IMG/VR virus record: IMGVR_UViG_3300024255_001751
Location: 1-41,453 of that record
Origin: a virus
Direction: 5' to 3' (one strand)
DNA length: 41,453 nucleotides
Of the stretch, positions 1 through 41,453 are shown piece after piece. The translations under genes were made by a program, and so were the position numbers. A model generated the notes under the pieces. It was given only the letters and a program-made list of their open reading frames with translations, was not told where the DNA came from and made no database searches. The number at the start of each line of letters is the position of its first letter. Position 1 is the stretch's first letter.

Positions 1-382
1 CACCAGTGTCTAGGCACACAACATCTACAAATGCTGTACCAAACAGTTTGCGTAGGTTACGCACTCTAAGCTCTCGAGCATATGGATCTAAACTTAGGCT
101 AGTAATAGCTAGGAAGTCTATGTTGTACTTCTCGTGTAGCAGTTTAACATAGTGTTGTGCATCTCTCAGGGGAGGTAGAAAGCCAATTGCTGCACTTTCA
201 TTGAACTGTTTGACCATCTTTGATCCTGCTTCAGCACTCATGCCATAGCGTTCACCGATGTTGTACATGAATTGATATCCGTCTACTAGTAGGTGTCCGT
301 GGTGTTCCATCCAAACTGAAAAGCCTTCTTCCCAGTCCAGTACGACTCCGTCTACATCGGTTAATATGGTTGTTCTTGGCAT
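1..382 (-). CDS. HAD-superfamily phosphatase, C-terminus cut by window edge
   Basis: The reverse strand encodes 127 residues and runs off the left edge without a stop. Residues 9-15 read DVDGVVL, followed by DW, which is HAD motif I with two aspartates. ITSLS near residue 103 fits motif II. Phage HAD proteins of this type resemble 5'(3')-deoxyribonucleotidases or polynucleotide phosphatases; the substrate cannot be told from this fragment. An ATG at 382 follows GAGGGT by 4 bases, and a strong sigma70-type promoter lies just upstream at 416-444. I am sure of the fold and unsure of the substrate. Confidence 0.8.
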   Translation of the reverse strand, partial: MPRTTILTDVDGVVLDWEEGFSVWMEHHGHLLVDGYQFMYNIGERYGMSAEAGSKMVKQFNESAAIGFLPPLRDAQHYVKLLHEKYNIDFLAITSLSLDPYARELRVRNLRKLFGTAFVDVVCLDTG

Positions 383-415
383 GTTACCCTCTTTTGTTTT
401 ATACATTATACAGCT

Positions 416-444
416 AGTATACACTCAGTAGAGGGTGTTGTCAA
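416..444 (-). promoter_or_regulatory. sigma70-type promoter for HAD gene
   Basis: On the minus strand TTGACA (444-439), a 17-bp spacer and TATACT (421-416) form a near-consensus promoter. The -35 box overlaps the stop codon of the upstream 49-aa gene, so the HAD gene can be transcribed independently of that operon. Confidence 0.8.
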
Positions 445-590
445 CCTATTTTTGCAAATGTGTTGCTAACAAATTCAACGGTTGCTGTCACAGCTGCGAC
501 TGCATAGTCTACCACAACACCACCTTCTTGTGGGTAATAGTACACAAACACACAACCTAGGATAAATCCTACAAATATATTGTTAATCAT
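441..590 (-). CDS. small single-pass membrane protein (49 aa)
   Basis: The frame starts MINNIFVGFILG and has one hydrophobic segment over residues 4-18, then a Pro-Gln-Glu turn and an amphipathic tail ending KIG. Its ATG at 590 overlaps the last codons of the upstream 91-aa gene, which suggests translational coupling. I do not recognise a family, but short one-helix proteins of this layout are common in early regions of T4-like marine phages. Function is unknown; interference with a host membrane component is only a guess. Confidence 0.65.
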   Translation of the reverse strand: MINNIFVGFILGCVFVYYYPQEGGVVVDYAVAAVTATVEFVSNTFAKIG

Positions 591-858
591 CTTCTAGTAT
601 CTCCGCTCTGTCAATATCCCATACATCACCGTAGTCTACCACATGGCGAGTCTGGTCAAATATGTCTATGAGTTCAAGTTTACGTGATTCTGCATCACGT
701 TTGACAATAATGCCTGTGCTTTCCCAGTCACCTGGTCCTTTGGCAGTTGCACCTATCTTAAGATTGGCCACAGGCTTGCCGTTGCTGTCCAACATACGTG
801 TTGTACGAAAACGAGCGGCCCATGTTTCTCCTGCTACAATATCATCTGGTGTAAACAT
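583..858 (-). CDS. conserved phage hypothetical protein (91 aa)
   Basis: The product is acidic and soluble, starts MFTPDDIVAGETW and ends with a run of acidic residues. An in-frame TTG lies 3 bases upstream, but the ATG at 858 has GAGGA six bases away and is the better start. The ATG overlaps the TGA of the upstream lipoprotein gene (TGATG), so the three leftward genes form one operon. Comparable small proteins occur in T4-like cyanophages as I recall, without known function. No catalytic motif is visible. Confidence 0.7.
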   Translation of the reverse strand: MFTPDDIVAGETWAARFRTTRMLDSNGKPVANLKIGATAKGPGDWESTGIIVKRDAESRKLELIDIFDQTRHVVDYGDVWDIDRAEILEDD

Positions 859-1037
859 CAATTGTCCTCTTTGGTTTGATCTATGTTAATAAACACTGGC
901 TCTTCTCCACAGCGAACACAAACATCGTAGTCGCGATAGCCATAGGTTTGTGAGTTATCTAATTGTAGATACTCAGGAACACTTGTACAACCTTGCACAA
1001 GCAGTAGAGCTAATAATAGTGTGATTCTCTTATTCAT
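858..1037 (-). CDS. small lipoprotein with CxxC pair (59 aa)
   Basis: The 59-residue product begins MNKRITLLLALLLVQGC. This is a type II signal peptide whose lipobox LVQGC places the lipidated cysteine at residue 17. A second cysteine pair (CVRC, residues 40-43) could bind metal or form a disulfide. It is the first gene of a leftward operon and reads into the 91-aa gene by a TGATG overlap. No Shine-Dalgarno sequence is present. The -10 box ends 6 bases before the ATG, so the message is probably leaderless. Location would be periplasm-facing membrane; function is unknown. Confidence 0.75.
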   Translation of the reverse strand: MNKRITLLLALLLVQGCTSVPEYLQLDNSQTYGYRDYDVCVRCGEEPVFINIDQTKEDN

Positions 1038-1043
1038 ATGCTT

Positions 1044-1072
1044 ATTATATGCTCTTTGTGACTAGAAGTCAA
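1044..1072 (-). promoter_or_regulatory. sigma70-type promoter, leaderless lipoprotein operon
   Basis: TTGACT (1072-1067), a 17-bp spacer and a perfect TATAAT (1049-1044) face left. The expected start, 6-7 bases past the -10, coincides with the ATG at 1037. It lies back-to-back with a rightward late promoter at 1075-1082. Confidence 0.85.
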
Positions 1073-1074
1073 CC

Positions 1075-1082
1075 GATAAATA
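1075..1082 (+). promoter_or_regulatory. T4-like late promoter GATAAATA
   Basis: The octamer GATAAATA matches the late-promoter core TATAAATA of T4-type phages at seven of eight positions. It precedes the rightward gene starting at 1104 with room for a short leader carrying AGAAGGAG. Confidence 0.6.
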
Positions 1083-1103
1083 ATTATGCAGAAGGAGAAT
1101 CCC

Positions 1104-1319
1104 ATGACACTACGTAATCTTTCACTGAACCTTGAATTAGGACAGACAATTCTAGTTGGTCCCAACAACAAACCAGCACAAATAACCAAAATTGAATTCC
1201 ATGAAAAGACAGGCGAGGTAAACATTAATACGACACAAGGGCCACGCAAGGCTCTTACGTTTAAACTATGTGAACAGACTCAAGACCAATACGAAGAGCC
1301 TGCAGACAAATACAGGTAA
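1104..1319 (+). CDS. small phage hypothetical protein, beta-rich (71 aa)
   Basis: The product starts MTLRNLSLNLELG. It has alternating hydrophobic and polar residues typical of a small beta-barrel, and a hydrophilic C-terminus. An in-frame ATG at 1086 sits upstream, but AGAAGGAG lies between it and the ATG at 1104, so 1104 is the start. The gene is first after a late promoter and is followed by the CTS-tagged basic protein at 1328. I do not recognise a family with certainty. Confidence 0.65.
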   Translation: MTLRNLSLNLELGQTILVGPNNKPAQITKIEFHEKTGEVNINTTQGPRKALTFKLCEQTQDQYEEPADKYR

Positions 1320-1327
1320 ATACTTGC

Positions 1328-1576
1328 ATGCGTGTAGAAGAACTATTTGAAACAGATGAAGACTTAGGTGAATGGGCCGCGACTCGTAGCCTATGCAAAA
1401 GCTCAAAACCCGACTCAGCTATCGGAGCAAGTGCTCTAGCCAGTTGTAAGGCACAGGGCTATCGTAGGCGTGACGGAGACAAGAGTCACAAGATATCAAA
1501 AACCAAAAGAGTTAAAGTTGGTGGAAAAAAAATAAAAGGTAAGAAATATGGCGGACCACTACCAGACTGGAGTTAA
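1328..1576 (+). CDS. small basic protein with CTS-like N-terminus (82 aa)
   Basis: The first eight residues, MRVEELFE, resemble the capsid-targeting sequence of T4 internal proteins (Alt begins MELITELFDE) and end in L-x-E, the gp21 protease cleavage consensus. The remainder is Lys/Arg-rich with two cysteines and a glycine/lysine tail, suggesting nucleic-acid binding. It overlaps the following yqgE start by 29 bases. I infer a packaged internal head protein. The alternative is an ordinary DNA-binding protein. The family itself I recognise only as a recurrent marine phage hypothetical. Confidence 0.65.
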   Translation: MRVEELFETDEDLGEWAATRSLCKSSKPDSAIGASALASCKAQGYRRRDGDKSHKISKTKRVKVGGKKIKGKKYGGPLPDWS

Positions 1577-2111
1577 ATTGAATTGCAAGGGTAAACTGCT
1601 TGTAGCAACTCCCAGACTAGACCGTGATATGTTTCGTAAAACGGTTATATTTGTTTACGACCATTCAAAAGCAGGATCGCAAGGCTTTGTGATCAATAGA
1701 CCATCTCCAACCACAACAATAGGTAAACTATTTGAAAACAACAGTGTACACAGTTTAGGACACGTTGATGACAAACTACACCATGGCGGCCCAGTAGGCG
1801 AACGCAACATATCCATGCTCCACTCAGGAGAATGGTACAGTCAAAACACAGTACCTGTAAACAAGTACTTCTCAGTCAGTAGCGACACTCACATGTTAGA
1901 AAAGATGAGCATGATGAATGAACCTAAAGAATGGATGATGCTTGCAGGTAAGAGTGCTTGGGCACCGGGTCAATTAGAAGCAGAACTTGAACAAAACTGT
2001 TGGTTAACACTAGATGCTGTTCCAGCAATAGTTTACACAAGCGGCACAGATCAATTATGGGATCTATGTGTTGATTTGTGTGGACAAGAAATGATTAACA
2101 CCTACTTCTAG
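1548..2111 (+). CDS. yqgE: YqgE/AlgH family protein
   Basis: The 187-aa product matches the UPF0301/DUF179 family closely: GKLLVATPRLDRDMFRKTVI near the N-terminus, a GFVINRP segment, a GGPV motif, and a WAPGQLE motif in the C-terminal half. Length is usual for the family (about 180-190 aa). YqgE proteins are widespread in proteobacteria and their biochemical role is unsettled; AlgH in Pseudomonas affects alginate regulation. AAGGT precedes the ATG. The reading frame looks intact. Why a phage carries it is not shown by the sequence. Confidence 0.88.
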   Translation: MADHYQTGVKLNCKGKLLVATPRLDRDMFRKTVIFVYDHSKAGSQGFVINRPSPTTTIGKLFENNSVHSLGHVDDKLHHGGPVGERNISMLHSGEWYSQNTVPVNKYFSVSSDTHMLEKMSMMNEPKEWMMLAGKSAWAPGQLEAELEQNCWLTLDAVPAIVYTSGTDQLWDLCVDLCGQEMINTYF

Positions 2112-2148
2112 GCAATCACAAGCAAGTCTGCACAGCAAAGGAAGAACA

Positions 2149-2466
2149 ATGAAAACCTTGCTTATGTCCTTGATAGGGATATGCATAACTACAGCCGTAG
2201 CGGCTCAACAACCGCCCAATGACGTAAATTTTGCATTTACAGCACCATGCGATAAACTAGTGCCAATGGCACAGGTTATTAAGAAGTATGGCGAACTACC
2301 GTTAGTATCAGGTAAGGGCCAAGTGCGTCATATTACAGGACAGGTACTTGCAGGAACAATTACTCTATGGTTAGAACCCAGTGGTAAAAGTTTTAGTCTT
2401 TCGTTTGACAACGGTCAACTGGCCTGTATGCTCGCTACTGGTAAAGAAATGTATCCCGCACAATAA
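2149..2466 (+). CDS. secreted small protein with signal peptide (105 aa)
   Basis: A classical Sec signal peptide (MKTLLMSLIGICITTAVAA, cut near AAQ) precedes an 85-residue domain. The mature domain has two cysteines, in APCDKL and LACML, that could pair in the periplasm. AAAGGAAG lies 4 bases before the ATG. Its stop overlaps a late-promoter octamer for the next gene. I do not recognise the family; a small periplasmic beta-domain is likely. Confidence 0.7.
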   Translation: MKTLLMSLIGICITTAVAAQQPPNDVNFAFTAPCDKLVPMAQVIKKYGELPLVSGKGQVRHITGQVLAGTITLWLEPSGKSFSLSFDNGQLACMLATGKEMYPAQ

Positions 2467-2469
2467 ATA
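2462..2469 (+). promoter_or_regulatory. T4-like late promoter AATAAATA
   Basis: AATAAATA overlaps the stop codon of the preceding gene and lies 27 bases before the HNH gene start at 2497. Confidence 0.5.
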
Positions 2470-2496
2470 CTTTTATTGCAAGAGGAACATTTGTTT

Positions 2497-3006
2497 ATGA
2501 GTGACGTACTAATACTCAACGCAGACGCACAACCAATATCATTTTTACCCTTATCAGCTGTCCAATGGAAAGAAGCAATCACATACATGTGGTTGGACAA
2601 GTGTACCGTGTTGGACTGGTATGATGATTGGGTAGTGCGTTCAGAGTCATGGGAGACTAGAGTTCCTAGTGTTATCATACTCAAAGACTTTATGCGGCGA
2701 CGGCGAAACCCACGTTTCTCCAAAGCCAATCTTTATATACGCGACGAATACACTTGTCAATACTGCAACACTCCTTACACTAAATCCAACCTAACCCTAG
2801 ATCATGTTAAACCTTTGAGCCTTGGTGGCAACACAAGTTGGGAGAATATTGTGGCGGCCTGTGGGCCATGTAATACACGTAAGGGTAATAAGTTGCACAT
2901 GAAGCCTATTGTTCAGCCATATAGGCCAGATTACTACGAGCTAGTAGCCAAGCGTAAGAAACTAGGGTTTGATGTGCGCCATAAGAGTTGGCTTGCTTAT
3001 CTTTAA
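2497..3006 (+). CDS. HNH endonuclease
   Basis: The 169-aa protein has a complete HNH zinc domain over residues 80-135: two Cys-x2-Cys zinc pairs (CQYC and CGPC), the catalytic stretch LDHVKPLSLGG, then N in WENIVAAC. The N-terminal half (VLNADAQPISFLPLSAVQW) resembles bacterial stand-alone HNH proteins. A TTG at 2476 is in frame, but AAGAGGA lies between it and the ATG at 2497. It could be a homing-type nuclease or a packaging/recombination nuclease. It is convergent with, and overlaps by 4 bases, the leftward oxygenase gene. Confidence 0.85.
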   Translation: MSDVLILNADAQPISFLPLSAVQWKEAITYMWLDKCTVLDWYDDWVVRSESWETRVPSVIILKDFMRRRRNPRFSKANLYIRDEYTCQYCNTPYTKSNLTLDHVKPLSLGGNTSWENIVAACGPCNTRKGNKLHMKPIVQPYRPDYYELVAKRKKLGFDVRHKSWLAYL

Positions 3007-3566
3007 GTTAGATTAAAACTAATTGAAATACGTTCTACGTCTGTTGTATTACTGTCTACACTGTGATACAAATAACTAGGCCAAAGATACATATCTCCTG
3101 CTCTAGGCTTTATAGTGTAGTGTGCGGCAGTAGCAGAACTAGGTTTGTCTGCTTGACTGTGTCCAGGCCACATTTGATTCATACCCATGTTCATGATATG
3201 TAAATTGCCTGCACCTTCGGGTGCTTTGAGATAAAATACTCCACTTAATACACCCCCGTGGTTGTGTACTTGGTTGTGACTGTTGAGGGTGTTGTTTATA
3301 TTGAACCAACACTCCTCAACATTAATATGTTGTTTGATGTGACCTAATTCGTTAAAGGCCTCATCAGAACTTTCACATAACCACCGCATAAAAGGATGCA
3401 TAAACTCTTGTGTATGCAAATTGGGCAAACTTTGATACCCGTGAACATTTGATCTTACAATACCTTTTGAACTTCTAGCATACTTTTGTATGTTAGTTTC
3501 TAATGAATCCATGTCTCCACGATATTCATATTTAAACAACGGTATTGTAAAAATGTCATGCTTCAT
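3003..3566 (-). CDS. 2OG-Fe(II) oxygenase-like protein (187 aa), copy 1
   Basis: The fold signature is that of the putative 2OG-Fe(II) oxygenases common in marine phages (Pfam 2OG-FeII_Oxy_5): HNHGGVLSGVFYL, with the first His ligand, near residue 103. It is followed by GDMYLWPSYLYHSV with the distal His, and RISISFN with the 2-oxoglutarate-binding Arg. These enzymes hydroxylate proteins or small molecules; the substrate is unknown. It is the last gene of the leftward hemA operon, 15 bases after the DUF454 gene. A second copy lies at 36738-37316. Confidence 0.85.
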   Translation of the reverse strand: MKHDIFTIPLFKYEYRGDMDSLETNIQKYARSSKGIVRSNVHGYQSLPNLHTQEFMHPFMRWLCESSDEAFNELGHIKQHINVEECWFNINNTLNSHNQVHNHGGVLSGVFYLKAPEGAGNLHIMNMGMNQMWPGHSQADKPSSATAAHYTIKPRAGDMYLWPSYLYHSVDSNTTDVERISISFNLT

Positions 3567-3580
3567 GCGTTCTCTACTCT

Positions 3581-3994
3581 TTACTTTAACCAGCCAATTT
3601 TATTGCCTAGCTGTTCTCTCTTTGTATGTTCTTCAACTGATCCTGGATATCTCCAAGCCCATATTGCAACTAAGAGCATTGAGCCCCCAGTCCACGCAAC
3701 AGCAGCCACATTATAAGTAGTAAACCAAAAGAAAATAAGCGACGATGCCATTACTATTATCATTGCGTATTTGCCCTTGGTTGGAAAAACTCTTTTCTGT
3801 GTCCAGTTAGTGAGGAACGGTCCAAAGTATTTGTGATTGTATAACCAATCATGCATCTTCTTATTACTCTTAGCAAAACAATATGCCGCAAACACTAAAA
3901 AGATGGAGAACGGGATTCCAGGAACAACTACACCAATGTAGGCCATTCCTAGTGATAGGAAACCAAGTCCCATCCATAGATATTTTTTAATCAT
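3581..3994 (-). CDS. DUF454 (YbaN-like) inner-membrane protein
   Basis: The 137-aa product shows the DUF454 pattern: an N-terminal GxxSLGxAYIGVVVPGIPFS segment, then AAYCFAKSNKKMHDWLYNHKYFGP, a linker, and two further membrane helices. At least three hydrophobic segments are visible (residues 5-40, 70-92 and 95-112). AAGGAG precedes the ATG. The C-terminus is polar. YbaN-like proteins have no firm function. Placement between ALAS, a DUF3307-like gene and an oxygenase suggests co-expression with the tetrapyrrole enzyme. Confidence 0.85.
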   Translation of the reverse strand: MIKKYLWMGLGFLSLGMAYIGVVVPGIPFSIFLVFAAYCFAKSNKKMHDWLYNHKYFGPFLTNWTQKRVFPTKGKYAMIIVMASSLIFFWFTTYNVAAVAWTGGSMLLVAIWAWRYPGSVEEHTKREQLGNKIGWLK

Positions 3995-4015
3995 ATAAAC
4001 TCCTTCCGTTCTATA

Positions 4016-4372
4016 TTATATAGCGAAATAAGATACTAAGAAGAAGTAAGTTGAATAGTGAAGTATTTGATCGATAGATGTTATCCACCACCAAGTTGTT
4101 CCTTTACCCTTTACTTTGAATAATCTACATACTTGATGTTTGAAAAAATCTATATTCCAATGAGCTACATAGTCTACAATACCAATTACTATTGCAAGGT
4201 ATATGTCTACAAACAACAAACTAACTAAGGAAGTTAATAAGCCGTGATGTATATAATGTTTATGACCATTGCCCCAATAGTCTAATTTGTTTATGCCCTT
4301 TAATTGATTTTGTAAGGCTAAGTCTGCTATTGCATGTTTGAATAATAAGGCTAGGAAAAACAGTTCGTTCAT
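4016..4372 (-). CDS. DUF3307-like membrane protein (118 aa)
   Basis: The product has the features of DUF3307 proteins: an N-terminal helix with HAIADLALQ (family pattern H-x2-D-x2-LQ), a central H-x3-H-H-G segment, [15 protein letters not shown], and a C-terminal DQILHYSTY. Three hydrophobic helices are likely. Its ATG overlaps the TGA of hemA (ATGA), so translation is coupled to ALAS. The conserved His and Asp residues inside membrane segments suggest metal or substrate binding, but the function of the family is unknown. Confidence 0.7.
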
Positions 4373-5562
4373 TTCATTACATTCACAAGGGCGGAAACTA
4401 ATTCGCTCATCATTGCATCAGTATGTAATGGTGTAGGTGCTATGCGTAATCGTTCTTGACCAACAGCAACAGTAGGATAGTTTATAGGCTGAATATATAT
4501 GCCATACTCATTTAACAGTTCATCACTGTATTCTTTACATTTAACAGCATCACGTACCATTACAGGTACAATGTGTGTACATGCTTCATCTAATACTTCT
4601 ATACCTGCACGTTCTAATTTCTTTTTAAGTTTACGTGCGGCTAATTGATGTGTATCTCTTAATTCATTATGATCTTTAAGATACTTTATACTAGCCATAG
4701 CACCAGCACATATAACAGGGCTTGTTGATGTTGTGAATATAAAGCCAGATGCTACTGATCGTATTGCATCAACTACATCTGTATCTCCTGCAATGTATCC
4801 ACCTTGTACACCAAATGCTTTGCCTAGTGTGCCATTTACAATGTCTACTCTATCCTGTAAGCCTAGCTTCTCTAACCAGCCTGCACCTGTGTCACCGTAT
4901 AGGCCTACAGCATGTACTTCATCAATATAGGTTATTGCATCATACTTGTCTGCAAGATCAAATATCTCCTCCATAGGACTAATATCTCCGTCCATAGAGT
5001 ATACACTTTCAAATACAATACAAGGAGTGCGGTTCATATCTTTAACTTTTGCGAGAGCATCTTCTAAAGAATTCATATTGTTATGCTCCCATATAACTTT
5101 AGGAGCCTGGCTATGACGTACGCCTTGTATAAGACTAGCATGATTACTACTGTCGCTTACAAATACAATATCTTCTACTATATTACTTAGAGCAATAAGT
5201 GTCCATTCATTTGCAACGTAAGCACTTGTGTAAAGTAAAGCTGAACCTTTGTTATGTAGAGTTGCTAATTCGTGTTCTAATGCTACATGATAATGGCTTG
5301 TGCCACCAATGTTTCTAGTACCGCCAGACCCACTACCTGTCTGGTCAAGTGCGGTGTGCATAGCATCTATTACAACTTTGTGTTGACCCATGCCTAAGTA
5401 ATCATTAGAGCACCAGTTTACAATGTTCTTAATATTGTATGGTCCGTACCAGATAGCTTCTGGGAACTCGCCACGTTCTCGCACAATATCATTAAACACA
5501 CGGTACTTGCCGGTGTCCTTCAGCTTTTGTATAGTTTTATTAAATGGTTCTTTGTTAATCAT
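4369..5562 (-). CDS. hemA: 5-aminolevulinate synthase (Shemin pathway)
   Basis: The 397-aa enzyme condenses glycine and succinyl-CoA to 5-aminolevulinate, the first committed step of heme synthesis in alphaproteobacteria, using PLP. Visible landmarks are GKYRVFNDI near residue 20, [10 protein letters not shown] (50-59), [15 protein letters not shown] (78-92), [11 protein letters not shown] (213-223) and the PLP lysine in TLGKAFG at residue 248. That number equals the catalytic lysine of Rhodobacter ALAS and supports the ATG at 5562; an ATG at 5571 would add three residues. No SD sequence is seen. The C-terminal ERLRIAPTP is intact, so the enzyme looks functional. It leads a four-gene leftward operon. 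AONS/KBL relatives are less likely given the N-terminus. Confidence 0.93.
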
Positions 5563-5570
5563 TGTTAACA

Positions 5571-5578
5571 TATTTATG
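5571..5578 (-). promoter_or_regulatory. late-promoter-like octamer CATAAATA (leftward)
   Basis: CATAAATA on the minus strand abuts the first possible ATG of hemA. It lies directly back-to-back with the rightward octamer at 5579-5586. If used, the hemA message would have almost no leader. Confidence 0.35.
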
Positions 5579-5586
5579 AATAAATA
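5579..5586 (+). promoter_or_regulatory. T4-like late promoter AATAAATA
   Basis: AATAAATA followed by a short leader with ACAGGAG leads into the virion-type gene at 5603. Confidence 0.6.
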
Positions 5587-5602
5587 TAATACAGGAGTTA
5601 CT

Positions 5603-5884
5603 ATGCGAGCGAAAGATTTAATTAGAGCCGTGCTAGATATACTAGACGGAGAAGAAGAAGTTAAAAAAGACGATATCCCAAATGAACCAGGAGAGAAAAA
5701 CTCTAGGTTCAAACAGATATTTGCAATGTTAGATAATCCATCTGACGGACCACTGGCAAACTCACCAAACGAAATAGTAGCAGATATAGATTCAGTAACA
5801 ACAGATGCAGGCGGCGGCTATAATGGTCCTAAAGATCCTGCAGACATTAGAGTAAAAGACTCAGGAGCATACAATGGCAGCTAA
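5603..5884 (+). CDS. small acidic virion-type protein (93 aa)
   Basis: The protein begins [20 protein letters not shown], an amphipathic helix followed by acidic residues, and ends in a Gly/Asp-rich tail. ACAGGAG lies 7 bases before the ATG. The frame extends upstream, but the promoter and SD fix the start. It overlaps the next gene by 11 bases and precedes the tail-fibre gene under a late promoter, so a structural or assembly role is likely. The N-terminus loosely resembles the tagged set at 16-22 kb. Family not identified. Confidence 0.65.
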
Positions 5885-6101
5885 CGGTATATCAACACTA
5901 GCAAACAAGAAACTAAGACAAGAAGCAAAACTTGCACAGGCTAACGCAGACAGAGCAGCTCGAAATGTAGTTGAGCCGGGACGTTATGCAGATGTCACAG
6001 CAGACATTAATCAACTACCTACCAAGTATGACACAGACAACAGTCTTATTGACAATGCTAACACAGGCGGACTGAAGCCTGGCAGACCTTGGGCAACATA
6101 A
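5874..6101 (+). CDS. small late protein (75 aa)
   Basis: An Ala/Asn-rich N-terminal helix (ISTLANKKLRQEAKLAQANA) is followed by a polar tail ending GLKPGRPWAT. The ATG at 5874 has CAGGAG six bases upstream and overlaps the previous gene. It shares the late promoter at 5579 and sits right before the tail-fibre gene. I do not recognise the family. Confidence 0.6.
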   Translation: MAANGISTLANKKLRQEAKLAQANADRAARNVVEPGRYADVTADINQLPTKYDTDNSLIDNANTGGLKPGRPWAT

Positions 6102-6104
6102 ATA
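6097..6104 (+). promoter_or_regulatory. T4-like late promoter CATAAATA
   Basis: CATAAATA overlaps the stop codon of the 75-aa gene and lies 24 bases before the tail-fibre start at 6128. Confidence 0.65.
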
Positions 6105-6127
6105 CTACTAGATAATAGGATAGATAT

Positions 6128-9100
6128 ATGGCAGTAAAAATTCAACTACGCAGAGATACTGCCGCTAACTGGACAGCGGCAGATACAGTATTAGCTCTAG
6201 GTGAGCCTGGCGTAGAAACAGATACACTTAAACTTAAAGTCGGTGATGGCATTACGGCATGGACATCACTAGCCTATTCGATATCCTACAACTTCAACGA
6301 TTTAAACAGTAAACCTACTACACTAGCAGGCTATGGCATAACAGATGCACTTCAACTAGCAGGACTTAGCGTAGGTGCAGAAGGTACTGCCGCAGGCGAT
6401 GGCGCTATTGCTTATGATAACACAACAGGTGTGTTTACATATACACCTCCAGATACTAGCACGTTCTTAACAAGTGTTGCATACGCAGACCTAACAACAA
6501 CACCTACTACACTAGCAGGCTATGGCATTACAGATGCTGTGGCAAGTTCTGCTATATCAACATTTGGTGGCACCTTAGTTGATGACGCTGATGCAACAGC
6601 GGCAAGAACAACACTAGGGTTAGGTACCGCCGCAACAACAGCCGCAACAGCTTACGCAACATCTGCACAAGGGTTATTAGCAGATACAGCACTCCAGCCC
6701 AGTACAGCAATTAGCGTAGGTAATATTGAAACCTCAGGGTATCTAAGAGGCCCTGCTACATTTACTATTGATCCAGCGGCACACGGAGACAACACAGGTA
6801 AAGTAGTTATTGCTGGTGACCTACAAGTTGATGGTACACAAACAACTATCAATTCTACAACACTAGACATAGACGATATAAACATTACACTAGCAAGTGG
6901 AGCGGCAGGTAGTTCTGCGGCTAACGGCGCAGGTATTACAGTAGATGGAGCAAGTGCTACAATTACATATGTACACAGCACAACTAGTTGGGACCTGAAC
7001 AAGCCTGTAAATGTAACAGGTAACTTTAATGCTGATGGCGACTTGTTTAACTTTGGTAGTGGTACTAAAGGTAGACTACAAATTAAAGGTGGATCTAATG
7101 AAGATTCACAGATTAGATTCTTTGACGGAGCAACAGCAAGAGCACGTATTGGTGTGCAAAGTGGAACAGCAGCACTTGCTCTAAGCGGCTCAGATACTAT
7201 GACACCCGACGTTACTATCGACGTTGATGGTAATGTTGCAATAGTTGGCACACTAGATGTAGACGGTTCAGAGATACTAGTAGGCACAACAGGATCACGT
7301 TTTGCAGAAAACAATTTAAGATTTAATGCCACTGGCGATTCTTACGTAGATGTAAACACAGTTGGTGCAGAGTTAAAGGTAAGAACTAGCGCGGTATCTG
7401 CACTAGACCAAACTATTGTTAGCTTTACAGATGCTGGAACAGTATTCAGTGTAGATGCAAAGTTTAACGAAGGTATTAAATCAAACTACAACGACAACTT
7501 AGAAATATACACAACAGCAACAGACAGTTTTATTACTGAAGCAGGCACAGCCGGTAGTTTATTTTTACAAACAAACAATGAAATAAGTTTACGTTCTACT
7601 CTTGCTGAGTATGGACTTACATTTAATGTAAATGGTTCGCTTGATATATTCTATGACAATGCTAAGAAACTAGAAACAACAGCCAAAGGCGTAGAAGTTA
7701 CAGGTGATGTAGCACTAGGTGCTATTGATACAGATATTACAACAACTGAGTCGGCAATGTTCTTGTATGACACAAGACTTGATTCAGATGGCGGCGCTTG
7801 GAGAAGACGAGTACAAGGCACTAGTTGGTATAATGAAGCACTTAACACATCAACAAGAGGAAGTAGAAAAGACTTTCCTGCGGTAGCATTAATTGTTGCA
7901 GACAACACAGCAAACACAGTAACAATATATGATGCTGATCATCCTGACATGGCTATGTGGATGGTGTTTAATATTGATAACACTATGTGGATGAAACATG
8001 TATCAGGCGGACAAACTGTAGTCGATATTTTTGCTATGAACGGACAAATGTATACCTGTGGTGGAACAGACGGATTGCGTTTTGGCATAATGGATTTTGT
8101 TAGAGACAGTGGCGATATGATAGAAGCTGGATATCACTACACAGCAGAAGGTATTGCTAGTCGCAACAGTGAACGAATAGACAGCCAAGGTGCTAGAGGC
8201 GTTCTTAGAATAGCAGACAACACGGCTATATGTGTAACAGCAAAAGTGTTATCTGATACTCCTGTTAATCCAAGAACAGGATTGCAAGACCCAACTATAT
8301 TTGTAGGCACAGCAGGAGGCCTATCAGTTATAATGTCTGATAGAGCAACAGTACATGATGGAACAAGTACAACAGGTTCTGCATACAGTTATGTAGGACA
8401 TATTACTATTACACCTAACGGAGACTTATGGTATGCAGGTGATAGTTGGGATACCTATCTAAGTTTTAGAGATACTTATGTTATTGATCCAAGTGTTATA
8501 ACAGCTGACTGGACTTGGGACAATGCTACTGATAATCTTACAACAGGCGGATATGCAATAACCACCACCAACGAAGCTGGAGAGATTAAAGTAGGTCATG
8601 TAAACGCTTCAGCATTTAACTTCTTAGCAGGACCAGCTGCTGGCACAAGATTAGATGGATTGGTACTATTTGATTTCACTGATACAGATGCACAAGTAAC
8701 TTTGCATGCTCATATACAAACAGATCACAACACAGGTTGGCAACAGCGTCAAACTAAATTAGTAATTATGAGTGATAGTGATGACACTGACGTTGTAGGT
8801 TCAGGAGAACTTATTACAAATGGTGACTTTAGTGGCGGAACAACAGGTTGGAGTACAAACGGTACAAGTATAATTACAGACCAAGGCGGATACATAAGAG
8901 TAGATAGAAACAGTGGTTCAAGTGCAAATCAATGTTATCAAGATATTACAACAGTAGTTGGCGCAACCTACATGGTAAGAGCAAAGGTACTTGCAACCAA
9001 CAACCAATATGCAAGCATCTATCATCCGGGTGGTGAAACAAAGTCAACAGCAGCTGCTACAGCAGATGTACTAACAGGCTCGTTTGTTGCAACAGGCACA

Positions 9101-9991
9101 ACATCAAGAATTGAACTAGCGGCTACAGGTGGTGCATCTATTACAGCAGACTTTGATGACGTAAGTGTTATGCTTGCAGAAGATGATAGATCAGGTAATT
9201 TCCAATCAATTCCTGTTTACGGTACAATACCTAAGCAAGCATGTAACACAGGTACTGACTTAGTAAGTTACGGACCGTTTAGCACAAGCAACTATATGGA
9301 AGCACCGTATAACGATGACTTAGATCTTGGTACAGGCAACTTTACAATACAAGGTTGGATCAAACCAGTAGCAAGTACAGCCGTTCAAACATTATTCCAT
9401 AGACGTAGATATGCAAGCAATGATAACACAATTGAAATTGGTGTAAACACTGATGAAACATTTTACTTCTACACTGGCGGTACTATGACAACACTCAGTG
9501 GCGATCCAATGAACGCAGATGCATGGCAACATTTTGCATGTGTAAGAGACGATGACGAACTACAACTGTACATTGATGGTCAATTAATAAGAACAGCCGC
9601 AGGCGGCCCTGACGATGTAAGCCATCCAGACAACCACACAAGAATAGGTGCATACATTAATAATACAGGTACAGTATCGTATCCATGGTTAGGTGAACTT
9701 GCATTGTTAAAAGTTAGTAGTAAAAAAGCAACAGCAAATGAAATAGCAAAAATATTTAATGATGAAAAGAAATTATTTGAACCAAATGCAAAAGCAACAT
9801 TATATTGGGACGATACATCAAGTAACAAAGAAAGAATATCAGGACTTGCTTATGACTCAATTACTGAAAGAGTACATGCTGGTACAAGTTCCGGAAGAAG
9901 TGAGTTCCAAGGACTTGTAAGAGTAAATAATTCTACAGACGCTGTTGGAACAAATATAACAGCAATAGACGGAATGGTAGCAGAGGGATAA
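6128..9991 (+). CDS. large tail fibre / receptor-binding protein (1287 aa)
   Basis: Residues 1-50 (MAVKIQLRRDTAANW, then GEPGVETDTLKLKVGDG) match the N-terminal attachment domain found in many phage fibres (Mtd_N type). Two LAGYGITDA fibre repeats follow near residues 67 and 130. The middle is a long beta-rich region with DVDGNVAIVGTLDVDG-type repeats. From about residue 893 (GELITNGDFSGGTTGW) a carbohydrate-binding-like jelly roll begins. A LamG/concanavalin-like lectin domain covers about 1056-1205 (GNFTIQGWIKP, AWQHFACVRDD, LYIDGQLI). It probably binds host surface glycans. No intramolecular chaperone is visible at the end. Confidence 0.85.
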   Translation: MAVKIQLRRDTAANWTAADTVLALGEPGVETDTLKLKVGDGITAWTSLAYSISYNFNDLNSKPTTLAGYGITDALQLAGLSVGAEGTAAGDGAIAYDNTTGVFTYTPPDTSTFLTSVAYADLTTTPTTLAGYGITDAVASSAISTFGGTLVDDADATAARTTLGLGTAATTAATAYATSAQGLLADTALQPSTAISVGNIETSGYLRGPATFTIDPAAHGDNTGKVVIAGDLQVDGTQTTINSTTLDIDDINITLASGAAGSSAANGAGITVDGASATITYVHSTTSWDLNKPVNVTGNFNADGDLFNFGSGTKGRLQIKGGSNEDSQIRFFDGATARARIGVQSGTAALALSGSDTMTPDVTIDVDGNVAIVGTLDVDGSEILVGTTGSRFAENNLRFNATGDSYVDVNTVGAELKVRTSAVSALDQTIVSFTDAGTVFSVDAKFNEGIKSNYNDNLEIYTTATDSFITEAGTAGSLFLQTNNEISLRSTLAEYGLTFNVNGSLDIFYDNAKKLETTAKGVEVTGDVALGAIDTDITTTESAMFLYDTRLDSDGGAWRRRVQGTSWYNEALNTSTRGSRKDFPAVALIVADNTANTVTIYDADHPDMAMWMVFNIDNTMWMKHVSGGQTVVDIFAMNGQMYTCGGTDGLRFGIMDFVRDSGDMIEAGYHYTAEGIASRNSERIDSQGARGVLRIADNTAICVTAKVLSDTPVNPRTGLQDPTIFVGTAGGLSVIMSDRATVHDGTSTTGSAYSYVGHITITPNGDLWYAGDSWDTYLSFRDTYVIDPSVITADWTWDNATDNLTTGGYAITTTNEAGEIKVGHVNASAFNFLAGPAAGTRLDGLVLFDFTDTDAQVTLHAHIQTDHNTGWQQRQTKLVIMSDSDDTDVVGSGELITNGDFSGGTTGWSTNGTSIITDQGGYIRVDRNSGSSANQCYQDITTVVGATYMVRAKVLATNNQYASIYHPGGETKSTAAATADVLTGSFVATGTTSRIELAATGGASITADFDDVSVMLAEDDRSGNFQSIPVYGTIPKQACNTGTDLVSYGPFSTSNYMEAPYNDDLDLGTGNFTIQGWIKPVASTAVQTLFHRRRYASNDNTIEIGVNTDETFYFYTGGTMTTLSGDPMNADAWQHFACVRDDDELQLYIDGQLIRTAAGGPDDVSHPDNHTRIGAYINNTGTVSYPWLGELALLKVSSKKATANEIAKIFNDEKKLFEPNAKATLYWDDTSSNKERISGLAYDSITERVHAGTSSGRSEFQGLVRVNNSTDAVGTNITAIDGMVAEG
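6314..6537 (+). repeat. two 35-bp repeats encoding the GITDA fibre motif
   Basis: Copies at 6314-6348 and 6503-6537 differ at one position and encode PTTLAGYGITDA. Nucleotide identity this high within a coding repeat suggests recent duplication or gene conversion of fibre modules. Confidence 0.8.
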
Positions 9992-9992
9992 T

Positions 9993-11252
9993 ATGGCAAT
10001 TAAAGTAACAAGACCCCAAATAGATCTTAGAGAAGAAATTAACAAAGCTCTTACACTAAGAGGACTTGAGAATCAATTAATAACAGTAAATGGACTTGTA
10101 TCAGATGGCATGATACATGTTAAGAAAAGCGGCGGCGATGCTGAAGTTGAAGGGCTAAGATTAAGCCACGGACAGACTGTTTTTAATAATTCAACAGGCT
10201 TTGAGCATGCGATCGCACTAACCTTTGACCTACCTTCAGTTGAAGCCGGAGTCGAAAGTAATAGAGTAGCGGCAAAGGTAGTTGGAAGAAAAGGAGCCAA
10301 TGGAACTAATGATTGGTACACAAACAGTGCATCAACAAACTTCAATGGCCAATTAGATTTTTACACAAGAAAAGATGATGTACTAACTAACCAAATGACC
10401 ATAGACGAAGACGGCAACGTTGGTATCGGAGCAACTAATCCTACATTTACAGCAGTATCTGGCTCTACTAATCAAATAGGTTTAGAAATACAGAATGGAA
10501 ATAACGATTCTTCTGCACATTTAAAACTTACTGGCCGCAACAATACAGGAACACCAGGAGTAGCTACATCTTTTGAACTAGTACATCGTGGTGATGCTCT
10601 TAAAACTAGTTTTATACACGCTGGAACAGAACGTATAACCATAGACTCCAGCGGCAACATTACTTTGGACTCAGCCATTGTTGCATTTCCAGACATAATG
10701 AAGTTAGATGGTAACGATGCATACTTTATATGCACAGCTGCTAATGGATACAGGTTCAATAACAGCAACGATGCCTTTAATAATATGATTATTGCTGAGA
10801 ATGGCAATGTAACAATCCGAGGTCAGCTTTCTAAAGGCGGCGGCACTTTTAGAATACCTCACCCTGTTGCATCAAAAACAGCAACGCACGATTTAGTTCA
10901 CTCCTTTATAGAAGGGCCGCAAGCAGACAACTTATATCGTGGTAAAATTGATTTAGTTGCCGGCACAGCAACAGTAAATATTGATACTGTTGCAGGAATG
11001 ACAGAAGGAACTTTTGTGCTTCTTAATAGAGATGTGCAATGTTTCACGTCAAATGAAACAGGCTGGACGGCTGTACGAGGTACAGTTTCAGGAAATACAA
11101 TTTCTATTGAAGCGCAAGACAACACTTGCACAGACACAATTTCGTGGATGGTAGTAGGTGAACGTCACGACCAGTTCATGTATGACAATGAGTTTGCAGA
11201 TGATGACGGGCATATTATTGTTGAACCCACAAAAAGACCAGACAAAATATAA
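9993..11252 (+). CDS. second tail-fibre-like structural protein (419 aa)
   Basis: The start follows the stop of the large fibre by one base with GAGGG upstream, so the two are co-translated. Repeats such as QMTIDEDGNVGIGATNP and RITIDSSGNITLDSA are typical of phage fibre shafts and whisker proteins. The N-terminus (RPQIDLREEINKAL) is helical and the C-terminal 90 residues are Thr/Asp-rich. It is probably an accessory fibre, a fibre tip partner or a whisker. A stem-loop follows the stop codon. Confidence 0.75.
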   Translation: MAIKVTRPQIDLREEINKALTLRGLENQLITVNGLVSDGMIHVKKSGGDAEVEGLRLSHGQTVFNNSTGFEHAIALTFDLPSVEAGVESNRVAAKVVGRKGANGTNDWYTNSASTNFNGQLDFYTRKDDVLTNQMTIDEDGNVGIGATNPTFTAVSGSTNQIGLEIQNGNNDSSAHLKLTGRNNTGTPGVATSFELVHRGDALKTSFIHAGTERITIDSSGNITLDSAIVAFPDIMKLDGNDAYFICTAANGYRFNNSNDAFNNMIIAENGNVTIRGQLSKGGGTFRIPHPVASKTATHDLVHSFIEGPQADNLYRGKIDLVAGTATVNIDTVAGMTEGTFVLLNRDVQCFTSNETGWTAVRGTVSGNTISIEAQDNTCTDTISWMVVGERHDQFMYDNEFADDDGHIIVEPTKRPDKI

Positions 11253-11256
11253 GATT

Positions 11257-11286
11257 AACCCCGAGCTAGTTTCCTAACCCGGGGTT
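11257..11286 (+). terminator. stem-loop after fibre operon
   Basis: AACCCCG and CGGGGTT form a perfect 7-bp stem with a 16-base loop five bases after the stop. The U-tract is weak, so termination may be partial. It separates the rightward fibre operon from leftward genes. The rest of 11287-11351 has nothing I can name. Confidence 0.6.
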
Positions 11287-11351
11287 GCTTCGTTGTTTAA
11301 TCCTTTATAAGAGCTATGCTCCTTTATTCTTTACTCGTCCGTTAGTAAACT

Positions 11352-11660
11352 TTACTTATTATTATTGACAAAGTTATAGAACTTTTCAGCAGCATCTAGG
11401 ACAGTATCTACTCCTGGTACTTCAGGCATTTCTACCTTTGTTACTACTTCGTCGCCGTCTTTAGCAACAGTAGTTTCAAACGCACCCCATTTAGCATGGT
11501 AATCTTGCCATACGTTGGATTGCGCCATTTCTAAAACTTTGGTACGAATCTCGTATCCATTCTTATTAGTTTTGATCTGTGGCATTGCGGCTTTAAACAT
11601 TTCTGCAATTTCTTGCGTTTGTTTCATAAGTGCTTCACCATACTTGGTTTCTACAGTCAT
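11352..11660 (-). CDS. helical phage hypothetical protein (102 aa)
   Basis: The acidic product is mostly helical (KYGEALMKQTQEIAEMFKAAM, then YEIRTKVLEMAQ) with a C-terminal TVLDAAEKFYNFV helix, loosely reminiscent of phasin-like helix bundles. GAGGAG precedes the ATG and a strong sigma70-type promoter lies at 11696-11724. I recall similar proteins in T4-like marine phages without known function. It is transcribed apart from the DUF1127 genes upstream. Confidence 0.7.
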   Translation of the reverse strand: MTVETKYGEALMKQTQEIAEMFKAAMPQIKTNKNGYEIRTKVLEMAQSNVWQDYHAKWGAFETTVAKDGDEVVTKVEMPEVPGVDTVLDAAEKFYNFVNNNK

Positions 11661-11695
11661 ATTATTCTCCTCTGTGTATGTGTGTAGTGTTATTA

Positions 11696-11724
11696 ATAAT
11701 AACGTATTATTTAGTGCTTGTCAA
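11696..11724 (-). promoter_or_regulatory. sigma70-type promoter for 11352-11660 gene
   Basis: TTGACA (11724-11719), a 17-bp spacer and TATTAT (11701-11696) point left. The -35 overlaps the end of the 60-aa gene. Confidence 0.85.
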
Positions 11725-11903
11725 CCACTAACATAATTTTTTTTAGGTCTGTACCAATTCTTTTGATGGTACAACTTAGCCAATAGATTGACTATTTCTT
11801 TCTTGTCTGCATCATTGTCAAATGATGTTTGAAGTAAATGTAGAGCACGTTCAATATGCTCTACATCTTTTACTGTTAGATTAAAGTTACCATTTGGTTT
11901 CAT
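11721..11903 (-). CDS. small conserved phage protein (60 aa)
   Basis: Residues FNLTVKDVEHIERALHLLQ form one long helix, followed by EIVNLLAKLYHQKNWYRPKKN. I recall the pattern of an N-terminal NLTV-D-IE and a C-terminal HQK-x-WYRPK from small T4-like cyanophage proteins of unknown role. There is no clear SD sequence. The gene follows the DUF1127-type genes in the same direction with a 17-base gap. Confidence 0.65.
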   Translation of the reverse strand: MKPNGNFNLTVKDVEHIERALHLLQTSFDNDADKKEIVNLLAKLYHQKNWYRPKKNYVSG

Positions 11904-11919
11904 ACTGTACTTAGTTCGG

Positions 11920-12054
11920 TTAGAACGTCTCGTACATTTTATGTTTGAACTCAGATATTTCGTCAGCTTTTTTATAGTAGCCTTTGTTTCTTAATTCACG
12001 AATTGCCATACAGTAACTTCTGTACTCCATTGCTTTTAGAAACTTTCTAAACAT
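11920..12054 (-). CDS. 44-aa basic protein, possibly DUF1127-related
   Basis: The short frame starts MFRKFLKAMEYRSYCMAIRELRNKGYYKKADEI (split here only for reading: MFRKFLKAMEYRSYCM then AIRELRNKGYYKKADEI). The motif A-x-R-E-L-x-N-x-G-Y resembles ASELSRMGYHKEA in the neighbouring protein and loosely the DUF1127 L-S-D-x-E-L core. It overlaps the upstream gene by 8 bases, which supports expression. Function unknown; RNA binding would be a guess by analogy. Confidence 0.6.
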   Translation of the reverse strand: MFRKFLKAMEYRSYCMAIRELRNKGYYKKADEISEFKHKMYETF

Positions 12055-12247
12055 CTTTGTTGTCTTTCTGTAGCATCAAAGCCTTTGCTTCTTTATGATA
12101 TCCCATACGAGATAGTTCAGATGCAGCTCTTGCTCTACCTGCTGACTCGCCCAAAGCAATCATACCTACTATAATACATGTAAAAAACTTGTATACAAGT
12201 GGTAAAGGGTTACGAATTTTGACTGGTGTATTTCCTACAACTTCCAT
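12047..12247 (-). CDS. small protein with one membrane helix and DUF1127-like tail (66 aa)
   Basis: The start at 12247 overlaps the previous stop (TAATG) and is preceded by AAAAGGGTGG; an ATG three codons earlier is also possible. Residues 14-32 are hydrophobic (LPLVYKFFTCIIVGMIALG). The C-terminal part is RARAASELSRMGYHKEAKAL, echoing the helix repeat in the 44-aa protein. It is the middle gene of a three-gene leftward set with a DUF1127 protein. Function unknown. Confidence 0.65.
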   Translation of the reverse strand: MEVVGNTPVKIRNPLPLVYKFFTCIIVGMIALGESAGRARAASELSRMGYHKEAKALMLQKDNKDV

Positions 12248-12489
12248 TATACCCACCCTTTTAAATTATGATTAACAGAACGGTTAAGAGTGCTGTCGCC
12301 ATATGCAATGTTACGGATGTCACCGCGAGCAATGCCTATGTCATTTAACTCATAATCTGATAGTGATGAAAGATCTTTGATTGTTTGTCTTACCTGGGCT
12401 CTGTAAGCGAGTTTGGCTTTAATTTTTTTAAACCAGCTTGCCAAGCCAGTCAGACCGATTGTGTCGGCCGCCATTATCAATGTAGTCAC
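12247..12489 (-). CDS. DUF1127 (YjiS-like) protein
   Basis: The 80-aa product has the DUF1127 core: RQTIKDLSSLSDYELNDIGIARGDI over about residues 34-58 (quoted in two parts: RQTIKDLSSLSDYEL and NDIGIARGDI). DUF1127 proteins are abundant in alphaproteobacteria, where some act as RNA-binding post-transcriptional regulators. GTG at 12489 with AAAGGAGAG seven bases upstream is the better start than the ATG at 12474. A long structured leader and a TATAAATA octamer lie upstream. This gene is a likely host-derived regulator. Confidence 0.8.
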   Translation of the reverse strand: MTTLIMAADTIGLTGLASWFKKIKAKLAYRAQVRQTIKDLSSLSDYELNDIGIARGDIRNIAYGDSTLNRSVNHNLKGWV

Positions 12490-12654
12490 AATGACTCTCC
12501 TTTATGTGTATATGTGTGTGATAGCAGGTCTGTCACGTACCCCTGGTCTTTGCTAGGCGTCACCTTTGTATGGCATAGGAATGCCCTTCATTTTTTATGA
12601 GCTGAAGACGCTCTAAATAGTACAGGATCACTGTCCTATTCGCTACTATTTATA
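12490..12654 (-). promoter_or_regulatory. TATAAATA promoter and long structured leader of DUF1127 operon
   Basis: A perfect T4 late-promoter core TATAAATA lies on the minus strand at 12654-12647. The roughly 145-base leader to the GTG contains small stems, including GGCAT-TCCT-ATGCC, and a possible 12-codon ORF beginning MKGIPMPYKG. No sigma70 box is obvious. Together with 12655-12776, where I see only AT-rich sequence, this fills the largest gene-free stretch of the window (12490-12838). Confidence 0.5.
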
Positions 12655-12776
12655 TAACAATAACACTATATTGCAAGGATTACTAGTGTTAATTTTGCAT
12701 TGCCGTTATGCAAAGTTTGCATATGTTGGACAACTGTAATCTGTTTGTAATCATATATTCGTTAAATAAAAGCAAT

Positions 12777-12832
12777 GGGAACAGGTGTTCTCATTTATTG
12801 TGAGCGATGGGGTAAAGCCATCAAGCAAGGAG
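12777..12832 (+). ncRNA. two-stem leader RNA element, copy 1
   Basis: Stem 1 is GGGAACA/TGTTCTC (12777-12792). Five bases later comes TTGTGAGC, a second stem GATGG-GGTAAAG-CCATC, then AAGCAAGGAG, which contains the SD of the gene at 12839. The 35 bases 12798-12832 recur at 13211-13245 with two differences that form a compensatory pair. A cis-acting translational regulator is likely; ligand or partner is unknown. Confidence 0.7.
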
Positions 12833-12838
12833 AAAAAA

Positions 12839-13150
12839 ATGAAAGCGATAATCACAGCAATACTAATGTGCATTATAACAACTACAGCCTATGCAGGACC
12901 GTATGTTGAATACAAGCACGAACACCAACACAAAGATTGGAAGTTTGACAAGAACACAGAACATCTACGTATTGGATACAAGGCTAAAAACAACCTTTAC
13001 TTTGAACTAGGACCAATGACAAACGGCCATAGTTACGAAGCAGGTTACAAAGTAAAATTAAATAAATTTACTTTTAAAGGCAAACTAGAAACAAAAGACA
13101 CAGGCATATCCAAATCAAAGTTAGAAACGGAAATTCGATATAACTTTTGA
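12839..13150 (+). CDS. small secreted barrel-like protein (103 aa)
   Basis: A Sec signal peptide (MKAIITAILMCIITTTAYA, cut after AYA) precedes about 84 residues with alternating aromatic/polar strands (YVEYKHEHQHKDW, LRIGYKAKNNLYFEL). The sequence ends in EIRYNF, and a terminal Phe is typical of outer-membrane beta-barrels. Its size allows only a small barrel or an oligomer. ATG at 12839 sits 6 bases after AAGGAG of the leader motif. It shares the leader with the PiT-like gene that follows, so the two are probably co-regulated. Two larger barrel proteins lie at 30542 and 39577. Confidence 0.7.
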   Translation: MKAIITAILMCIITTTAYAGPYVEYKHEHQHKDWKFDKNTEHLRIGYKAKNNLYFELGPMTNGHSYEAGYKVKLNKFTFKGKLETKDTGISKSKLETEIRYNF

Positions 13151-13179
13151 TTGACAGTAACATTGGGTGATGTTACAGT
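13151..13179 (+). promoter_or_regulatory. sigma70-like promoter with palindromic spacer
   Basis: TTGACA (13151-13156), 17 bp and TACAGT (13174-13179). The spacer holds a perfect inverted repeat GTAACAT-N6-ATGTTAC (13157-13176), which reaches into the -10. It could be an operator, or alternatively a hairpin ending the 12839 message, though no U-tract follows. Confidence 0.5.
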
Positions 13180-13187
13180 TAAAAAAT

Positions 13188-13245
13188 AGTAAGCAATTTC
13201 GCTTACTAGATTGTGAGCGACGGGGTAAAGCCGTCAAGCAAGGAG
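13188..13245 (+). ncRNA. two-stem leader RNA element, copy 2
   Basis: Stem 1 is AGTAAGC/GCTTACT (13188-13207), unrelated in sequence to copy 1. After three bases the shared block follows: TTGTGAGC, stem GACGG-GGTAAAG-CCGTC, and AAGCAAGGAG with the SD of the PiT-like gene at 13255. T-A in copy 1 stem 2 becomes C-G here, so pairing is preserved. Confidence 0.75.
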
Positions 13246-13254
13246 TAATAAAAA

Positions 13255-14226
13255 ATGGAAGCACTCACTTTATGGAGCCTCGTAGGGTTCCTATTCGCAG
13301 CATACGCTGTAATTGCCAACGACTCAGTACAGACTCTCGGTACATGGATGGCATCAAACAATGAGAGATTCAACTACAAAACTTTATGGGGAGCAGCAAG
13401 TGCGGTGTTACTTGCAACCTTATGGTATGGTTGGAGTGTAAATGGTGGCGACATCAGTTACGGAAGACTTAACAAGATACCCTGGCAAGAAGTACAATGG
13501 TATCATGCAGCCGCGCCTGCAATACTTGTTGCACTAACACGTTTAGGTGTACCAGTATCAACTTCGTTCTTGGTCTTATCAGTATTTGCTTCAACTTTCG
13601 TGTTGGAGAAAATGCTTATGAAATCAATAATGGGTTACGGTGTAGCCGCAGGTTTTGCATACATGGTATGGTTTGCTATAACAAAGTATGCAAACAGTTG
13701 GTTTGACGAAACGAAACCAGTAAGCGAAGAGAACAAGAAGTTTTGGCGCATTGCACAATGGATAGCAACTGGTGGCTTGTGGTGGACATGGCTTAGTCAT
13801 GACATGGCAAACATCGCTGTATTCCTACCACGTGTAATTCCTGTGGACTTAATGTTCCTAATCAGTTTTGTATTTGTAGCAGGTATGTTCTTTATGTTTA
13901 GAGAACGAGGTGGTAAGATACAACAAATTGTTCTAGAGAAGCATAATACAAAATATGTAAGATCAGCAACACTGATTGACTTATTCTACTGGTTGTGCTT
14001 GTACTTCTTCAAAGAGCTCAACGATATTCCTATGAGTACAACTTGGGTATTTGTTGGTCTACTTGCAGGACGTGAACTAGCAATGGCTACATACTATGGT
14101 AAGCAAAAAACTAAGAGTGTGTTTCCACTAGTGGCAAAGGACTTTGGAAAGATGATGGTTGGACTTGGTGCTTCGGTAGCATTGGTTCTTATGATACATT
14201 ATATTATTCTACCAAACGGACTATAA
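13255..14226 (+). CDS. PiT-family-like inorganic phosphate permease
   Basis: The 323-aa protein has 8-10 hydrophobic helices and the internal two-fold pattern of PiT transporters. The first half carries ANDSVQTLGT (residues 21-30) and PVSTSF (100-105). The second half carries HDMANI (182-187) and DIPMSTTW (257-264). In PiT proteins these are the GANDVAN and PVSTTH phosphate-site motifs; here they are divergent. PiT carriers import phosphate with H+ or Na+. The protein is shorter than cellular PitA, which has a large loop. The gene has its own leader RNA and ends at a strong terminator. The family call is probable; the substrate is inferred. Confidence 0.65.
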   Translation: MEALTLWSLVGFLFAAYAVIANDSVQTLGTWMASNNERFNYKTLWGAASAVLLATLWYGWSVNGGDISYGRLNKIPWQEVQWYHAAAPAILVALTRLGVPVSTSFLVLSVFASTFVLEKMLMKSIMGYGVAAGFAYMVWFAITKYANSWFDETKPVSEENKKFWRIAQWIATGGLWWTWLSHDMANIAVFLPRVIPVDLMFLISFVFVAGMFFMFRERGGKIQQIVLEKHNTKYVRSATLIDLFYWLCLYFFKELNDIPMSTTWVFVGLLAGRELAMATYYGKQKTKSVFPLVAKDFGKMMVGLGASVALVLMIHYIILPNGL

Positions 14227-14240
14227 TCCACAACAAAAAT

Positions 14241-14265
14241 AAAAAGACGTTTCGGCGTCTTTTTT
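14241..14265 (+). terminator. rho-independent terminator
   Basis: AAAAAGACG-TTTCGG-CGTCTTTTTT forms a stem with an A/U-rich base and a T-run, 15 bases after the permease stop. Confidence 0.9.
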
Positions 14266-14266
14266 C

Positions 14267-14295
14267 TTGACTTTTAAATCGTTTGTATATATACT
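14267..14295 (+). promoter_or_regulatory. sigma70-type promoter for prs
   Basis: TTGACT (14267-14272), a 17-bp spacer and TATACT (14290-14295), immediately downstream of the terminator. Confidence 0.8.
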
Positions 14296-14347
14296 ATACA
14301 GACACTAACAAATTAACTATCCGCAAAGGAAAGGACACAGTTTGAAG

Positions 14348-15280
14348 ATGAAAATAATCGCAGGTAATAGCAATAGGGCATTAGCACAAGATATTGCAGA
14401 ACACTGTTTTGCTGGACTGGTACCAGCTACAATATCAACATTTGCAGACGGAGAAACAAGCGTCGAGTTTGAAGAAAACGTTAGAGGCGAGGATGTGTTT
14501 ATTATACAAAGTACATCATCACCTGTAAATGATAGTTTAATGGAATTGCTTATTATGATTGATGCGGCAAGACGATCAAGTGCTAGTCGTATTACTGCTG
14601 TTATTCCTTACTTTGGTTATGCTAGACAAGATCGTAAGAGTGCAAGTCGTACTCCTATTACAGCAAAACTAGTTGCTAACCTATTAACAACATCAGGCGC
14701 AGATAGAATCCTTACAATGGATTTACATGCAGGACAGATACAAGGTTTCTTTGATATTCCAGTGGACGATTTAACAAGCCGTAAAGTATTTGCTAAAGAC
14801 ATCAAGTATAAAGTTAACACAGAAGAGCCAACAGTATTTGTATCACCAGATGCAGGTGGTGCTGTTAGAGCTCGTAAGTTTGCAGACATGTTCCATGGAG
14901 ACATTGCTATTGTAGACAAGCGTAGGCCTGAAGCAGGCAAGAGCGAAGTAATGGCACTGATTGGTGATGTTGAAGGCAAACATGCTATTCTAGTTGACGA
15001 CATTGTTGACTCAGGCGGAACATTATGTAGTGCGGCCAAAGCAATTATGGACGCAGGTGCATTGTCAGTTCGTGCTTATATTACACATGGTGTATTGTCA
15101 GGCGAAGCATGTAACAAGGTTGAAAAGAGTGTGTTAGAGGAGTTAGTAGTTACAGATAGTATCAACGATCGTTGTCCTAAGAACTGTAAAAAGACACGAC
15201 AGGTTAGTGTCGCGCCTTTATTTGGTGAAGCAATCCGTAGAGTATCAAACGAAGAAAGCGTTAGTAGTTTATTTTCCTAA
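14348..15280 (+). CDS. prs: ribose-phosphate pyrophosphokinase (PRPP synthetase)
   Basis: The 310-aa enzyme makes PRPP from ribose 5-phosphate and ATP, feeding purine, pyrimidine and NAD synthesis. Landmarks are [16 protein letters not shown] near the N-terminus, the flexible loop [12 protein letters not shown], the DAGG-x-R phosphate region, and the PRPP loop [10 protein letters not shown]. Length matches the family (about 310-315). ATG at 14348 is assumed; an in-frame TTG at 14342 has better spacing to AAGGA. It has its own promoter and converges with the lipase gene, overlapping it by 12 bases. Confidence 0.95.
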
Positions 15281-16036
15281 CGCTGTTTCAATGTGTTTGA
15301 TGTATTCGTCAATGCTGTGATCACTAAATGAGTCAACCTTACCAGCCTTAAGTCCCATCCATAAACCGCGGAACTTATCTTTGATACGTTGCCAAGAATT
15401 TAAGTTACGAACGTTGCCATAGGCGTTGATGTAGTGTTTAGTGCCATGATGCTTATAACCCATAAACGATGGAGGAACTGTAGTAACAATATCATTATTG
15501 TTTCTCCATCTATGGTGTTCAACACATAGGCTATCACAATATCCTTTCCAGCCTACACGAGGTGATCCATATGTGTAAAGCTCTATTGGATCATTAAGGT
15601 CGATATTATGTCTGCAACGACTTGCCATTATAGTAGCCATTGCCGCCCCTAAACTATGTCCGGTGAACCAAAGTGTCTTAGTAACATTTGTTTTACGTAA
15701 AACATCTTCTTCAACCATTGGCCATAGTTCATCAACTTCTGCTTTGAAACCTCTGTGTACACGACTCATGGTTTCTGCAAGAACTGGTAGGGCTTTTAGA
15801 TCTGCCTTGATATCATTAAACTCTGCGGGTTGTGTTCCTCTGCAAGCAATTACTAGATCAGTCTTATTCATAAAGCGGTATGCTTGAGCTCCGTTTCTGT
15901 CATAAAACTCTGTTGTTGTAAATCCTAATTTTTTTGCTTGCTCTTTTGCTTCATCGAAGTTACAATATGCTACTTGTGATAGTTTCGCAAATAACAATGA
16001 ACGTTCGAGAAAGCCTAGTTTTTCTATACCTTGCAT
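15269..16036 (-). CDS. class 3 lipase-like alpha/beta hydrolase (255 aa)
   Basis: The nucleophile elbow GHSLGAA places Ser at residue 128. Asp182 (NDIVTTVPP) and His240 (FSDHS) complete the catalytic triad in the order of fungal-type class 3 lipases, and ACRGT (64-68) supplies the oxyanion side. No signal peptide is seen, so it is cytoplasmic unless exported by other means. It might hydrolyse host glycerolipids, for lysis or for fatty acid release; that is inference. GGAGGG precedes the ATG, and an AATAAATA octamer lies upstream on the same strand. Confidence 0.88.
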
Positions 16037-16059
16037 GGGTGCCCTCCATTATGTACAGT

Positions 16060-16067
16060 TATTTATT
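16060..16067 (-). promoter_or_regulatory. late-promoter-like octamer AATAAATA (leftward)
   Basis: AATAAATA on the minus strand lies 24 bases before the lipase start, followed by a leader with GGAGGG. Confidence 0.5.
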
Positions 16068-16076
16068 GTTATTGTA

Positions 16077-16084
16077 ACTAAATA
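16077..16084 (+). promoter_or_regulatory. late-promoter variant ACTAAATA
   Basis: ACTAAATA lies 21 bases before the gene at 16105. The same variant occurs at 30487 and 31207, each time in a gene leader. Confidence 0.4.
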
Positions 16085-16104
16085 CACATATAGGAATTAG
16101 AATA

Positions 16105-16368
16105 ATGCGTAAGAAAACACGAAGCATACTAGAAGAACTTAATAACTTAGGTAAACCTAAGAATGATGACCTTCTAATTGAAGCAACGGCAAGTAACATA
16201 ATTGAAAGCTCTATTAATTTGCTTAATATGATTCACCGTGTTTACGATCAAGACAATGCCGCTGAATTAGAAAGACGTTTTCTTAATAGTATTAGATCTG
16301 GCGACCCTAGAAAGTTTAAAAGAAGCATATCAAGAATTATTGAAGGAAAAAATAATGATACTGAATGA
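16105..16368 (+). CDS. small helical phage protein (87 aa)
   Basis: The product starts MRKKTRSILEELNNLGKPK, followed by IIESSINLLNMIHRVYDQD and RRFLNSIRSGDPRKFKRSI. These are three helices with charged faces. I recall relatives among T4-like cyanophage late proteins. The first gene of the rightward late cluster, it overlaps the next frame by 14 bases. The N-terminal RSILEEL followed by N resembles, but does not clearly match, the tagged proteins nearby. Function unknown. Confidence 0.7.
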   Translation: MRKKTRSILEELNNLGKPKNDDLLIEATASNIIESSINLLNMIHRVYDQDNAAELERRFLNSIRSGDPRKFKRSISRIIEGKNNDTE

Positions 16369-17122
16369 AGGTGGAAACATATTCCAAGGTACAGAACCGT
16401 TTGATCATAAGATAATACCTGCTATGATGAAACAAATTAACTCTGTAACAACTAAAACAGGTGCCAAAGCATTACCAATTGGATCAGGAGCATCACCTAC
16501 ACCAGGTAAGATAAGCGGCGACCTTGATATGATTATTGACGCTGGAGCATTGTTTAAGCATTTTAATGTTACAACTCCTAAAGATGCAAGAATAGAATTA
16601 GAAAAGTTATTTCAACAAGCAGGATATGAAACAAAACGTAGCGGAACAAGTGTCCATGTTAAAACAACAGCAGGCAAAGCAGCACAGCAAGTTGACATAA
16701 TGGTTGTTGCCAATGGCGACACAGCACAAAAGTTTCACGTTCATGACATACCAAAAGGTTCACCGTATAAAGGTGTACACAAGCAAATACTAATTGCAGA
16801 CCTAGCAAAGAATACAAAGAATGAAAATCATCCAGAAGGCATGAAGTGGAGTGCATACAAAGGATTATTAGATCGTAGAGATGATGCTATGATATCTAAT
16901 AACTTAGATGAAATTGCCAAGATACTTTTAGGTGGTGATGCCAAAGCAAAAGACTTAGCATCAGTTGAAGCAATGGTTGCTAAAAGTCCTAGGGCTAAAG
17001 ACCTAGTAGACAAGCAAGAACAAAACGAGTTTGCTGACACACCATGGAAGAAATCAAAAGTAGCTGTAGAAACATTAGGTGAAAAACAACTACGTAGATT
17101 AAAAGAGTTACTTCCGCGATGA
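16355..17122 (+). CDS. nucleotidyltransferase-fold protein (255 aa)
   Basis: Residues 40-62 contain GSGASPTPGKISGDLDMIID, a glycine-rich loop followed by D-x-D, the signature of pol-beta-type nucleotidyltransferases. A third acidic residue is available in QQVDIMVV. The start is ATG 16355 with GAAGG eight bases upstream; an upstream TTG is in frame. The N-terminus MILNEGGNIF is shared by phage relatives as I recall. The ATG of the ligase-like gene overlaps its stop (ATGA). Tailing, capping or end-repair of nucleic acid is possible; substrate unknown. Confidence 0.65.
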   Translation: MILNEGGNIFQGTEPFDHKIIPAMMKQINSVTTKTGAKALPIGSGASPTPGKISGDLDMIIDAGALFKHFNVTTPKDARIELEKLFQQAGYETKRSGTSVHVKTTAGKAAQQVDIMVVANGDTAQKFHVHDIPKGSPYKGVHKQILIADLAKNTKNENHPEGMKWSAYKGLLDRRDDAMISNNLDEIAKILLGGDAKAKDLASVEAMVAKSPRAKDLVDKQEQNEFADTPWKKSKVAVETLGEKQLRRLKELLPR

Positions 17123-18210
17123 GATTTACAGAGTTTAGACATACGTTAACAGAAGCGGCCAAAGTTGGTAGAGAATATCAGCACTTGGAAGACCTTGTAT
17201 TTGTTAACGGGTCTCAAGGCGCACTTAAAGCCGCTGACGTACTAGACAACTTAGGAACTGATAGTTCAGATGTTGCAATCAAATGGGACGGTAATCCTAC
17301 TATCTATTGGGGTAGAGAAAATGACGGAACATTTGTAATGGTAGGTAAAAACGGCTGGGGCAGAAACAAAAGTAAGAGTGCAGAAGACCTTGCTAACTTT
17401 ATTAAGAACTCAGGTAAAGGTGAAGAGTGGCGCGAAAAGTTTGGTAATGATATGGGTACAATTTTTAATGTACTTAAGAATGCAACTCCGCCAAGTGTAA
17501 ATCAATATGTGTATGGTGATTTATTATATTATCCTGGTAAGCCGTATATAATTAACGACGGCAAAATACAATTTACACCTAACAAAGTTACATATACTGT
17601 AGATGCAAACAGTGACATAGGCAAACGTATTGCACAAAGTAAAGTAGGTGTTACTGTACACACACGTTACGATGAATTTGGCGACAAAGCAGGACAACCT
17701 ATACAACAAACAGGCGAATTAAATAATAAAGATGTTGTTGTGCTAGGACAAACATATGTTTCACATCAACCTGAAGTTAATACAAAAGAAACAGATAAAA
17801 TACGTAAGCAAGTAAATGCCCATGCAGGCCACATAGATAAGTTCTTAGCGGGTACACAGGGATTAAGTAATCCAGCACAAATCATTTACACCTATATGAA
17901 TCATATGACTCGCACACGACAAATAGATAATATAGAAAACGGATTTTTTGATTGGCTTAAAACAAGCAAAGTTAGTCAAGGACAACAGGCAAAACTAGCG
18001 GCAATGAATGAAAGCAATCCAGAGGCATTGCCAGCAATCTTTAGTTTAGTAAAACAAATAATGATTGCAAAGGATGATGTCATTACACAACTAGACGGAG
18101 CAGATGCAGATATCAAAGCATCGACAGGCGATGAGCAAGGCGGCGAAGGTTACGTTGCTCAAAAGTCAAAAATAAAACTGGTTCCACGAACTAGGTGGCA
18201 ACCAAACTAA
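17119..18210 (+). CDS. nucleic-acid ligase-like adenylyltransferase (DUF6267-like, 363 aa)
   Basis: Residues 53-60 read AIKWDGNP, matching the K-x-D-G nucleotidyl-lysine motif of DNA/RNA ligases and capping enzymes. YGDLL (motif IIIa position) and a C-terminal EGYVAQKSKIKLV (motifs IV/V: EG-x-V and K-x-K) complete the set. I recall the layout from a phage family annotated DUF6267. The N-terminus MRFTEFRHTLTEA looks like a capsid-targeting sequence with an L-T-E cleavage site, so the enzyme may be packaged. It is coupled to the nucleotidyltransferase upstream. Ligase activity is inferred, not shown. Confidence 0.65.
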   Translation: MRFTEFRHTLTEAAKVGREYQHLEDLVFVNGSQGALKAADVLDNLGTDSSDVAIKWDGNPTIYWGRENDGTFVMVGKNGWGRNKSKSAEDLANFIKNSGKGEEWREKFGNDMGTIFNVLKNATPPSVNQYVYGDLLYYPGKPYIINDGKIQFTPNKVTYTVDANSDIGKRIAQSKVGVTVHTRYDEFGDKAGQPIQQTGELNNKDVVVLGQTYVSHQPEVNTKETDKIRKQVNAHAGHIDKFLAGTQGLSNPAQIIYTYMNHMTRTRQIDNIENGFFDWLKTSKVSQGQQAKLAAMNESNPEALPAIFSLVKQIMIAKDDVITQLDGADADIKASTGDEQGGEGYVAQKSKIKLVPRTRWQPN

Positions 18211-18223
18211 AAGGAAAAATAAA

Positions 18224-18592
18224 ATGAAAATTAATGAATTAATTTTAGAAGCAGACTTTGATATGGATTACCGTCCAGGTCTTGATCCGCATGGATCAGA
18301 ATTAGACAAAGACGATGATAGTGTAGCGGTCAAACTTAAAGGTGAGCCTATGCAAGTCCAGCTTATGAGAATTGAAGATTCAGAAGAAGACGACGATATT
18401 AAAAATCCTGTAAGAAGTGTTGTAACTTCAGACAACGAGAAGATTAGAGTTGAACGTCCTGAAGCTGTAGCAATACTTAAAGCACTTAAGAGCCCAACAG
18501 GTAAGCCACAACAAAAACTACAACTTCAACAGAAAATTCAAGACTCAGCAGGGTTAATCAGCATTCTTAATATCTTACGCAAGAAGAAGTAA
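18224..18592 (+). CDS. CTS-tagged acidic late protein (122 aa)
   Basis: The N-terminus MKINELILEADF fits the shared tag with a cleavage-type I-L-E site before Ala. The body is acidic (EEDDDIK, LDKDDDS) then basic and helical (QQKLQLQQKIQDSAGLISIL) with a KKK end. AAGGA precedes the ATG. It lies between the ligase-like gene and the 18592 gene, which overlaps its stop (TAATG). A packaged or scaffold-associated protein is possible. No known domain. Confidence 0.65.
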   Translation: MKINELILEADFDMDYRPGLDPHGSELDKDDDSVAVKLKGEPMQVQLMRIEDSEEDDDIKNPVRSVVTSDNEKIRVERPEAVAILKALKSPTGKPQQKLQLQQKIQDSAGLISILNILRKKK

Positions 18593-18966
18593 TGGACTTT
18601 CTTAGAGCATTGGAAAACAATACTGAGATACAGCCTGACAAAGAGTCAGCTGAGTTACTCGGTAAGTTAGAAGAACTACAATTAGTTTTTAACGATCTAG
18701 AAGAGCTAGATGAAGGCGCATTTGACCGCATTGAAAAGCGTGTCGAAGCAAGAGACCTAGCTCTGTATAGAATGATTGTAGGTCAACGTAATATGATGCT
18801 CACTAAAAAGTTCTTAGAACTAGCACTTGCTGGCAAAAGCGTACCTAGCACAATGGTAAAAGGCTTTGTTCCTGCACTAGAAATGCTGGATGATATCGTT
18901 ACAGCAGGCCCAGGATATGTTCAAATGCTTAAATTACTCCATCAAAGAGCCAAAAAAGGCTCATAA
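18592..18966 (+). CDS. helical late protein (124 aa)
   Basis: MDFLRALENN begins an almost wholly helical protein (LLGKLEELQLVFNDLEEL, then RIEKRVEARDLALYRMIV) that ends in basic LLHQRAKKGS. It is translationally coupled to the gene before it. MDFLRALE resembles the L-x-E tag weakly. It is the last gene before a late promoter at 18988. Family not recognised; a virion or assembly protein by context. Confidence 0.65.
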   Translation: MDFLRALENNTEIQPDKESAELLGKLEELQLVFNDLEELDEGAFDRIEKRVEARDLALYRMIVGQRNMMLTKKFLELALAGKSVPSTMVKGFVPALEMLDDIVTAGPGYVQMLKLLHQRAKKGS

Positions 18967-18987
18967 TCAACATTTTTTATAAAAAAA

Positions 18988-19022
18988 GATAAATAATAAT
19001 AAGCACTCCGAGGAGCTCGGAG
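18988..19022 (+). promoter_or_regulatory. late promoter plus 5' stem-loop
   Basis: GATAAATA (18988-18995) is followed eleven bases later by a perfect GC-rich hairpin CTCCGAG-GAG-CTCGGAG (19006-19022), near the expected 5' end of the message. The gene starts at 19059 after AAAGGAG. A stable 5' stem is a known way to protect abundant mRNAs. Confidence 0.7.
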
Positions 19023-19058
19023 CGTGTCATTAGATATTATATTTAAAGGAGAAATAAA

Positions 19059-19433
19059 ATGGCAACACAAGCAAAAGTAAATGGTTTAACAACCGCAGGT
19101 AGTTTTTATGGATATGATCCAATCATCCTTAAGATTACAGGAACAAACGTAGCAACAGCAGATACAGCATCTGTAGACGGCGTAGCAGCTTTTACACAAG
19201 GTAACCTTTCAAAAGCAATTAGTGCAATTCAAACACAAATGAGCGTTGTACACGTTGGCGAAAGAGCTAACAACATTGTATGTGTAATGGTTGACTCAGC
19301 AACAGCAAACGCATATGTTTCAGCTAACACTGACACAGACGTAGCAGCAGCTGTTAAAGCATTAGTAGATACAGCAACAGGTGTAACATCAACTGTAGCA
19401 GCTATCACACTAACAGCAGGCGACTTAGCATAA
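19059..19433 (+). CDS. probable abundant virion protein (124 aa)
   Basis: The product starts MATQAKVNGLTTAGSFYGYDP and is rich in Ala, Thr and Val with many short strands. It has no cysteine-rich or catalytic motif. It stands alone between a strong late promoter with a 5' hairpin and a strong terminator, which suggests high, separate expression as for a capsid decoration or tail component. I recall similar MATQAK-type small structural proteins in marine T4-like phages but cannot assign the part of the virion. Confidence 0.7.
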   Translation: MATQAKVNGLTTAGSFYGYDPIILKITGTNVATADTASVDGVAAFTQGNLSKAISAIQTQMSVVHVGERANNIVCVMVDSATANAYVSANTDTDVAAAVKALVDTATGVTSTVAAITLTAGDLA

Positions 19434-19482
19434 GAATTCCTAGCTACCTTTAGGAACCGTGATGTTATAAAGGCGTCACATC

Positions 19483-19514
19483 AAAAGGCTCACTTTTTAA
19501 GTGGGCCTTTTTTT
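19483..19514 (+). terminator. strong rho-independent terminator
   Basis: AAAAGGCTCACTT-TTT-AAGTGGGCCTTTT pairs over 13 bp with one G-U, then a T-run. Two weaker hairpins precede it, at 19437-19456 (TTCCTA/TAGGAA) and around 19460-19482. Confidence 0.9.
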
Positions 19515-19913
19515 ATGGCTATAAGTATTAACATGCGTTTTATATTAAAAACTTTAGTAGATATTACACCAACCTATGCTCGTAGAACTGAGGATAGATA
19601 CATGTACAATCAACACCAAAACTATATGACAGTAGTTAATACACTAGGGTTGCGTAGTAATCCATTATCTGTTGTTGTTACAGAAGAAATAGAGTCTACA
19701 AAATACTTTGGCTCAACTTACACAGGTGAACAAAAAGTTTGGACAATTGAGTTTGAAATAGAACGTGAAGGAAGTTTAGAAGTACCTATGTTAAAAGAAG
19801 ACTTTAATTTAGTGCCCTTTATACGTGGGTTGAGTGAATCTGTAGAGCTTGATAATTCCATTTTTCAATCAACTAATAAGAAGTATAAGAACATATATTT
19901 TGAACAGATATGA
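19515..19913 (+). CDS. conserved late hypothetical protein (132 aa)
   Basis: The frame begins directly after the terminator T-run with no SD sequence. MAISINMRFILKTLVDITPT may instead start at the second Met (19533). The protein is beta-rich with RTEDRYMYNQHQNYMT in the middle and FNLVPFIRGLSESVEL near the end. I recall relatives with RFI-x-K-LVDIT in T4-like cyanophages. Translation probably depends on read-through of the upstream terminator, so expression may be low. Function unknown. Confidence 0.65.
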   Translation: MAISINMRFILKTLVDITPTYARRTEDRYMYNQHQNYMTVVNTLGLRSNPLSVVVTEEIESTKYFGSTYTGEQKVWTIEFEIEREGSLEVPMLKEDFNLVPFIRGLSESVELDNSIFQSTNKKYKNIYFEQI

Positions 19914-19919
19914 TAAATA
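19912..19919 (+). promoter_or_regulatory. T4-like late promoter GATAAATA
   Basis: GATAAATA overlaps the stop of the previous gene. The following leader of about 100 bases carries two tandem 13-bp repeats. Confidence 0.55.
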
Positions 19920-19944
19920 AAAGTATACAACAAAAGTATACAAC
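19919..19944 (+). repeat. tandem 13-bp repeat with GTATAC core
   Basis: AAAAGTATACAAC occurs twice head-to-tail just past the late promoter at 19912. Each unit contains the palindrome GTATAC. Confidence 0.8.
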
Positions 19945-20024
19945 AAAACAAACAGGCATCTATTTTAAGGCTAACTACGAGTTTACTTAACAAAATCCTT
20001 GAGCAGGATATACGGAGATAATAG

Positions 20025-20255
20025 ATGGCCACCAGCCTAGAAAAGAAAAACCTAGAAGCACACGTTGATTTATGTCAAGAAAGATATGAACAACTTGAAG
20101 CACGTCTTACTAAAATAGAAACCAAAGTAGAACACATTCATAAAGATATCACCGATGGGCAAAAGTCTATGACTAAAGTGCTTGTTGGCACAGCTGGCAC
20201 AATCGTTGCTGGTTTACTTTCCACAATAATCGTAATTTTATTAAACGTTAATTAA
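20025..20255 (+). CDS. holin-like coiled-coil/TM protein (76 aa)
   Basis: Residues 1-45 form a charged coiled coil (LEAHVDLCQERYEQLEARL, then KIETKVEHIHKDI). Residues 50-74 form one hydrophobic helix (VLVGTAGTIVAGLLSTIIVILL) at the C-terminus. This is the topology of XhlA/hemolysin-type holin accessory proteins. GGAG lies ahead of the ATG. SleB-type endolysin is far away at 32512, so a lysis role is inferred from topology alone; a tail or head membrane-contact protein is an alternative. Confidence 0.6.
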   Translation: MATSLEKKNLEAHVDLCQERYEQLEARLTKIETKVEHIHKDITDGQKSMTKVLVGTAGTIVAGLLSTIIVILLNVN

Positions 20256-20258
20256 TCC

Positions 20259-20266
20259 GATAAATA
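20259..20266 (+). promoter_or_regulatory. T4-like late promoter GATAAATA
   Basis: GATAAATA lies only six bases before the ATG at 20272, so the transcript leader would be very short or absent. Confidence 0.55.
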
Positions 20267-20271
20267 ACTAT

Positions 20272-20577
20272 ATGTTATTAAGAGAGATTACCTTACCGCT
20301 TGACGATCTAGAAGAAGCTAAAATGGCTTGGGCTAAACGTGGCAACAAAGTTGTTCGTAAGTTTAGATGTGCTGGCGGCAGACGACATGGACGTATTGTT
20401 TCTAATATTGCTCAGTGTTTTGCAAAGCCTGACATGAAGAAACGTTTAAAACTTAAAGTTACTAAAGCAAGGCTTGGTGCTAAAATGGCACGTAAGGCAC
20501 GTAAGACTAAAAGAGTAAGTTCAGCAAGTCGCAGAGTAGCAGCTCTTAATAAAGCAAGTAGACCAAAGAGATTATAA
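20272..20577 (+). CDS. CTS-tagged basic internal-type protein A (101 aa)
   Basis: The N-terminus MLLREITLPLDDLEEA ends in L-E-E before Ala, a gp21-type site. The rest is extremely Lys/Arg-rich: KRGNKVVRKFRCAGGRRHGR, then IVSNIAQC, then repeated K-A-R-x-K stretches. Two cysteines, spaced as in the next protein, may bind zinc. It is a paralogue of the 20577 gene, whose ATG overlaps its stop (TAATG). Likely role: DNA-binding internal head protein ejected with the genome. Relatives occur in T4-like cyanophages as I recall. Confidence 0.7.
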   Translation: MLLREITLPLDDLEEAKMAWAKRGNKVVRKFRCAGGRRHGRIVSNIAQCFAKPDMKKRLKLKVTKARLGAKMARKARKTKRVSSASRRVAALNKASRPKRL

Positions 20578-20903
20578 TGTACTTAAGAGAGTTGACAGAA
20601 ACAACTTCAATAGAAGAAGGAGCAACTAGCATTTACGGCCGTAAAGGCGGAAAGAATGTTCGTAAGTACAGATGCAACAGTGGTCCACGTAAAGGACGTA
20701 TTGTTGCAAAGATGGCAACATGCACAGCACCAAAGAGTATTAAGAAAGCAACTACTCTTAAGAAAGTAAAACGTGCTGGAGCAAAACGACAAGCGGTTAA
20801 GATAGCAAGAACAAAAAGAGCAAACCCTGCATCAAGCAGATTACCTAAAGTAAACAAGGGTATAAGAACTAGACGTAAACAGTCTAAGGCCAAGAGGATA
20901 TAA
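20577..20903 (+). CDS. CTS-tagged basic internal-type protein B (108 aa)
   Basis: MYLRELTETTSIEEGA has L-T-E and I-E-E candidate cleavage sites. The mature part aligns with protein A: GRKGGKNVRKYRCNSGPRKG, then RIVAKMATC, followed by a Lys/Arg-rich tail. The pair looks like a tandem duplication that has diverged. Very basic charge and the shared C-x(14-18)-C spacing suggest DNA or RNA binding. It is in a late operon with three more tagged genes. Confidence 0.7.
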   Translation: MYLRELTETTSIEEGATSIYGRKGGKNVRKYRCNSGPRKGRIVAKMATCTAPKSIKKATTLKKVKRAGAKRQAVKIARTKRANPASSRLPKVNKGIRTRRKQSKAKRI

Positions 20904-20904
20904 A

Positions 20905-21165
20905 ATGAAAATTAATGAAATTACAGAAATGCAAGGATCTAAGCCTGCAATTATTAAAAACCTCAAGCCAGGACAAAGTGCAGAGGTAGATAATATGGAC
21001 GGCACTAAAACTATTATTGATCTTAAAAAGAATCCATCAGCACTACAAAAAGATCCTAAGACTAAAAAAGTCACTATAAACAAAAAGCCCCAACCGGGCA
21101 CGAAAACCAATCCAGCAACAACTGTTAAAAGAGGCGACAAGGTTTTCGCAACACCAGGACAATGA
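20905..21165 (+). CDS. CTS-tagged small basic protein (86 aa)
   Basis: MKINEITEMQ has the tag with I-T-E. The body is Lys/Pro/Thr-rich (KPAIIKNLKPGQSAEVDNMDG, split: KPAIIKNLKPGQ and SAEVDNMDG) and lacks hydrophobic core, so it may be disordered. It overlaps the next gene by 4 bases (ATGA). Internal protein or small DNA-binding factor by context. No known domain. Confidence 0.65.
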   Translation: MKINEITEMQGSKPAIIKNLKPGQSAEVDNMDGTKTIIDLKKNPSALQKDPKTKKVTINKKPQPGTKTNPATTVKRGDKVFATPGQ

Positions 21166-21374
21166 AACTAAACGAGTTAATTAATAGCTTTAGTATAGCT
21201 ATTTCGAATGAGGAAGCAGAGGTATTAGAAAAAGTAAACCCTGTGCAACCCCTACAAGGCTTTTCTCCTAGAGAACAAGTCATAATTGATAACTTAATAA
21301 GGAAAAGTCTAGTAAGTAAAATACTGAAAGACAATATTGTAATGGTGGTGCAAAATGAATTCGGAACTAGCTAA
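21162..21374 (+). CDS. small tagged protein (70 aa)
   Basis: MKLNELINSFSIAISNEEA fits the tag less well: the first plausible cleavage site is after EE at residue 18. The remainder (GFSPREQVIIDNLIRKSLVSK) is helical and could be a short winged-helix-like fragment. It overlaps the following frame by 20 bases and is coupled to the gene before. Function unknown. Confidence 0.6.
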   Translation: MKLNELINSFSIAISNEEAEVLEKVNPVQPLQGFSPREQVIIDNLIRKSLVSKILKDNIVMVVQNEFGTS

Positions 21375-21780
21375 TAGACTTGAAAGTTTAATAAACAGCA
21401 AGATACAAGATTATCCACTACCTGTAGTGAATGGTAACAGTATACGTATTAAGAACTACATTGTAAGATATAGTAAACGTGCCGGTGCATGGTTAGTATA
21501 TGACAGCAAAGAAAATGTCCAAGCAGGAAAGTTCTTTGCAAAGACTAGTGCAATAGCATTTGCCAAAGTAAATGCGTCAAATGACTCATATCTAAGTGCA
21601 ACTATAAACAGGCTAGATGATGTACTAAGCAAACACTATCAAGATTGTGTATTTTACAATCACAGTATGAAAGTTACTGAAGACGAAATCAAATATGATG
21701 TTTTATCTACTAGATTTGACATAAGTTATAGTATAGCACAAGACGTAAAGTCGCAACTGGATGAACTAATCCTGTGCTAG
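21355..21780 (+). CDS. late hypothetical protein (141 aa)
   Basis: The protein starts MNSELANRLESLINSKI. The middle, KNYIVRYSKRAGAWLVYDSKEN then FFAKTSAIAFAKVNAS, has a beta-hairpin and helix pattern that I recall in T4-like marine phages (a variant of SY-x-LYD-x-K and TSA-x-A). No tag, TM segment or catalytic motif. Possibly a virion-associated or nucleic-acid-related factor. Confidence 0.65.
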   Translation: MNSELANRLESLINSKIQDYPLPVVNGNSIRIKNYIVRYSKRAGAWLVYDSKENVQAGKFFAKTSAIAFAKVNASNDSYLSATINRLDDVLSKHYQDCVFYNHSMKVTEDEIKYDVLSTRFDISYSIAQDVKSQLDELILC

Positions 21781-21782
21781 AT

Positions 21783-21790
21783 GATAAATA
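21783..21790 (+). promoter_or_regulatory. T4-like late promoter GATAAATA
   Basis: GATAAATA, with an overlapping second AATAAATA four bases on, lies 36 bases before the gene at 21826. Confidence 0.6.
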
Positions 21791-21825
21791 AATATACAAA
21801 GAACAACACATAGGAAAGTTGAACA

Positions 21826-22889
21826 ATGAATATAAGAGAAATATCAAAACCAATTACAGCTAAGGCACTTAATGAGAGCCTAGCAAAGAAGTTTGGCCAG
21901 CGTCTAAACTTAGAAGAATTTACACTTGTGCAACTACAAGATGCTCAAAACAAACTAAGAACAACACTTAGTCAAGTAGAAACAAAAGAAAGTTTCAACG
22001 CAACACAAACACCAGCATATCAAAAATCAAAACTTTTCCTAGATGTTCTTAATGCTGAAATTGGTGAAAGATCTGATATTGATGAGCCTGTACTTGAAGC
22101 AACTATTACTGAAGGCGAAGAAGATAAAGCAGAATTAGTAATGGCAGCCAAAGACATGGTAGACCGTGTAACGGGTTGGATGGAAGACACAGCAGAAATG
22201 CAAACAGAATCAATGCTTGAACTAGCAGATGCTATTAGAGACGAGATGGGTAGTGAGCAAGCTGAGTCATTCACTAACACTATTAAGCCAGCACTAGAGC
22301 AAATGTACGAAGTAATGGAAACTACACGTTCTGCACTTACAAACGGTGTAGGTATGCTTACAGGTGAAGGCGGCGCTGAAGAGCCTATGGGCGACGAGCT
22401 AGGCGATATGGGTGACATGGGTGACATGGAACCAACAGACGACATGGATGCGGAAGCACCAGCAGACGACATGGACATGGACATGGGCGATGACTTTGGT
22501 GCAGACGATGCTGCGGCAGGCGGAGAAGATGAAGCTGGTCGTGAAAAGCGTGAAAGTGTTGAGCGTTCAAAAAAAAAGCTCAAATAGCTGAAGCATTAGA
22601 CGAATCTGGTACGCTAGTACAAATTATCAAAACAATTAAACCTGGAACAACTGTTAGTTGGGATAAACTCAACGGCTATATGAAAAAAGCAGGCGTTCCA
22701 CAGTTTGATTATAACACATTCAAAGAAACATACGATTCAAATCCACAACTCCAAAAGCTAGTTAAGTTTGACCCACAAGGGGTAACTATTAATGATAGCT
22801 CAATGGATCAAGTAGGTAGCACTGAGCCTAGCAATGCTGACACAGTTGGCGCCATGGCAAAAAGAGCAACTAACCTAAGCGACTTATAG
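21826..22889 (+). CDS. acidic prohead/virion protein, likely made by -1 frameshift (354 aa; 0-frame product 253 aa)
   Basis: The 0 frame (21826-22587) starts MNIREISKPITAKALNESLA, is helical, and ends in a Met/Asp/Gly-rich acidic stretch then REKRESVERSKKKLK and a stop. At 22572-22578 lies A-AAA-AAG. Slipping back one base continues as AQIAEALDESGTLVQIIKTI and runs to 22889 in one uninterrupted coherent frame ending NLSDL. Both parts look protein-like, and the second has no start with an SD near its beginning. A T4-like cyanophage relative of the first part exists as I recall. Alternatives: a sequencing indel in the A9 run, or a true two-gene split with a start at ATG 22680. Confidence 0.7.
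22572..22578 (+). other. slippery heptamer A AAA AAG
   Basis: The heptamer is in the correct register relative to the 0 frame and matches the dnaX-type -1 slippery site of E. coli. It lies in a run of nine A, nine bases before the 0-frame stop. No strong downstream stem is obvious; a short GTAC-GCTA-GTAC palindrome lies about 30 bases on. Confidence 0.65.
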
Positions 22890-22890
22890 G

Positions 22891-22919
22891 TTGACTTTCC
22901 ATAGTTATTGTAGTACAAT
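22891..22919 (+). promoter_or_regulatory. sigma70-type promoter for exonuclease
   Basis: TTGACT (22891-22896), 17 bp and TACAAT (22914-22919), placed right after the preceding stop and 25 bases before the exonuclease start. Confidence 0.75.
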
Positions 22920-22943
22920 ACACTAAAGGAACCTATATATTAT

Positions 22944-23624
22944 ATGTCACTAATCATCGAGAAATACAAATACGAACGACTCAAGCGAGTTGAAGTTAAC
23001 GGCAAACGTAAGTATGCCGCACCTGGCGGTGTACCAGTAGCAAGTGTAACAACTATCTTAGATGCAACAAAAGATAAATCACATTTGATTGCTTGGCGCA
23101 AACGTGTAGGCGAAAAGAAAGCACAAGAGATTGTAACCGAAGCTGCAGGCGTGGGTACACGTATGCACAAATACCTTGAAGACTATATAGAGTTTGGCGA
23201 ATGGCCTACTTGCGGTAGTAATCCATATGCACAAAAAGCACATGCAATGGCAACTAAAATACGCGAAGAAGCAATGGGCGATGTAGACGAGATATGGGGA
23301 AGTGAAGTTCCTTTATATGTACCTGGTATCTATGCAGGAACAACTGACTTAGTAGGACAGTACAAAGGACAGCCATGTATAATGGACTTCAAACAAACTA
23401 ACAAACCTAAGAAACCTGAGTGGGTATATGACTACTATCTACAGTTAACAGCGTATGCTCTAGCACACAACGAAGTACATGGCACAAATATACGTGAAGG
23501 ACATATCTTTATGTGTTCACGTGATCTAGAATATCAACAGTTTGATATATGGCCAGACGAGTTTGATGACTGGGCGCAGGAGTGGTGGAAGCGTTGCGAA
23601 ATGTATTATGAGAAACAAGCATAA
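22944..23624 (+). CDS. PD-(D/E)XK exonuclease (MGME1/RecB-like, 226 aa)
   Basis: The core is visible as GTRMHKYLED (residues 71-80), E121 in SEVPLY, D135 in GTTDLVGQY, and D148-F-K150 in IMDFKQT. This is the D-x(n)-[D/E]-x-K active site, with the upstream GT-x2-H-x3-E seen in mitochondrial MGME1 and phage relatives. It would degrade single-stranded DNA ends during replication or recombination. YYLQLTAYA near the C-terminus is the usual QxxxY motif. It has a sigma70-type promoter, unlike the late genes either side. Confidence 0.88.
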   Translation: MSLIIEKYKYERLKRVEVNGKRKYAAPGGVPVASVTTILDATKDKSHLIAWRKRVGEKKAQEIVTEAAGVGTRMHKYLEDYIEFGEWPTCGSNPYAQKAHAMATKIREEAMGDVDEIWGSEVPLYVPGIYAGTTDLVGQYKGQPCIMDFKQTNKPKKPEWVYDYYLQLTAYALAHNEVHGTNIREGHIFMCSRDLEYQQFDIWPDEFDDWAQEWWKRCEMYYEKQA

Positions 23625-23627
23625 ATA
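23620..23627 (+). promoter_or_regulatory. T4-like late promoter CATAAATA
   Basis: CATAAATA overlaps the exonuclease stop and lies 30 bases before the GTG start of the spike gene. Confidence 0.65.
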
Positions 23628-23656
23628 CATTATAGAAAGCAACTTAGGAGAGCGCA

Positions 23657-25258
23657 GTGGCCGTAGTACAAATCAGTCGTATACAAGTCCGTAGGGGACA
23701 AGCAAATCAAGGATCAGGTATCCCGCAACTTGCTGGCGGTGAATTTGGCTGGGCGGTTGACGCACAAGAACTTTACATTGGTAACGGTTCCGTAGCTGAA
23801 GGTGCTCCTGCTGTTGGTAATTCAAAGATACTAACAGAACATGATGACATATTCGAACTTGTAGGCACATATGCATACAAGAAAGGCGCAATTGATACCG
23901 GTGAAGGTATTGCTGTTGAGCGTACACTTAATGCAAGACTAGATGACATCGTAAGTGTTCGTTCGTTTGGTTGTGCAGGTGATGGATCAGACATTACTGC
24001 ATCATTACAAAAGGCACTGTACGAACTTTACTTAAACCCTACTACAAAAACTAATCCACAGAGCAGAGTAATATTACATGTAGAGCCAGGAACTTATAGA
24101 ATTAGTTCTACAATTAATATTCCACCTTTTGCAACTATTGCAGGAGCAGGTAAAGACAAAACTATCTTTATAAAGACAGGTGACTTTACTATGTTCCAAA
24201 CTATTTCTAAAGACTCTACGTATGACGGTGTTGTAGCCAATGCTATAGTATATGGCGATCCAACAATAACATATGCAAACAGTTCGCAATACATAGAATT
24301 TAGAGACTGTACACTACAATCAGAAAGCAATGATGGTACACTACTACAACTTAATAGTTGTCGTGACAGCCGTTTTGTAAACATGCAATTCCAAGCAAAC
24401 AAACTAGCAACATCTTCAACTAATCCTGCTGTATTAATTAGAAGCAAGAGTGATGCTGTAAGATCTGAATTTAATAGATTCGTTGATTGTGAGTTTGTAA
24501 ACATTGGTAAAGCAATAGTTAGTGATCATAATATTTCACGTAATGAAATAGACGCATGTAAGTTCTATAACATTACAAAGGCCATTGAGCTAGGTGTTAC
24601 ACCTACTATTGGTCAAGCAAATGCTACCGACAATAACATTAGAGAATGTTATTTTGAAAACGTTGAGCAACAAGCAATACACATTGCAAATGGCACACGT
24701 AACTCTAGTATCAATAATAGATTTGGTCCTAGTGTGGGCAATAACGGCGGTAGCGAATTAACTGTTGCTCATAGTATAATAAAATTTGGCGAATCAGGCA
24801 ATATTTCAGTTGACAATGAGTTCGATAGAACGTATAATCTTAGTATTAATCAGGCGTATATAGTTAGTAAACCATATATACCTGAGGTTGAAGGACCCGC
24901 GTTCTATGAACACGAATATACTGAGCAAGTTGAACTAAGCCAAATAGGTACACCTCAACTCTTGTTTAGGTTGCCCGCTGATACAAGTAAGTCATTTGAC
25001 ATTGACTACTGGTATAAGACAGACAGAGCTGGCATTGTGTTTTCTAGATCAGGTACTTTAACTGTATTTGTAAATAGAGAGAACAATAGCGTAAGCGTTA
25101 TGGATGATTATGATATTAGCGGACTAGATAGTTTAGGCCAAAGCCTGCAATTTAGTGCAACATTAAACCAGTTAGAAACGGCATGGAGTGCTCAAGTGAA
25201 ATATACTAACCAATTAGACTCAGGAAATTTAACTTTTAAAATACGTACACGAAGTTAA
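23657..25258 (+). CDS. right-handed beta-helix tail spike / virion protein (533 aa)
   Basis: Residues 1-60 (ISRIQVRRGQANQ, LAGGEFGWAVDAQELYIGNG) form an N-terminal attachment domain related to that of other phage fibres. VSVRSFGCAGDGSDITASLQ (about 98-117) is the pectate-lyase-superfamily entry of a beta-helix, followed by NNRF/NNIREC-type coils to about residue 400 and a C-terminal beta domain. Possible polysaccharide depolymerase; no catalytic pair can be fixed by eye. GTG start with TTAGGAG upstream. Confidence 0.85.
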   Translation: MAVVQISRIQVRRGQANQGSGIPQLAGGEFGWAVDAQELYIGNGSVAEGAPAVGNSKILTEHDDIFELVGTYAYKKGAIDTGEGIAVERTLNARLDDIVSVRSFGCAGDGSDITASLQKALYELYLNPTTKTNPQSRVILHVEPGTYRISSTINIPPFATIAGAGKDKTIFIKTGDFTMFQTISKDSTYDGVVANAIVYGDPTITYANSSQYIEFRDCTLQSESNDGTLLQLNSCRDSRFVNMQFQANKLATSSTNPAVLIRSKSDAVRSEFNRFVDCEFVNIGKAIVSDHNISRNEIDACKFYNITKAIELGVTPTIGQANATDNNIRECYFENVEQQAIHIANGTRNSSINNRFGPSVGNNGGSELTVAHSIIKFGESGNISVDNEFDRTYNLSINQAYIVSKPYIPEVEGPAFYEHEYTEQVELSQIGTPQLLFRLPADTSKSFDIDYWYKTDRAGIVFSRSGTLTVFVNRENNSVSVMDDYDISGLDSLGQSLQFSATLNQLETAWSAQVKYTNQLDSGNLTFKIRTRS

Positions 25259-25263
25259 CTTTA

Positions 25264-25689
25264 ATGTTTGGTGAAAAATATTCAGTAAGACTCCAGGCCT
25301 GGCATGACTTTAGGACAGAGTTAGAAAGCCATCCAGATCCCCTACAGTACACAATCGACACGTATGAAAGTGTGCCTCAAGTTAGTATTCATACTGACCC
25401 TTGGGATCAAAAAATATGGCCTCAACCTTGGGAACTGATTTTAGAAAATCAGTACTGTTCCTTTTGTACTGTATTAGGAATGTGTTATTCGCTACAGTTA
25501 ACAGACCGCTTTAAACAGGTACCTGTAGAGATACATATCTGTATAGATAGAGAAGACAACGAAACTTACTATCTGCTACTAATCGAAGATAGGATAATTG
25601 GCTATGAACCAGACACTCATATAGCCAAGTCTGATCTTCCTGAAACAATAATTTCGCAACGTGAGTACCACATGTCTGGGTTGCAATAA
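25264..25689 (+). CDS. conserved phage hypothetical protein (141 aa)
   Basis: MFGEKYSVRLQAWHDFRTEL is helical. Then come a Trp/Pro-rich segment (DPWDQKIWPQPWELILENQYC) that I give only in part, and IHICIDREDNETYYLLLIED, a beta hairpin. I recall this D-P-W-D/W-P-x-P-W-E pattern from T4-like cyanophages near tail genes. It follows the spike gene by five bases, so it may assist spike assembly. Function unknown. Confidence 0.7.
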   Translation: MFGEKYSVRLQAWHDFRTELESHPDPLQYTIDTYESVPQVSIHTDPWDQKIWPQPWELILENQYCSFCTVLGMCYSLQLTDRFKQVPVEIHICIDREDNETYYLLLIEDRIIGYEPDTHIAKSDLPETIISQREYHMSGLQ

Positions 25690-25692
25690 ATA
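25685..25692 (+). promoter_or_regulatory. late-promoter-like octamer AATAAATA before nrdA
   Basis: AATAAATA overlaps the stop of the previous gene and lies 33 bases before nrdA. No sigma70 promoter is evident here, which is unusual for a nucleotide-metabolism gene. Confidence 0.45.
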
Positions 25693-25725
25693 TAAAACTT
25701 AATAGGAATGATAGAGGAGAACAAT

Positions 25726-28029
25726 ATGTCCAACGGGATTCAGATCGTAAAACGATCCGGCAAAAAAGAACACATCAACATTGATAAAATACACAAGGTA
25801 GTAGAATTTGCTTGTGAAGGTTTAGCCGGCGTGAGTAGTAGTCAAATTGAAATGAATGCTAACTTACAATTTTATGATGGTATGCCAACAAGTGACATAC
25901 AAGAAATTTTAGTAAGAAGTGCTAATGATTTAATTAGTTTGGACAATCCAAACTATCAGTATGCCGCAGCAAGACTATTAAGTTATGGTGTAAACAAAGA
26001 TGTATTTGGCGAGTACACAGCAATTACACTACAGAAAAACATTGAACTTAACATTAAGCGTAACGTATATGATCCTGAGATACTTGAAAAGTATACAGCA
26101 GATGAAATTGCTACACTTGACAGTTATATAAGACATAAGCGTGATGAAAACTTTACCTATGCAGGACTACGCCAAGTAGTTGACAAATACCTTTGCCAGG
26201 ATCGTTCTAATGGACAAATATTTGAAACTCCTCAGTTTATGTATATGATGATTGCGGCAACATTGTTTGCTAATTATCCAGCAGAAACACGTATGCACTA
26301 CGTAAGGAGATACTACGATGCGACCTCACTTTTTAAAATCAATATTCCAACCCCAGTTATGGCAGGTGTCAGGACCCCTGTTCGACAGTTTGCAAGTTGT
26401 GTTCTTGTTGATAGTGATGACACTCTTGACAGCATTTTTGCTAGTGATATGGCTATTGGCCGCTATACAGCTCAACGTGCAGGCATTGGCATCAATGCTG
26501 GAAGAATACGCGGGGTCAACGCAAAGATACGTGGCGGCGAAGTGGCGCACACTGGTATCATTCCTTTCCTAAAGAAGTTTGAAAGCACAGTACGTTGTTG
26601 TACACAAAATGGGGTACGTGGCGGTAGTGCTACTACACACTTCCCGTTTTGGCATCAAGAGATTGAAGACATCCTTGTACTAAAGAACAACAAAGGCACA
26701 GAAGACAACAGAGTACGTAAGTTAGATTACAGCATACAGTTAAACAAAACAATGTATGAAAGATTGTTATCTGGTGGTGATATTACTCTTTTCTCGCCGC
26801 ACGATGTTCCGGGCTTGTATGAAGCATATTTTGGAGATGCAGATAAGTTTAAAGAGCTTTATGAAAAATATGAACGTGCTACAAGCATTAAAAAGAAAAC
26901 TATTCCTGCAATGGAATTGTTTAGTGCATTAGTAAAGGAACGTGCAGAAACAGGACGTATCTACATTATGAATGTAGACCATGCTAACACACACAGCTCG
27001 TTTAAAGATACAGTTTACATGAGTAACTTGTGTCAAGAGATTACATTGCCAACGAAGCCACTTAATCATATTGATGACCCAGAAGGTGAAATTGCATTGT
27101 GTATTTTAAGTGCTATTAACGTAGGCACACTAAGAAACTTAGATGACTTAGAAGAACTATGTGAGTTGGCTGTTAGAGCATTAGAAGAAATTATTGATTA
27201 TCAAAAGTATCCAATTAAAGCGGCTGAGATTAGCACAAAAGCAAGGCGTAGTTTAGGTGTAGGTTATATTGGACTAGCACATTACCTTGCAAAGAATCAT
27301 GTTAAGTATTCTGATAAAGAAGCATGGAAACTAGTACATGACTTATCAGAAGCGTTTCAGTATTACTTGCTTAAAGCCAGCAACACTTTAGCGCAGGAGC
27401 GAGGACCATGTGATTACTTTAACCGTACTAAATACTCCGACGGCATTCTTCCTATTGATACTTACAAGAAAGATGTCGATAATGTAGTAGAAGGAAAGTT
27501 AAATTATGATTGGGATAGCCTACGTTCTAACATACAGGAACACGGACTTAGACACTCGACATTGTCCGCACAGATGCCATCGGAGAGTAGCAGCGTTGTG
27601 TCAAACGCCACAAACGGCATCGAACCACCTAGAGGCTACTTGTCCACTAAAAAATCGAAGAAGGGGCCTCTTAAACAGATTGTTCCCCAATACCAAACTC
27701 TAAAGAACCACTACAGCTTGTTATGGGATATGCCTAACAACACAGGATATATAAATATTGTTGCTGTGATGCAGAAGTTCTTTGACCAAGCTATAAGCGG
27801 CAACTGGAGTTATAACCCTACGCACTTTGAAAATAATGAAGTGCCTATGAGTGTTATGATTGGTGACTTACTAAACACCTACAAGTTAGGATGGAAAACT
27901 AGTTACTATCAGAACACTTATGATTACAAAACAGATCCAAGTGAACTGGAAGATGAAGAAGCAAAAGTAGAATTACCAATCGGCACCCAAGACATAGACG
28001 AAGAAGAATGTGAAGCATGTGCAATTTAA
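25726..28029 (+). CDS. nrdA: ribonucleoside-diphosphate reductase alpha subunit (class Ia)
   Basis: The 767-aa protein reduces ribonucleoside diphosphates to deoxy forms with NrdB. An N-terminal ATP cone (KRSGKKEHINIDKIHKVVEF) is present. Active-site motifs are RQFASCVL, NLCQEITLPT (N-x-C-x-E triad), LCILSAINVG, the tyrosine pair in SYYQNTY, and the redox tail ECEACAI. Length is close to the E. coli enzyme (761). GAGGAG precedes ATG 25726; the upstream in-frame ATG at 25708 lacks a ribosome site. All key residues look intact. Confidence 0.97.
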   Translation: MSNGIQIVKRSGKKEHINIDKIHKVVEFACEGLAGVSSSQIEMNANLQFYDGMPTSDIQEILVRSANDLISLDNPNYQYAAARLLSYGVNKDVFGEYTAITLQKNIELNIKRNVYDPEILEKYTADEIATLDSYIRHKRDENFTYAGLRQVVDKYLCQDRSNGQIFETPQFMYMMIAATLFANYPAETRMHYVRRYYDATSLFKINIPTPVMAGVRTPVRQFASCVLVDSDDTLDSIFASDMAIGRYTAQRAGIGINAGRIRGVNAKIRGGEVAHTGIIPFLKKFESTVRCCTQNGVRGGSATTHFPFWHQEIEDILVLKNNKGTEDNRVRKLDYSIQLNKTMYERLLSGGDITLFSPHDVPGLYEAYFGDADKFKELYEKYERATSIKKKTIPAMELFSALVKERAETGRIYIMNVDHANTHSSFKDTVYMSNLCQEITLPTKPLNHIDDPEGEIALCILSAINVGTLRNLDDLEELCELAVRALEEIIDYQKYPIKAAEISTKARRSLGVGYIGLAHYLAKNHVKYSDKEAWKLVHDLSEAFQYYLLKASNTLAQERGPCDYFNRTKYSDGILPIDTYKKDVDNVVEGKLNYDWDSLRSNIQEHGLRHSTLSAQMPSESSSVVSNATNGIEPPRGYLSTKKSKKGPLKQIVPQYQTLKNHYSLLWDMPNNTGYINIVAVMQKFFDQAISGNWSYNPTHFENNEVPMSVMIGDLLNTYKLGWKTSYYQNTYDYKTDPSELEDEEAKVELPIGTQDIDEEECEACAI

Positions 28030-28032
28030 TTC

Positions 28033-28061
28033 TTGACAAATAGAATAAAAGATAGTAGCAT
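28033..28061 (+). promoter_or_regulatory. sigma70-like promoter with palindrome for nrdB
   Basis: TTGACA (28033-28038), 17 bp and TAGCAT (28056-28061), a weak -10. A perfect palindrome GTAGCA-T-TGCTAC (28055-28067) covers the -10 and could be an operator. Confidence 0.5.
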
Positions 28062-28090
28062 TGCTACACATAGGATAAGGAAAGTTTAAA

Positions 28091-29194
28091 ATGGCGAAAA
28101 CAGTATTCAACACTGATAAAGTTGACTTTACAAAACAAAACATGTTCTTCGGAGCAGATATGAACACGCAGAGATATGATACATTTAAGTTTCCTGTGTT
28201 TGATAAATTAAACCAAACGATGCTTGGATATTTTTGGCGTCCAGAAGAAGTTTCATTGCAGAAAGATAGAGCAGACTATGCTAACTTCCGCCCTGAGCAG
28301 AAGCATATCTTTACAGCAAACTTAAAGTATCAAACATTACTTGATAGTGTACAAGGACGTGGTCCGTGTTTAGCATTTTTGCCACACGTATCCTTACCAG
28401 AACTAGAAGGTTGTATTGTTACTTGGGACTTCTTTGAAACAATCCATTCACGTTCGTATACACATATTATGAAAAATGTGTACGCTGATCCAAGTGAAGT
28501 ATTTGATACTATCTTGGACGACAAAGAGATTCTTAAACGTGCAGAAGCTGTTACTAAGAACTACGATGCATTTACACAAGCGGCAGACGCTTACAATCAT
28601 CGTGGCGAAGGTAGTATGCTAGATGTCAAAAAGAAACTTTACTTGGCTATGATGAATGTAAATATCCTAGAAGGACTTCGCTTTTATGTATCCTTTGCAT
28701 GTACGTTTGGCTTTGGCGAACTAAAACTAATGGAAGGTTCTGCAAAGATTATTTCATTAATTGCACGTGACGAAGCACAACACTTAGCACTTAGCACACA
28801 CGTTCTTAAGAACTGGAGCAATGGCAAAGACGATCCACAAATGGTTAAGATTGCTAGAGAGTGTAAAGAAGAAGTGTACGAAATGTGGCGCACTTGCGTA
28901 GAAGAAGAAAAGGCATGGGCGGAGTACTTGTTTAAAGATGGTTCAATGATTGGACTTAATGCAACACTACTTAATCAGTATGTAGAGTATATTGCTAACA
29001 GACGATTAAAAGCATTAGGATTAGATGCAATCTTTAACCAACCTGTAAATACTAACCCATTACCGTGGACTACACATTGGTTGAGTAGTTCAGGCTTGCA
29101 GGTAGCCCCACAAGAGACTGAAGTAGAGTCTTATGTTATTGGCGGTATTAAACAAGATGTAAGTGAAGAGTCACTTAAAGGATTTAGTTTATGA
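28091..29194 (+). CDS. nrdB: ribonucleoside-diphosphate reductase beta subunit
   Basis: The 367-aa subunit carries the diiron-tyrosyl radical centre. FFETIHSRSYTHI gives Glu, His and the radical Tyr (E. coli E115, H118, Y122), and RDEAQH gives the second Glu-His pair. Length agrees with class Ia NrdB (376 in E. coli). AAGGA precedes the ATG. The last four bases overlap the glutaredoxin start (ATGA), so the electron donor is translated with it. Confidence 0.96.
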   Translation: MAKTVFNTDKVDFTKQNMFFGADMNTQRYDTFKFPVFDKLNQTMLGYFWRPEEVSLQKDRADYANFRPEQKHIFTANLKYQTLLDSVQGRGPCLAFLPHVSLPELEGCIVTWDFFETIHSRSYTHIMKNVYADPSEVFDTILDDKEILKRAEAVTKNYDAFTQAADAYNHRGEGSMLDVKKKLYLAMMNVNILEGLRFYVSFACTFGFGELKLMEGSAKIISLIARDEAQHLALSTHVLKNWSNGKDDPQMVKIARECKEEVYEMWRTCVEEEKAWAEYLFKDGSMIGLNATLLNQYVEYIANRRLKALGLDAIFNQPVNTNPLPWTTHWLSSSGLQVAPQETEVESYVIGGIKQDVSEESLKGFSL

Positions 29195-29448
29195 CAAATA
29201 TTGTAGTATGGAGCAAACCAAACTGCCCGTTTTGTGACAAAGCAAAAGCAAAGTTAGATGCAATGCATATTAACTACGAAGTAAAGATGATTGGCACTGA
29301 CGTACAGTTGGAAGATTTATTAGAGGCTGTACCAGGCGCAAGGAGTGTACCACAAATACAAATCAATGGTGAGAATATTGGTGGCTACACAGATTTATTA
29401 AAATATATTGAAGACACCAACTTCAATGGCACAGGATATACATTATAA
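29191..29448 (+). CDS. glutaredoxin
   Basis: The 85-aa protein has the dithiol active site CPFC (residues 12-15), a cis-proline in SVPQI (about 51-55) and the glutathione-binding IGGYTDL. This matches GrxC-like glutaredoxins in length and order. It would re-reduce the NrdA C-terminal cysteines. It overlaps nrdB at its start and touches the next gene at its end (TAATG), so nrdB-grx-29448 form one transcript. Confidence 0.94.
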   Translation: MTNIVVWSKPNCPFCDKAKAKLDAMHINYEVKMIGTDVQLEDLLEAVPGARSVPQIQINGENIGGYTDLLKYIEDTNFNGTGYTL

Positions 29449-29735
29449 TGTTGATTCAAAAAACACACAGCATTGGTGACGTAGTTTCAATGAAGCTATC
29501 AACTGGTGAAGAAATAATTGGTAGATTAGAAGAAGAATCTGAAACAGGTTACAAACTTAAGAAACCATTTGCAATAGTAATGGGCCAGCAAGGCCTTGCA
29601 CTAGCACCATTTATGTTTAGTACAGCAAATGACCAGTCAATGGCATTTAAGCATACTAACGTAATGACAGTAGGCATAACACTTGAAGAAATTTCAAAAC
29701 AGTATGTCCAACAAACTACAGGTATTGTAACTTAA
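29448..29735 (+). CDS. Sm-like-fold phage protein (95 aa)
   Basis: The sequence DVVSMKLSTGEEIIGRLEEESETGYKL (quoted as VVSMKLSTGEEIIGRL then EEESETGYKL) resembles the first two strands of Sm/LSm or SH3-type barrels, followed by KPFAIVMG and LAPFMFS. I recall it as a frequent T4-like marine phage protein near baseplate genes. It is coupled to glutaredoxin and to the PAAR gene by one-base overlaps. Role unknown; RNA binding or baseplate association are both possible. Confidence 0.7.
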   Translation: MLIQKTHSIGDVVSMKLSTGEEIIGRLEEESETGYKLKKPFAIVMGQQGLALAPFMFSTANDQSMAFKHTNVMTVGITLEEISKQYVQQTTGIVT

Positions 29736-30001
29736 TGCCTGGAATTAGTCGTGACAATGATACAGCAGGCGGAGATTTAATTCCAAGCCAATCAACTGTA
29801 TTCGCAAATAGCAAACTAGTCATTGTTAACGGCGACAGTGTAGAAGGTCACGGGTCAGGCGAGCATGCCGGACCAACTATAACAGCAGGTTCTAAAAATG
29901 TATTCATTGGCGGAGTTGCTGTTGTTAATGCAGGTGACCTTGCTACATGTGGTGATGCCGCAACAGGTAGTGATACCGTAAATGTTGCCGATCCTAGCTA
30001 A
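29735..30001 (+). CDS. PAAR-repeat tail spike tip protein
   Basis: The 88-aa protein begins MPGISRDNDTAGGDLI and has the PAAR layout of short Gly-rich strands with His (VEGHGSGEHAGPTI), GSKNVFIGG and AVVNAGD. PAAR proteins cap the central spike of contractile tails (gp5.4 in T4), with a zinc ion held by His/Cys. Length is typical (about 90 aa). The ATG overlaps the preceding stop. Confidence 0.88.
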   Translation: MPGISRDNDTAGGDLIPSQSTVFANSKLVIVNGDSVEGHGSGEHAGPTITAGSKNVFIGGVAVVNAGDLATCGDAATGSDTVNVADPS

Positions 30002-30069
30002 ACCACTTTTAACACCCCTTAAACGCAGATCTATTAAATAAATTTGTAATTATAATACAGGAGAGCATT

Positions 30070-30246
30070 ATGGCGACACATGAAGAGATTGTACAAGCGT
30101 ACAACAACTACTTGGCAGAGCATGCAACTTTCGAAGAGAAAGGTGTAAAGGCTGCAGCAACAAGAGCTAGAAAGGCACTTGGCGACTTAGGTAAACTAAC
30201 TAAAGATCGCAGAAAAGAAATCATTGAAAAGAAGAACTCAATGTAA
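30070..30246 (+). CDS. small basic helical protein (58 aa)
   Basis: The frame starts MATHEEIVQAYNNYLAEHA and continues with an Ala/Arg/Lys-rich helix, AAATRARKALGDLGKLTKDR. The pattern resembles histone H1-like or nucleoid-type small proteins, and I recall very similar 55-65-aa proteins in T4-like cyanophages. CAGGAG lies before the ATG. Its stop overlaps the next start (TAATG). Role likely DNA binding, not shown. Confidence 0.7.
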   Translation: MATHEEIVQAYNNYLAEHATFEEKGVKAAATRARKALGDLGKLTKDRRKEIIEKKNSM

Positions 30247-30455
30247 TGAGTGGACAAAGAAGTTGGCTTAAATTTTGGGCCCGAACTGTTGGTATGCCAA
30301 TAGGCGTTACCGATGATGACAAACCAGAGTTTTTGCCAATTACGCAACAGGAAGTACGGAGAGCATTAGCATTCCGTACTTTTTGGATTGTACTCCACAT
30401 AATAACGTGTTTTATGATTATAGCAGGGAATGCGAAAGCAATATTTTTTAGTTAG
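30246..30455 (+). CDS. small membrane protein (69 aa)
   Basis: The N-terminal half is polar and basic with Trp (RSWLKFWARTVGMPIG). The C-terminal half has one hydrophobic helix (TFWIVLHIITCFMIIAG). It is coupled to the previous gene. I recall similar short proteins in T4-like marine phages. Membrane location is clear, function unknown. Confidence 0.65.
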   Translation: MSGQRSWLKFWARTVGMPIGVTDDDKPEFLPITQQEVRRALAFRTFWIVLHIITCFMIIAGNAKAIFFS

Positions 30456-30486
30456 CCAAAAATAGGAAACTGATTTTGATTAATTT

Positions 30487-30494
30487 ACTAAATA
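30487..30494 (+). promoter_or_regulatory. late-promoter variant ACTAAATA
   Basis: ACTAAATA lies in the 86-bp gap before the barrel gene at 30542. A GATATA/TATAAA stretch 20 bases on could also be a -10 box. Both are weak. Confidence 0.3.
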
Positions 30495-30541
30495 ATCTTT
30501 GCGTATGATATAAACGCGACAATAATAAAAAGGAATATTAT

Positions 30542-31141
30542 ATGAACAAACTATTATTATCAATAGTAGCAGCAACCTTTATGGCTTTACCAGCTTTTGC
30601 AGATGACTTCGACAAAACTGGTGTAAGCGTAACGGCTTCAAAAGGTGATTTATCTTTTGGCTACGCAACAGGAACACACGCTGACTTCGCAGATGGCGCT
30701 GATGTGTTCTCACTGGGCACTTCAGGCCCAGTAGCTAATGTTGGCTTACAATTCATTAGCAACGGCTCAACAGATGATTACAGATTGAATCTATCTAAAA
30801 GAGCTGATCTTACATTAATTAATTTAAATCTTTATGGTGTTGCAGAAGCACACTATGACTTTGGTGATTCATTTGCTAAAGATAGATTAGTATTAAGCCC
30901 ATATGTAGGTATCGAAGCACCTGTTTTTGGTGTAACACCATATGTTGAAGTAGGCTACGATGTTAGCTCATTAGAAGGTGACTACCTTGACTTTAACAAC
31001 CAGGACAGCTATGCAGCTGTTGGTGCTAGAGTAGCTATTAACGAAAGCGTTGAGTTGAATGCTCAAATCCTTCAAAAGATGGATACCGATTTTGATAGCA
31101 CAGATAGAGAATTTGTAGTAGGGTTCAACATTAAGTTGTAA
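30542..31141 (+). CDS. outer-membrane beta-barrel protein (199 aa)
   Basis: A Sec signal peptide (MNKLLLSIVAATFMALPAFA, cut after AFA) is followed by alternating strands with aromatic girdles (LSFGYATGTHADF, YVEVGYDVSSL, YAAVGARVAI). The sequence ends EFVVGFNIKL, close to the BAM C-terminal signature though with Leu last. About eight strands fit the length (OmpA/OmpW-like size). AAAGGA lies before the ATG, and a terminator follows. A phage-made surface protein could block superinfection or alter permeability; that is inference. Confidence 0.82.
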   Translation: MNKLLLSIVAATFMALPAFADDFDKTGVSVTASKGDLSFGYATGTHADFADGADVFSLGTSGPVANVGLQFISNGSTDDYRLNLSKRADLTLINLNLYGVAEAHYDFGDSFAKDRLVLSPYVGIEAPVFGVTPYVEVGYDVSSLEGDYLDFNNQDSYAAVGARVAINESVELNAQILQKMDTDFDSTDREFVVGFNIKL

Positions 31142-31168
31142 TTTACCACAAAGTTCTATTTGAATTAA

Positions 31169-31203
31169 AAAGGGTTGCTTTGTTGAATTGCAACTCTTTT
31201 TTT
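31169..31203 (+). terminator. rho-independent terminator
   Basis: AAAGGGTTGC and GCAACTCTTT pair over 10 bp with one G-U, followed by a T-run, 28 bases after the barrel stop. Confidence 0.88.
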
Positions 31204-31206
31204 ATG

Positions 31207-31214
31207 ACTAAATA
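31207..31214 (+). promoter_or_regulatory. late-promoter variant ACTAAATA
   Basis: ACTAAATA directly follows the terminator and lies 33 bases before the gene at 31247. Confidence 0.35.
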
Positions 31215-31246
31215 ATGTTAGTATATAACAGGGCAAGGGGCAAACA

Positions 31247-31513
31247 ATGGCAGATATAAATCAAACAGTGGAGATGCCTACTAGCGAGGACGATTTTCCA
31301 GAAGCAGATATTATTATCGAAGATGGAGCGTTTGACGGGTTCGAAGGTAAGACAATAAACATTACTGAAAACGTAGAAAGTCAGGGCGATGTACAAGCAG
31401 GTATAGAATTTATCTATCATATGCGAGAACATATTATAGATGTAACAGTAGCCACAGCATATCTATTAGTAGTGTATGCAATTTATATGTGGATTAAAAA
31501 GAAACTAAGTTAA
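31247..31513 (+). CDS. acidic protein with C-terminal membrane anchor (88 aa)
   Basis: Residues 1-60 are strongly acidic (EDDFPEADIIIEDGAFDGFEG). A single hydrophobic helix (VTVATAYLLVVYAIYMWI) precedes KKKLS, giving a tail-anchored topology with the acidic part outside the membrane core. AAGGGG lies before the ATG. The SNase gene follows 12 bases later. I do not recognise the family. Confidence 0.65.
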   Translation: MADINQTVEMPTSEDDFPEADIIIEDGAFDGFEGKTINITENVESQGDVQAGIEFIYHMREHIIDVTVATAYLLVVYAIYMWIKKKLS

Positions 31514-31525
31514 GAGGGCAAATAA

Positions 31526-31993
31526 ATGTACGAATATAAATGTAAGGTGTTACGTATAGTAGACGGAGACACTGTTGATATAGATATCGATTTAGGATTT
31601 GGTATATGGATGCACAGAGAACGTGTTCGTATAATGGGAATTGATACTCCTGAATCAAGAACAAGAGATACAGTAGAGAAAACATTTGGACTAGCGTCTA
31701 AAGCAAGACTCAAAGACATGTTACCAATTGGATCGATCCAAATACTTAAAACAGAAATTGATCGAAGCGGAGAAGACAAGAAAGGAAAGTTTGGAAGAAT
31801 CCTTGGAGACTTCCTTATTGACGATAGAAGAGTCACTGAAATACTTGTTGAAGAAGGACATGCTGTAGCATACTTCGGTGGAAGCAAAGAAGAGATTGCA
31901 GCAAAACATTTAGTTAATAGAGATAAGTTATTGCGTGAAGGGGTAGTAAGTCGTGAAGACTATGATGCCGCTGTCGCTAAAATGACAAAATAA
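31526..31993 (+). CDS. SNase-like (thermonuclease) protein
   Basis: The 155-aa product has the staphylococcal-nuclease pattern: VLRIVDGDTVDIDIDLG, RVRIMGIDTPE with the catalytic Arg and Glu, then KFGRILGDFLI with the second Arg, and EEGHAVAYFGG. All catalytic positions appear kept. No signal peptide is seen, so it acts in the cytoplasm unless otherwise exported; host DNA or RNA breakdown is plausible. AGAGGG is placed well before the ATG. Confidence 0.9.
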   Translation: MYEYKCKVLRIVDGDTVDIDIDLGFGIWMHRERVRIMGIDTPESRTRDTVEKTFGLASKARLKDMLPIGSIQILKTEIDRSGEDKKGKFGRILGDFLIDDRRVTEILVEEGHAVAYFGGSKEEIAAKHLVNRDKLLREGVVSREDYDAAVAKMTK

Positions 31994-31996
31994 AGG

Positions 31997-32025
31997 TTGA
32001 CATAACGTCTACTCTTTGCTATAAT
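31997..32025 (+). promoter_or_regulatory. consensus sigma70 promoter
   Basis: TTGACA (31997-32002), 17 bp and TATAAT (32020-32025), a perfect consensus match, drives the gene at 32057 and probably the endolysin. Confidence 0.92.
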
Positions 32026-32056
32026 ATTATTATAATATAGGCACGGAGTAGGCAAT

Positions 32057-32509
32057 ATGACAATGCATCTAGCGAGAGGTCTTAGTACCATCAGTACTAA
32101 GAAGCGTAAGAAAAAAGCTCTCACACAAAAAGATATCGAAAGATATACTGTCGAATGGCGTAAGCACAACAAAGCAATGCGTCAAGCAAACAATCACTCA
32201 TTACAGTACGAAACATTAGACGACTACATTTCGTATGTTCGTGGTGAATACAAAGCCCCTATAAAAAGTAGAGGCACGTACACACCGGACACAAGCTGGC
32301 GTAGAGATGAACCAAAGATTCCTTCTGCAATGGAAGAAGCAATTAAGAATGGTACATTTAATAGAGGTTGTTCAGGCGGTACTAAGAAAGAAACACCTAA
32401 GTATACAGGTGATCTTATTGTAGGCATTGCAACAATGCACAAATCAAATGCTGTTCCTGTAATGAGAGGCACAAAGCAGGCAGAAGAAATTGCAAGGATG
32501 AGGAGATAA
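32057..32509 (+). CDS. phage hypothetical protein (150 aa)
   Basis: The product is basic and polar, beginning MTMHLARGLSTISTKKRKKKA. It contains DIERYTVEWRKHNKAMRQAN and YDTLDDY-like helix regions and ends EEIARMRR. The segment TPKYTGDLIVGIATMHKSNAVPV is given in part: YTGDLIVGIATMHKSN. I recall relatives in T4-like cyanophages with the same ending. It follows a perfect promoter and GGAG and precedes the endolysin by two bases. Function unknown. Confidence 0.7.
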   Translation: MTMHLARGLSTISTKKRKKKALTQKDIERYTVEWRKHNKAMRQANNHSLQYETLDDYISYVRGEYKAPIKSRGTYTPDTSWRRDEPKIPSAMEEAIKNGTFNRGCSGGTKKETPKYTGDLIVGIATMHKSNAVPVMRGTKQAEEIARMRR

Positions 32510-32511
32510 GC

Positions 32512-33072
32512 ATGAAACATTTAATGAGTATATTTTTTATTGCTCTGTTCACAACGGCAACACATGGCTCTACATTTCAACAACCAATAGAAGGCGAAGT
32601 GTTTACTGAGCGTGAAGAGCCCGAATTGTACTGTTTAGCAATAAACATTTATCACGAAGCAAGAGCAGATCATATTGCAGGCCAATATGCTGTTGCAGAT
32701 GTAGTTCTTAATCGTGTACAAGATACACGATATCCTAATACTATTTGTGAAGTAGTAAAACAAGGTCCAGTAAAAGAGAGTTGGAAGACTAAACAGTATT
32801 CTAATCTACATGATAACGAACGTATATACAATCCTATTCGACACAAGTGCCAATTTAGTTGGTGGTGTGACGGTCGTAGTGATGCAACACATGACTTGGA
32901 CAGTTGGATGCGAGCGCAAGAAATTGCACAGCGTCTTGTGTATCTAGGAAGATATAGAGGCATAACAGAAGGTGCTACGCACTATCACGCAACATATGTT
33001 TCTCCAAAATGGATTAGTGATTTAGACCAGGTTGGACGTATAGGACAACATATTTTTTACCGTTGGCCATAA
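32512..33072 (+). CDS. SleB/CwlJ-type cell-wall hydrolase (secreted endolysin)
   Basis: A signal peptide (MKHLMSIFFIALFTTATHG) leads into a Hydrolase_2 domain. INIYHEARAD with catalytic Glu49, QYAVADVVLNRV, and CQFSWWCDGRSD are diagnostic of SleB-like lytic transglycosylases, as is GATHYHATYVSPKW at the end. It would cleave peptidoglycan glycan chains. The signal peptide implies export by host Sec, so lysis timing might depend on membrane collapse. GAGGAG lies before the ATG. Confidence 0.9.
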   Translation: MKHLMSIFFIALFTTATHGSTFQQPIEGEVFTEREEPELYCLAINIYHEARADHIAGQYAVADVVLNRVQDTRYPNTICEVVKQGPVKESWKTKQYSNLHDNERIYNPIRHKCQFSWWCDGRSDATHDLDSWMRAQEIAQRLVYLGRYRGITEGATHYHATYVSPKWISDLDQVGRIGQHIFYRWP

Positions 33073-33078
33073 AAGTGG

Positions 33079-33107
33079 TTGACATTCTTTTAACTTGAAC
33101 ATATACT
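33079..33107 (+). promoter_or_regulatory. sigma70-type promoter for lipoprotein trio
   Basis: TTGACA (33079-33084), 17 bp and TATACT (33102-33107), right after the endolysin stop. Confidence 0.88.
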
Positions 33108-33144
33108 ATAAACTTAATAATGAATAGGCTAAATGGAGGCTAAT

Positions 33145-33660
33145 ATGAATAATATGTTGAAAGCGGCTACATTCGCAGGCGTCATCCTGACACTTGGAGC
33201 ATGTAGTTCAATGACTACTATCGACGTAAGAGAAACTAAAGCAAACCCTAAGTGGTATGAAGATTGTGAGCAAATTGGCTCAGAAGGTTTCTTGTTTTGG
33301 AAAACTGACTATGCGTATGCATGTGGTATGGGCGAAAGTCAATACGAACAAGCAAGTGAATCACAAGCATATACTTTTGCTGTGAAAGGTTATGCAGAAC
33401 GTATTAACGGTACTGTGAATAGTTTTACAGAAGTAGACATCAACGACAATAGTCGTAAAACTAGAACGTATGTAAAACATTCTGTTGAAGACACAGTTAT
33501 TAGAGAGCATCTTGAAGTTAAGAAGAAGTCTTACCAACTTGCATCTACTGGCAACGTTCATACGTATGTAAGAATTAAGATGCCACTTGAAACTTTTGAT
33601 CGTTTGATTCAGGAGGCAAAGAATGGTCAAGTATCTATTGCTGACAATAGTAGCAATTAG
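33145..33660 (+). CDS. LPP20-like lipoprotein (171 aa)
   Basis: Signal peptide II: NNMLKAATFAGVILTLGACS, lipobox LGAC. The domain contains ESQAYTFAVKGYAERINGTV, the A-x3-A-x2-R-I motif of LPP20-type and DUF4384-like bacterial lipoproteins, then YVRIKMPLETFDRLI. ATG 33145 is chosen because GGAGG lies five bases upstream; an ATG at 33133 overlaps that SD. The next lipoprotein starts inside its end (38-base overlap). It should sit in the inner face of the outer membrane or the inner membrane. Confidence 0.78.
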   Translation: MNNMLKAATFAGVILTLGACSSMTTIDVRETKANPKWYEDCEQIGSEGFLFWKTDYAYACGMGESQYEQASESQAYTFAVKGYAERINGTVNSFTEVDINDNSRKTRTYVKHSVEDTVIREHLEVKKKSYQLASTGNVHTYVRIKMPLETFDRLIQEAKNGQVSIADNSSN

Positions 33661-33952
33661 TAGTGCAGGGTGTACAACACCCGCCTACTTTGACTACAAG
33701 GCGCCATACTGTTACACTGATGAAACTGTCCAATTAAAGGATGGCGAAAAGGTATCAGGTAATGCAACCCACTCTTGTACTGATCGTCCAGGACAACAGG
33801 TTGCTATACAACGTGCAGGAATTGATGCAGGTTGTAAAGAGTTTTGGTATAATGAATTTAGAAACGGGAAAGTAATTCCTACTAGAGGAGTGTATTGTGA
33901 GAAACTTGACGGTAGCACTGAGATCATTAATATTAACGGCAACAATAATTAG
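33623..33952 (+). CDS. lipoprotein 2 (109 aa)
   Basis: MVKYLLLTIVAISSAGC is a type II signal with lipobox SAGC. The mature part has four further cysteines (YCYT, HSCTD, GCKEF, YCEKL), consistent with two disulfides in the periplasm. CAGGAGG lies upstream, inside the previous gene. It overlaps both neighbours. I do not recognise the family. Confidence 0.72.
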   Translation: MVKYLLLTIVAISSAGCTTPAYFDYKAPYCYTDETVQLKDGEKVSGNATHSCTDRPGQQVAIQRAGIDAGCKEFWYNEFRNGKVIPTRGVYCEKLDGSTEIININGNNN

Positions 33953-34340
33953 TCTAGGGGCGTGTTCAACAACTACGCCCTATCAGACTAGTGCTGTACA
34001 AGTTCCTGCTGTTAATAGTCCAACCGGTGGCACAAGCATTATGGTTGATGTTGTAAACGGCTTGTATATTACAAACAAGTACGGACTAGATAAGCAACAG
34101 AAACAAAAACAAACAGCCGCCTTTTATACAGCGTTAGACAGCGACTACGGCAAGGTTATTAGTTGGTACGAACGTAATGCAATGGGTCATGTTAAGGCTG
34201 TACACGGCTATCCACAAGGTAGAGGATTTTGTAGAGTAGTTTATAGTCAAGTAACTGTTAAAGGTCGTTCACGACACTTTGAAGAAACTGTATGTAAGAA
34301 ACATCTCGACGATGTGAGGTGGCACTTTGTCCGAAAATAA
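33897..34340 (+). CDS. lipoprotein 3, 17 kDa surface-antigen-like (147 aa)
   Basis: GTG start with GAGGAG six bases upstream, inside the previous gene (56-base overlap). The signal peptide ends ILTATIISLGAC. The C-terminal part GFCRVVYSQVTVKGRSRHFE followed by ETVCKK resembles the end of rickettsial 17 kDa/RT0821-type surface proteins (CREY...V-x-G...C). That suggests capture from an alphaproteobacterium. Location is the outer membrane; role unknown. Confidence 0.68.
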   Translation: MRNLTVALRSLILTATIISLGACSTTTPYQTSAVQVPAVNSPTGGTSIMVDVVNGLYITNKYGLDKQQKQKQTAAFYTALDSDYGKVISWYERNAMGHVKAVHGYPQGRGFCRVVYSQVTVKGRSRHFEETVCKKHLDDVRWHFVRK

Positions 34341-34341
34341 C

Positions 34342-34349
34342 GATAAATA
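34342..34349 (+). promoter_or_regulatory. T4-like late promoter GATAAATA
   Basis: GATAAATA starts just after the lipoprotein stop and lies 17 bases before ATG 34366. Confidence 0.6.
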
Positions 34350-34365
34350 CATAGAGGGAAATACA

Positions 34366-36075
34366 ATGTTACTAGGCATACTAACACTAATCACGGCCCT
34401 TGCTATATCGGCCGTGGCAATTTACTATTCTGTAGCAGGACTGGTTGCAATATTCGCAGCCGCCGCTATCCCAATTATGATTATGGGTGGTGTGCTAGAG
34501 GTTGGTAAACTAGTGACCGCTGTATGGCTACACAAACATTGGAGTAAAGCCGCTTGGTGGCTGAGAACTTATCTCGCCTCTGCGGTGTTTGTCCTTATGC
34601 TTATAACAAGCATGGGCATCTTTGGTTTCCTATCTAAAGCACACATCGAACAAACAAGTGCAGGCGAAGAAAGTGTTGCACAAATAGAACGTATCGAAGA
34701 TGAAATAGCAAGATACATTGGACAAGTTGGCCGTGCTGAAAATAAAATTAGAGAATTAGAATCAAGCACATTTGATAACGATTCACAAATTCAAGATCAA
34801 ATAGATAAAGAACAAAAGCGTATTGACACAGCATACGATCGCATACAACCTGCTATTGACGAGCAGAATTTAATTATTGCAAACGTAACACAACTGTACC
34901 AAGATGAACTAGATAAGATTGATACAGACATAGCCACACTTCAAGGTTATGTGGACAATGGCGAAGTTAAGAAAGCTCAACAAACAATCGGCGCAAGTGC
35001 AGACGGAGTGTTTGGCAAAAAGACAGCAGAAAAAATTGGCGATTGGAAAGACCAAAAACAAATAGAACGTGCAGGATGGTTACAGAAGATACAAGAGTCT
35101 GCTAACTCGCCTACAGTAGTAGCCGCACGTGAAGAAATTAAAAGACTAAGAACTGTTGCAGACGATAACATTGCACAGTCTAATACACTTATCAATAGAC
35201 TAAGAAGCAAGTTAGGTACAGACGATGTTAACCTTGACGAGCTATTAGATGAACAGTTCGAAAGAGTTCGAACAGCAAATGCAGAAATAGAAATACTTAC
35301 TGATGAAAAATTTGAGCTACAAGCAGAGTACAGAAAACTAGAAGCAGAAGTAGGACCTATTAAATACATTGCTGAATTTGTTTATGGCGAACAAGCAGAT
35401 AAAAACTTATTAGAAGAAGCGGTGCGTTGGGTTATTATTACAATTATATTTGTATTTGATCCTCTTGCAGTACTGTTACTAATAGCAAGCCAATACACGT
35501 TTGAATGGAATAGAAAGCGTAAGCCTAAACCTGATAACGATGAATGGAAACACTACGAACAAATGAGAGCAGAAGTAATTGCTGCTAATGTTCCTCCTAC
35601 GTTTGAGCCTGAGCCTGAGCCAGAAGAAGAATATCCAGTAGACTTGTTTAACAACAAAGCACAAAAGCATGAAGAAGCTGAAGCTGAAGAAGAGTTACCA
35701 AGTGCTGTAGATGATGCCGCAACGGCAATGGCTGAAAGTGCTGAAGACTCAAAAGAATATCCAGATACAAAAAACGCATTCTTCTTCGCAAACGAAATAG
35801 AAGAATCTAAAAAAAAAGACCTAAGACTTAAAGCAGGTCAATCACAAGCAGAACAAACTAGACGTGAACACATAGATGCACTTGAGGCAGATGCATCTAT
35901 AGCCGAACGCAAACGTGAATGGAAACAAGCCAATCCAGATGAGAACCTTAAGAGTTGGAAAACATTATATATACAAGGTAGGATTGATAAGTTACCGTGG
36001 GTACCAGACGAAGATGGGTACGTGCAGAACGGCGAACAATCAGACGACACTATTTGGAAACGGTTGAAAAAATAA
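34366..36075 (+). CDS. membrane-anchored coiled-coil protein with PG-binding-like motif (569 aa)
   Basis: N-terminal hydrophobic segments cover about residues 2-45 and 68-88. A long coiled coil runs 100-335 and is broken at 204-227 by AQQTIGASADGVFGKKTAEKI, which resembles half of a peptidoglycan-binding (PG_binding_1) repeat. Another membrane helix lies at 353-376. The C-terminal 190 residues are acidic and probably disordered, ending in a compact DEDGYVQNG-W-K region. GAGGG before ATG 34366 favours it over an upstream TTG. I recall T4-like cyanophage relatives; function unknown. Late expression suggests an envelope or lysis role. Confidence 0.72.
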   Translation: MLLGILTLITALAISAVAIYYSVAGLVAIFAAAAIPIMIMGGVLEVGKLVTAVWLHKHWSKAAWWLRTYLASAVFVLMLITSMGIFGFLSKAHIEQTSAGEESVAQIERIEDEIARYIGQVGRAENKIRELESSTFDNDSQIQDQIDKEQKRIDTAYDRIQPAIDEQNLIIANVTQLYQDELDKIDTDIATLQGYVDNGEVKKAQQTIGASADGVFGKKTAEKIGDWKDQKQIERAGWLQKIQESANSPTVVAAREEIKRLRTVADDNIAQSNTLINRLRSKLGTDDVNLDELLDEQFERVRTANAEIEILTDEKFELQAEYRKLEAEVGPIKYIAEFVYGEQADKNLLEEAVRWVIITIIFVFDPLAVLLLIASQYTFEWNRKRKPKPDNDEWKHYEQMRAEVIAANVPPTFEPEPEPEEEYPVDLFNNKAQKHEEAEAEEELPSAVDDAATAMAESAEDSKEYPDTKNAFFFANEIEESKKKDLRLKAGQSQAEQTRREHIDALEADASIAERKREWKQANPDENLKSWKTLYIQGRIDKLPWVPDEDGYVQNGEQSDDTIWKRLKK

Positions 36076-36078
36076 TAC

Positions 36079-36468
36079 ATGCCTCAAATCAAAGTAATTA
36101 CTCCGCCTGATATATTACACAATAGCGACCCCAACATATTGTTAATATATCCAAGTGCAGATCTTAAAGAAGAATTTCAAACAATTATACAAGACTGGGA
36201 TATAAACTTCAACTTGTATATCTATTCACAACCTGCTCATGACCATGATTTAGATTGGCTTCTTACTTTAGTTAAAATGTGTGATAAAACTATTGTGGAC
36301 CTCGATCAATGCGATGCTCAAGTACGAGAACTTGCATCATATATTATATCGCATTCAAAAACTTATTGGTTGACAAATGCGGTCGAAACAGTGTATAATA
36401 AATTAAGTATGAATCGCATATACGATTTACAACAACTAAAGGAAGGAGTACTTAGTGACAAGAAATAA
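36079..36468 (+). CDS. conserved phage hypothetical protein (129 aa)
   Basis: The product starts MPQIKVITPPDILHNSDPNI and has a Rossmann-like alternation: NILLIYPSADLKEEFQTII, FNLYIYS, DLDWLLTLVKMCDKTIVDLD, and KTYWLTNA. I recall a close family in T4-like cyanophages (ending NRIYDL). A flavodoxin- or TIR-like fold is possible by pattern, but no catalytic residue is clear. A sigma70-type promoter for bS21 lies inside its 3' end. Confidence 0.7.
   Translation: MPQIKVITPPDILHNSDPNILLIYPSADLKEEFQTIIQDWDINFNLYIYSQPAHDHDLDWLLTLVKMCDKTIVDLDQCDAQVRELASYIISHSKTYWLTNAVETVYNKLSMNRIYDLQQLKEGVLSDKK
36370..36399 (+). promoter_or_regulatory. sigma70-type promoter for bS21 gene
   Basis: TTGACA (36370-36375), 18 bp and TATAAT (36394-36399), embedded in the 129-aa gene. 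Confidence 0.85.
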
Positions 36469-36736
36469 TAAATTTAACAACTTCAACAGCAACAAGCGTT
36501 GGGATAATAAACCTAAAGAACAACCTAAAGGTCTTACTGTAGAAGTACGTAACGGTGATGTAACCAAAGCTCTTAGAATCTTTAAGAAGAAAGTACAAGA
36601 AGCAGGTATTATTCAAGAAGTACGTGAAAGAGAATACTACGAAAAACCTTGCGAAAAACGTAATCGAAAAAAGAAAGCGGCAATTAATAGACATAAGAAA
36701 GCCCTAGCTAAGAGAAAAAGCGACTTAGGATTCTAG
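36455..36736 (+). CDS. rpsU: ribosomal protein bS21
   Basis: Residues 27-75 match bS21: LTVEVRNGDVTKALRIFKK, KVQEAGIIQEVREREYYEKP, then RNRKKKAAINRHKK. bS21 sits near the anti-SD end of 16S rRNA and influences initiation. An extra 26-residue Asn/Lys-rich N-terminus precedes the core. GTG start with GGAAGGAG six bases upstream, overlapping the previous gene by 14 bases. The phage copy could compete with host bS21 and bias translation to phage messages; bS21 genes are known in other marine phages. Confidence 0.92.
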   Translation: MTRNNKFNNFNSNKRWDNKPKEQPKGLTVEVRNGDVTKALRIFKKKVQEAGIIQEVREREYYEKPCEKRNRKKKAAINRHKKALAKRKSDLGF

Positions 36737-36737
36737 A

Positions 36738-37316
36738 ATGGCGATGCACACAGAGTTGTGGTTCCCTAGTGTTGTATGGAGCTCAATGATTCATGTTGGT
36801 AAGAACGAAGACTTAAAAGCATATGCTTACGAGTTGAAGAAAGAAGTACCAACACAAGTTCTAAGCAACTATGGCGGATACCAAAGTCCTAATCTAAAAG
36901 CAGGTGAGTCTCAAGCACTTGATAGACTAATGGATACTATCACAGAAGAAGTAAATTTTTGTGCTAACCAAGTTGGTCTTAAACCTTTAGAACTATACAA
37001 TGTTTGGATTAACATCAACCCGCCGGGTGCTTACAATGATTTGCACAACCATGTAGGCAGTGTACTAAGTGGTGTGTACTACATTGAAGCAGACCCTTCA
37101 CAAGGAAACATACAGTTTGAAAGAAGCGATAATGCAGATTATCACATGCCTCTTGATGTAGAGAAACACACATACTTTACAAGTACAAGAGCAAGTTATG
37201 CTTCTAAGACAAACGCATTGTATGTCTTTCCTAGTTGGCTTAAACACTCAGTACAAGGCAACACGTCACGCCGTGACAGACTTTCAATATCATTTAACTA
37301 TGGAGAAGTGAAGTAA
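36738..37316 (+). CDS. 2OG-Fe(II) oxygenase-like protein (192 aa), copy 2
   Basis: Same family as the gene at 3003-3566: [18 protein letters not shown] with the first His ligand, [16 protein letters not shown] with the distal His, and RLSISFNYG with the Arg. AGGA precedes the ATG. It follows bS21 by one base and its stop overlaps guaC (TAATG), so it is expressed with both. Substrate unknown; some relatives of this enzyme class hydroxylate ribosomal proteins, which makes the bS21 neighbour notable. Confidence 0.85.
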
Positions 37317-38479
37317 TGCGTATCGAAGAAGACACGAAACTAGACTACAAAGATGTACTTATTCGTCCTAAGCGTAGTACATTAGGCTCACGTAAAGAAG
37401 TAGACTTATCTAGGGAATTTACATTCCGTAATTATAAATCAGACTTTCCAGATAATGCTCACGACATAGATTACAAAGGAGTACCTATCATTGCAAGCAA
37501 CATGGACGGTGTTGGTACAATGGAAATGGCAGACTACCTTGCAACAGGAGAAGTAATGACTTGTCTTGTAAAAACATACACTGAAGATGAACTTGTAGAG
37601 TACTTTGACGACCACCAAGAACGCACAGATTATGTTGCAATGAGTATTGGCATAACAGATAACGATTATATAAAGTTTAAAGATGTTTACGAACGTGTGG
37701 GCAATCGCCTAAAGTATGTTTGTATTGATGTCGCTAACGGATACAGTCAACGTTTTGTTGAATTTGTACGTGGCTTTAGACTGAACTACCCAAATGTTGT
37801 TATTATAGCAGGTAATGTAGTTACAGGAGAAATGACAGAGGAGTTAATTTTAAGTGGAGCAGATATTGTTAAAGTGGGCATCGGTCCTGGGAGCGTTTGC
37901 ACGACTCGTATTCAAACTGGTGTTGGTTATCCTCAGCTTAGTGCTGTTATTGAGTGTGCTGATGCTGCTCATGGCCTGGGCGGACATATCATCGCTGATG
38001 GTGGATGTAGCACACCTGGAGACGTTGCTAAGGCATTCGCAGGAGGCGCAGACTTCGTTATGCTTGGAGGCATGCTCGCCGGACACGATGAAGGCGGCGG
38101 AGAAGTAATTGAAAAGTTTTATAAGACTGGTGAGTGGGTTCGTAATGAACAATCCCTTGATGGTCAAACTCAATCAATAACTTGGGAAGATGGCATTGAC
38201 AGAAAACGATTTGTACAGTTCTACGGCATGAGTAGTCGTAGTGCTAACGATAAACATTTTGGAGGATTAAAAGATTATCGATCTTCCGAAGGCAGGACAG
38301 TACTAATTCCTTATAGAGGATCTGTAGGAATAACTTTACAAGATATACTAGGCGGAATTAGATCAACTTGCACATATGCAGGTGCTATAAAATTAAAGCA
38401 TCTAAGTAAATGCACGACATTTGTTCGTTGTACACAGACTCATAATCAAGTTTTTGAGTCGCAAACAATAGGGAATTAA
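37316..38479 (+). CDS. guaC: GMP reductase / IMPDH-family enzyme
   Basis: The 387-aa TIM-barrel enzyme starts with [13 protein letters not shown], typical of GMP reductase. It carries the catalytic loop [11 protein letters not shown] (Cys195), the phosphate site [31 protein letters not shown] (given as [12 protein letters not shown] and [12 protein letters not shown]), and a YRGSVG motif. No CBS domain is present, which favours GuaC over IMP dehydrogenase. It converts GMP to IMP, allowing guanine from host RNA to feed adenine nucleotides. The frame is intact, slightly longer than E. coli GuaC (347). Confidence 0.9.
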
Positions 38480-38481
38480 TT

Positions 38482-39519
38482 ATGGATCTAAGTATTTTAT
38501 ATAGCGGTCAAGTTTATCTTTTTCTAATTGTATTTGTAATGATGATTGCAGGCATGATAAAAGAGAACGACTTGTTCAAAGACATCTTTTGTTTCTTTGA
38601 ACAGAATTTAAAAAGTAAGAAAGCGGTAGTTGCTATTGTAAGTGCGTTAACAGGACTACTACCTATCAAAGGTCGTGTTACAGTTAGTGCTGGCATGTTA
38701 GACACACTTGCACCCGATAAAGGGTGTTGTGGTCGAGAAAAGTTTGGACCAATTGATTATGTAAGCACACACCACTACTACTTTTGGTCGCCACTAGAGA
38801 AAACAGTTATTTTGCCAATGGCGGCGTTCGGACTGTCTTATGGTGCATTTATGAGTATGATGTGGCCATTGCTTGCTGTAAGTATTGCTTTTATTCTTGG
38901 CTACTTGATATGGGGTGTTAAAGAAAGTGATATCCAATTACAAGATTGCGGAACAGAGATTAAAGTAAGTCGTATCACACGTTATGTATTTCCATACATT
39001 GCAGGTGTAGTTGCTATTGTAGGTGGCGTAGACTTTATGTGGTCATTTGGATTGCTTACATTGTATTACATGTTTTGTACAGCAACATTTGATTTTAAGA
39101 AGTTACTAGGTTATGTTGACTGGAAACTTATAGGCTGGGTAGCTCTTATTATTGCTCTAGCTAACTTTGCTGTTTCTAACACAGAAGCAATTAAAACAGG
39201 ATTAGAAAGTACAGGATTGGATATTAATACTCCACTTGGCTTTATTGGTCTTAGTGTGTTTAGTTTCTTAGGTGCGTTTGCACTAGGAAGTAGTTCACGC
39301 TTTGGTGCTATCACAGTGTTGATGGCAAGTATATATGGTTTAGAATATCTTCCTTGGTTCTTTGCAGTAGACTTTGTAGGCTATCTAATTAGTCCTATGC
39401 ACAAGTGCGTAGCAATTGGTATGCTGTACTTTGGAACTAAGTTAAGATATTACATTACCATACTAGGCATATGGGGCGGATTAGTAATTGGCACCGCTGG
39501 ATTGCTGTTAATAATTTAA
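38482..39519 (+). CDS. polytopic membrane protein, possible transporter (345 aa)
   Basis: About nine hydrophobic helices are visible, starting YLFLIVFVMMIAGMI. A cytoplasmic-type loop with APDKGCCGREKFGPIDYVST and the motif SPLEKTVILPMAAFGLSYG near residue 100 precede helix pairs with GAFALGSSSRFGAITVLMAS. The broken-helix Ser/Gly-rich segments resemble citrate/ion transporters such as the DUF401 group, but the match is by eye only. It follows guaC by two bases. Substrate unknown. Confidence 0.6.
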   Translation: MDLSILYSGQVYLFLIVFVMMIAGMIKENDLFKDIFCFFEQNLKSKKAVVAIVSALTGLLPIKGRVTVSAGMLDTLAPDKGCCGREKFGPIDYVSTHHYYFWSPLEKTVILPMAAFGLSYGAFMSMMWPLLAVSIAFILGYLIWGVKESDIQLQDCGTEIKVSRITRYVFPYIAGVVAIVGGVDFMWSFGLLTLYYMFCTATFDFKKLLGYVDWKLIGWVALIIALANFAVSNTEAIKTGLESTGLDINTPLGFIGLSVFSFLGAFALGSSSRFGAITVLMASIYGLEYLPWFFAVDFVGYLISPMHKCVAIGMLYFGTKLRYYITILGIWGGLVIGTAGLLLII

Positions 39520-39534
39520 AACATAAAAATTAAA

Positions 39535-39557
39535 GTAGGCCTATCATTTGGGCCTAC
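39535..39557 (+). promoter_or_regulatory. GTAGGCC/GGCCTAC hairpin before barrel gene
   Basis: A perfect 7-bp stem with a 9-base loop lies between the transporter stop and the SD (CGGAG) of the gene at 39577. No T-run follows, so a leader structure or weak terminator are both possible. Confidence 0.55.
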
Positions 39558-39576
39558 AACTACGGAGACTTGTAAG

Positions 39577-40167
39577 ATGAAATATATAATAACACTAATA
39601 ATGCTGTCATTAACAGCAACCTTTGCACAAGCAGAGGATTTTGATTATGTTGAAGTTAATACGTTTGTTACACATTCTGACAGCGGACTTACTATAGGCA
39701 TAAGAGAAAACATCGACTTAGACGAGTCACAAATAATTGTAAGGAAAGACTTTACTGGAACACCTTACAGATTAGAGTACAGAAATGTACTAAAAGAACA
39801 GCGTGAAGAACATTGGTTTAGAGCGCAAATGAAAGGCTTTCGATCAGGTGCGTTATGGTACAATCATCGTATTGAGCATCGTATCAGAGAGAGCAAAGAT
39901 AACGTGTTTCGTTATCGCCCACAGTTTGGCATAAAGCCAGACAACGTTACTGTCTTTGGCGGCAAGCCGTTTATTACGTTCGAGCCCCAATTCAACCTAA
40001 CTTATAGTTCAGGTAAAGCAGGCTACAGTCACTTACAAACCTTTACAGGATTAGAGTATAAAGTAAGTGACAAATTTACAGTAGTACCATATGTTGAAGT
40101 TGACTATAACAAAAGTTTTGAAAAGGATATTGCATTCTTTATAGTTGACTTTAAATTCAAACTATAG
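39577..40167 (+). CDS. outer-membrane beta-barrel protein (196 aa)
   Basis: Signal peptide MKYIITLIMLSLTATFAQA, cut before EDF. Amphipathic strands follow (YVEVNTFVTHSDSGLTIGI, YRLEYRNVLKEQREEHWFRA, FITFEPQFNLTYSSG) and the end is IVDFKFKL. About eight strands fit. Similar in size and layout to the 30542 protein but not obviously its copy. Its 3' end contains the -35 of the groES promoter. Probably an outer-membrane protein; role unknown. Confidence 0.78.
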   Translation: MKYIITLIMLSLTATFAQAEDFDYVEVNTFVTHSDSGLTIGIRENIDLDESQIIVRKDFTGTPYRLEYRNVLKEQREEHWFRAQMKGFRSGALWYNHRIEHRIRESKDNVFRYRPQFGIKPDNVTVFGGKPFITFEPQFNLTYSSGKAGYSHLQTFTGLEYKVSDKFTVVPYVEVDYNKSFEKDIAFFIVDFKFKL

Positions 40168-40173
40168 TATAAT
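40145..40173 (+). promoter_or_regulatory. sigma70-type promoter for groES
   Basis: TTGACT (40145-40150), 17 bp and TATAAT (40168-40173). The -10 starts one base after the barrel-gene stop. Confidence 0.88.
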
Positions 40174-40196
40174 TAATTTAATTTACAGGAGTAATT

Positions 40197-40484
40197 ATGA
40201 ACTTAAGACCAATTCTTGATAAGATAATTATCAAGATAGACGACCCAGATGAGCAAACAGCCGGCGGCATTTTTATCGCCAAATCTCAGCCCGATACTAT
40301 TATGGAAGCTGAGGTTTTAGCTGTTGGTCCTGGAGCACACGATGATAAAGGTAACTTTATTGTACCTGAAGTTAGTGTTGGTGATAGAATATTAGTCAAC
40401 CCAGGCACAGGTGAATCGTACGAATTATCAGATGTAAAATACACAACTATCGTCGAAAAAGATATAGTAGCGGTTTTACAATGA
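40197..40484 (+). CDS. groES: GroES-like co-chaperonin (95 aa)
   Basis: LRPILDKIIIKIDDPDEQTAGGI matches the GroES start (given in part: LRPILDKIIIKI and EQTAGGIF); the mobile loop with TAGGIFIA is present, then EAEVLAVGPG and VGDRILVNPG. Length equals bacterial GroES (about 95-97), whereas T4 gp31 is longer, so it looks captured from a host. CAGGAG precedes the ATG. It would cap host GroEL to fold phage proteins, probably the capsid protein. Confidence 0.92.
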   Translation: MNLRPILDKIIIKIDDPDEQTAGGIFIAKSQPDTIMEAEVLAVGPGAHDDKGNFIVPEVSVGDRILVNPGTGESYELSDVKYTTIVEKDIVAVLQ

Positions 40485-40548
40485 TAAATAAATGTGTAGG
40501 AAAGATCGATTCCTTCCTACATTTAACTGGCACGCCGAAAGGGTGCTA
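40483..40548 (+). promoter_or_regulatory. late promoter with two leader hairpins before hsp20
   Basis: GATAAATA (40483-40490) is followed by TGTAGGAA...TTCCTACA (40495-40521, 8-bp stem plus 2 more) and by GCACGCC-GAAA-GGGTGC (40530-40546) with a GNRA-type tetraloop and one bulged G. The first stem begins near the expected transcript start. Confidence 0.6.
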
Positions 40549-40579
40549 AATTTAATCTTGCTTAATAAAGGAGAAAAAA

Positions 40580-41044
40580 ATGACAAGACTAACAACTCTA
40601 GACCTACCTAACTTCCACAGAGCCACAGTTGGCTTTGATAGAATGTTTAATGAACTTGAAAGACAGTTTGCAAACAGTCCAAACGGAAACGGGTATCCCC
40701 CATATAACATTGCACAAGTAAACGAAGACGAGTATATGATCTCGTTGGCTGTTGCTGGTTTTGGTATGGACAACCTTTCAATTGAACAGGAAAAGAATAT
40801 CCTTACTATTGAAGGTACTACTCCGCAAGGAGATGAAGACGTAAATTATCTACACAAAGGAATTGCAGGACGCAACTTCCGTAGAGAGTTTACCCTTGCA
40901 GATCACGTTGAAGTAGTTGATGCAAGCCTTAAACTAGGTATGCTTAACATTCATTTAAAGCGTGAAGTTCCTGAAGAACTGCAACCAAAGAAAATTAAGA
41001 TCAATGAAGGTCTTACAATTGATGGTGAAGTTGCTGAGAAGTAA
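40580..41044 (+). CDS. small heat-shock protein (HSP20/IbpA family)
   Basis: The 154-aa protein has the IbpA-like N-terminus (HRATVGFDRMFNELERQF), the alpha-crystallin domain starting YPPYNIAQVNEDEYMISLAV, the GIAGRNFRREFTL segment and a C-terminal GMLNIHLKRE strand. It would hold unfolded proteins. AAAGGAG lies ahead of the ATG. A late promoter and hairpins precede it and a terminator follows, so it is expressed late and separately from groES. sHSP genes are common in T4-like marine phages. Confidence 0.93.
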   Translation: MTRLTTLDLPNFHRATVGFDRMFNELERQFANSPNGNGYPPYNIAQVNEDEYMISLAVAGFGMDNLSIEQEKNILTIEGTTPQGDEDVNYLHKGIAGRNFRREFTLADHVEVVDASLKLGMLNIHLKREVPEELQPKKIKINEGLTIDGEVAEK

Positions 41045-41051
41045 CTAGTCT

Positions 41052-41079
41052 TGGGGGAGTGTAACAACTCCCCCATTTA
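41052..41079 (+). terminator. terminator hairpin after hsp20
   Basis: TGGGGGAGT-GTAACA-ACTCCCCCA, a perfect 9-bp stem, is followed by TTTATT. Confidence 0.8.
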
Positions 41080-41094
41080 TTAGAGGAAAGAAAA

Positions 41095-41397
41095 ATGTCG
41101 ACAGATGTGCAACTTGATGAAAAGATAACACAAAAAATTGAGAAACCTAGTAAGTATAAGGTAGTATTTCTTAATGATGATGCAACGCCAATGGAATGGG
41201 TAGTGTCATTATTAATATCTGTATTCAAACACAGCCAGGCTTCAGCCGAAGAAATAACAATGACGATACATACAGAAGGAAGTGGTATTGTAGGAGTTTA
41301 CTCTTACGAAATCGCTGAAGTAAAAGCAACTGAAGCAACTACACTTAGTAGGAACAATGGATTTCCCCTGCAAGTAAAAGTTGAAGAAAACGGATAA
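41095..41397 (+). CDS. clpS: ClpS-like Clp protease adaptor
   Basis: YKVVFLNDDATPMEWVVSLL (about residues 21-40) is the ClpS core. AEEITMTIHTEGSGIVGVYS and EIAEVKATEA complete it, with FPLQVKVEE at the end. Length 100 aa is usual. ClpS delivers N-degron substrates to ClpAP. The phage version may redirect host proteolysis. GAGGAAAG precedes the ATG. It starts the last operon of the window, one base before the partial gene downstream. Confidence 0.92.
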   Translation: MSTDVQLDEKITQKIEKPSKYKVVFLNDDATPMEWVVSLLISVFKHSQASAEEITMTIHTEGSGIVGVYSYEIAEVKATEATTLSRNNGFPLQVKVEENG

Positions 41398-41398
41398 T

Positions 41399-41453
41399 AT
41401 GGCGAATTTAAAAGAACTAACATGGGCACATCATCAAGAAGCAGAACGACAAG
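41399..41453 (+). CDS. heme oxygenase-like protein, N-terminal fragment
   Basis: Only 18 residues are in the window: MANLKELTWAHHQEAERQ. The pattern L-x-E-L-T-x2-H-x3-AE matches the N-terminus of heme oxygenases, in which the proximal heme His follows the Thr. Heme oxygenase opens heme to biliverdin, CO and iron. The start lies one base after the clpS stop. Given the ALAS gene in the same genome this is attractive, but the fragment is too short for certainty; other members of the heme oxygenase/TenA fold are possible. Confidence 0.45.
   Translation, partial: MANLKELTWAHHQEAERQ

Follow-up and report, generated by a model that had tools for sequence, protein, structure and literature searches.

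A new family of hairpin leader RNAs precedes phosphate-transport and outer-membrane genes of uncultured T4-like phages

The window analyzed here, a contig of 41,453 bases from an uncultured virus, contains two genes, one for a small outer-membrane barrel and one for a phosphate permease-like protein, that are introduced by nearly the same leader, and the question it raises is what this repeated leader is and why it stands before these genes. The original prediction took the two copies for a structured translational regulator, perhaps connected with phosphate or envelope control. The locus is laid out as follows, in window positions:

12247..12489, minus strand: DUF1127 small protein (PF06568, E=1.8e-10), the divergent neighbor of leader 1
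12764..12771, plus strand: weak T4-late-promoter-like box TTAAATAA before leader 1, present as GTTAAATA (6/8), at -41
12776..12794, plus strand: 5' hairpin of leader 1, about ATGGGAACA-GGTG-TGTTCTCAT
12798..12832, plus strand: leader motif copy 1, UUGUGAGC-GAUGG-GGUAAAG-CCAUC-AAGCAAGGAG; stem 12806-12810 with 12818-12822; Shine-Dalgarno sequence (SD) at the 3' end; 65 bits
12839..13150, plus strand: Phage_OMP (PF24653, E=3e-9) small outer-membrane beta-barrel, 103 aa, first regulated gene
13188..13208, plus strand: 5' hairpin of leader 2, TAGTAAGC-AATTTC-GCTTACTA
13211..13245, plus strand: leader motif copy 2, UUGUGAGC-GACGG-GGUAAAG-CCGUC-AAGCAAGGAG; stem 13219-13223 with 13231-13235; SD at the 3' end; 64 bits
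13255..14226, plus strand: PiT-like inorganic phosphate permease, 323 aa, second regulated gene (alignment of PiT signatures; PHO4 below cut-off)

When the two leaders are aligned they have 35 nt in common, 413 nt apart, and the two positions at which they differ are a single base pair (TA in one, CG in the other), as had been proposed; it is the middle pair of a 5-bp stem. In DNA letters the copies read TTGTGAGC-GATGG-GGTAAAG-CCATC-AAGCAAGGAG and TTGTGAGC-GACGG-GGTAAAG-CCGTC-AAGCAAGGAG. The window holds these two copies of the motif and no more, and its 25-nt core, with up to three mismatches allowed, gave 0 chance matches in 100 shuffles of the window. The separate hairpins described upstream of the copies (GGGAACA/TGTTCTC in leader 1 and AGTAAGC/GCTTACT in leader 2) are both present. 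What did not hold is a fixed distance from the motif to the start codon: the gap from SD to ATG is 7 nt in one window leader and 10 nt in the other, and in a set of 70 non-redundant leaders AARC and GGA are separated by anything from 2 to 8 nt.

The proposal of a structured leader with true compensatory changes was borne out by covariation over 58 distinct aligned rows. All five pairs of the conserved stem are retained in relatives, in 100% of cells, and every one of them shows two-sided changes (1, 16, 19, 9 and 18 cells); the pairs take GC, CG, AU, UA and some GU forms, with GU in 6 cells of the inner helix. There are at least ten distinct 5-bp stems, including GACGG, GATGG, GATGT, GCAGG, GCAGT, GACAG, GACAA, AACGA, GCGAT and GCCGT, each paired with its partner. 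The real alignment scores 0.50 for covariation, compared with 0.14 +/- 0.015 for shuffled alignments and at most 0.11 when the helix is slid by 1-3 columns; RNAalifold returned the identical helix unprompted, and the mean pairing probability of the stem within whole leaders is 0.90. We regard it as almost certain that the element is a structured RNA. The loop has the consensus N-G-(U/A)-(A/C)-A-A-N, most commonly GGUAAAG, with variants built on GUAAA, GAAAA or GACAA, or one base longer, and the hairpin is flanked by G-Y-R-AG-C on its 5' side and AARC on its 3' side. G7 and C30 are invariant, and four flanking bases (A6, G7, A27 and A28) are strongly conserved. An extra pair C8-G29, inward of G7/C30, was considered and is unsupported, since 14 of the 58 rows are unpaired there and one UA change was seen. 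No segment complementary to the SD was found in any part of the motif (z about 2), and no long-range partners were found for the loop.

With respect to known RNA classes, the covariance models of Rfam 15 give no match in the window at gathering score, and none up to E=5 in 12720-13300 or in 12440-12700, so that the possibility raised at the outset of a known Rfam class falls away. Whether further copies exist in other phages, a second point on which the original prediction turned, is answered by approximately 130 viral leaders; a degenerate pattern gave ten additional viral loci, one of which (L005) has the independent stem GCAGG/CCTGC. All motif-bearing sequences come from contigs of uncultured viruses, and a record contains one or two copies of the motif; two contigs of 230 kb and 221 kb, both encoding T4 gp23, have a single copy each. 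The strict pattern returned 8 chance-like matches from 84,980 bacterial species genomes, all of them without the stem, and the additions from a scan with variable stem lengths were mostly unrelated coding matches. The phages form a large, T4-like group of hundreds of contigs in which no cultured member was found; the nearest isolates by gp23 are the Sinorhizobium phages phiN3/phiM12 (67% identity), and this kinship and the presence of DUF1127 genes suggest that the hosts are alphaproteobacteria. The leader is a real, new RNA family absent from Rfam.

The genes that carry the motif fall into four unrelated types: the PiT-like permease, the phosphate-binding protein PstS (PBP_like_2, E=1e-49), small outer-membrane barrels (103-194 aa, the short ones assigned to Phage_OMP), and a Cys-rich peptide of 55 aa whose gene has PiT downstream. 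The suspected link to phosphate and envelope genes is thereby upheld by the motif's occurrence before PiT, PstS and the barrels, and in front of all four gene types it lies on the coding strand every time, directly 5' of the SD. When 143 PiT genes were inspected, 124 had the motif directly 5', and in 9 of the remaining 19 it precedes the small gene immediately upstream, which places the element, as a rule, at the head of the transcription unit. Four more have a variant pair of hairpins, which we call type B, one contig is cut off, and for the last 5 no motif was found on reading the DNA before the start codon. The type-B leaders (L263 2427-2492, L266, L268 and L321 2101-2163) consist of two hairpins with the loops UGGUAAAAG or UGGUCAAAG, which resemble GGUAAA; they have no GAGC/AAGC flanks, stand before PiT or a small barrel, and may represent an older version of the element or a sister to it.

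For PstS the picture is sparser, with the motif in only 5 of 42 leaders read (L179, L180, L183, L184 and L186), each time on a contig that has a PiT gene as well; PstS relatives occur in Pelagibacter phage Mosig, where the motif is absent. With PhoB-box-like sites sought as tandem CTGTCAT-like repeats 4 nt apart, PstS phages without the motif have a mean score of 9.17 of 14, against 7.91 in shuffled sequence, and 50 motif leaders have a mean of 8.36 of 14 against 8.09, that is, no excess; window leader 1 contains a single 11/14 PhoB-box-like match, 68 nt before GAGC. The gene association of the motif is specific and biologically sensible, and it very probably marks a phosphate-acquisition regulon. 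As a separate observation, many phage pstS genes without the motif (L201, L207, L209, L210 and others) have CTGTTACA-like PhoB-box sequences upstream, and promoters with such sites may be host-controlled.

Of the two window genes, described at the outset as coding for a barrel protein and a PiT-like permease, the first belongs to Phage_OMP and the second shows PiT signatures; the permease falls short of the Pfam family PHO4 (PF01384), its E value being 3.8 in the window and 0.1 in L166, with scores of 6.8-12 bits against a cut-off of 33.7. In the first half of the permease, ANDsvqtlGT and PVSTSF align with GANDVANAmGT and PVSTTH of cellular PHO4 in a weak profile alignment (P=0.07), and SHDMAN and PMSTT can be read in the second half, so that the PiT assignment is a putative one at the level of signatures only. 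A predicted structure had a pLDDT of 40 and was unusable as a model. The protein was found in 456 viral contigs with a first seed and in at least 561 with a second; it was found in none of the isolated phages of INPHARED and in none of 399 bacterial genomes (one phylum sample, no positive control). With hundreds of phage copies and sub-threshold similarity to PHO4, the permease at 13255-14226 may represent a phage-specific transporter branch. Its codon usage has two peculiarities: of 44 non-redundant motif-bearing genes, 34 encode Leu4 by CTC, a codon that is rare in the rest of the gene (5.6%), and Leu site 28 is 96% CTC for no known reason.

Upstream of the motif, most leaders have a second, 5' hairpin of different sequence, with a mean z of -2.6 against -0.7 in a control stretch; z lies below -1.5 in 84% of leaders and in 22% of the control. 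The 3' end of this hairpin is usually about 4-11 nt before GAGC, and T-runs follow it in some leaders. Two loops recur in this hairpin among the 70 non-redundant leaders: A-CGUYGA, conserved across many different stems, in 27 of them, and GUAAA, as in the main hairpin, in 7 (0.5% expected). A search for CGUCGA-loop hairpins elsewhere in the fetched contigs found none, the single other match being the leader L099 itself. A T4-late-like box with at least 7/8 of TATAAATA lies upstream of 43 of the 70 leaders, against 12.6% in shuffles, and 40 of these 43 boxes are at -36 to -49 from the motif; transcription from such a box would begin just 5' of the 5' hairpin. Of the two window leaders, leader 2 lacks a box altogether and probably lies on the same transcript as leader 1, whose box is weak (TTAAATA).

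When these observations are considered together, they suggest that phosphate uptake is controlled at the level of the messenger RNA and not via the usual DNA switch of the host. The likeliest reading, to which we would give about an even chance of being right, is that the element is a phage-borne cis-regulatory RNA for a phosphate-acquisition regulon, acting as a translational operator read by a trans-acting RNA-binding factor. The leader would then consist of two modules: the 5' hairpin, which varies in sequence and presumably lies close to the start of the transcript, and the conserved hairpin GUGAGC-(5 bp)-NG(U/A)(A/C)AAN-(5 bp)-AARC, which continues on its 3' side into the SD. A phage- or host-encoded RNA-binding protein would read the GNRA-like pentaloop together with the GAG and AARC bases on either side, the NGUAAAN loop being the feature that such a factor would recognize. 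By binding the leader, this protein would alter ribosome access to the SD, which follows within a few nucleotides, and translation of PiT, PstS and the small barrel may in this way jointly follow phosphate state. The translational level of this control, its protein ligand, its phosphate signal and its direction are what we infer.

Loops such as GUAAA, GAAAA and GACAA belong to a sequence type that is able to take a GNRA-like shape with an extruded base, and GACAA is the loop of P22 boxB, where it is held by the Arg-rich N peptide (PMC12550061). On balance, the observations favor a trans-acting factor: the 2-8 nt spacing between AARC and the SD, combined with the lack of an SD complement, argues against an aptamer that fixes the SD in place, and when the repetition of the loop in the 5' hairpin is added, a trans-acting protein is favored over an SD-sequestering aptamer. 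We count the type-B leaders, with two similar-loop hairpins and no GAGC/AAGC flanks, toward the same reading. As a counterpoint, the conserved bases A6, G7, A27 and A28 would fit a small aptamer too.

A small metabolite- or ion-sensing riboswitch is the first alternative, in which GUGAGC/AARC and the loop would form a pocket and the binding of a ligand, be it phosphate, a phosphorylated nucleotide (PRPP or ppGpp, for example) or some other signal, would alter access to the SD; we consider this reading credible but unlikely. Conserved unpaired bases around a covarying helix beside the SD, before several functionally related genes, are hallmarks of riboswitches, and a PRPP synthetase gene lies 3' of PiT in the window. 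In leaders of the GUGAGC type, codons 4-5 of PiT are usually CUCAC, complementary to the GUGAG box (window 13255-13290 and relatives), and a GUGAG/CUCAC helix enclosing the SD and the AUG is possible in these genes. However, this partner is peculiar to PiT, being absent from the OMP, PstS and 55-aa genes, Leu site 28 has its CTC without such a reason, and ancestry may explain the enrichment. The missing SD-complementary segment, the variable spacing, the recurrence of the loop in some 5' hairpins and the type-B leaders without flanks also count against a riboswitch. The narrower version, in which the phages would run a phosphate-uptake regulon of their own, independently of host PhoBR, through a natural riboswitch that senses inorganic phosphate itself or a direct proxy for it such as PRPP or a phosphorylated alarmone, is improbable.

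It is also rather doubtful that the leader is a constitutive stabilizer or translation enhancer of late transcripts, in which the 5' hairpin would block 5' decay and the second would keep the SD single-stranded, with no sensing involved. In most leaders the 5' hairpin does lie just after a T4-late-like promoter box, and a similar promoter-plus-hairpin arrangement, without the motif, is found before PstS of Pelagibacter phage Mosig. A general late element should nevertheless be common, whereas each record has only one or two copies, always at phosphate-type genes, and the sequence conservation of loop and flanks would be unneeded for stability alone. Pairing of the loop with a host or phage small RNA (through a CUUUACC-type seed) is very improbable: the 7-nt loop is exposed and conserved beside the SD, but the tolerated loops GGAAAAA, GGACAAG and UGUUAAAG would break such pairing yet keep the GNRA-like shape, and no small RNA gene was identified. 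Least of all do we credit a DNA-level origin, either as an inverted-repeat transcription-factor site or, for the upstream hairpins and their T-runs, as terminators of the preceding gene, because ten or more different stems with pairing always kept, GU pairs and a strand-specific loop in one fixed orientation favor RNA over a DNA operator, and because the gene 5' of leader 1 is divergent and leaves that hairpin nothing to terminate.

For the trans-acting factor that we favor, the DUF1127 protein is a candidate by association only. It is encoded in 19 of 25 searched records of this phage group (the window and 24 others), including all six of at least 100 kb. A specific partnership with the motif is weakened by its presence in 8 of 16 PstS-bearing records without the motif, which means that it may equally act on host PhoR. 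Bacterial DUF1127 proteins repress pstS via PhoR (PMC12501420), and CcaF1, a DUF1127 protein, binds RNA according to work cited there. The phage protein, whose gene adjoins the leader in the window, belongs with the DUF1127 small proteins that include the SDPs of A. tumefaciens, Rhodobacter CcaF1 and YjiS; it is only a candidate binder of this RNA and may act on host PhoR independently.

Several further features of the neighborhood were recorded. Upstream of the DUF1127 gene there is another long leader (window 12490-12655, minus strand), which contains TATAAATA and a 5' hairpin as well as a conserved block; the block AGAGCGUCUUCAGCUC...GGGCAU-UCCUAUGCC...GACCRGGGGUACGUGAC is common to several phages (L060, L067, L071 and L093), and a different conserved block, GGAGUAAAAC...GACUCGGAUCACA, is found in L047, L075 and L114. 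This leader, which has no counterpart in Rfam, is possibly a second cis-RNA; no statement made here draws on an alignment of such leaders in which one row ran in the wrong orientation. Beside DUF1127, in about one third of the fetched loci, is a 69-aa protein (window 12047-12256, minus strand) with one hydrophobic stretch, the tail GRARAAxELSRxGxHxEAKALML and no Pfam match. Heme oxygenase (PF01126) and ferredoxin-dependent bilin reductase (PF05996) genes adjoin the phosphate genes upstream of the OMP-PiT pair in L037, L041 and L050, and recurrent neighbors of the phosphate cluster are an alternative oxidase (PF01786, E=1e-80; L028, L032, L062 and L071) and a plastocyanin/azurin-type copper protein (PF00127; L052, L067, L073 and L097).

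The T4 sites for gp43, gp32 and RegA are hairpins beside the SD that are bound by a phage protein and control translation, and they lie on replication or early genes and are mostly autogenous. The motif is likewise a phage RNA hairpin next to the SD, but it spans four transport-type gene families and, as far as the Rfam comparison goes, is not known to resemble any of the T4 operators in sequence. With the lambdoid boxB it shares a 5-bp hairpin and possibly a GNRNA-like pentaloop, the GAAAA and GACAA sequences both occurring here, and the small Arg-rich DUF1127 proteins often encoded near it recall the N peptide; it differs in its location, which is beside the SD and not within a site of antitermination, and in having the pentaloop within a 7-nt loop with a closing mismatch (G.G, U.G or G.A). 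No boxA-like CGCUCUUA was seen on reading either window leader. Like the SAM-II/SAM-V and preQ1-type marine riboswitches the motif is a short leader RNA that abuts the SD; unlike them, it has no Rfam match (E<=5) and no SD pseudoknot, and its spacing is variable. In cyanophages P-SSM2 and S-PM2, the phage pstS is under the control of host PhoB through a Pho box (PMC10976474). The two situations are alike in placing phage phosphate genes under phosphate-linked control (putatively so here) and differ in that a DNA site for a host regulator is used there and a shared RNA hairpin is found here.

As a compact element proven by covariation, the leader can be tested in reporters and used as bait for its binding factor, and a covariance model of the motif finds phosphate operons in viromes. 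If the ligand were phosphate itself, the family would be a riboswitch class that is not known to have been described. Phosphate genes carried by phages are thought to be important for the flow of phosphorus, and the cases that have been studied are driven by host PhoB at the promoter; the family described here points to a second, RNA-level way of running phage phosphate genes.
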